From Flavobacteriaceae bacterium (GTDB taxonomy: Bacteria; Bacteroidota; Bacteroidia; Flavobacteriales; Flavobacteriaceae), in NCBI GenBank assembly GCA_016744615.1, contig JADGEA010000017.1:1-35063 (forward strand): 35,063 bases of DNA, written 5' to 3'. The notes under the pieces were generated by a model. It had not been told where the DNA came from. It saw nothing but the letters and a program-made list of their open reading frames with translations, and did not search any database. The translations under genes were made by a program, and so were the position numbers. Shown here piece after piece: positions 1-35,063 of the stretch. Every line of letters begins with the position of its first letter. The first letter of the stretch is position 1.

Positions 1-1
1 T

Positions 2-778
2 GATTCAAAATTAAATGTTTATGCAAAAAAAAATAAGATAAAAACTTTTGATATACCAAAAAATGTAGGTGGTAGGTTTTCTGTTTTTAGTGCAGTCGGT
101 TTATTACCCTTAGCAATTGTAGGAATAGATATAGATGAGTTATTAAATGGAGCTCGAGATATATATGATTCTTTTTTTAACAAAAATGAAGCCTATAATA
201 GATTGATGAAAAAAGCAAGGTTTTTTACTGAGTATAAGAATAGTTTTAATATAAATGTTGTTTTTTCTTATTCTTCAAGGCTAGAAGGTTTTAATAAGTG
301 GTATATTCAATTATGGGGTGAAAGTCTAGGTAAGATAGATATTAATAGCACAAGACAAGGTTTAACCCCTATTGGTATTATTGGCCCAATTGATCAGCAT
401 TCTTTTTTACAATTGATAGTCGAAGGAAAAAGAGATAAAACTGTGACAGTAATTAAGGTAGATGATTTTGATAGTAATTTAAAGATACCATCCATTAAGC
501 TAGAAGGACTAGAGGATTTAGATTATATAGATGGAATAGAATTTTCTTCACTCATAAACAAACAAGCCGATGCTACTATAGAGTCAATAAACAGTCTAAA
601 TGATATCCCTTGTGATGTTATTACTATTGATGGAGTTTGTGAAAAATCAATTGCAGGTTTATTATATGAGTATGAACTTTTAACATCTCTTTGTGCAAAG
701 TTTATGTATATAAATGCTTATGATCAGCCTGGAGTTGAAAATGGAAAGAAAATATTAAAAGAGAAACTAAGTGAATAA
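2..778 (+). CDS. pgi: Glucose-6-phosphate isomerase, 3' part (5' end outside the window)
   Basis: Interconverts glucose-6-phosphate and fructose-6-phosphate in the cytosol, feeding both glycolysis and hexosamine/nucleotide-sugar supply. The open frame runs from the window edge, so the first 200 bases are coding and the TTG at 203 is internal, not a start. The 258 visible residues carry the strong Pgi signatures NVGGRFSVFSAVGLLP near the left edge, WYIQLWGESLGK, then DQHSFLQL with EGKRDKTVT, and near the C-terminus NAYDQPGVENGKK. The family is usually about 400-550 residues, so roughly the last half is seen. The stop overlaps the GTG start of the following dehydratase gene by 8 bases, tying pgi transcriptionally to the surface-glycan locus. 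Identification is by direct motif recognition and is very secure. Confidence 0.96.
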   Translation, partial: DSKLNVYAKKNKIKTFDIPKNVGGRFSVFSAVGLLPLAIVGIDIDELLNGARDIYDSFFNKNEAYNRLMKKARFFTEYKNSFNINVVFSYSSRLEGFNKWYIQLWGESLGKIDINSTRQGLTPIGIIGPIDQHSFLQLIVEGKRDKTVTVIKVDDFDSNLKIPSIKLEGLEDLDYIDGIEFSSLINKQADATIESINSLNDIPCDVITIDGVCEKSIAGLLYEYELLTSLCAKFMYINAYDQPGVENGKKILKEKLSE

Positions 779-1961
779 TATTTTAAATCTAATTGGACGT
801 AGTAAAGAATTATTAGTGGATGATATAGCTACATCCAATAAAGATTTAGAAAAAATTATTTCTTTTTCATCCTTCCTTGTACTTGGTGGAGCTGGTTCTA
901 TAGGTCAAGCAGTTACAAAAGAGATATTTAAAAGAAATCCTAAAAAACTTCATGTTGTAGACATCAGTGAGAATAATATGGTTGAGCTAGTACGTGATAT
1001 ACGAAGTAGTATTGGATATATTGATGGGGATTTTCAAACTTTTGCTCTTGATATTGGAAGTGTTGAATACGATGCCTTTATTAAGCAGGATGGAAAATAC
1101 GATTATGTATTAAACCTTTCAGCATTAAAACATGTAAGAAGTGAAAAAGATCCATTTACTTTAATGAGAATGCTTGATGTGAATGTATTTAATACAGATA
1201 AAACACTTCAACAATCCATAGATAATCAAACCAAAAAGTATTTTTGTGTAAGTACTGATAAAGCGGCAAATCCAGTTAATATGATGGGGGCTAGTAAAAG
1301 AATTATGGAAATGTTTGTTATGAGAAAGTCTAAGCAAATTGATGTGTCTATGGCTAGGTTCGCAAATGTTGCATTTAGTGACGGTAGTTTACTTTATGGA
1401 TTTAATCAAAGGATTCAAAAAAAGCAACCTATTGTTGCGCCAAATGATATTAAAAGATATTTTGTAACACCCCAAGAGAGTGGTGAACTTTGCTTGATGT
1501 CATGTATATTTGGAGAGAATAGAGATATATTCTTTCCAAGATTAAGTGAGGATTTGCATTTAATATCTTTTGCTGATATTGCGATGAAATATCTAGAAGA
1601 TTTAAGTTATGAACCATATTTATGTAAAGATGAAGATGAAGCAAGGGAGTTAGCTAAAACTTTACCGGAAAAAGGAAAATGGCCATGTCTATTCACTTCC
1701 AGTGATACAACAGGTGAAAAAGATTTTGAAGAGTTTTTTACAGATAGTGAAACTTTAGATATGACAAGATTTGAAAATTTGTGTGTGATTAAAAATAAAG
1801 CATTATATGACGAGAAAAAATTAAATAATTTTGAAAGAACAATAATAAAATTCAAAGATAATCTTTCTTGGACTAAAGAAAGTATTATCGAACAGTTTTT
1901 TATAATGATACCTGAGTTTGGGCATAAGGAAATGGGTAAATACTTAGATGGGAAAATGTAG
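771..1961 (+). CDS. NDP-HexNAc C6-dehydratase (LegB/PseB/CapD family)
   Basis: Probable first enzyme of the nonulosonic-acid branch: removes water across C5/C6 of a nucleotide-activated GlcNAc to give the 4-keto-6-deoxy sugar. A Rossmann NAD-binding motif, LGGAGSIGQAVTKEI, lies at about residues 38-52. The active site reads T162-D163-K164 followed by M172 and K176, the MxxxK form of the SDR catalytic pair that typifies C6 dehydratases such as PglF. At 396 residues it is longer than PseB or LegB (about 320-335), with an added C-terminal part containing TTGEKDFEEFF. It begins with GTG, preceded by an AAAGAG ribosome-binding sequence, inside the end of pgi, and runs into the aminotransferase. 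The neighbours favour a legionaminic/bacillosamine-type product. Whether the carrier is UDP or GDP cannot be read from sequence. Confidence 0.85.
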   Translation: MNNILNLIGRSKELLVDDIATSNKDLEKIISFSSFLVLGGAGSIGQAVTKEIFKRNPKKLHVVDISENNMVELVRDIRSSIGYIDGDFQTFALDIGSVEYDAFIKQDGKYDYVLNLSALKHVRSEKDPFTLMRMLDVNVFNTDKTLQQSIDNQTKKYFCVSTDKAANPVNMMGASKRIMEMFVMRKSKQIDVSMARFANVAFSDGSLLYGFNQRIQKKQPIVAPNDIKRYFVTPQESGELCLMSCIFGENRDIFFPRLSEDLHLISFADIAMKYLEDLSYEPYLCKDEDEARELAKTLPEKGKWPCLFTSSDTTGEKDFEEFFTDSETLDMTRFENLCVIKNKALYDEKKLNNFERTIIKFKDNLSWTKESIIEQFFIMIPEFGHKEMGKYLDGKM

Positions 1962-3100
1962 TGCAAGATATTGTTGATTTTATACAAAAAACTTTTAATA
2001 CAAAAGAGTTTATTCCTCTTCATGAACCTAGGTTTATAGGAAATGAAAAAAAATATTTAAATGATTGTATCGACTCTACTTTTGTTTCAAGTGTGGGAAC
2101 ATATGTAGATAAGTTTGAAAAGATATTTGCTCAAAAAACTGGTAGTAAATATGCCATTGCAACTGTGAATGGCACTTCAGCATTACATGTGTCACTTATT
2201 TTATCAGACGTGATAAGAGGTGATGAGGTAATAACGCAACCGCTTACTTTTATTGCTACCTGTAACGCTATTGATTATATTGGGGCAAGACCTGTTTTTG
2301 TTGATGTTGATTTAGATACTATGGGGCTTTCTCCATTTGCGTTGAAAGATTTTTTAGAAAAAAATTGTGAAATAGTAGAGAATCAATGTATTAACAAAAC
2401 TACAGATAAAGTAATAAGAGCATGTGTCCCTATGCATACTTTTGGGCATCCATGTAAAATTGATGAGATACGAAATATTTGTAATGCATGGAATATAACA
2501 TTAGTAGAAGATGCAGCAGAAAGTTTAGGGAGTTATTATAAAAATCAGCATACAGGAACTTTTGGTAAGTTGGGTACTTTTAGTTTTAATGGAAATAAAA
2601 TCATCACTTCTGGTGGTGGTGGTGTTATTGTAACAGACGATGAAAAGTTAGCTCAGCGTGCAAAACATATAACAACTACGGCAAAAGTACCACATAAGTG
2701 GGAATATACACATGATGAGATAGGCTATAATTATAGAATGCCTAATTTAAATGCTGCCTTACTTGTAGCTCAATTAGAACAAGTAGAGAATTTTTTAGAG
2801 GATAAACGAGAATTAGCATCTGAATATAAAAAGTTTTTTGATCCTAATAAAGAGATAGATTTTGTACAAGAACCAGAAAATGCTAAATCGAATTATTGGC
2901 TTCAATCGGTGATAGTTAAAGATATCATAAAGCGAAATAAGTTTTTAGAATATACAAATCGAAATGGTGTGATGACTCGACCAATATGGAAGTTAATGAA
3001 CGAATTAAAAATGTTCAAAGATTGTCAATCTACAAGTTTAAACAATGCTAAGTATCTTGAAGAAAGAGTAGTTAATATTACAAGTAGTGTACGGTTATGA
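1961..3100 (+). CDS. legC: LegC-type PLP aminotransferase (DegT/DnrJ/EryC1 family)
   Basis: Expected to transfer an amino group to C4 of the 4-keto-6-deoxy-HexNAc made by the preceding dehydratase, giving a 4-amino sugar nucleotide. The 379-residue length is normal. Visible family motifs are NGTSALHVSL near the N-terminus for phosphate binding, VEDAAESLGSYY for the cofactor aspartate, and FSFNGNKIITSGGGG with the PLP lysine at K213. The start is GTG at 1961, sharing its first G with the stop of the upstream gene; its end overlaps the NeuD-like gene by 4 bases. The order dehydratase, aminotransferase, acetyltransferase is the standard first half of bacillosamine/legionaminic biosynthesis. LegC versus PglE-type naming rests on context and the N-terminal region, so the symbol is tentative. 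Confidence 0.85.
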   Translation: MQDIVDFIQKTFNTKEFIPLHEPRFIGNEKKYLNDCIDSTFVSSVGTYVDKFEKIFAQKTGSKYAIATVNGTSALHVSLILSDVIRGDEVITQPLTFIATCNAIDYIGARPVFVDVDLDTMGLSPFALKDFLEKNCEIVENQCINKTTDKVIRACVPMHTFGHPCKIDEIRNICNAWNITLVEDAAESLGSYYKNQHTGTFGKLGTFSFNGNKIITSGGGGVIVTDDEKLAQRAKHITTTAKVPHKWEYTHDEIGYNYRMPNLNAALLVAQLEQVENFLEDKRELASEYKKFFDPNKEIDFVQEPENAKSNYWLQSVIVKDIIKRNKFLEYTNRNGVMTRPIWKLMNELKMFKDCQSTSLNNAKYLEERVVNITSSVRL

Positions 3101-3672
3101 AAGAAAAAATACTTTTAATTGGTGGTGGTGGTCATTGCAGATCTGTAATTGATGTTATTGAGCTAGAAGATAAATATGAAATTGCTGGAATAATTGATAA
3201 AAAGGAACTTGTTGGTCAGGATGTTCTTGGGTATAAAGTTATAGGTTGTGATAATGATTTAAGTGTGTTGATAGAAAAATATAAATATGCAATCTTAACA
3301 ATTGGGCACCTGAGAAAGTATACGCAAAGAGTGAGCTTATTTAATTTATTATTAAAAATAGGATATGAACTACCTGTTATCGTTTCACCATTAGCGTATG
3401 TCTCAAAACACACAGTTATTGGTAAAGGAACGGTAGTGATGCACCATGCTTTTATAAATACAAGTGCTAAAGTTGGTAAAAATTGTATAATTAATACAAA
3501 AGCATTAGTAGAACATGATACAACAATAGAAGATAATTGTCATATTTCAACTGCAGCAGTTATTAATGGTGGAGTTGTTGTACAAGCGGGGAGTTTTGTT
3601 GGCAGTAATGCGACTATAAAAGAGTATATTGAAGTAAGTGGATTTATAAACGCTGGAAGTGTGAAGAGTTGA
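3097..3672 (+). CDS. NeuD/PglD-type sugar N- or O-acetyltransferase
   Basis: A left-handed beta-helix acetyltransferase of the NeuD/PglD/PerB family, 191 residues. The N-terminal Rossmann-like sugar-binding part begins with LLIGGGGHCRSVIDVI. The hexapeptide-repeat C-terminal half follows from about residue 95, with the catalytic histidine expected at H140 in ALVEHDTTIEDNCHIS. It most likely acetylates the 4-amino group introduced by the LegC-like enzyme using acetyl-CoA, as PglD and LegH do; NeuD-type O-acetylation of the finished nonulosonate is the alternative. The gene overlaps its upstream neighbour by 4 bases (ATGA) and the next gene by 4 bases, implying translational coupling. Confidence 0.85.
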   Translation: MKEKILLIGGGGHCRSVIDVIELEDKYEIAGIIDKKELVGQDVLGYKVIGCDNDLSVLIEKYKYAILTIGHLRKYTQRVSLFNLLLKIGYELPVIVSPLAYVSKHTVIGKGTVVMHHAFINTSAKVGKNCIINTKALVEHDTTIEDNCHISTAAVINGGVVVQAGSFVGSNATIKEYIEVSGFINAGSVKS

Positions 3673-4364
3673 AGAAAAATAAGATAGCTTTTTTAACAAT
3701 AGTTTTTCCTATGAATATACATTTTCTAGATGAATTTTTTACTTCAATGCTAAAACAAACTTATATAAAATATGATCTAATAGTAGTAAATGATGGATAT
3801 AAAGAATTTAAAGACATAAAAAGAAAGTATGATTCCTTAAATATTATAGAACTGGAATACTCTAGTTCTCCTGCTAAAAATAGAGAGCATGGTATAAACT
3901 ATATTATAGAGGAGCAGTATGATATTTTAATTTTTGGTGATAGTGACGATTATTTTAGTGACAATAGAATAGAAAAGTCCATTTCTTTATTAGATAAATA
4001 TGATATTGTTGTTAATGATTTATCATTATTTAATGATAAGGAAGTTTATTCTGAGAAGTATATTTCAAATAGAATTGAAAATAATTCAATAGTAGAATAT
4101 GATTTTATAAAAGACAAAAATATTTTTGGATTGTCGAATACTGCATTAAAAATTGATATTTTAGATAAAGTTGAATTTGATGATCAACTTGTAGCAGTTG
4201 ATTGGTATTTTTATAAAAATTTATTGAAATCAAATGCTAGAGCAGTTTTTACAAATGAAACCGAAACATTCTATAGACAGTATGCCAATAATACTATAGG
4301 ATTATGTCCGAGTAGTAATACTTTTCCTTTATGGTGGGAAAATAGAAATCTTAAAGGAAATTAA
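3669..4364 (+). CDS. Small GT-A fold glycosyltransferase embedded in the nonulosonate module
   Basis: A 231-residue protein with a family-2-like nucleotide-diphospho-sugar transferase layout: KIAFLTIVFP at the N-terminus, LIVVNDGY at about residue 37, and the acidic metal/nucleotide site IFGDSDDYF at about residue 92. It is shorter than most GT2 enzymes. It starts at TTG (3669), whose bases overlap the TGA of the acetyltransferase, and is followed by a canonical NeuB gene after a short gap. Its position inside the sugar-synthesis genes, rather than with the other transferases, suggests it acts on or transfers a product of this module. That is inference; donor and acceptor cannot be read from sequence. 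Confidence 0.7.
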   Translation: MKKNKIAFLTIVFPMNIHFLDEFFTSMLKQTYIKYDLIVVNDGYKEFKDIKRKYDSLNIIELEYSSSPAKNREHGINYIIEEQYDILIFGDSDDYFSDNRIEKSISLLDKYDIVVNDLSLFNDKEVYSEKYISNRIENNSIVEYDFIKDKNIFGLSNTALKIDILDKVEFDDQLVAVDWYFYKNLLKSNARAVFTNETETFYRQYANNTIGLCPSSNTFPLWWENRNLKGN

Positions 4365-4369
4365 CTGAT

Positions 4370-5431
4370 ATGAACATACAATTAACTAAAAGTAAAGAAA
4401 TTTCAAATTTTACTAAACCTTATATCATTGCTGAATTAGGTTCAAACCATAATGGAAATATGGAGTTAGCAAAAAAGTTGATTATTGAAGCAAAAGAAGC
4501 TGGTGCTGATTGTGTAAAGTTTCAAAGTTGGAGTAAAGATTCTATATTTGCTAAAAAAAAATATGATGATAATTACTTTATTGCGGATGATTATAGAAGT
4601 AGAACTGATTATTCATTAGAAGAAATAGTAGAAGCATACTCAATATCAGAGTCTGAACTCTTAGAGATGAAGAAGTTCTCAGATGAAATTGGTATTGATT
4701 GTACATCAACCCCTTTTAGTAAAAAAGAGGCTGACTTTTTAGTTAAGCAAATGGATACACCATTTATTAAGGTGGCATCGATGGACTTGAATAATTACCC
4801 ATTCTTAGAATATCTTGCTAAGAAAGGAAAACCAATGGTTATCTCAACTGGTTTAAGTGAATTGTTTGAAATTGATAAGGCTGTAAAGACTATAGAAAAG
4901 GCGGGAAATAATCACATTGTTATTTTACATTGTGTTGCCACTTATCCACCAATAGACAGTGATGTGAATCTAAATAATATTACAACATTAATGAAAATAT
5001 ACCCTGATTATCCAGTTGGTTTTTCTGATCATACATTAGGTACAACAATTCCATTGGCCTCTGTTGCTTTAGGTGCATGTTTAATAGAAAAACATTTTAC
5101 ACTGGATAAAAATATGGAAGGTTGGGATCACAAAGTTTCAGCTACAAAAGATGAAATGCAAGAAATTGTTAGAAATGCGACACGAATATCAGAAGCTTTA
5201 GGTTCATTTAGAATTATTTCAACTGAGAGTGATGAAAAGAAAAGAGAGTTCAGAAGAAGTATCGTACTTGCAAGGGATATAAAAGAAGGTGAAATTATCA
5301 CTAAAGATGACATAGACTATAAAAGACCTGGTGGTGGCTTTTCACCAGAGATGACAGAATATATAGTTGGAAGAAAAGTAAAAATTAATTTGTTTTACGA
5401 TAGTGTTTTATCAAATGAGGATTTAGTATAG
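4370..5431 (+). CDS. neuB: Nonulosonic acid synthase, canonical NeuB/LegI type
   Basis: Condenses phosphoenolpyruvate with a six-carbon N-acetylated sugar to form a nine-carbon nonulosonic acid (sialic, legionaminic or relative). All hallmark segments are present in its 353 residues: IIAELGSNHNGN, VKFQSW, CTSTPFS, VASMDLNN, LHCVATYPP, then H221 in GFSDHTLG and H242 in IEKHFTLD. The two histidines are 21 residues apart, matching the metal ligands His215 and His236 of meningococcal NeuB. A C-terminal antifreeze-like SAF domain follows from about residue 290, with KRPGGGF. A good AAAGGA ribosome-binding site precedes the ATG. It is followed 18 bases later by a second, divergent NeuB-like gene. 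Product identity (legionaminic versus another NulO) is inferred from neighbours. Confidence 0.92.
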   Translation: MNIQLTKSKEISNFTKPYIIAELGSNHNGNMELAKKLIIEAKEAGADCVKFQSWSKDSIFAKKKYDDNYFIADDYRSRTDYSLEEIVEAYSISESELLEMKKFSDEIGIDCTSTPFSKKEADFLVKQMDTPFIKVASMDLNNYPFLEYLAKKGKPMVISTGLSELFEIDKAVKTIEKAGNNHIVILHCVATYPPIDSDVNLNNITTLMKIYPDYPVGFSDHTLGTTIPLASVALGACLIEKHFTLDKNMEGWDHKVSATKDEMQEIVRNATRISEALGSFRIISTESDEKKREFRRSIVLARDIKEGEIITKDDIDYKRPGGGFSPEMTEYIVGRKVKINLFYDSVLSNEDLV

Positions 5432-5449
5432 TGTTAAGAGGAATTACTT

Positions 5450-6499
5450 ATGCATAGAGTTGTTAAAATTGGTAATAAACTAATTGGTAAAGGACATCCA
5501 ACTTTTATTGTTGTAGAACTTGGAGTCTGTCATGAACAAAATATTGAATTAGCAAAAAGCTTTATTCAAAAGGCAAAAGATGCTGGTGCAGATGCTGTAA
5601 AAGTTGAAGCTTTCCAAGCTGATGATTTTGTGCTAGATAGAACAATGCTACATAAATATGGCACAGTTAATGGTCAAGTAGAAGAGAACTATTATGAGTT
5701 GTTAAAACGACTTGAGTTAAATCTTGACCAAATTAAAGAACTCAAAGAAAAAGCTGATGAAGCCGGTATATTATTCTTTTCTACAGTACATGATAAAGAA
5801 GATACAGATTTTTTTGATGATTTAGGTGTGTGTGCATATAAAATAGCATCAGTAGATATGACACACTTACCACTTATAAGGCATTTAGCAAAAAAAGGTA
5901 AACCAGTGTTTATGGATACTGGTGCTGCTTATACAGGAGAAATAGATGCTGCGATAAGAGCATTTGAAGCAGAAGGTTTTCAAGATCTGATTATTATGCA
6001 TAACCCTATGGGCTATCCAGCACCTACTGACAAAACAGATTTGAAAATGATACCAGCTATTCAAGAAGCGTTTGAAGTGCCAGTAGGGTTGTCTTGCCAT
6101 ACTCCTGGTTTTGATATGGTTATAGCATCTACTGCAATGGGAAGTAATGTTATAGAAAAACCTGTAACAAGAGACAATTCAATATTAAGTCCAGAACATA
6201 TTTTTGCTTTTTTAGATACTGAAACTAATGAATATGTATCGAAAGTAAGAAATACAGAAGTATCTATGGGGAATAGGAGACGTTCTCATATTCCAGATAC
6301 AGCACATGGACGTGCAAAACGAAGAGGTATATATATTAAAAATAATTTAGAAAAGGGGCATATACTCAGGGAAGATGACTTATTGTTTAGAGTCCCAAAT
6401 ATAGAAATTGCATCTTTAGAAATAGATAAAGTAGTAGGTTCTACTTTAAAAGAATCGTTAAACGCTAAAGAACCCTTGAAATGGATTCATATTGACTAA
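5450..6499 (+). CDS. Divergent NeuB/SpsE-family paralog with altered active site
   Basis: A 349-residue protein with the same TIM barrel plus SAF layout as its upstream neighbour, but changed at key points. It keeps VVELGVCHEQN, AVKVEAF and YKIASVDM. H217 in GLSCHTPGF aligns with the first metal histidine, although the usual SDHT is SCHT. The second metal histidine of the EKHFT motif is replaced by P238 in IEKPVTRD, at the same 21-residue spacing. LHCVATYP is MHNPMGYP, and the SAF motif RPGGG reads RVPNIE. An AGAGGA ribosome-binding site precedes ATG 5450. It may be a non-classical synthase, a different lyase-type enzyme, or a partner subunit of the canonical NeuB. Family membership is clear; the reaction is not. 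Confidence 0.8.
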   Translation: MHRVVKIGNKLIGKGHPTFIVVELGVCHEQNIELAKSFIQKAKDAGADAVKVEAFQADDFVLDRTMLHKYGTVNGQVEENYYELLKRLELNLDQIKELKEKADEAGILFFSTVHDKEDTDFFDDLGVCAYKIASVDMTHLPLIRHLAKKGKPVFMDTGAAYTGEIDAAIRAFEAEGFQDLIIMHNPMGYPAPTDKTDLKMIPAIQEAFEVPVGLSCHTPGFDMVIASTAMGSNVIEKPVTRDNSILSPEHIFAFLDTETNEYVSKVRNTEVSMGNRRRSHIPDTAHGRAKRRGIYIKNNLEKGHILREDDLLFRVPNIEIASLEIDKVVGSTLKESLNAKEPLKWIHID

Positions 6500-7172
6500 T
6501 GTTTTATGTGTTATACCAGCTAAAGGTAATTCTAGAAGATTAAAAAATAAGAATGGAGTACTATTAGGTAAAAAAATATTAGTTCAATATACAGTCGATG
6601 CTGCAATTGAATCACATTGTTTTTCAAAAATTATTTTAAGTAGTAATGATGATAATATTTTAAATAATGTAATAGACCACGATTTACTAGAGAAACATAA
6701 GAGACCTGATTATTTATGTGAAGATAATATACGGGCAAAAGATGTGGTTAAGTATTATTTAGAACAAGATAATACTTATACTCATGTAGCATTACTAATG
6801 CCAACTACACCATTTAGAAATCAAAAAGATATAAAAAATGCATTTGATATAACTTATAATAAAGATGCTGACACCCTCGTATCAGTTTGTGAGTTTGAAT
6901 TTAACCCATGGTTGGCAATTAAAGTGCAAGACAATAAAGGGATCCCATATTTTAGTGAAAATTTACAATGGGATAGAGAAGATAAATATTCTAAAGGCTA
7001 TCATCTAAATGGGGGGATATATATTGCAAAAATGGAGTACTTTTTAAAACATGAAACTTTTTTTGATGATACATCATATGTTTATATTATGCCACGAATA
7101 AGATCAATAGATATTGATACAGAAGAAGATTTTGAGTTAGCTACAATGCTTTTAAATAAAGGTAATGAATAA
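6492..7172 (+). CDS. CMP-nonulosonic acid cytidylyltransferase (NeuA/LegF/PseF family)
   Basis: Activates the nonulosonic acid with CTP to the CMP-sugar donor in the cytosol. The 226-residue protein opens with the P-loop-like CVIPAKGNSRRLKNKN, followed by LGKKILVQYTVDAA, and has the PTTPFRNQKDI segment (PTSPLR in most relatives) and a late IDIDTEEDFELA tail that carries the usual metal-binding aspartates. Length fits the single-domain CMP-sugar synthetases. The start must be TTG at 6492, because no ATG lies in frame before the signature; it overlaps the end of the NeuB paralog by 8 bases. A 44-base gap without obvious signals separates it from the next gene. Confidence 0.88.
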   Translation: MTNVLCVIPAKGNSRRLKNKNGVLLGKKILVQYTVDAAIESHCFSKIILSSNDDNILNNVIDHDLLEKHKRPDYLCEDNIRAKDVVKYYLEQDNTYTHVALLMPTTPFRNQKDIKNAFDITYNKDADTLVSVCEFEFNPWLAIKVQDNKGIPYFSENLQWDREDKYSKGYHLNGGIYIAKMEYFLKHETFFDDTSYVYIMPRIRSIDIDTEEDFELATMLLNKGNE

Positions 7173-7216
7173 TACGATAGAATAAAGAAAATTTATTAAA
7201 GGTTCATTATAATATT

Positions 7217-8266
7217 ATGTATGATATAAAAGACATTAGTGTTCATGCGAATGTTAGTATTAAATATATTTTAAATTTGTTGACTCAAACATCAAATAAA
7301 ATAATTCTTATTACAGATGAAAATAACAAACTATTGGGAACAATTAACGATGGAGATATAAGAAGGGGACTTTTAAAAGGTTATAGTATTACTGACTCAA
7401 TAGAGAATATATATTGTTCATCCCCTATAGTTGCTCATGCCAACGATTCGAAAAATGTAATCAATAATATAGCTAAAATGAATAGAGTTTTTCAGATACC
7501 TATCATTAATGATGATGGTGTAGTTATTGGGCTGGATAGATTAGATAAGCAAAACACAGGACTTAAAAAAACTAATAAAGTAATTTTAATGGTTGGTGGG
7601 TTAGGATCAAGACTAAGACCACTCACTGAATCTACCCCAAAACCAATGTTGAAGGTTGGTAATAAACCAATCCTACATACCATCATTCAAAATTTTGCTT
7701 TACATGGTTTTGTTGAGATTACAATGTGTGTAAATTATAAATCAGAAATTGTTCAAGAATACTTTGGTAATGGGCATGCTTTTGGGGTAAATATAGAATA
7801 TATTGTTGAAAAAAAAAGAATGGGAACTGCAGGTGCTTTAAGTTTGTTAAATGATAAACCAAAAGAAGCATTTTTTGTTATGAATGGCGACCTACTAACT
7901 AATGTAAACTTTGAACACCTACTTGATTATCATATATCATCTAAGTCTGTAGCTACAATGTGCGTACGTGAATATGACTTTCAAGTGCCATATGGTGTTG
8001 TGCATATTGAAGATTCAAAAGTACAATCTATCATTGAAAAACCGGTAAATAAATTTTTTGTAAATGCTGGAATATATATGTTTAATTCTGAAGTAATTGA
8101 TAGTATCCCTGAGAATAAATTTTTTGATATGCCAACCCTTTTTGAACAATTGATAGAGAAGCAGAAAAATGTTGTGTCATTTCCTATAAGGGAGTATTGG
8201 ATAGATATTGGTAAGTTAGACGAATATGAAAAAGCAAATCAAGAATATAAAGAAATTTTTATATAG
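7217..8266 (+). CDS. ptmE: CBS-domain sugar-1-phosphate nucleotidyltransferase (PtmE-like)
   Basis: A two-part protein of 349 residues. Residues about 1-115 form a CBS pair (IILITDENNKLLGTINDGDIRRG, given here as key stretch LGTINDGDIRRG, and IPIINDDGVVIGL). From residue 125 comes a nucleotidyltransferase domain starting MVGGLGSRLRPLTESTPKPM, with MNGDL and the IEKPV substrate loop. In Campylobacter jejuni, PtmE is known to be a glucosamine-1-phosphate guanylyltransferase supplying GDP-sugar for legionaminic acid. By homology this gene may provide the GDP-GlcN/GlcNAc that the LegB-like enzyme would use; nucleotide specificity is inferred. It has its own ATG with a weakly placed AAAGG upstream, and the 44-base gap before it is the largest in this part of the locus. 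Confidence 0.85.
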   Translation: MYDIKDISVHANVSIKYILNLLTQTSNKIILITDENNKLLGTINDGDIRRGLLKGYSITDSIENIYCSSPIVAHANDSKNVINNIAKMNRVFQIPIINDDGVVIGLDRLDKQNTGLKKTNKVILMVGGLGSRLRPLTESTPKPMLKVGNKPILHTIIQNFALHGFVEITMCVNYKSEIVQEYFGNGHAFGVNIEYIVEKKRMGTAGALSLLNDKPKEAFFVMNGDLLTNVNFEHLLDYHISSKSVATMCVREYDFQVPYGVVHIEDSKVQSIIEKPVNKFFVNAGIYMFNSEVIDSIPENKFFDMPTLFEQLIEKQKNVVSFPIREYWIDIGKLDEYEKANQEYKEIFI

Positions 8267-8268
8267 GT

Positions 8269-10107
8269 ATGAAAAATAAAATTATCATAGATTATATGAA
8301 TTTTTATTCAGTTTTATATGTAATATTATGTAGGTTTGATATGATTTATATCTTGCATAGACATAAATATATGGATACTTTTTACAGTAACTTATTGAGA
8401 CTATTTGGAAAAGAAATAATCTTTACAAATATGAAGTATCAATCTAATGACTTTAAAGACTATCTACAAATTAAGGAGGAAAAAGAAAAAATTATAGGGG
8501 AAAATTTCTCGAAAAAAGACTTATTATCTTCATATTTATTTAAAAAATTTTATTTTGATAAATTACACCCAATTGTAGAGTTGAAGATATTATTTCAAGA
8601 TTTAGAAACTAATTGTATTTTAATTAATTATCCAAATATTTTAAAATATATTTCAAAAAAAAATGCATTTTATGATAAGTTTCAATTTTATAATACACTT
8701 TCCTTTGTCGATGATTTAAAGCGAGTATATTTTTTTAGACGTATATACTTTGATAAAAATAAACTTTTTTTTAAAGAAACAATACGATTATTTGAGGTTT
8801 TAATTAATATAAGGTTTTCATTTGAAAAAAGAGAAAAGCACCAAATCTTAACATTCTCCAAAAGTATAAATAATGCTACAACTATTCCATCTAGAACGAA
8901 AAATATGAATGAGTTAGAATGGTTAGAGAATACTGAATTAAAATATATTCAATTAGATCCAACAAGCAAGAAGGTTTTTTCACAAAATACCTCTTACCAC
9001 CTTTATACTTTGCATCCAATGGAAATATTTTCTTATTTTAAAGAAATACATAAATTGTACAGTGAAACTGTTACTCTTGAAAAGATACATCCCTTGATGG
9101 TCCCTTATATTTTTGATCAGATTAAAAATATATATTTTATAAATAAAATTATAAAAACACAGAATATTAAAATAGTTTTCACTAGTGTAGATGGTACATA
9201 CCTTACAAATATAATGAATATAATAGGTTTTTTAAATGAAAATGTTATATCTTGTAGTGCTACATGGTCATTAAATTATTTTCCACAGTTTTCTTCAGCT
9301 ATGTATAAAAATTGTGATGTTTTTTTTGCATGGGGTAACTATCAAAGAGATTTATATTTAGAAGCGGGAAGTGTTTATAAAACAATTCTGAATACAGGGT
9401 ATATAGGTGATTATGCATTAGATAAGATGAAAACAGATACGGAACAAAGGGTTGTGAATTTTAAAAAAGAAAAATGTAAAATATTTTCAGTTTATGATAA
9501 TGTAGCGGGTGATGATGCATTTATTACATATCAACATTATAATAATTTTTATAAGGGTGTTATTGCATTGTTAAAATCAGGTAAATATGCGTGTGTAATT
9601 AAAAGTAAACTCAATACAATTGATACATATTTAAATGAAGATTTATTTCAAGAATTACATAAGCATAATGATAAAATTATTTTTCAAAGTGAACACGCTG
9701 ATTTAGGTCCAGCAATGTCTTCTGACTTTATATATGCTTTAAGTATGAGTTCATTGGGAAACATAGGGTCAGTCCAGGGGAAAAAGACATTTCTATATGA
9801 TGAGAATAATCTTGTAGTAAGTAATGAAAAATATCTTTCTCACAATACTTATATAATACATAACATAAAAGATTTTTTAGATTTAGTAAGTGATACATTT
9901 GATTACATTTATGAAAAAGATATAACTTCAGGAATAGATTCTTTTGTTGATGGTAAAGCACAGGAGAGAATATTTGAGTATATTTACCTATTACTAGACT
10001 CTAAAGAAGAAAATAAATTAATTCGAATTGAGAATGCAAATAGTATTTATGGATTAAAATATGGTCAAGATAAGCTTCATAGTACATTTCAAAAGAAAGA
10101 TTGTTAA
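8269..10107 (+). CDS. Large probable GT-B glycosyltransferase / surface carbohydrate biosynthesis protein
   Basis: A 612-residue, very Lys/Phe/Tyr/Asn-rich protein that I do not recognise as a named enzyme. The first 240 residues have no clear motif. The C-terminal half looks like a GT-B arrangement: FTSVDGTYLTNIMNIIGF at about 305, a CDVFFAWG stretch at about 350, TGYIGDYA at about 381, and a donor-side segment at S492-S495 (ALSMSSLGNIGSVQGKKTFL). This resembles the 'aDl..g.sSvg.EA' site of polysialyl- and Kdo-type transferases. It begins 2 bases after the PtmE-like gene and overlaps the Wzx start (TAATG). The position next to Wzx and after the CMP-sugar genes would suit a CMP-nonulosonate transferase. 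Function is inferred; the AT content looks higher than in the flanking carB gene. Confidence 0.6.
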   Translation: MKNKIIIDYMNFYSVLYVILCRFDMIYILHRHKYMDTFYSNLLRLFGKEIIFTNMKYQSNDFKDYLQIKEEKEKIIGENFSKKDLLSSYLFKKFYFDKLHPIVELKILFQDLETNCILINYPNILKYISKKNAFYDKFQFYNTLSFVDDLKRVYFFRRIYFDKNKLFFKETIRLFEVLINIRFSFEKREKHQILTFSKSINNATTIPSRTKNMNELEWLENTELKYIQLDPTSKKVFSQNTSYHLYTLHPMEIFSYFKEIHKLYSETVTLEKIHPLMVPYIFDQIKNIYFINKIIKTQNIKIVFTSVDGTYLTNIMNIIGFLNENVISCSATWSLNYFPQFSSAMYKNCDVFFAWGNYQRDLYLEAGSVYKTILNTGYIGDYALDKMKTDTEQRVVNFKKEKCKIFSVYDNVAGDDAFITYQHYNNFYKGVIALLKSGKYACVIKSKLNTIDTYLNEDLFQELHKHNDKIIFQSEHADLGPAMSSDFIYALSMSSLGNIGSVQGKKTFLYDENNLVVSNEKYLSHNTYIIHNIKDFLDLVSDTFDYIYEKDITSGIDSFVDGKAQERIFEYIYLLLDSKEENKLIRIENANSIYGLKYGQDKLHSTFQKKDC

Positions 10108-11603
10108 TGGAAGATAGTTTAAAAAAAAGATATTTGATGAGATTATTCGCCAACTTTGTTAATACTATTGTAGCAGTTGTGATGATCGGGATTATTCCAA
10201 ATGCTTTAGGCTCTATTGCTTATGGAAATTTTATTTTTTTACAAACTTTTTTTATGAAGATAATCACATTTTTTGCCATGAGTTCTCCTATGGCATTATT
10301 CACAAAAATATCTGCAAAAAATAATAGGAAAGATTTAATTTTATATTATATGTATTTTTCTATAATACTTTTCTTTATATTAATCTTTTTTATATATATG
10401 GGGTACTACACAAATACTAACAAATATTTTTTCCCATCTATTCCAGAAAAATATATATTTATGGGATTAATTTTTTCTTATTTAACTTGGCTAACTACCA
10501 TATTTACAAAAATCTCAGATGCCTATGCTATAACAACATCCGTGGAGTTAACAAGGGTACTTTATAAAGTGATATCTATATTTACTCTTTACTTGATTGT
10601 ATACATGACTTCCTTTGGATTAACAGAGTACTATTATTTTTTATTTCTATTTTTGATTTTATATTTGTTAACAATCCTATATATTCTTATTGCAAAAAAT
10701 GTATTAACTAATAGTTTCTACTCTTATACTGTAGATTTTGTAAAAATCAGTAAAGAGTTCTTTGATTATATCAACCCTTTAATTATCTATAATACTTTAG
10801 GGATGCTTGTTGTCTTATTTGATATTTGGTTACTCCAAAAAATTTCCGGGAGTGAGCAGGTAGGTTATTATGGATTGTCATATTCGATAGTTGCAATTTG
10901 TTTTTTATTTACATCATCAATGACCTCTATAATTACCAGAGAATTTTCAAAAAAATATGGAGAGAATAATTTAAAAGAAGTCCAATATCTTTTTATGAGA
11001 TATATCCCAATGTTGTATAGTATAGCTGCTTTTTTTGGAATATTTATATCGTTTCAAAGTAGTAGTATTTTAAGTATATTTACTAATGAACAATTTTCTG
11101 ATGCTTCTATAGTACTAATGGTTATGGGATTATTTCCAATTTATCAAACGTACTCTCAATTAATAGGCTCTTTATTTTTTGCAACTGGACAAACAAAAGT
11201 AATTAGAAATATTTCTTATATAACTAATACAGTAGGTGTCTTTGTGACGTTGTTTTTAATTTATATAGTACAGCTGGGAGCTGTTGGTCTTGCGCTAAAA
11301 GTAGTAATGATAGAAATAGTTACCGTCATGATACAGCTATACTTTAGCGTAAGATTTCTAAAGTTGGAAATAAGAAGTTTGCTATTTCACCAAGTATATT
11401 CTATTTTAGTATTTGTAAGTGCTGCTATAATATCTACTAGTATCGTTAATGTTGATTCAGAACTAATCTCTTTTCTTATTTCAGGTTTTATATACACTGT
11501 TTTTGTTATTATTTTTACTTATTTATTTCCGCAAATCTTTGCGACAACAAGAAAAGAAATTAAGATATATTCAAACAAGGCTATTGATGTCATTAAAAAC
11601 TAA
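10107..11603 (+). CDS. wzx: Wzx-type polysaccharide flippase
   Basis: An inner-membrane MOP/MATE-superfamily transporter that moves undecaprenyl-diphosphate-linked glycan across the membrane. With ATG 10107 as start (just after the upstream stop, in TAATG) it has 498 residues, typical for Wzx. The sequence is hydrophobic throughout, with roughly twelve to fourteen membrane segments, charged loops between them, and the usual N-terminal NFVNTIVAVVMIGIIPNALG. A frame extension to TTG 10101 would add only two residues and lacks a better ribosome-binding site. It is the only export component in the window. Its end overlaps the next gene by 17 bases. Confidence 0.9.
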   Translation: MEDSLKKRYLMRLFANFVNTIVAVVMIGIIPNALGSIAYGNFIFLQTFFMKIITFFAMSSPMALFTKISAKNNRKDLILYYMYFSIILFFILIFFIYMGYYTNTNKYFFPSIPEKYIFMGLIFSYLTWLTTIFTKISDAYAITTSVELTRVLYKVISIFTLYLIVYMTSFGLTEYYYFLFLFLILYLLTILYILIAKNVLTNSFYSYTVDFVKISKEFFDYINPLIIYNTLGMLVVLFDIWLLQKISGSEQVGYYGLSYSIVAICFLFTSSMTSIITREFSKKYGENNLKEVQYLFMRYIPMLYSIAAFFGIFISFQSSSILSIFTNEQFSDASIVLMVMGLFPIYQTYSQLIGSLFFATGQTKVIRNISYITNTVGVFVTLFLIYIVQLGAVGLALKVVMIEIVTVMIQLYFSVRFLKLEIRSLLFHQVYSILVFVSAAIISTSIVNVDSELISFLISGFIYTVFVIIFTYLFPQIFATTRKEIKIYSNKAIDVIKN

Positions 11604-12351
11604 ACTAAAAAACAACCAATTAACATTAGGTTCTTGGATTACCATAGGACATCCAGCAATTGTAGATATTATGGCTAGTGCAGGTTTTGAATGGCTTGTA
11701 GTTGATATGGAACATACTTCTATTGATTTAACTATGGCACATAATCTGATATCTACGATTCAAGCCAATGGTATGAAAGCTTTAGTGAGGGTAAGTAAAA
11801 ATGAAGAAGTTATTATAAAGCGTATATTAGACATGGGAGCCGATGGGATAGTAGTCCCAATGATTAAATCAAAACCTGATGCTTTAGAAGCTATAGACTA
11901 TGCTAAATATCCCCCGATTGGGAAAAGGGGAGTTGGTTTATTTAGAGCTCAAAAATATGGTTTAGGTTTTGAAGATTATAAAAAATGGGTAAATGATGAA
12001 CTTGTAATAATTGCACAGATTGAACATATAGATGCTGTTAAAAATATTGAAGAAATTATTGCAACTGATGGGATAGACGGAATTATAATCGGTCCGTACG
12101 ATTTATCTGGTTCTATGGGATTCCCTGGTAAATATCATAGAAGTGACGTAAAACAAGCTATTGAACATGTTTTAGAAATATGTAAAGAGAATAGTTTCCC
12201 ATCAGGTTTTCATGTAATAGAATCTGATCCAGGTAAATTACAAGAACGAATTTCTCAAGGGTGTACATTCTTAGCTTATAGTTTAGATTTTTTCTTTTTA
12301 GGGGATAGTGCTAGAAACGGTATGAAGAGCATTAGAGATGGAGTTAAATAA
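11587..12351 (+). CDS. HpcH/HpaI-family pyruvate aldolase (class II)
   Basis: A metal-dependent aldolase family that joins pyruvate to an aldehyde, or cleaves 4-hydroxy-2-oxo acids. The 254 residues carry all family landmarks: LGSWITIGHPAIVDIM, VVDMEHTSID with the catalytic histidine, MKALVRV, GADGIVVPMIKS, the YPPIGKRGVGLFRAQ loop, IAQIEHIDAV and IIIGPYDLSGSMG with the metal-binding acids. ATG 11587 is chosen because it precedes MSLKTKLKNNQLTLGSW, where the family begins; a longer frame from 11503 lies entirely inside wzx. The next gene is a KdsB-like CMP transferase, so synthesis of a 3-deoxy-2-ulosonic acid for activation, rather than aromatic catabolism, is the likely role. No degradation genes are nearby. 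Confidence 0.88.
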   Translation: MSLKTKLKNNQLTLGSWITIGHPAIVDIMASAGFEWLVVDMEHTSIDLTMAHNLISTIQANGMKALVRVSKNEEVIIKRILDMGADGIVVPMIKSKPDALEAIDYAKYPPIGKRGVGLFRAQKYGLGFEDYKKWVNDELVIIAQIEHIDAVKNIEEIIATDGIDGIIIGPYDLSGSMGFPGKYHRSDVKQAIEHVLEICKENSFPSGFHVIESDPGKLQERISQGCTFLAYSLDFFFLGDSARNGMKSIRDGVK

Positions 12352-13124
12352 TGAATATAATTTCAATTATACCTGCGAGAATGGGCTCTACTAGGTTTCC
12401 TGGAAAACCGATGGCAGATATACTTGGTATGCCGATGATAGGACATGTATATAAAAGAGTTAAAATTAGTAAACTTCTTAATGAAGTCTATGTAGCTACC
12501 TGTGATAAAGAAATCTATGAGTATATAGAATCCATTGGTGGGAAAGCTGTTATGACAAGTGATTGTCATGAACGCTGTTCTGATCGTTGTGCTGAAGCAA
12601 TGCTTACCATTGAAAATGATGAGAATATTAAAGTTGATGTTATGGTTATGGTTCAAGGTGATGAGCCATTGACTTTTCCAGAAATGATTGATGAAGCAGT
12701 TGAACCTATGTTGAAAGACTCATCAATTAAAATAACAAATTTAGTAGCAGATATACATACAGTGAAAGAGTTTGAAGACCCTAATGAAGTTAAAGTAGTT
12801 ATGGATAAAAATTATAATGCACTTTATTTTTCACGTGAACCAGTACCATCAAGAAAAAAAGGGGTTATAGATGTTCCTATGAAGAAGCAAGTTTGTGTTA
12901 TCCCCTTTACTCGTGATTTTTTATTAGAGTACAATACAATAGACCCCACTCCTTTAGAAATTATAGAATCAGTTGATATGATGAGAATCCTTGAAAATGG
13001 GATGAGTGTTAAAATGATACCAACAGCTTATGAAACAAAAGCTGTTGACACGCAAGCGGACTTAAACCGTGTTATTGAAATGATGAGAAATGATAATTTA
13101 ATTGAAGGTTATCATGATGTTTAA
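12351..13124 (+). CDS. Divergent CMP-ulosonate (KdsB-like) cytidylyltransferase
   Basis: A 257-residue member of the CMP-Kdo synthetase family. Conserved parts are IIPARMGSTRFPGKPM, GMPMIGHVYKR, VATCDKEI, VQGDEPLTFPEM, DPNEVKVVMD and ALYFSREPVPS. It differs from housekeeping KdsB at substrate-facing motifs: the HxSGTDR loop reads H73-E-R-C-S-D-R79, and the usual KHIGIYAY segment is KQVCVIPFT. The partner is therefore probably a 3-deoxy-2-ulosonic acid other than Kdo. Its start shares a base with the stop of the aldolase gene (TAATG), giving an aldolase-activator pair. A second, housekeeping kdsB would be expected elsewhere if the organism makes ordinary Kdo lipid A. Confidence 0.85.
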   Translation: MNIISIIPARMGSTRFPGKPMADILGMPMIGHVYKRVKISKLLNEVYVATCDKEIYEYIESIGGKAVMTSDCHERCSDRCAEAMLTIENDENIKVDVMVMVQGDEPLTFPEMIDEAVEPMLKDSSIKITNLVADIHTVKEFEDPNEVKVVMDKNYNALYFSREPVPSRKKGVIDVPMKKQVCVIPFTRDFLLEYNTIDPTPLEIIESVDMMRILENGMSVKMIPTAYETKAVDTQADLNRVIEMMRNDNLIEGYHDV

Positions 13125-13842
13125 AAAAATAATAAAAGACTTCTCCCTTTCATTAGGTATTATAATATCTAGAAAGCCTAAAATACCTATAAAGTCTTTC
13201 GAAATAGATCAAGATTTTATGAATTTGTATAAGCTGTCACAAGAAAAAACTCAAATGTTGGACAGTGATAATTTGTTTAGAAGAGAAAGACATTATACAT
13301 TGAATCAATTGATTGAAAAGACAAAAGATTTAAATGGTAATGTTGCAGAATGTGGATGTTGGAGAGGTCTTTCTGCATATCAAATAGCGACTAGATTGAA
13401 AACTAGAAACTTTAAAGATACTTTTTATATATTTGATTCATTTGAGGGTTTATCAGATTTTGAAGAAGAAGACATGTCTTTGTTTAATAAGAATGATGAA
13501 ATAAGAAAAAAAGAATTTGCATGTGGTAAAGATATTGTAAAAAGAAATCTTCAGGAGTTTACATTTATTGAGTATAAGAAAGGTTGGATACCAGAAAAAT
13601 TTCATGAAGTTACGAATAAAAAATTTAAATTTGTACACATTGATGTTGACATGTATCAACCAATACTAGATTCTATAAATTTTTTTTACGAAAGGACTGT
13701 TTCTGGAGGAATTATAGTGTTTGATGATTATGGTTATAACTATTTCCCAGGTGCTAAAAAAGCAGTTGATGAATTTATGAGTGATAAAGCAGATTTTTTT
13801 CTTGCTTTGTCATCTGGTTCAGCATTTATGATCAAAGAATAG
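13117..13842 (+). CDS. TylF/MycF-family SAM O-methyltransferase
   Basis: Transfers a methyl group from S-adenosylmethionine, in this family usually to a sugar hydroxyl, with a metal ion. Seen in its 241 residues: RRERHYTLNQLI, the SAM-binding AECGCWRGLSAYQIA, IFDSFEGL, the metal-site region VHIDVDMYQPILDS and GGIIVFDDYGY with a following GAKKAVDEF. Two adjacent ATG codons (13114 and 13117) can start it; 13117 gives the better 8-base spacing from a GAAGG sequence at about 13104, and either overlaps the end of the KdsB-like gene. The residue methylated is not known; context suggests the ulosonate made by the preceding pair or a later glycan residue. Confidence 0.85.
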   Translation: MFKKIIKDFSLSLGIIISRKPKIPIKSFEIDQDFMNLYKLSQEKTQMLDSDNLFRRERHYTLNQLIEKTKDLNGNVAECGCWRGLSAYQIATRLKTRNFKDTFYIFDSFEGLSDFEEEDMSLFNKNDEIRKKEFACGKDIVKRNLQEFTFIEYKKGWIPEKFHEVTNKKFKFVHIDVDMYQPILDSINFFYERTVSGGIIVFDDYGYNYFPGAKKAVDEFMSDKADFFLALSSGSAFMIKE

Positions 13843-13845
13843 TAG

Positions 13846-14418
13846 ATGATTAAAAAAATTTATATTGAATTTGTAACAATAGTTTTCTCTTGGATACCTA
13901 CTATTATTGGAAGAAAATTAAGATATATGGTATATAAGCCTTTATTTAAAAGTGCTAAAGGCAAATTTAGTATTGATAAGAATGTTACTATACTTGGTTT
14001 TGAAAACATCGAGCTAGGTAAAGATATACATATAATGCAAAATTCATACATATATGCACATGATGGTGGACTATTAATAGTTGGAGATAGCTTTTACATG
14101 AATACAAATTCACAATTAGGATCTTCATTCGGTAAAATATCAATTGGAAATTATTGTCAAATTGCGTCAAATTGTGTTTTGAGAGCATCTAATCATATTT
14201 TTGAAAATGTGAATAAACCTATTCTTGAACAAGGGAGTTTATATGGAGAAATTATTTTAGAAGATGATGTGTGGATAGCTTCTAATTGTGTAATAACTGC
14301 CGATACAAAAATTGGGAAAAGTGCAATTATTGCTGCAGGAAGCGTTGTTACAAAAGATGTTGAGCCGTACTCTATCGTTGGTGGTGTTCCTGCAAAATTT
14401 ATTAAAAAGCGTGTGTAA
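13846..14418 (+). CDS. Hexapeptide-repeat acyltransferase (WbbJ/CapG-like)
   Basis: A 190-residue left-handed beta-helix protein. An N-terminal helix with a hydrophobic stretch ([11 protein letters not shown]) is followed by imperfect hexapeptide turns from about residue 45 to 175, ending with the family tail [30 protein letters not shown], shown here only by its key part [18 protein letters not shown]. The likely catalytic histidine lies in [10 protein letters not shown]. Such enzymes commonly O-acetylate surface polysaccharide sugars using acetyl-CoA. It begins 3 bases after the methyltransferase and is separated from the radical SAM gene by only 12 bases. The acceptor is unknown. Confidence 0.85.
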
Positions 14419-14430
14419 AGGATATAAAGC

Positions 14431-15447
14431 TTGAAAACTTTAAATGAAAAGCAAGAGGAAAGACTCAGAAATATTTCTTATTCTGTATTACCTAATTTTC
14501 CAAAAGAACTTTTTTTAGAAGTAAATAATACCTGTAATCACTCTTGTTTATTTTGTGCAAACGCCAAAATGACTCGTGATAAAAATTTTATTGATGATAA
14601 GTTAGCAAAAAAAGTTATGAGAGAATCTTTTGAAGCTGGAGCGAGAGATATAACATTTTATGCAACAGGTGAACCATTAATTTTCCCTCAATTGGCTGAG
14701 TATATAAGATTTGCAAAAGGAATAGGTTTTGAATATATATTTTTAACATCAAATGCTGCACTTTCGACAAAAGAAAAAATGAAAAATATTATAGATGCTG
14801 GTTTAGATAGTATAAAGTTTTCTGTTAATGCTGGGACAAAAGAACATTATAAACAAGTTCATGGAAAAGATGAATTTGAAAAAGTTGTAAATAATATTAA
14901 AGAGTGGGATATGTATAGAAAAGACACCGGTTCCAATTTGAAAATATTTGTTTCTTTTATTCCTACTCAAATTACTAAAAATGATTATCCTTTATTATTA
15001 AAAGCAGTTGGAAGCTATATAGATCAAGAAGTTGATAAAAGAGAATGTAGTAATCAAGGTGGGAATATGCTTGAAAATAATGAATATGAAGATATTAATC
15101 CGGAAAATATACTTGGGACATTAAAAACCCATCAATTAACAAGTAAATGTCCTGATCCATTTAATAGAGTTACAGTAAGTTCAGAAGGCTATCTAACAGC
15201 TTGTGTAGTAGATTATCAAAATGCTTTAGCAATGATAGATTTAAAAAAGGTTTCAGTCTTGGAAGCTTGGAATAGTAAAATTTTTCAAAATTTAAGGCAA
15301 AAACACCTGAAAGATGATTTAGAGGGTACTTTATGCTATAACTGTGTGAAAAATAAAAATGAATTATTTGAACCATTAGTAAAAGAATATTTTAAACCTC
15401 TCAAAGATGAAAAAGTTATGGAAAATTTTTATGAAAAAAAGAATTAA
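14431..15447 (+). CDS. Radical SAM enzyme with SPASM-type C-terminal cysteines
   Basis: A 338-residue radical SAM protein. The 4Fe-4S motif is C35-x3-C39-x2-C42 in EVNNTCNHSCLFCANAK, followed by the SAM-contact GEP motif in YATGEPLIFPQL and the TSNAAL strand. The C-terminal part has further cysteines at C206, C240, C258, C302 and C305 (SKCPDP, TACVVD, LCYNC), the pattern of a SPASM or twitch auxiliary cluster. Related enzymes include sugar dehydrogenases, epimerases and maturases; here the surface-sugar context favours chemistry on a sugar or its amino-acid-like substituent. The start is TTG 14431, 8 bases after an AAAGGA site. The end overlaps the HisC-like gene by 17 bases. No peptide substrate gene is apparent nearby. 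Confidence 0.85.
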   Translation: MKTLNEKQEERLRNISYSVLPNFPKELFLEVNNTCNHSCLFCANAKMTRDKNFIDDKLAKKVMRESFEAGARDITFYATGEPLIFPQLAEYIRFAKGIGFEYIFLTSNAALSTKEKMKNIIDAGLDSIKFSVNAGTKEHYKQVHGKDEFEKVVNNIKEWDMYRKDTGSNLKIFVSFIPTQITKNDYPLLLKAVGSYIDQEVDKRECSNQGGNMLENNEYEDINPENILGTLKTHQLTSKCPDPFNRVTVSSEGYLTACVVDYQNALAMIDLKKVSVLEAWNSKIFQNLRQKHLKDDLEGTLCYNCVKNKNELFEPLVKEYFKPLKDEKVMENFYEKKN

Positions 15448-16516
15448 TGAACACTTTGCTAAATTAGAAAGAATTAGAGTATCTCTAAATAGAGATTTAA
15501 ACAAAGGTTTAAGATTAGACAGAAATGAAAAAGTTGATGATTACCCCGCTGAGGTTATTCAAGGAATTTTAAACAGCTTTTCTGCTTATGATTTTAGTGC
15601 GTATCCTGAAATTGATAGTTTGTATGAAAAACTTTCTAGATGGATAGGGGTTGATCAAGAATGTATTCTTTTATCATCAGGCAGTGATGCAGGTATAAAG
15701 CAAATTATAGAAATGTTAAGTAATGAAAATGAAAAAGTCATTATTCCTTCTCCTACATTCGCTATGTATGAAGTGTATTGTAACATGTATAATAGGCACT
15801 TTATAGAGATAAACTATTCTCCTGAAGATTTCAGTCTAGATATAGAGTCGTTATATAAGAACATAGATGAAAATACAGCTTTGGTATTTTTACCAAATCC
15901 GAATCAGCCTATTGATATATTGAACTCCATTGATATGATAGATAACTTAGCTCGATATTGTTTGAAGTATAATACTTTTTTGATTGTGGATGAAGCTTAT
16001 TATTTATTTTCAGAAATAACAGCAGTAGAACTTTCCCAAAAATATGATAATGTCTTAATATTAAGAACTTTTTCAAAAGCCTTTGGTTTAGCCGGAGTAC
16101 GATTAGGCTATATAATTGGAAATAGGGATAATATAAATTATCTTGGAAAAACAAGACACATGGTAGAAGCTAATATATTATCCGTTAAATCGGCAGAATA
16201 TTTATTGGATAACTTACATTTTGTTCATGCATATGTAGAAGAAATTAAAAATAGTCAAATATATATAAAAAACGAATTATCTAAAATAGATGCAAAGTGC
16301 TTAGGTTCAAATGCTAATTTCATTTTTATTGATTTAGAAAGCCAAAAAAATAGAGATGATATAATTACATATTTAAAAAGTAAAAATGTTTATGTTAGAG
16401 GTGGATTTAAAGAACCTTGGAATACTTATATTAGAGTTTCTGTTGGAACGAAAGAAAAAATGAAAATTTTTATAAGAGAATTTAAAAGTGGTATAAAAAA
16501 CTATGGATCAATCTAA
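15431..16516 (+). CDS. HisC-like PLP aminotransferase (class I/II fold)
   Basis: A fold-type I PLP enzyme of 361 residues resembling histidinol-phosphate aminotransferase. Visible landmarks are LRLDRNEKVDDYP, LSSGSDAGIKQII, the PNPNQPID asparagine motif, LIVDEAYYLF and the PLP lysine K216 in RTFSKAFGLAGVRLGY, with YIRVSVGTKEKM near the end. The start is set at ATG 15431; ATG 15407 would add eight residues but lies deeper in the radical SAM gene. No his genes are nearby. In the C. jejuni capsule locus, HisC-like Cj1436/Cj1437 are known to make ethanolamine phosphate or serinol phosphate, so formation of an amino-alcohol or amino-acid substituent is a plausible, unproven role. Confidence 0.85.
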   Translation: MKKRINEHFAKLERIRVSLNRDLNKGLRLDRNEKVDDYPAEVIQGILNSFSAYDFSAYPEIDSLYEKLSRWIGVDQECILLSSGSDAGIKQIIEMLSNENEKVIIPSPTFAMYEVYCNMYNRHFIEINYSPEDFSLDIESLYKNIDENTALVFLPNPNQPIDILNSIDMIDNLARYCLKYNTFLIVDEAYYLFSEITAVELSQKYDNVLILRTFSKAFGLAGVRLGYIIGNRDNINYLGKTRHMVEANILSVKSAEYLLDNLHFVHAYVEEIKNSQIYIKNELSKIDAKCLGSNANFIFIDLESQKNRDDIITYLKSKNVYVRGGFKEPWNTYIRVSVGTKEKMKIFIREFKSGIKNYGSI

Positions 16517-17411
16517 TACAACCTGCCCTTTATGCGAGGATGATAAAGACCAATATATCGAATCAAGATATGTTTACGGAGGAACAGAAAATCAAGATTA
16601 TATTTTTTGTCAAGCTTGCGATTTTTATTACATAACTCCTAAGCCATCAGAAAAAGATTTAGAAGAATTTTATATAAATAATTTTGAAGATTTTATGGAT
16701 AAGCGTTCTGGAGATGATTCAAATTGGAAAGAAGAAAGTGTTCATGCTCAAATTCAACAAAGAGAAACAAAAAGAAGAATTCCTTTTTTACAAAATTTTT
16801 TAAAAGAAGATATCTCTATTCTTGAAGTTGGTGCATCAACGGGGTTCATGTTAAGTGCAATAAAGGATATAGAACCAAGTTCTGTTTTAAGTGCCCTAGA
16901 ACCATCAAAACAGTTTAGTACGTATTTAGAAAAATCTGGTTTTGAGTGTTATAGAAATTTTAGTGAGATTAGTAAAAATAAAAGGTTTGACTTAATTATA
17001 CATTTTTTTGTTATAGCTCATGTATATGATTTTGAAGTTTTTTTATTAGACTATATGTCTAAATTAAATGATGGTGGTCAAATGATATTTGAAACACCAA
17101 GTGCAACTGATCCTTTATACAGGTTATATGATATTCCAGAGTTTAAAAGTTTTTATTGGCAAGTTGCACATATTGTTAGTTTTACTAATAAGTCAATGAA
17201 ATATTTTCTTGACAAACATAGTTTTAAATATGAAATTATTCCTCATCAAAGATATGATTTGTCTAACCATATGGTATGGATGCAAGAAGGAAAGCCTGGA
17301 GGTAGAGATAGGTACAGTGATATTTTTTCAGTAGAATTGGAAGATGATTATAAAGTGTCCCTTGAAAATAAGTGGTTATGTGATTCCATGATAGTAAAAG
17401 TATACAAATAA
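16503..17411 (+). CDS. Zinc-finger class I SAM methyltransferase
   Basis: A 302-residue protein with an N-terminal four-cysteine zinc site (C8-P-L-C11 and C36-Q-A-C39), the linker YYITPKPSEKDLEEFY, and a SAM-binding Rossmann domain at about residue 100 (ILEVGASTGFMLSAI). The post-motif region HFFVIAHVYDFEVFLLDY and IFETPSATDP fit the Methyltransf_23 group. This layout is common in surface-sugar and natural-product clusters, where members C- or O-methylate keto sugars or nucleotide sugars. It overlaps the HisC-like gene by 14 bases and the dehydrogenase by one. The substrate is not identifiable. Confidence 0.8.
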   Translation: MDQSNTTCPLCEDDKDQYIESRYVYGGTENQDYIFCQACDFYYITPKPSEKDLEEFYINNFEDFMDKRSGDDSNWKEESVHAQIQQRETKRRIPFLQNFLKEDISILEVGASTGFMLSAIKDIEPSSVLSALEPSKQFSTYLEKSGFECYRNFSEISKNKRFDLIIHFFVIAHVYDFEVFLLDYMSKLNDGGQMIFETPSATDPLYRLYDIPEFKSFYWQVAHIVSFTNKSMKYFLDKHSFKYEIIPHQRYDLSNHMVWMQEGKPGGRDRYSDIFSVELEDDYKVSLENKWLCDSMIVKVYK

Positions 17412-18334
17412 TGATGAAAGTTGTAGTTACATCACCATCTTTTTCAAAAAATAAGCTTTTACAAGATGAAATATATAAATATTTTCCAGATGCAAAATTA
17501 AATCTAGAAGGTAAACGTTTTACTAAGCAAGAGTTAATTGATTTTATTCAAGATGCAGAAGCATTAATAGTTGGTTTAGAGCCTATTGATTTAGAACTTC
17601 TTGATGCATGTAAGAATATTAGAATAGTGTCAAAATATGGTGTTGGTCTCAATAATATAGATGAAGTAATATGTATAAAAAGAGATATAAAAATAGGATG
17701 GAGTGGTGGTATAAATAAACTTTCTGTTGCAGAGATGACATTGGGCTATATGCTTATGTTAAGTAGAAATTTATATGTGACATCTAATGACTTAAAGCGT
17801 GGTATTTGGAATAAATCTGGGGGATTTCAACTCTCAGGCAAAATAATTGGTATTATTGGAGTCGGACATATTGGTAAAGAAGTTGTAAGGTTACTTAAAC
17901 CTTTTGGCTGTAAGATACTAGTTCATGATATTATTAATCAGAATAAATATTATCAAGATAATAATTTATTTGAGGCTACGAAAGAAGAGATATACAAAAT
18001 GTCAGATATTATTACTATTCATACTCCTTTGGATAAGAATACCTTAGATATGGTTTCTATGAAAGAGATGAAGCAAATGAAGACAACTACTTACCTCCTG
18101 AACACTGCTCGTGGTGGTTTGGTAAATGAAAAAGACTTAAAAATGGCTCTAAAAAACAGTATAATAGCGGGAGCTGCAATGGATGCTTATATTGAAGAAC
18201 CTCCTTGTGATAAAGAACTTCTAAATCTTCCAAACTTGATTTGCACCCCACATATTGGTGGAAATGCTAAAGAAGCTGTTGAGGCTATGGGTATGAGCGC
18301 AATTAAGCATTTAAGAAATTTCTACAGTACATAG
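17411..18334 (+). CDS. D-isomer 2-hydroxyacid dehydrogenase (SerA/phosphoglycerate dehydrogenase-like)
   Basis: NAD-dependent oxidoreductase interconverting a D-2-hydroxy acid and its 2-oxo acid. The 307 residues contain the cofactor loop IIGIIGVGHIGKEVVRLL and the full catalytic triad R234 (NTARGGLVNE), E263 (IEEPP) and H281 (CTPHIGG). It lacks the C-terminal ACT regulatory domain of long SerA proteins, matching the short family form. It is overlapped by its upstream neighbour by one base and stands between a methyltransferase and an SDR. With a HisC-like aminotransferase and a HAD phosphatase in the same block it could form a serine-pathway-like series, or act on the ulosonate chemistry; both are inference. 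Confidence 0.87.
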   Translation: MMKVVVTSPSFSKNKLLQDEIYKYFPDAKLNLEGKRFTKQELIDFIQDAEALIVGLEPIDLELLDACKNIRIVSKYGVGLNNIDEVICIKRDIKIGWSGGINKLSVAEMTLGYMLMLSRNLYVTSNDLKRGIWNKSGGFQLSGKIIGIIGVGHIGKEVVRLLKPFGCKILVHDIINQNKYYQDNNLFEATKEEIYKMSDIITIHTPLDKNTLDMVSMKEMKQMKTTTYLLNTARGGLVNEKDLKMALKNSIIAGAAMDAYIEEPPCDKELLNLPNLICTPHIGGNAKEAVEAMGMSAIKHLRNFYST

Positions 18335-18345
18335 GGGACAGAAAG

Positions 18346-19239
18346 ATGTCAAGTAATAAAAAAGTTATAATATTTGGGGGAAGTGGCTTCTTAGGATCTT
18401 ATGTTGCTGATGAACTTACAAGAAGAAAATATGATGTTGTTATCGTAGATAGTAATACCTCGAAGTACTTACAAGTAGGTCAGAAATTTATTAGTTGTGA
18501 TATCATGAACTATAAAGTTGTCAAGGGTATAGTACAAGGGGCTTCTTACATTTATAATTTTGTAGCGATATCAAATTTAGATGAAGCTATACATAAACCA
18601 ATAAATGCAATGAATATAAATGTAATGGGGAATTTGAATATTCTCGAAGCATGTAGAGAGGCTGGTGGTATTAAAAGATTTATTTATGCTAGTAGTGCAT
18701 ATGCTCTTAGTGATGAAGGATCTTTTTACGGTATAAGTAAGCAAGCATCTGAAAAGTTAACTGAAGAATATTACGCACGATATGGATTGAAATATACGGT
18801 TATAAGATATGGTTCATTATATGGAGAACGAGCTAGTCACAATAATTATATTTATAATCTACTTTATGATGCTATAAATTTAGGGAAGCTTCAGTATAAA
18901 GGTAATGGTGAAGATCTAAGGGAATATATTCATGCTGCAGATGCTGCAAAATTATCTGTAGATGTACTTGAAGATAATCAATATGAAAATGAACATATAA
19001 TTTTAACGGGTATTGAAAAATTAAAACGTATAGAACTTTTAACTATGATAAATGAAATTATGAAAAACAAGCTTGTTATTAAGCAAATAACAACTGATAA
19101 CATGGGACACTATAAAATAACTCCATACTCTTTTCATCCTACAGTAGCTAAAAAATTAGTAGCTAATCCATATATTGATTTAGGGCAAGGCTTATTGGAG
19201 TGTATTCAAGAAATATTCAATGAAAAAGAAAATAAATGA
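18346..19239 (+). CDS. NAD-dependent epimerase/dehydratase (extended SDR)
   Basis: A 297-residue extended SDR acting on a nucleotide sugar or related substrate. It has the N-terminal GGSGFLGSYVADEL NAD site (about residues 10-23), the YASSAYAL strand and an active-site YxxxK in FYGISKQASEK, then VIRYGSLYG and DLREYIHAADAA, all typical of the GalE-like family. An AGGGGA ribosome-binding site lies just before ATG 18346. Its end overlaps the cyclase-fold gene by 4 bases (ATGA). Whether it epimerises, dehydrates or reduces cannot be told from motifs alone; no clear specificity signature for GalE, Gmd or RmlB was seen. Confidence 0.85.
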   Translation: MSSNKKVIIFGGSGFLGSYVADELTRRKYDVVIVDSNTSKYLQVGQKFISCDIMNYKVVKGIVQGASYIYNFVAISNLDEAIHKPINAMNINVMGNLNILEACREAGGIKRFIYASSAYALSDEGSFYGISKQASEKLTEEYYARYGLKYTVIRYGSLYGERASHNNYIYNLLYDAINLGKLQYKGNGEDLREYIHAADAAKLSVDVLEDNQYENEHIILTGIEKLKRIELLTMINEIMKNKLVIKQITTDNMGHYKITPYSFHPTVAKKLVANPYIDLGQGLLECIQEIFNEKENK

Positions 19240-19898
19240 TATTTTTATCATATATACTAGATAAAAATACCCCAACTTATGGAAATAGAAATACTTTTGA
19301 TATAAATAAACAAAGTGCTATATCAAATGGTAATGTAGCAAACGATAGTTATATAGCTACTACAGTACATGTAGGAACTCATATTGATATGCCTTATCAT
19401 TTTTACGAATCTGGACAAACTATAGAAGATTATAGTACAGATTTTTGGATATTTAAAAATATATTAGTAATAGAAATAAAATCAAATGATTTAATTATAA
19501 AAGATGAATTAATAGCTAAACTTGAAAAAATAGAAGATAATAGTTATGAAATTTTAATTGTTAAAACGGGAATTTGTAATATTAGAGACAAAGATGAATT
19601 TTGGAAAAATAATTATGGATTTCATCCGGATATATATGATTATATAAATAATAAATTTCCAGATATGAGAGTCCTAGGCTTTGATTCCATTTCTGTATCT
19701 AGTATACAAGATAGGACATTAGGTAGAGAAACACATAGAAGATTTTTAAATCCTAAAAAGCCTATCTTACTTTTAGAAGATATGGATTTACGAGAGATTA
19801 CTGCAGTAACTAAGTTTCATGAAATAATTGTTTCACCTCTTAGAATTGCTGATTGTGATGGCCTTCCTTGTACTGTATTTGGAAAAGTGTATGATTAA
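19236..19898 (+). CDS. Putative cyclase / kynurenine-formamidase-fold metal hydrolase
   Basis: A 220-residue member of the 'putative cyclase' family (PF04199 type). The metal-binding signature HxGTHxDxPxH is intact at H45-V-G-T-H49-I-D51-M-P-Y-H55, and the C-terminal family region ETHRRFLNPKKPILLLEDMD is recognisable (key part: THRRFL and LLLEDMDL). Characterised relatives are kynurenine formamidase, isatin hydrolase and lactone hydrolases, all using zinc or manganese to break amide or ester bonds. No tryptophan-catabolism genes are nearby, so it probably acts on a formamide, lactone or cyclic imide intermediate of the surface sugar block. It overlaps both neighbours (4 and 8 bases). Confidence 0.85.
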   Translation: MIFLSYILDKNTPTYGNRNTFDINKQSAISNGNVANDSYIATTVHVGTHIDMPYHFYESGQTIEDYSTDFWIFKNILVIEIKSNDLIIKDELIAKLEKIEDNSYEILIVKTGICNIRDKDEFWKNNYGFHPDIYDYINNKFPDMRVLGFDSISVSSIQDRTLGRETHRRFLNPKKPILLLEDMDLREITAVTKFHEIIVSPLRIADCDGLPCTVFGKVYD

Positions 19899-20508
19899 AA
19901 ATATTCTTTTTGATTTCGATGGAGTTATTCTTGATAGTATGAAAATTAAAGGGGATGGATTTGTTGAACTTTTTAAAGAATATGATGATCTCTCATTGAA
20001 ACTGATTGAAAAGTATCATTATGAAAATGGCGGAGTTTCAAGATTTGAAAAAATAAAATACTTTTACAATACTCTATTGAATAAAGAGATTTCACAAGAA
20101 GATGTATTGATATGTGCGGATAAATTTTCACAAATAATAGAGAAACAAATCTTTAATAAAAATAATTTAATAAGAGAAACTATTTACTTTATAGAAAAAA
20201 ATTATAAAAAGTACAGATTTCATATTGTATCTGGTTCAGAACATCACGAGTTAAATAAATTATGTATAAATTTTGATTTGAAAGAGTATTTCCTTAGTAT
20301 AGAAGGTTCTCCGACTAAAAAAGATATATTAGTAAAGAAATTACTTGAAAAGTATAATTACAAGAAGGAAGAAACTATATTAATTGGTGATGCGAAGAGT
20401 GATTATAATGCTTCAAGATTAAATGGAATAGTATTTTATGGATATAATAATCCAGAATTAAAAAGGTTGAACAATTATATAAAGAATTTTAAAGAATTTT
20501 ATTTATGA
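19891..20508 (+). CDS. HAD-superfamily phosphatase
   Basis: A 205-residue HAD hydrolase beginning MIKNILFDFDGVILDS with the nucleophile D8 and acid D10, a helical cap domain (about residues 15-80), motif II VSGSE, motif III lysine in TKKDIL, and motif IV IGDAKSDYNAS. ATG 19891 is chosen because it directly precedes the catalytic DxD motif; a frame extension to 19828 runs inside the cyclase gene. Such enzymes remove phosphate from small sugar or organic phosphates. In this locus it may dephosphorylate an ulosonate, amino-alcohol or hydroxy-acid phosphate made by the surrounding enzymes. The substrate is inferred only from context. Confidence 0.85.
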   Translation: MIKNILFDFDGVILDSMKIKGDGFVELFKEYDDLSLKLIEKYHYENGGVSRFEKIKYFYNTLLNKEISQEDVLICADKFSQIIEKQIFNKNNLIRETIYFIEKNYKKYRFHIVSGSEHHELNKLCINFDLKEYFLSIEGSPTKKDILVKKLLEKYNYKKEETILIGDAKSDYNASRLNGIVFYGYNNPELKRLNNYIKNFKEFYL

Positions 20509-22004
20509 CGCCTCAAGAATTAGAAAAATCATACAAAAAACATAAAAGTTCCTTTCATGATTATATAGACAGTATTAAAAAGAGTATCAGGGTTGATTTT
20601 TATAGTATATCAAATGTAACTCTTATTCGAAATCCATTCGTTACAAATTTTCCTAAGAAGTTTTTTTCTCAGATATATAAGAAAAAAAGTAAAAGTTGTC
20701 AATTCTTAAAAAGCAGTTTCAAGTTTTATCTGAAACAGTTTTATTCTCTCTTTGTATATATACTAAGCTATATGATGTATAAAGCTTATTATAAAAAAAG
20801 TAAGCTGGATATTAGAAATCACATAGCTATAGACGTATTTTTTTTGGTAGATAATATCTTGAAAGAAAATAAATTTAATGAAAATTATTTTACAAATCTA
20901 TATGATGTTTTAGATAAGAAAGAACAAAAATATTTATTTTTACCTAGGTTATATGGAGCTCACAAAAACCCATTTAAACTGATACGTTTTTTTAAAATTA
21001 TTAGTAATGATAGACGAAATTTCTTATTTGAATTTGAGCTAATTGATGTAAAAGATTTTATATCTATATTTGTTATGATATTGTCTTATCCTTTGAAAAC
21101 TTTGAACTTATTACAAAAAGAGAACTCCAATCTTGATATACTCTTTAACAATGAATTGATTAAAGATATTAGAAATTTTGGGTTTGAAGGCTTTAGTAGA
21201 TATATTTATGGACAGAATATTGCTAAAAAAAATTCTATCACAAAAATTTACTCATGGAGTGAGTTCCAAGTGGTAGAGCGATGTTTTAATTATGGCGTTC
21301 GTACTAATTCAAGTCACATAAAACTGTATGGATGTCAGTTTTATCTTAATTATGAAGTTTATTTTAATAGTAAAGTTGATGATATCGATTTTGAACAAAA
21401 TACTTCGTTTCATGAAGTTTTAGTAAATGGTAAGTATTATATTTTAGATAGGGAGTGGATACTATATAAAAAAGGTAGTTCTTTACGGTATAAAAATCTT
21501 TTTACATTTAATAAGAATACAGGTGCTGATAATATTCTTGTACTCGGCTCATATATAAAAGCTGACACAAAATATATGTTGAATACTATATCTTCTTTTG
21601 AAAATATACTTTTTAAAAATCATCCAGCAGTAAATATCAATAGTCTAGGAAGTTTAAATAGCAATATAACAATTGTATATGATGATATTTATAAATTATT
21701 TAAAAATGCTCAACTGGTAATAGGGACAGCATCTGGTACATCTGTTGAAGCAGTTGCATCTGGTATATCTGTTATAATTATAGCTAATGAAGATGGTTTA
21801 ACAGCCAACCCTTTAGTTGATTATGGTAGAGGTAAAATCTGGGATATCGCTTTTAGTAAAAATGATGTAAAAAAACTATATAATAATTTAATTGAATATA
21901 GAACAAACAATGAAGAAGAGATAAAAGAGATAGCTTCTTGGTATAAAGATAACTTTTTCATAGAGCCAACAGAAGAAAATATAGTAGAAGTATTTGAGTT
22001 ATGA
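20505..22004 (+). CDS. Probable GT-B glycosyltransferase (polysialyl/Kdo-transferase-like C-terminus)
   Basis: A 499-residue, lysine- and aromatic-rich protein without a clear named match. The first 200 residues are variable, with one hydrophobic patch near 75-90. The C-terminal part shows a GT-B donor site: LVLGSYIKADTKYM at about 345, H373-P374 in LFKNHPAVN, and G407-T-A-S-G-T-S-V-E415 followed by AVASGISVIIIANEDG. The HP and Ser/Thr-rich motifs resemble those of CMP-sialic-acid and Kdo-using transferases. Two CMP-sugar routes exist in the locus, so it could transfer one of those sugars; this is inference. It overlaps the HAD gene by 4 bases and ends 10 bases before rfbF. Confidence 0.62.
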   Translation: MTPQELEKSYKKHKSSFHDYIDSIKKSIRVDFYSISNVTLIRNPFVTNFPKKFFSQIYKKKSKSCQFLKSSFKFYLKQFYSLFVYILSYMMYKAYYKKSKLDIRNHIAIDVFFLVDNILKENKFNENYFTNLYDVLDKKEQKYLFLPRLYGAHKNPFKLIRFFKIISNDRRNFLFEFELIDVKDFISIFVMILSYPLKTLNLLQKENSNLDILFNNELIKDIRNFGFEGFSRYIYGQNIAKKNSITKIYSWSEFQVVERCFNYGVRTNSSHIKLYGCQFYLNYEVYFNSKVDDIDFEQNTSFHEVLVNGKYYILDREWILYKKGSSLRYKNLFTFNKNTGADNILVLGSYIKADTKYMLNTISSFENILFKNHPAVNINSLGSLNSNITIVYDDIYKLFKNAQLVIGTASGTSVEAVASGISVIIIANEDGLTANPLVDYGRGKIWDIAFSKNDVKKLYNNLIEYRTNNEEEIKEIASWYKDNFFIEPTEENIVEVFEL

Positions 22005-22007
22005 GGG
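22003..22007 (+). promoter_or_regulatory. Ribosome-binding site fixing the rfbF start
   Basis: GAGGG, 7 bases before ATG 22015 and overlapping the stop codon of the upstream gene. It supports the start at MKVLLLAGGFGTR over a longer in-frame start at 21994, which has no such site. Confidence 0.6.
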
Positions 22008-22014
22008 AAAAAAT

Positions 22015-22794
22015 ATGAAAGTATTACTGTTAGCAGGTGGATTTGGGACAAGGTTGAGTGAAGAGACGGATATAAGACCAAAACCTATGGTTGAAATAGG
22101 TGGAAAACCGATTCTTTGGCATATTATGAAAATATATTCTACTTATGGTTTCAATGACTTTGTTGTATTACTTGGGTACAAAGGCTACTATATTAAAGAA
22201 TATTTTGCGAATTATTTCTTACATCAAAGTGATGTTACTATTGATATGTCAAATGGTTCTATGCAGGTACATAATAATTCTAGTGAACCATGGAAAGTTA
22301 CTTTACTTGATACTGGTTTAAATAGTATGACAGGTGCTAGGATCAAAAAAGCTCAAGACTTTGTTGGGGATGAAGCTTTTATGTTAACTTACGGGGATGG
22401 TGTTGCAGATATCAATATTCAAGACTTAGTTCAATATCACAAGTCTCATGGTAAATCTATGACTATGACATCTGCACAACCTGATGGTCGATTCGGTGCC
22501 TTAGAAATTGGTAAAAATAGTCAAGTTAAAGAGTTTAAAGAAAAACCAAAAGGTGATGGTAGTTGGATTAATGCAGGTTACTTTATATGTGAGCCTAAAG
22601 TCTTTGAGTATATTGAAGATGGAGATGAAGTAACATTTGAACAAGAACCATTGAAAAATTTAGCTAAAGATGGTGAAATATTTACGTACAAACATGATAG
22701 ATTTTGGATGCCTATGGATACATTGAGGGATAAAATTAAACTAAATGAACTATGGAATATAAAGAAAGCACCATGGAAAATTTGGGATAATTAA
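22015..22794 (+). CDS. rfbF: Glucose-1-phosphate cytidylyltransferase
   Basis: Makes CDP-glucose from glucose-1-phosphate and CTP, the entry step to CDP-6-deoxy sugars. Its 259 residues match the family length and contain KVLLLAGGFGTRLSEET, RPKPMVEIGGKPILWHIM, TYGDGVADI, GRFGALEI and the C-terminal FWMPMDTLRDK typical of RfbF/DdhA. The start is ATG 22015 after a GAGGG site. It is followed, with one base of overlap, by CDP-glucose dehydratase. The family is very distinctive and the call is secure. Confidence 0.95.
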   Translation: MKVLLLAGGFGTRLSEETDIRPKPMVEIGGKPILWHIMKIYSTYGFNDFVVLLGYKGYYIKEYFANYFLHQSDVTIDMSNGSMQVHNNSSEPWKVTLLDTGLNSMTGARIKKAQDFVGDEAFMLTYGDGVADINIQDLVQYHKSHGKSMTMTSAQPDGRFGALEIGKNSQVKEFKEKPKGDGSWINAGYFICEPKVFEYIEDGDEVTFEQEPLKNLAKDGEIFTYKHDRFWMPMDTLRDKIKLNELWNIKKAPWKIWDN

Positions 22795-23894
22795 TGTTTA
22801 ATGATATTTATAGAGATAAAAAAGTTTTAGTAACTGGGCATACAGGTTTTAAGGGTTCTTGGTTAATAACTTGGTTACTTAAAATAGGAGCAAATATTGT
22901 TGGGATATCAAAAGATATACCAACAAATCCATCTATGTTTGAAGAATTAAAAATAGAAAAAAAAATTAAACATTATCAAGAAGATATTAGAAATTTATCC
23001 CAAATTGTTGAGATTATTTCAGATGAAAAACCAGACTTTTTATTTCATCTTGCAGCCCAAGCAATCGTTTCTACTTCATATACTAACCCAATAGATACAA
23101 TATCTTCAAATGTGATGGGTACAGCAAATATTTTAGAAGCACTTAAAACTTCAAACCATGAATGTACAGCTATAATAATTACTAGTGATAAAGCTTATGA
23201 TAATGTAGAACAAGTATGGGGATATCAAGAAGATGATAAGATGGGGGGAAAAGATATCTACAGCGGTAGTAAAGGTGCTGCTGAGATGATTATAAAATCT
23301 TACTTTCATTCATTTTTTAAAGAGAAAGACTCAAATATTAAGTTGGCAATTGCAAGAGCTGGTAATGTTATTGGTGGTGGTGATTGGGCAAAAGATAGAG
23401 TTGTAGTTGATTGCATGCAAGCTTGGAGTCAAAAACAGAGCGTTGAAATTAGAAGTCCAGAGGCTACACGGCCATGGCAACATGTCTTAGAACCTTTAAG
23501 TGGATATCTGAATGTTGGAGCAAAGCTTTTTGAAGATGCTACTTTAAATGGTGAAGCATTTAACTTTGGACCTAGAGCAGAACAAAATCATACAGTAGAA
23601 CAATTGCTAAAAGATTTAAGTATCTACTGGGATTTTAAGGGAGTTGATGATGCTTTTAATATAACTGATAATATACTCTTTCATGAAGCAGGATTATTAA
23701 AACTCAACTGTGATAAAGCTTTGTTCTCTCTGAAATGGCAAGCAACTTTAGAGTATAAAGATACGATTAGATTTACGAGTGAATGGTACTATGATTTCTA
23801 TAACTCAGATAAAAATATTTTAGACAAGACCATAGAACAGATTTTAGAATATGAAAATATAGCTAAAACTAAAGAGTTGTCTTGGACGGAGTAA
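22794..23894 (+). CDS. rfbG: CDP-glucose 4,6-dehydratase
   Basis: Converts CDP-glucose to CDP-4-keto-6-deoxyglucose with tightly bound NAD. The 366-residue SDR shows KKVLVTGHTGFKGSWLITWL at the N-terminus, FHLAAQAIVSTSY, ITSDKAYDN, the YxxxK site in IYSGSKGAAEMI, and ARAGNVIGGGDWA with RPWQHVLEPLSGYL, all hallmarks of RfbG/DdhB. It lies directly after RfbF (TAATG overlap), and its end is overlapped by the RmlC-like gene. No DdhC-type C3-dehydrase follows, so the final sugar is probably a 6-deoxyhexose and not a 3,6-dideoxyhexose. Confidence 0.95.
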   Translation: MFNDIYRDKKVLVTGHTGFKGSWLITWLLKIGANIVGISKDIPTNPSMFEELKIEKKIKHYQEDIRNLSQIVEIISDEKPDFLFHLAAQAIVSTSYTNPIDTISSNVMGTANILEALKTSNHECTAIIITSDKAYDNVEQVWGYQEDDKMGGKDIYSGSKGAAEMIIKSYFHSFFKEKDSNIKLAIARAGNVIGGGDWAKDRVVVDCMQAWSQKQSVEIRSPEATRPWQHVLEPLSGYLNVGAKLFEDATLNGEAFNFGPRAEQNHTVEQLLKDLSIYWDFKGVDDAFNITDNILFHEAGLLKLNCDKALFSLKWQATLEYKDTIRFTSEWYYDFYNSDKNILDKTIEQILEYENIAKTKELSWTE

Positions 23895-24289
23895 TACTAA
23901 CACCTTTGAAGCAGATTCATCATCCTAAAGGGGATGTTTTTCACGCAATGAAAAAGAGTGATGATGGTTATAATGGGTTTGGTGAAGCTTATTTTTCATC
24001 GGTTAATAAAGACGCTATAAAAGGTTGGAAGAAACATAAAGAGATGGTACTGAATTTAGTGGTTCCAACTGGCGCTATAGAATTTATTGTTTTTGATGAG
24101 AAAAAAGAGGAGTTCTTTAGTATTATTTTGTCTCAAAATAATTATCAAAGACTTACTATCTCAGCTGGACTATGGATGGCATTCCGTGGGATTGAAGAAA
24201 GTAATATATTGTTAAATCTAGCATCTATGGAACATGATCCAGCTGAAGCTATACAAAAAGAAATTGAAGAGATATCATATGAGTGGTAA
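23882..24289 (+). CDS. RmlC-like cupin, candidate CDP-4-keto-6-deoxyhexose 3/5-epimerase
   Basis: A short (135-residue) double-stranded beta-helix protein related to dTDP-4-dehydrorhamnose 3,5-epimerase. Seen are HHPKGDVFHAMKKSD, GFGEAYFSSVN, IKGWKKHKEMVLNL (position of the RGLHYQ motif), GAIEFIVFDE and QRLTISAGLWMAFRG. It is shorter than RmlC (about 180), lacking the C-terminal tail. The only in-frame start before the conserved part is TTG 23882, 5 bases after AAAGAG, inside the end of rfbG. Placed between the CDP-glucose dehydratase and a reductase it probably epimerises C3, C5 or both. The RmlC-type motif is KKHK in place of LHYQ, so activity is not certain. Confidence 0.75.
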   Translation: MDGVILTPLKQIHHPKGDVFHAMKKSDDGYNGFGEAYFSSVNKDAIKGWKKHKEMVLNLVVPTGAIEFIVFDEKKEEFFSIILSQNNYQRLTISAGLWMAFRGIEESNILLNLASMEHDPAEAIQKEIEEISYEW

Positions 24290-25145
24290 AAAAGTTCTTA
24301 TAACTGGAGCAAGTGGAATGCTTGGCTCTAGTTTAATAAGACATCTGAATTCACAACAGATAGTAGGATGTTCTAGGGAATTTGATATTACTAAAATAGA
24401 TGTTATTAAACAAAAATTAGATCAAGAAAAACCAGACATTATAATTCATACAGCAGCATATACAGATGTTGAGGCTTCTGAAGTAAATGTCGGTCAAGCT
24501 TTTAATGTAAATACAATAGGCACTCAAAATTTAGTAAACTATTGTATTGATAAAGATATTTTATTTGTTTACATATCAAGTACAGGTATTTATGGAAACA
24601 AGAAAACTGGTTGCTATACAGAATTAGATGATGTTGTTCCAACTACAGTTTACCACAAATCAAAATACGAAGCAGAAAAAATTGTAATAAATCATTTAAA
24701 TAAATATATGATTTTAAGAACTGGTTGGTTGTATGGAGGGGACAAGTCACATAATAAAAACTTTGTATACAAGAGGTTTTTAGAAGCTAGTGATAATGAT
24801 ATAATTTATTCAGATAATACACAAATAGGTAACCCTACATATGTTGTTGATTTAGTTAATCAGATTGATGTACTCATTGAAAAACAACAATATGGTGTAT
24901 TTAATTGTGTGAATAAAGCTCACAATATTTCAAGATACGATTATATTAAAAAAATAATTCAAACTTTTGGCTTAAAAACAAGTGTAAATATGGCAAAAGA
25001 AGGTTTTTTTAAACGTGTTGCACCTGTATCAAAGAATGAATCTGCAAGTAACTACAAGTTGGATTTATTAGGTTTAAATGTAATGGGAGATTGGGAAAAA
25101 TCTTTATGTAGCTATATAATAGAGCTCAGAAGTAGTCTGCAATGA
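24279..25145 (+). CDS. RmlD-like NAD(P)-dependent 4-keto sugar reductase
   Basis: A 288-residue SDR of the RmlD substrate-binding family. It opens MSGKKVLITGASGMLGSSLI, then IIIHTAAYTDVEASE, FNVNTIGTQNLVNYC, ISSTGIYG and the active-site YHKSKYEAE (YxxxK), with LRTGWLYGG later. ATG 24279 follows GAAGAG and precedes the NAD-binding motif; an upstream ATG at 24234 lies within the epimerase gene. It should reduce the C4 keto group of the epimerised CDP-6-deoxyhexose. The last residues overlap the GT2 gene by 4 bases. The exact product sugar (such as a talose, gulose or rhamnose type) cannot be decided from sequence. Confidence 0.87.
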   Translation: MSGKKVLITGASGMLGSSLIRHLNSQQIVGCSREFDITKIDVIKQKLDQEKPDIIIHTAAYTDVEASEVNVGQAFNVNTIGTQNLVNYCIDKDILFVYISSTGIYGNKKTGCYTELDDVVPTTVYHKSKYEAEKIVINHLNKYMILRTGWLYGGDKSHNKNFVYKRFLEASDNDIIYSDNTQIGNPTYVVDLVNQIDVLIEKQQYGVFNCVNKAHNISRYDYIKKIIQTFGLKTSVNMAKEGFFKRVAPVSKNESASNYKLDLLGLNVMGDWEKSLCSYIIELRSSLQ

Positions 25146-26032
25146 CAAAGGTCTCAGTTTTAATGAATGGATACAATGCTCAAAAATATTTAAAAGAGGC
25201 TATAGATAGTATCTACGCTCAGACTTTTAAAGATTGGGAAATAATTTTTATAGATAATTGTTCAACAGATGATACGAAAAGTATTGTTGATAGTTATGAT
25301 GAAAAAATTAAATACTATAAAACAGATAAAAATATACCATTGGGTGCTGCTAGAAATTTTGGACTTCAATATTGTCAAGGTCAATATATTGCTTTTTTAG
25401 ATACTGATGATATTTGGTTAAGCTATAAGCTTGAAAAGCAGATAAGCCTTATGGATAAAAATGATGCATTTCAATTGTCTTATGGTGGCGTAATATATAT
25501 TGATAATAATGGGGTGGAGATAGGAAACTTAGTACCTAAAGCAGTGAGTGGTAATGTCTTTTCCCAACAACTTCAAGGCTATGAGATTAATATGCAATCG
25601 GTATTGCTACGAAACACAGGTAAAATCTTTTTTAATGAAAAATTAAGTCATTCTCCAGACTTTGATCTTTTTGTAGATATAGCCAGTAAATTTGAAGTAT
25701 TTGTCATAAAAGATTTTTTAGTTAAGTATAGGAAGCTTGACGATTCGTTGACATCAAAAAATATAAGTGTATGGTGGTCTGAGATGAAGTACACATTAGA
25801 TAGAATCTTTAGAGAAAATAGTGATTTAAAAAAAAAGTACTCACAAGAATATAAAAGTGCATATGCAAAAGTTGCTTACAATAAAGCACAATACCTTACA
25901 AGTATAAACAAGAAGAATGATGCGCAGATTGAACTATCTAAATATAAGTTTGTTAATTATAAATATTTTATTTTATATTTAGCATCTTTTTTCCCTTTAT
26001 TTGTCTGGGAATTTATACATAAATATAAGTAA
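25142..26032 (+). CDS. Family 2 glycosyltransferase
   Basis: A 296-residue GT-A enzyme with classic GT2 motifs: VSVLMNGYNAQKYL, AQTFKDWEIIFIDNCSTDDT, LGAARNFGLQYCQG and the DxD site YIAFLDTDDIW near residue 90. The C-terminal region ends in a hydrophobic stretch (YFILYLASFFPLFVWEF), possibly a membrane anchor. It begins with ATG overlapping the reductase stop (ATGA) and directly follows the CDP-deoxyhexose genes, so it may transfer that sugar. Donor and acceptor are inferred only by position. Confidence 0.88.
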   Translation: MTKVSVLMNGYNAQKYLKEAIDSIYAQTFKDWEIIFIDNCSTDDTKSIVDSYDEKIKYYKTDKNIPLGAARNFGLQYCQGQYIAFLDTDDIWLSYKLEKQISLMDKNDAFQLSYGGVIYIDNNGVEIGNLVPKAVSGNVFSQQLQGYEINMQSVLLRNTGKIFFNEKLSHSPDFDLFVDIASKFEVFVIKDFLVKYRKLDDSLTSKNISVWWSEMKYTLDRIFRENSDLKKKYSQEYKSAYAKVAYNKAQYLTSINKKNDAQIELSKYKFVNYKYFILYLASFFPLFVWEFIHKYK

Positions 26033-26043
26033 ATGGTGGAATT

Positions 26044-26235
26044 ATGATAACTATAATTATTGGTAAATCAAGTAATTTATCAAATAAACTAAAAAATATT
26101 AATGTTAATTTGACAAATGTACTGAGGGATGAAATTGAAGCTTCTATTGCTGACACTCAGTTACTTCTTAAAATTAGGAATAAGAAAAGCTTTATAAAAG
26201 TAGAAGATTATTTTATAGAAGAGTTTAATGTATGA
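26044..26235 (+). CDS. 63-residue ORF, possible remnant of an SDR-type sugar enzyme
   Basis: The ORF has a credible GGTGGA ribosome-binding site and ends in ATGA overlap with the following glycosyltransferase gene, so it is probably translated and couples to it. The first part, ITIIIGKSSNLSNKL, resembles the nucleotide-binding start of small SDR sugar enzymes, but the GxGxxG motif is absent and the protein stops after a Lys-rich tail (SFIKVEDYFIEEFNV). It may be what is left after an internal deletion of a full gene, or a small coupling peptide. I do not recognise a function. Confidence 0.45.
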   Translation: MITIIIGKSSNLSNKLKNINVNLTNVLRDEIEASIADTQLLLKIRNKKSFIKVEDYFIEEFNV

Positions 26236-27380
26236 AAAAAATCATAATCATGGCAACTATTTCTTATAGTATCGATACGCTAATTAAAGGTCAAGCTAAA
26301 TATTTATTTAACTATTTTGATGAGATTGAATTTGTTGCAGCTGATACGGGAGAAGTTAAAAGCATTTTACAAAGAGAAGGAGGAAAATTTTATATTCTTC
26401 CTTTGGAAAGAAAAATAACTCCGTTGAAAGATTTGATTGCATTATTCAAGTTAACAGTTTATCTTTATAAAAGTAACGCAGATATTGTTTATACATTTAC
26501 ACCAAAGGCAGGCCTATTAGGGATGATGGCAGCTTTTCTTTCTTTCTGCCCGACAAGAATTCATAATGTAGTTGGAATGCCATTAATGGAAGCTACGGGT
26601 AAAAAGAAGTTTCTTTTAAAATTGACTGAGAAACTTACATATTTCTTTTCTACGCATATTTATTGTAATAGCCTTGGATTACAAGAGTATATAAATAATA
26701 CATTAACAAACAAAAAAGTAAAGGTTATTGCAAAAGGCTCAATAAATGGGGTTGATAAGGAATTCTATAAAGACACTCTAAAAAAAGAACAAAAAATTGA
26801 AATTCGAAAACGACTAGGCTTTGAAGAAACAGATTTTATTATCTCTTTTATGGGTAGAATAGTTAAAGATAAGGGTGTTGATGAACTGGTAGCTGCGTTT
26901 AAAAGACTAAATGAAAAATATAAGAGTATTAAGTTACTTATTGTGGGAAAATTTGAAGAAGATTTAAACCCTATATCTTTTGAGAATAAAAGTTATATAC
27001 TTAAAAATTCTAATGTTAAACTTGTTGATTTTCAAAATGATTTAAGAGAATTTTTGTCGATTTCAGATCTTTTTGTTTTAGCATCTTACCGAGAAGGATT
27101 ACCAAACTCCTTGATAGAAGCAGGAAGTTTTGGTATTCCATTAGTAGCAACTAATATTAATGGTTGTAACGAGATAATCATTGATGGATTGAATGGTTGT
27201 TTAGTAAAGAAGAAAAATATTAATAGTCTCTTTTCCGTAATGGAAGAACTGTATTTAGATAAGGGCTTATATAAGCAATTAAAGAAGAATGTGCGAGAAT
27301 CCGTCATATCAAGATATAATCAAGAATATTTTTTGAAAGAATTAAAAGACAATCTTTTAGTAGATGCAAATTTGGTGTAG
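26232..27380 (+). CDS. Family 4 glycosyltransferase (PglA-like)
   Basis: A 382-residue GT-B enzyme. The N-terminal domain has IIIMATISYSIDTLIKGQAKYL, DIVYTFTPKAGLLGMMAA and HNVVGMPLMEATGKK. The C-terminal donor domain has FIISFMGRIVKDKGVDELV and the EX7E-type site in ASYREGLPNSLIEAGSFG, the pattern of retaining GT4 enzymes. The N-terminal part resembles PglA/WbpH-like transferases that add the second sugar onto undecaprenyl-diphosphate-linked bacillosamine or FucNAc. Its place directly upstream of the initiating phosphotransferase supports an early elongation step. The start overlaps the tiny upstream ORF (ATGA). Confidence 0.9.
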   Translation: MKKIIIMATISYSIDTLIKGQAKYLFNYFDEIEFVAADTGEVKSILQREGGKFYILPLERKITPLKDLIALFKLTVYLYKSNADIVYTFTPKAGLLGMMAAFLSFCPTRIHNVVGMPLMEATGKKKFLLKLTEKLTYFFSTHIYCNSLGLQEYINNTLTNKKVKVIAKGSINGVDKEFYKDTLKKEQKIEIRKRLGFEETDFIISFMGRIVKDKGVDELVAAFKRLNEKYKSIKLLIVGKFEEDLNPISFENKSYILKNSNVKLVDFQNDLREFLSISDLFVLASYREGLPNSLIEAGSFGIPLVATNINGCNEIIIDGLNGCLVKKKNINSLFSVMEELYLDKGLYKQLKKNVRESVISRYNQEYFLKELKDNLLVDANLV

Positions 27381-27386
27381 TTTGAG

Positions 27387-28349
27387 ATGATATATATATT
27401 TTTATTTAGTTTATCATTTATTCTGACTTATGTAATAAAAAATTATGCAATCAAAAAATCATTCATAGATATACCAAATGATAGAAGTTCTCATACATTA
27501 CCCGTACCTCATGGTGGTGGAATTGCTATAGCTGTAACATGGTTCTTGGGTATTTCATATCAATATTATATTTATAATATCGATGAAAAATTATATTTTG
27601 CATTAATGATGGGAATTGTTATTTCAACAGTTTCATACTTTGATGATATATTTGAACTTAGCGCTAAATTTCGTTTTCTTTTTCAGGCTTTAGTTTCTTG
27701 TGTAGGTTTATATTTTCTGGGTGGATTTGAGAGTTTTTCTTTTTTCTTTTTTTCTATAGAAAGTCCAATAGTTACAAATATATTTGCTTTTACAATGATG
27801 ATATGGTTTATTAATTTATATAATTTCTTAGATGGTATTGATGGTTATGCCGGAAGCGAAGCAGTTTTTTTAGGGCTTGCTGGATTTTTGCTTTTTGGTG
27901 AAAACCACTTTTTGATTTTGATTTTTTCAGCTTTTGGTTTTTTAGTTTGGAATTGGCATAAGGCGAAGGTATTTATGGGGGATGTAGGAAGCACATTACT
28001 TGGTTATAATATAGCGATTTTCACAATTTACTATGCAAACTTAGAGAGTACAAATTTTTGGATTTGGATCATACTTTTTGGAGTGTTTTGGTTCGATGCT
28101 ACATTAACACTTTTAAGACGATTTCTCAGTGGTGAAGAAGTAACTATAGCACACAAGAAACATGCATATCAAAGATTAGTTCAGAGTGGATGGTCACATG
28201 ATAAAGTAGTTTTATTTTTTATGTTTGTTAATATATTATTATTTGGACTACTATATTTTATATCAAGTATTTTAATAGTATTAATAATATCAATTATATT
28301 ATTATATACTACTATAAGATTTGTAGATAAGATAAAGGCTTTTAAATAA
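27387..28349 (+). CDS. WecA/WbpL-type undecaprenyl-phosphate HexNAc-1-phosphate transferase
   Basis: Polytopic inner-membrane enzyme that starts glycan assembly by loading a HexNAc-1-phosphate onto undecaprenyl phosphate. In 320 residues there are about ten hydrophobic segments and the family motifs SSHTLPVPHGGG, VSYFDDIFELSAK, FINLYNFLDGIDGYAG, KVFMGDVGSTLLGY and the cytoplasmic AHKKHAYQRLVQSGWSH loop, which is the WbpL-like form. It sits directly upstream of a WbpM-like dehydratase, the same order as wbpL-wbpM at the end of Pseudomonas aeruginosa O-antigen loci. The likely substrate is a UDP-6-deoxy-HexNAc derivative such as a FucNAc, QuiNAc or bacillosamine type. Confidence 0.92.
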   Translation: MIYIFLFSLSFILTYVIKNYAIKKSFIDIPNDRSSHTLPVPHGGGIAIAVTWFLGISYQYYIYNIDEKLYFALMMGIVISTVSYFDDIFELSAKFRFLFQALVSCVGLYFLGGFESFSFFFFSIESPIVTNIFAFTMMIWFINLYNFLDGIDGYAGSEAVFLGLAGFLLFGENHFLILIFSAFGFLVWNWHKAKVFMGDVGSTLLGYNIAIFTIYYANLESTNFWIWIILFGVFWFDATLTLLRRFLSGEEVTIAHKKHAYQRLVQSGWSHDKVVLFFMFVNILLFGLLYFISSILIVLIISIILLYTTIRFVDKIKAFK

Positions 28350-30085
28350 TGTATTTTTTTGATAAACGTTTATTGAATTTTTTAGTAATAATTTTGTTAA
28401 CTATAATGACTATATGGTGGACATTTTTTATTTTTCATAAAGAATTTGATTTTTATTTAGTAATGGTCATTATATTTATACGAATGATAGCGTCCTTTTT
28501 AATATATAATGACTATTCCCTTTCTTGGTCTAAAGCTTCACCAAAAACATTTTTATTAAAAAGTGTTGTATATGTTTCAGCATTTTTTACGTATGTACCT
28601 ATCTTTTATACTTATATAGAAATTTCATTTTTAGTTTCAGAGCTCTTTTTATATATGTTCTCGATCAATTCTATGGTTTATTTATATTATTATTTTGTTA
28701 ATAAAAGTAGAGTTGAAAAAACTAAGTCGGTAGTAATTTATGGCGCTGGAAAAGCGGGTTTAAAACTTATATCTGAATTTTCAGACTCCCCATATAAGGT
28801 TGAGTTTTTTATAGATGATAACCAAGTAGTGCAAAATCGTTCTATTGATTCTATAGAAGTTCTCTCAGTAGATAAATTGAAATCTAATTCTAAAGATAAA
28901 AAATTTGATTTGTTGGTAATAGCAATGCCTTCAACAAATAAAAGTAAAATTAAAGAGATATATAATGAATTGAGTCTATATTTCTCAGAGATAAAAATCT
29001 TACCAACAGTTGATGAACTTTATGAGGGGGAAGAATTTACTGCTCAGTTAAAAGAGGTATCAGTTGAGGATTTATTGGCACGTTACCCTCAAGATTTAGA
29101 CAAGAGTAAAATAGCTTCTTTTATAAAAGGTAAGACTGTTTTAGTTACTGGTGCTGGTGGTAGTATAGGTAGTGAAATATGCCGTCAGTGTGAGAAGTAT
29201 GAAGCCAATAAGTTAATACTTCTGGATAATAGTGAATTTAATCTCTATGCAGTACATGAAGAAATTCAGATGATTGAAACTATTCCTATAATGCAAAATG
29301 TTGTAAATAAAGATTTTTTAGATGATACATTTGCAAATTACAAGCCAGATATAGTTATTCATGCAGCAGCTTACAAGCATGTACCACTTGTTGAATCAAA
29401 TATATATGAAGGCATATTAAATAATGTTATAGGCACTAAGAATGTCATAGACACAGCTATTAAGTACAATGTGGAAAAGTTTATTATGATATCTACAGAT
29501 AAAGCTGTCCGTCCAACAAGTGTGATGGGGACTACAAAAAGAATATGTGAACTTTATTCGCAGAACTCCAATGGAAAGGGTACTGATATAGTAGCAGTTC
29601 GATTTGGAAATGTTCTTGGTTCTAGTGGAAGTGTGATTCCAAAGTTTAAAACTCAAATACAAAACAATCAAAATATTACTGTAACACATCCAGATATTAC
29701 AAGATATTTTATGTTGGTATCTGAGGCATGTGAACTCGTTCTTCAGGCTGGTGCTATTGGTACAGGTGGTGAAATATTTATTCTTGATATGGGAGAACCA
29801 GTTAAAATAGTTGATTTAGCTGAGAAGATGATTGAGCTTAGTGGTAAAGAAAATATTGAGATAGAATTCTCTGGTCTTCGTCCTGGTGAAAAGCTTTATG
29901 AAGAATTGCTCATTGATGATAGTGATGCCAAAACAGATTATGAATCAATAACAGTTGCAGCACCAACACCTTATGATATTGATAAACTAAATCTTGATAT
30001 TGAAGCATTGTTAAAATCTGAGAATAAAATAAAATACCTAAAAAAGATAGTTCCTGAGTTTAATCATCAAAAAAATTTAAAATAA
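28349..30085 (+). CDS. wbpM: Membrane-bound UDP-HexNAc 4,6-dehydratase (WbpM/PglF type)
   Basis: A 578-residue protein: about four membrane segments in residues 1-125, a first Rossmann domain with VVIYGAGKAGLKLI at about 130, and the catalytic SDR domain from about 260 (GKTVLVTGAGGSIGSEI). The active site reads T383-D384-K385 with M393 and K397, the same MxxxK form and spacing as in PglF, where this geometry is known for C6 dehydratases. The C-terminus has the family block LRPGEKLYEELL. It converts UDP-GlcNAc into the UDP-4-keto-6-deoxy sugar that leads to QuiNAc, FucNAc or bacillosamine. It shares its first base with the stop of the initiating transferase gene and is the last gene of the locus. 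Confidence 0.93.
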   Translation: MYFFDKRLLNFLVIILLTIMTIWWTFFIFHKEFDFYLVMVIIFIRMIASFLIYNDYSLSWSKASPKTFLLKSVVYVSAFFTYVPIFYTYIEISFLVSELFLYMFSINSMVYLYYYFVNKSRVEKTKSVVIYGAGKAGLKLISEFSDSPYKVEFFIDDNQVVQNRSIDSIEVLSVDKLKSNSKDKKFDLLVIAMPSTNKSKIKEIYNELSLYFSEIKILPTVDELYEGEEFTAQLKEVSVEDLLARYPQDLDKSKIASFIKGKTVLVTGAGGSIGSEICRQCEKYEANKLILLDNSEFNLYAVHEEIQMIETIPIMQNVVNKDFLDDTFANYKPDIVIHAAAYKHVPLVESNIYEGILNNVIGTKNVIDTAIKYNVEKFIMISTDKAVRPTSVMGTTKRICELYSQNSNGKGTDIVAVRFGNVLGSSGSVIPKFKTQIQNNQNITVTHPDITRYFMLVSEACELVLQAGAIGTGGEIFILDMGEPVKIVDLAEKMIELSGKENIEIEFSGLRPGEKLYEELLIDDSDAKTDYESITVAAPTPYDIDKLNLDIEALLKSENKIKYLKKIVPEFNHQKNLK

Positions 30086-30128
30086 TGAAAAAAAACAATA
30101 AATAAACTGAAAAAGTTAAAAATTATTA

Positions 30129-30134
30129 TATAAT
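30129..30134 (+). promoter_or_regulatory. Putative -10 element of the comEA-like gene
   Basis: A consensus TATAAT lies 29 bases before ATG 30164, in an AT-rich stretch following wbpM. A recognisable -35 box is not seen, which is common in Campylobacterota. It marks the first probable promoter after the long co-directional locus. Confidence 0.5.
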
Positions 30135-30163
30135 ACTTCTTGAAATAAAAAGGAGTAGAAGAA

Positions 30164-30409
30164 ATGAAAATTTTAACTATAGTTTTACTTACTATAAGTG
30201 TACTGTTTGGTTCTGTGGATATTAACACAGCTGGGAAAAAAGAACTTACTTCTTTACATGGAATTGGTGCTAAAAAAGCAGATGCAATTTTATTGTACAG
30301 AAAGACAAAATGTTTTGAAAGTATTGTTGAGTTAGAGAGAGTAAAAGGTATTGGAAAAAAAATAGTTTCTAAAAATAGAGAAAATCTAACTGCAAGTGAA
30401 TGTAAATAA
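30164..30409 (+). CDS. Small secreted helix-hairpin-helix protein (ComEA-like)
   Basis: An 81-residue protein with an N-terminal signal peptide (MKILTIVLLTISVLFGS) and a C-terminal double helix-hairpin-helix domain: DINTAGKKELTSLHGIGAKK and VKGIGKKIVSKN. This is the DNA-binding module of ComEA, which binds incoming DNA in the periplasm during natural transformation; stand-alone short forms are common in Gram-negative bacteria. A strong AAGGAG site lies 8-10 bases before ATG 30164. It is separated from wbpM by 78 bases with a probable promoter, so it is not part of the glycan operon. A role in DNA uptake is inferred from family. Confidence 0.88.
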   Translation: MKILTIVLLTISVLFGSVDINTAGKKELTSLHGIGAKKADAILLYRKTKCFESIVELERVKGIGKKIVSKNRENLTASECK

Positions 30410-30412
30410 GTA

Positions 30413-30435
30413 TAGTTTAGCATTTTGCTAAACTA
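30413..30435. terminator. Hairpin between convergent genes, possible bidirectional terminator
   Basis: A perfect 10-base inverted repeat, TAGTTTAGCA and TGCTAAACTA, with a 3-base TTT loop, starts 4 bases after the comEA-like stop. Its right arm overlaps the stop codon of the minus-strand ATP-grasp gene. The stem is AT-rich and not followed by a long T run on either strand, so termination strength is uncertain. Confidence 0.5.
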
Positions 30436-31606
30436 ATACATGTCCTACAAACTTACTCATATTGTCCATAACTTCACCACCTTTACGAAAACTCATTCCA
30501 CAAGCTTCATAAGCAAAGAAAACACCTGCTTGATATTTATCGCCATTTAAATCTTTTGGAAAGTCTACGTACTCTTGATAAACTTTTTTATAGTTATCAT
30601 AAGGACCATCAGTTTTTACTTCTGTAGAGCCATCAGGGTTGATTATACTAGTGTTCGCACCTTCTCTACCAAAAACAGCTTTTTCAACTTGTTTGACACC
30701 TTGAAGTGGCTCAAATGATGTTTTTAGTAAGTATGGTGAATCAGGAAATAAATCTGATAATATTTTTAACATACCTTTTGATTGAAAAAGTAATGTGTAC
30801 GCTGGATTTAATATAATTGCCTCTTGTGACTGCATAATGTTTGTTAAAGTAGTTGCAAGTTCTGGTTCATCATGTGCTATATCTTCCCAAGGGTATAGTT
30901 TAAACCAGTATTCATACTTGTTTTCATCTGCATCGTAGATTCCATTCTCATCAAAATGAGTGTTTTCTAAGTATTCAAAACTTGTATTAAATCCTGCATC
31001 TGTAGCTATTTGTTGTAGTAGTTTTGTTGTAGCTTCTTCCTCTTCATTTCCGGCAATTGAAGAAAACAATATTTTCCAACCATCATATCTTTCATCAAAA
31101 TTCTCTACATCATCAAAAAGAGTGATTAACCTTTTAAAATTGTTAGTAATAGCTTCATAAACATTATTGAACTGACTATTTTCATCCATATTATTATGTT
31201 TTAAAAGTGCCCATTGGAGTAGGGCAGTTTCAAATAAAGCTGTTGGAGTATCAGCATTAAACTCTATAAGTTTAATATCTTGACCATCTATACCACCAGC
31301 TAAATCAAAACGCCCATAAATATGCCAATGGACATCATTTTCCCATGATTTTTTAATGGTATTAACTAAGTTAAAAGGGATTCCCAGATCAAAAAAGAGA
31401 TCATTTTCTATAACATATTCAGCAGCTTCAACATACATATCGTATATCTCATTTGTAGCAGTATAATAAGCCCCAGCTTCTGCTGCTAAAACCTCTACCA
31501 GAGCATCACTTACATATTTACTTCCATCTTCATCTGTATGCCATGAAAAGCCTAGTCCTTCAAGTGTATTATCATCAAGTGGATTAAGTTGTTTTAGTTT
31601 TACCAT
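30428..31606 (-). CDS. Glutathionylspermidine synthase-like ATP-grasp protein (YgiC-like)
   Basis: A 392-residue protein matching the C-terminal synthetase half of glutathionylspermidine synthase, without the amidase domain, as in E. coli YgiC. Visible: IYGRFDLAGGIDG, IKLIEFNADTPTALFE (ATP-grasp entry), WKILFSSIAGNEEEEATT, PYLLKTSFEP and VFGREGANTSI. The family ligates a peptide to an amine with ATP, but the natural substrate of YgiC-type proteins is not established. It follows the YgiB-like lipoprotein by 7 bases in the same operon, the pairing known from E. coli ygiBC. The end overlaps the hairpin shared with the comEA-like gene. Confidence 0.88.
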   Translation of the reverse strand: MVKLKQLNPLDDNTLEGLGFSWHTDEDGSKYVSDALVEVLAAEAGAYYTATNEIYDMYVEAAEYVIENDLFFDLGIPFNLVNTIKKSWENDVHWHIYGRFDLAGGIDGQDIKLIEFNADTPTALFETALLQWALLKHNNMDENSQFNNVYEAITNNFKRLITLFDDVENFDERYDGWKILFSSIAGNEEEEATTKLLQQIATDAGFNTSFEYLENTHFDENGIYDADENKYEYWFKLYPWEDIAHDEPELATTLTNIMQSQEAIILNPAYTLLFQSKGMLKILSDLFPDSPYLLKTSFEPLQGVKQVEKAVFGREGANTSIINPDGSTEVKTDGPYDNYKKVYQEYVDFPKDLNGDKYQAGVFFAYEACGMSFRKGGEVMDNMSKFVGHVLV

Positions 31607-31613
31607 CTACTAA

Positions 31614-32168
31614 TTAACTTCCAAAACTTCTACTTGAAGATGTTTTTGATGAACTACCAAAAAAGCTTTTTTTAGATGATGTCTTTGAAGTTTTAGAGGC
31701 TGCTGAACGACTGTATGCACTTTTGTTTGAGCTTGTAGCATTTTTCGAAAAGTTTTTGTTATTCATTAAAGCATTTCCAATCATGTTACCAAGAAGTGAA
31801 CCAGCTGCAACTGCGAGGATCGTTCCTGCGAGACCCATTCCTGCACTTCCCCCATTATCTTGAACAGTTTCTGAAGTGCCATCTTGAACTTTTTGATACT
31901 CTTGTTCTGCGAGAGCCTTCATTTCAGCTTCACTCATAAAACGCTCAGTAGTATTTCCATTTGCATCTTTTTCACGAATAATAGCACGAGAAGGACCATC
32001 AGTTGGCATCTCTTCAACAACCATGTATTTTCCATTTGCTTGTTGCTCAATTACTAAAAATTTATTTTGCTGTTGTTGTTCTTGTTGCGCACATCCACTT
32101 AGTACACTCATCATCATAACTCCAGCACTACCTAGTGCTACACCACCTGCTATAGAAGATATTTTCAT
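31614..32168 (-). CDS. YgiB-like (DUF1190/UPF0441) lipoprotein
   Basis: A 184-residue exported protein with a lipoprotein signal: a hydrophobic start and the lipobox LSGC, giving a lipid-modified cysteine at about residue 26. After a Gln-rich stretch comes the domain FLVIEQQANGKYMVVEEMP with ERFMSEAEMKALAEQEY, then a Gly/Ala hydrophobic segment (GLAGTILAVAAGSLLGNMI) and a Ser/Lys-rich tail. The pairing with a YgiC-like ATP-grasp protein just downstream supports the assignment. Its ATG shares a base with the stop of the upstream membrane-protein gene. No molecular function is known to me. Confidence 0.75.
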   Translation of the reverse strand: MKISSIAGGVALGSAGVMMMSVLSGCAQQEQQQQNKFLVIEQQANGKYMVVEEMPTDGPSRAIIREKDANGNTTERFMSEAEMKALAEQEYQKVQDGTSETVQDNGGSAGMGLAGTILAVAAGSLLGNMIGNALMNNKNFSKNATSSNKSAYSRSAASKTSKTSSKKSFFGSSSKTSSSRSFGS

Positions 32169-32608
32169 TATTTTAAATCCTTTTTTTGTATAGTTATAAT
32201 TTTTTTTATTTCATGGTCATAAAAGCTAATTGTTTTACGTCCATCATAATAGATATCGCCTTTATATGTAAACCTATCAGTATGTATAGTAACGTTTGTT
32301 TTCATAAATACCATTGATGCAATTTTGTGTCCTATTGGTTCTATAAGGCTTGAGAGAGAAAGAGCAAATAAACCACCAATGATAATAATGTTTAGTTTAG
32401 TATTTTCAACATATGTAATTAAAAGACCAAAGAGAATGGTAAAGAACATAAAGATATAGATGTTTTGATTATCTGCAAAAAACGGGTTATAGTATAAATC
32501 AATATTGTAAAAATCAATATAATTGAGTTTCATACCTAAAATGAGAAAAAAGTCTAAAAAGAAAGTAAAAAAGGCACCACTTAATAATGCTTGAATAAGT
32601 TTACTCAT
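32168..32608 (-). CDS. Small integral membrane protein of unknown function
   Basis: A 146-residue protein I do not recognise. It has three to four hydrophobic segments: ALLSGAFFTFFLDFFLILG (about 7-25), IYIFMFFTILFGLLITYV (about 49-66) and IIIIGGLFALSLSSLI (about 73-90). A basic, probably soluble C-terminal tail has YKGDIYYDGRKTISFYD and IKKIITIQKKDLK. It overlaps the Sua5-like gene by 4 bases and the lipoprotein gene by one, so it is translationally coupled in the carB-ygiBC-like operon. The link suggests an envelope role with its two downstream neighbours. Confidence 0.7.
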   Translation of the reverse strand: MSKLIQALLSGAFFTFFLDFFLILGMKLNYIDFYNIDLYYNPFFADNQNIYIFMFFTILFGLLITYVENTKLNIIIIGGLFALSLSSLIEPIGHKIASMVFMKTNVTIHTDRFTYKGDIYYDGRKTISFYDHEIKKIITIQKKDLK

Positions 32609-33075
32609 CTAATCCTCACTGTTTTTATATTATTGATTTTGAAGAGGCTTGAAGAACTCTTCTCGCACAGCCCATTTTTATCATGTATTATTATATCAGC
32701 TTTATCTTCACAAAACTCAAATGAGAAGTGTTTTCCACTTTCATTTGCTGATGTAGAAAAATTCCATTTTATATCTCTTAGTATTTGAGAGTGAAGAGAT
32801 GTTGGTGAAATTCTAAGGGCTTTATTGTTCATGATAAATGTTGTTTTTTTCGATTTACGGAATAAAGCTCTTTTAGATAAAGGTACTCTATGTTTTGATA
32901 AACGAAAAGAGTGCAAATCACTATATGTTGTTATGAATTGTTTTGATGGTTCACGAGACTTGATCTCGTAAAGTTTATAATTATTTTGAGAGATAAAACC
33001 GACAGTAGTGTCGGTTTGTGTAAGTATTATTTTATCTATGCAAGAAAATCTTGAAGTGATTTTGGATTTGACCAT
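32605..33075 (-). CDS. Short Sua5/YrdC/YciO-family protein
   Basis: A 156-residue protein with a degenerate but recognisable YrdC-type fold pattern: IILTQTDTTVGF near the N-terminus (the PTDTvyGL motif), IKSREPSKQF, the ALRISPTSLHSQIL region, FSTSANESGKHF (the SAN motif) and a late SSSSLFKI. Full TsaC/Sua5 proteins, which make threonylcarbamoyl-AMP for tRNA t6A, are 180-350 residues, so this is a short form that may have another role. The start ATG 33075 lies inside the end of carB (40-base overlap); no later in-frame ATG precedes the conserved motif. Confidence 0.72.
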   Translation of the reverse strand: MVKSKITSRFSCIDKIILTQTDTTVGFISQNNYKLYEIKSREPSKQFITTYSDLHSFRLSKHRVPLSKRALFRKSKKTTFIMNNKALRISPTSLHSQILRDIKWNFSTSANESGKHFSFEFCEDKADIIIHDKNGLCEKSSSSLFKINNIKTVRIR

Positions 33076-35063
33076 GATTCATCTTCCATTTCATCTAGAG
33101 CTAAAATTAATGCTCTTGCTGCACTTAGAGTAGTAAAGTACGGGATACTTCTTTTAAGAACCTCTTGACGAATAACTACTGCATCTTTTTTAGATGTATT
33201 ATTATCAGATGTATTGATTGCCATTGAGATTTCATCATTTTTCATGCTATCTTCAATATTTGGACGACCCTCAGAAATTTTAAGAACTCTTTGACAAGGT
33301 ATACCAGCTTCTTCTAGGATAGCTTGTGTCCCTTTTGTTGCTACTAAGGTAAATCCATGGCGGTGAAGTTCACTCGCAATTTCTGCTGCATGCATTTTAT
33401 CAGAATCAACAAATGATAAGAAACATGTACCATCTGTTGGAATTTTATTTCCAGCAGATAGTTGAGATTTTGCAAAACTTACCCCAAAGTTTGAACTGAT
33501 TCCCATAACTTCACCAGTTGATTTCATCTCTGGTGAAAGTACTAAATCTGCACCATAAAGTTTATGGAACGGGAATACGGCTTCCTTAACAGATACATGG
33601 TTCTTTAATCTTGGTTTTAATAAACCATTTGATTCTTGTACTATGTCGTATTTGTCATAGAATTCAAGAGAACTTCTTAAATCATTTCCAACCATAACAC
33701 GAGTAGCAACTTTAGCAAGTGGCATACCAGTAGCTTTACTTACAAACGGAACAGTTCTTGACGCACGAGGATTCACTTCGATAAGGTAAATCTCATCTTG
33801 ATAGATTGCATACTGAACATTCATTAGACCAATAACCCCAAGACCTAAAGCAATAGTTTTTGTTTGCTGTTCAACTTTTTCGATCATCTCTTCTGTAAGG
33901 TTTACTGGTGGTAATGAACAAGCTGAATCTCCAGAGTGAATACCAGCTTCTTCAATGTGTTGCATAACTGAACCAATGTATACATCAGTCCCATCACAAA
34001 TAGCATCAACGTCCAGCTCAACTGCTTGATCAAGAAATTTATCGATTAGTACTGGAGCTTCGTTTGAAACAGAGATAGCAAGTGCCATATATTCATTTAG
34101 TTCAGCTTCACCATAAACGATTTTCATTCCACGTCCACCAAGAACAAAAGATGGACGAACAAGCACAGGGTAGCCTAATTTTTCAGCGATTGGTGCAGCT
34201 TCTTCTTTCTTACGAGCTAGACCATTTGCAGGTTGTTTAAGACCATGTTTATTTACAAAGTCAGAAAACTGTTCTCTATCTTCAGCAAGATCAATAACAG
34301 CAGATGGAGTACCAGAAATCTTTGCACCGATTTTTGTAAGTGCGTCAGCAAGTTTAAGTGGAGTCTGTCCACCAAAGTGAACAATGATACCATCAGGTTG
34401 CTCGTTTTCTATAACTTCACGAACATGTTCTAAGTCAATTGGTTCAAAGTAAAGTACATCAGAAGTATCATAATCAGTAGAAACTGTTTCAGGGTTACAG
34501 TTATACATGATACACTCGATATCCATCTCTTTTAATGCAAATGCTGCATGAACACAACAGTAATCAAATTCAATACCTTGACCGATTCTATTTGGTCCAC
34601 CACCGAGAATAAGAACTTTTTGTTTGTCACTTACACGGTTAGTTACATTTGGTAGTTTTGTAATGTTTGTTGTAGAGTAAAGATAAGGAGTAAGAGCTTT
34701 AAATTCAGCAGAACAAGTATCTACTTCATTAAACTCTAATTGCACACCTAAGTCTTTTCTCATTTTGTATACTTCACTCTCAGTTACAGTATGCTCTGAG
34801 TTTTTAAGGATAAGTTGAGATATTCTTTTATCAGAAAAACCATCAACTTTTAAATTTCTCATAGCACTTGAATCAAAGAGTACTTTATCAGTGATATTGT
34901 TTTCTGCTTCGATTAGTTCTTGAACTTGGTAAAGGAACCAAGGATCAATTGCACATGTATCAAACATCTCTTCTACAGTCATACCACGACGGAAACCTTC
35001 AGCTACGTAAAGGATTCTATCTGCATTTGGACGACGAATTTCATGTTTTACAAACTCGTCATC
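33036..35063 (-). CDS. carB: Carbamoyl-phosphate synthase large subunit, C-terminal part (5' end outside the window)
   Basis: The visible 675 residues are the C-terminal two-thirds of CarB, which makes carbamoyl phosphate for arginine and pyrimidines. The frame runs from the window edge, so the ATG at 34982 is internal: upstream residues RRPNADRILYVAEGFRRGM continue the family sequence. Seen in order are IDPWFLYQVQELIEAE, VLILGGGPNRIGQGIEFDYC and HFGGQTPLKLADAL, the second ATP-grasp domain (YPVLVRPSFVLGGRGMKIV, NVQYAIYQDEIYLIEVNPRASRT by key part EVNPRASRT), and the methylglyoxal-synthase-like allosteric domain from about residue 530 (LHRHGFTLVATKGT). A housekeeping gene; it sets the boundary of the variable locus on this side. 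Confidence 0.97.
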   Translation of the reverse strand, partial: DDEFVKHEIRRPNADRILYVAEGFRRGMTVEEMFDTCAIDPWFLYQVQELIEAENNITDKVLFDSSAMRNLKVDGFSDKRISQLILKNSEHTVTESEVYKMRKDLGVQLEFNEVDTCSAEFKALTPYLYSTTNITKLPNVTNRVSDKQKVLILGGGPNRIGQGIEFDYCCVHAAFALKEMDIECIMYNCNPETVSTDYDTSDVLYFEPIDLEHVREVIENEQPDGIIVHFGGQTPLKLADALTKIGAKISGTPSAVIDLAEDREQFSDFVNKHGLKQPANGLARKKEEAAPIAEKLGYPVLVRPSFVLGGRGMKIVYGEAELNEYMALAISVSNEAPVLIDKFLDQAVELDVDAICDGTDVYIGSVMQHIEEAGIHSGDSACSLPPVNLTEEMIEKVEQQTKTIALGLGVIGLMNVQYAIYQDEIYLIEVNPRASRTVPFVSKATGMPLAKVATRVMVGNDLRSSLEFYDKYDIVQESNGLLKPRLKNHVSVKEAVFPFHKLYGADLVLSPEMKSTGEVMGISSNFGVSFAKSQLSAGNKIPTDGTCFLSFVDSDKMHAAEIASELHRHGFTLVATKGTQAILEEAGIPCQRVLKISEGRPNIEDSMKNDEISMAINTSDNNTSKKDAVVIRQEVLKRSIPYFTTLSAARALILALDEMEDESWSNPKSLQDFLA

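Follow-up and report, generated by a model that had tools for sequence, protein, structure and literature searches.

Enzymes of the NeuB family are treated as being defined by a metal site built from two histidines. According to published descriptions, the two histidines bind Mn2+ and three glutamates stabilise the intermediate (PMC7591256); the active site is listed as E25, Q55, F112, K129, Y186, S213, H215, E234 and R314, and in the N. meningitidis enzyme R314A is inactive and R314K active (PMC6795526). In Caulobacter, NeuB H245A shows some activity in vivo when induced, far below wild type, and E30A and R322A show none (PMC7591256). Judging from residue offsets, H245 would be the counterpart of H236 in N. 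meningitidis NeuB, whose positions we mark below as Nm numbering. Because the H245A enzyme stays partly active, a NeuB without the second histidine is not necessarily inactive.

Here we describe NeuBpar, a NeuB-like paralog encoded on a stretch of DNA of 35,063 nucleotides (the window, meaning the whole stretch analysed); in this protein the two-histidine metal site is absent: H217 is retained, and P238 stands at the second place. A subfamily that replaces one histidine and five pocket columns over five divergent genomes makes the need for the metal site testable by natural comparison, and the sugar acid to which NeuBpar points would be mistaken by current gene-based prediction for sialic, legionaminic or pseudaminic acid. 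The Caulobacter variant likewise lacks the second metal histidine, but it is a single engineered change, without the other five replacements of NeuBpar (PMC7591256).

In fold and, judging from its predicted model, in both domains, NeuBpar matches N. meningitidis NeuB (1xuu, 1xuz, 2wqp). The window paralog and its four orthologs all keep E25, K53, K129, S132, Y186, S213, H215 and E234 of that enzyme, to which they are 23-28% identical, but all five differ from it by the same six replacements, Q55E, S154D, C182N, D214C, H236P and D247E (Nm). The best fold match is C. jejuni PseI (8h2c), and the 18-row set of our tree that contains the paralogs (98/91), without their canonical neighbours, also holds rows that we read as PseI-like in motif. 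From PseI, however, NeuBpar departs by the same six replacements, and its score against the pseudaminic acid synthase equivalog TIGR03586 (232.5 bits) lies below the cut-off of 340.25. By sequence, the best match in the PDB is B. subtilis SpsE (1vli, 146.7 bits). SpsE pairs with the SpsF synthetase, and three NeuBpar orthologs adjoin a synthetase of SpsF type; in the alignment, however, the C-H and P of NeuBpar stand opposite D-H and H motifs in SpsE. DAHP and KDO8P synthases share the PEP-condensing barrel fold with NeuBpar, but they have no SAF domain and are distant (11-21% identity in the Foldseek rows).

The window and the NeuBpar protein

The features of the locus are collected in Table 1. 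A Pgi fragment precedes the LegB-like gene, after which the order runs LegC, NeuD, GT2-like, canonical NeuB, NeuBpar, PseF-like and PtmE-like, and beyond these the window holds further surface-glycan genes. The LegC and NeuD proteins pass their NCBIfam cut-offs; the PseF-like protein and both NeuBs score below theirs. Further along, a gene for an HpaI/KDG-type aldolase (11503-12351) abuts one for a KdsB-type CMP-sugar synthetase (12351-13124), and the pair is possibly a third 3-deoxy-ulosonate module.

Table 1. Features of the NeuBpar locus, in window coordinates
Feature	Position	Strand	Description	Basis
LegB-like nucleotide-sugar dehydratase	771..1961	+		Polysacc_synt_2; LegB name presumed from family type and known pathways
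LegC-family aminotransferase	1961..3100	+		TIGR04181 565.5 bits, cut-off 420
NeuD-type sugar acetyltransferase	3097..3672	+		TIGR03570 166.1 bits, cut-off 160.8
GT2-like protein	3669..4364	+	Immediately 5' of canonical NeuB
Canonical NeuB	4370..5431	+	353 aa, 'GWDH' subfamily, H221 and H242	Pfam, NCBIfam, tree
NeuBpar	5450..6499	+	349 aa, ATG start, barrel and SAF-type domain	Pfam, translation, predicted model
HNPMGYP	5999..6019	+	Residues 184-190; N185 at Cys182 (Nm) of canonical NeuBs
SCHT	6092..6103	+	Residues 215-218; metal His217 kept, Cys216 for Asp214
EKPVTRD	6155..6175	+	Residues 236-242; Pro238 for metal His236 (Nm)
SAF-type C-terminal domain	6323..6484	+	Residues 292-345; V315 at the Arg314 (Nm) position
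PseF-like CMP-sugar synthetase	6492..7172	+	ORF overlaps NeuBpar end by 8 bases
PtmE-like CBS and nucleotidyltransferase protein	7217..8266	+		Pfam NTP_transferase and CBS; PtmE name presumed from family type and known pathways

The first-pass annotation of this DNA had described an altered-site enzyme of full-length NeuB fold in the same operon as a canonical NeuB, and this description holds up. The histidines of the upstream enzyme and H217 and P238 of NeuBpar are confirmed by translation, and the motifs SCHT, MHNPMGYP and RVPNIE are present as written. NeuBpar scores 220.1 bits against Pfam NeuB (PF03102; cut-off 22.1) and 20.3 bits against Pfam SAF, slightly below the cut-off of 21; against the N-acetylneuraminate synthase equivalog TIGR03569 it reaches 242.4 bits, below the cut-off of 399.65. 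An AlphaFold model of the single chain, built from a five-row alignment (mean pLDDT 81.7, pTM 0.75, with residues 275-289 under a pLDDT of 50), shows the barrel and a folded C-terminal domain, and can be aligned with NeuB entries along their full length. The top solved structures for this model in Foldseek are PseI, NeuB and SpsE entries (TM 0.64-0.74), followed by DAHP and KDO8P synthases. Its rmsd to most full-length NeuB-family entries is large, which probably reflects the predicted placement of the C-terminal domain.

The window contig belongs to a mixed bin (G000, contamination 8.35) that contains two carB genes. The carB outside the window (G000:C201) is 47% identical to that of the window (33036-34982), and a genome of the same nominal genus as the bin (G025) has a carB only 49% identical to the latter; judged by these two comparisons, the nominal genus of the bin is probably not the source of the window, whose contig has the look of a contaminant. 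From the PRK03868-type Pgi match we suspect a host in Campylobacterota.

Residue signature, orthologs and tree

The four canonical neighbours tested have the standard residues at all six signature positions. Among 46 background NeuBs, which are ORFs from paralog-resembling loci, mostly of one bacterial class, and thus an uneven sample of the family, the standard residue is found in 45 at Q55 (with one gap), 45 at S154 and 42 at C182, and in all 46 at D214 and D247; in the P238 column, aligned across genomes, proline stands in 5/5 paralogs and histidine in 46/46 of these background proteins. The five paralogs also replace F112 (Nm) by H or A, and at the places of the intermediate-stabilising acids E25, E134 and E234 and of K129 (Nm) all have E, D, E and K, the canonical neighbours likewise carrying D at 134. 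The list of columns that do not vary within the five runs to 98, with clusters in the barrel motifs.

The four orthologs are 47-54% identical to NeuBpar. Three were found by scanning the degenerate pattern [FILMV]EKP...PEH over 84,980 named species genomes: of the 7 stretches matched, those in Pseudodesulfovibrio pelocollis (G495), a Desulfarculaceae MAG (G493) and a Desulfobacterales MAG (G494) proved to be true relatives. Because the pattern requires P, members of the clade bearing H would be invisible to it. A search of the class of G495 returned 2/297 genomes, G495 itself and a fifth paralog from the same family (G505); further samples gave known orthologs only (2/395, 1/340 and 2/288 genomes, the centre genome counted each time). 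Protein searches of the bin's nominal family (100 genomes) and class (395), to which the window itself probably does not belong, yielded no ortholog beyond the bin; apart from the bin's own proteins, the best matches were <=37% identical, and every row read had H at the second metal position. A single-protein scan of genome contigs gave 74 pattern stretches and no confirmed relative; since orthologs in the same collection went undetected, such a scan misses relatives at about 50% identity. None of 47 stretches in viral contigs was confirmed as a relative, and in comparisons of overall identity the best values were 34.2% among 89 plasmid records and 24.0% among 3 phage records. Orthologs of NeuBpar are rare in the genomes searched, and the subfamily that they form is real and conserved; it is undescribed in the literature searched, where we found no natural NeuB without the second metal histidine. 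The contig of the G494 paralog also carries an ORF read as a transposase.

In a tree of 55 rows, from which the partial rows L001 and L025 were left out and in which five rows have unusual composition, the five paralogs form one clade (100/100) on a stem of 1.27 changes per column. Six 'GWDH' NeuBs, from the window, G493, G495, G505 and two paralog-free genomes (G030, G076), form a separate clade (100/100), in which the window's canonical NeuB groups with those of G493 and G495; the grouping of the window with G494 inside the paralog clade is weak (91/39). The first-pass annotation had called the pair a tandem paralog. The adjacency is real, but recent tandem duplication is rejected, as NeuBpar and the upstream NeuB are 28.0% identical and fall in separate clades.

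The notion of a lost histidine, read as decay, fares poorly against the tree and the fixed signature of six residues. Plain decay is rejected for the family, in which the six replacements are fixed in 5/5, but may apply to the G494 copy (G494:C99:7380-8420), which carries a single in-frame TGA close to its start and lies next to a contig end. We consider it highly improbable that NeuBpar has lost catalysis and is either being shed or kept as a structural remnant. The loss of a metal ligand and the TGA in G494 would fit such a fate, but the same six replacements recur at 47-69% identity across five genomes, the reading frames are intact in 4/5 paralogs, and the gene order with the synthetase is unaltered. 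Because the metal site is rebuilt identically in five bacterial genomes, NeuBpar probably still functions as an enzyme and serves a different sugar acid; it is unlikely to be a broken copy.

Neighbouring genes and rival readings

A CMP-sugar synthetase gene (PF02348) lies directly 3' of NeuBpar on the same strand in 5/5 loci, with overlapping ORFs in the window and G494 and short gaps in G493, G495 and G505. The synthetase is PseF-type in the window and G494 (173.8 bits between these two, versus 103-116 bits to the cluster synthetases of G030 and G076) and SpsF-type in G493, G495 and G505 (170-256 bits to each other), the name SpsF being presumed within the family PF02348; the two types match two groups inside the paralog clade. 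A PtmE-like gene follows the synthetase in 4/5 loci, and in 3/5 (G493, G495, G505) a second DegT aminotransferase gene lies immediately 5' of NeuBpar.

A canonical NeuB is present in the paralog's cluster in 4/4 judgeable loci (window, G493, G495, G505), the G494 contig ending too early. This co-occurrence accords with the earlier suggestion of a heterodimer, in which NeuBpar would be a partner subunit, domain-swapped with the canonical NeuB and shaping or regulating that site; the window protein, with V at position 314 (Nm), lacks the Arg314 equivalent, and the SAF domain swaps in N. meningitidis NeuB (PMC6795526, PMC7591256). The suggestion is weakened, however, by several observations. The clusters of G030 and G076 have the order LegB-LegC-acetyltransferase-GT2-NeuB-PtmE-synthetase, of the same kind but without the paralog, and there the 'GWDH' NeuB stands alone (one match each at E<=1e-30 in the whole genome); in three loci the two genes are not adjacent but separated by about 2, 10.5 and 11 kb; NeuBpar keeps its catalytic residues, and the neighbouring synthetase tracks the paralog and not the canonical NeuB; and the other four paralogs have K, K, K and R at position 314. 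We regard the heterodimer as unlikely, and favour an independent ulosonate synthase with a changed substrate and metal site.

A further possibility is other chemistry on this fold without PEP condensation, such as an aldolase, epimerase or hydrolase step by which NeuBpar would stand in for a missing LegG. Several pocket residues are altered together, and the Epimerase_2 hits tested in G000, G493, G495 (1/2) and G505 included no epimerase of NeuC/LegG type; none of the 'GWDH' clusters as fetched has a NeuC/LegG match, with one Epimerase_2 hit of G495 unclassified. Within 19.5 kb of the G030 and G076 clusters there is likewise no LegG match, and since both are without the paralog, it does not explain the gap there. 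The PEP-site residues, moreover, are retained, and we judge such chemistry improbable. The missing sugar-nucleotide hydrolase/epimerase step may be supplied by a GT2-like protein whose D.DD motif is conserved, encoded immediately 5' of the 'GWDH' NeuB in 6/6 loci read (3669-4364 of the window, L071, L072, L078, L092 and L093).

Proposed reaction

We think it fairly likely that NeuBpar is an active, separate PEP-condensing member of the NeuB family that takes another aldehyde sugar, and whose CMP-activated product joins the same glycan. The argument for a separate ulosonate synthase is that the PEP side is kept, the sugar and metal side is reset, and the gene is conserved with its own CMP-sugar synthetase. 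A second Leg cluster in G494, which includes LegG and has a NeuB, a PtmE-like and a LegF-like gene to itself, agrees with this reading. As to the alternatives first offered for this protein, a different PEP reaction is better supported than the heterodimer, the reaction itself being our proposal. NeuBpar would act as a homodimer, with the barrel, the SAF domain and the residues expected to hold PEP and the intermediate (E25, K53, K129, S132, S213, H215 and E234, Nm) in place. The pocket has been re-set to a fixed, acid-rich form (Q55E, S154D, C182N, H236P and D247E, along with D214C and H or A in place of F112). The enzyme would condense PEP with an aldehyde sugar unlike the N-acetylated hexose of the neighbouring NeuB, and the synthetase encoded directly behind it would activate the 2-keto-3-deoxy acid. 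This acid would then enter the same surface glycan, probably on flagellin; the G493 cluster adjoins a gene read from sequence as flagellin. If a metal is bound, its ligands would be H217 and no more than one of the other old ones, or else the new acids. Several observations speak against this reading. The G493 bin showed only one strong synthetase match besides the neighbour of NeuBpar (C58, 193.8 bits), so that a second, separately activated product is not apparent there; the window protein has V at the position where R314A inactivates the N. meningitidis enzyme; the G494 copy has its in-frame TGA; and the canonical NeuB is present in all four judgeable loci, as would suit a partner.

The new acids suggest a positively charged substrate, for example one with a free amine; the aminotransferase adjoining NeuBpar in three loci would be in keeping with this. 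In a more specific version, which is conceivable though doubtful, NeuBpar would be a one-histidine or metal-free synthase in which E53, D156 and E249 (numbered in the window protein) bind a free amino group, turning an unacetylated amino sugar into a CMP-activated ulosonic acid that accompanies a legionaminic-type acid on flagella. If so, the amino sugar would be supplied by the adjoining aminotransferase, and the sugar acid would be one not yet known.

In loci other than the window, further genes are shared 3' of the paralog module (L071 2810-5447, L072 9715-12465, L074 3967-5145 and L078), and none of those tested has an NCBIfam name; a sulfotransferase-like protein is encoded there in four loci and a DTEGPL-motif protein in three. 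The paralog clusters of G495 and G505 also contain WbuX/PseA-type amidotransferase and WbuZ/HisF-type genes (L072 7004-9078; L078 2812-4986), pointing to acetamidino groups.
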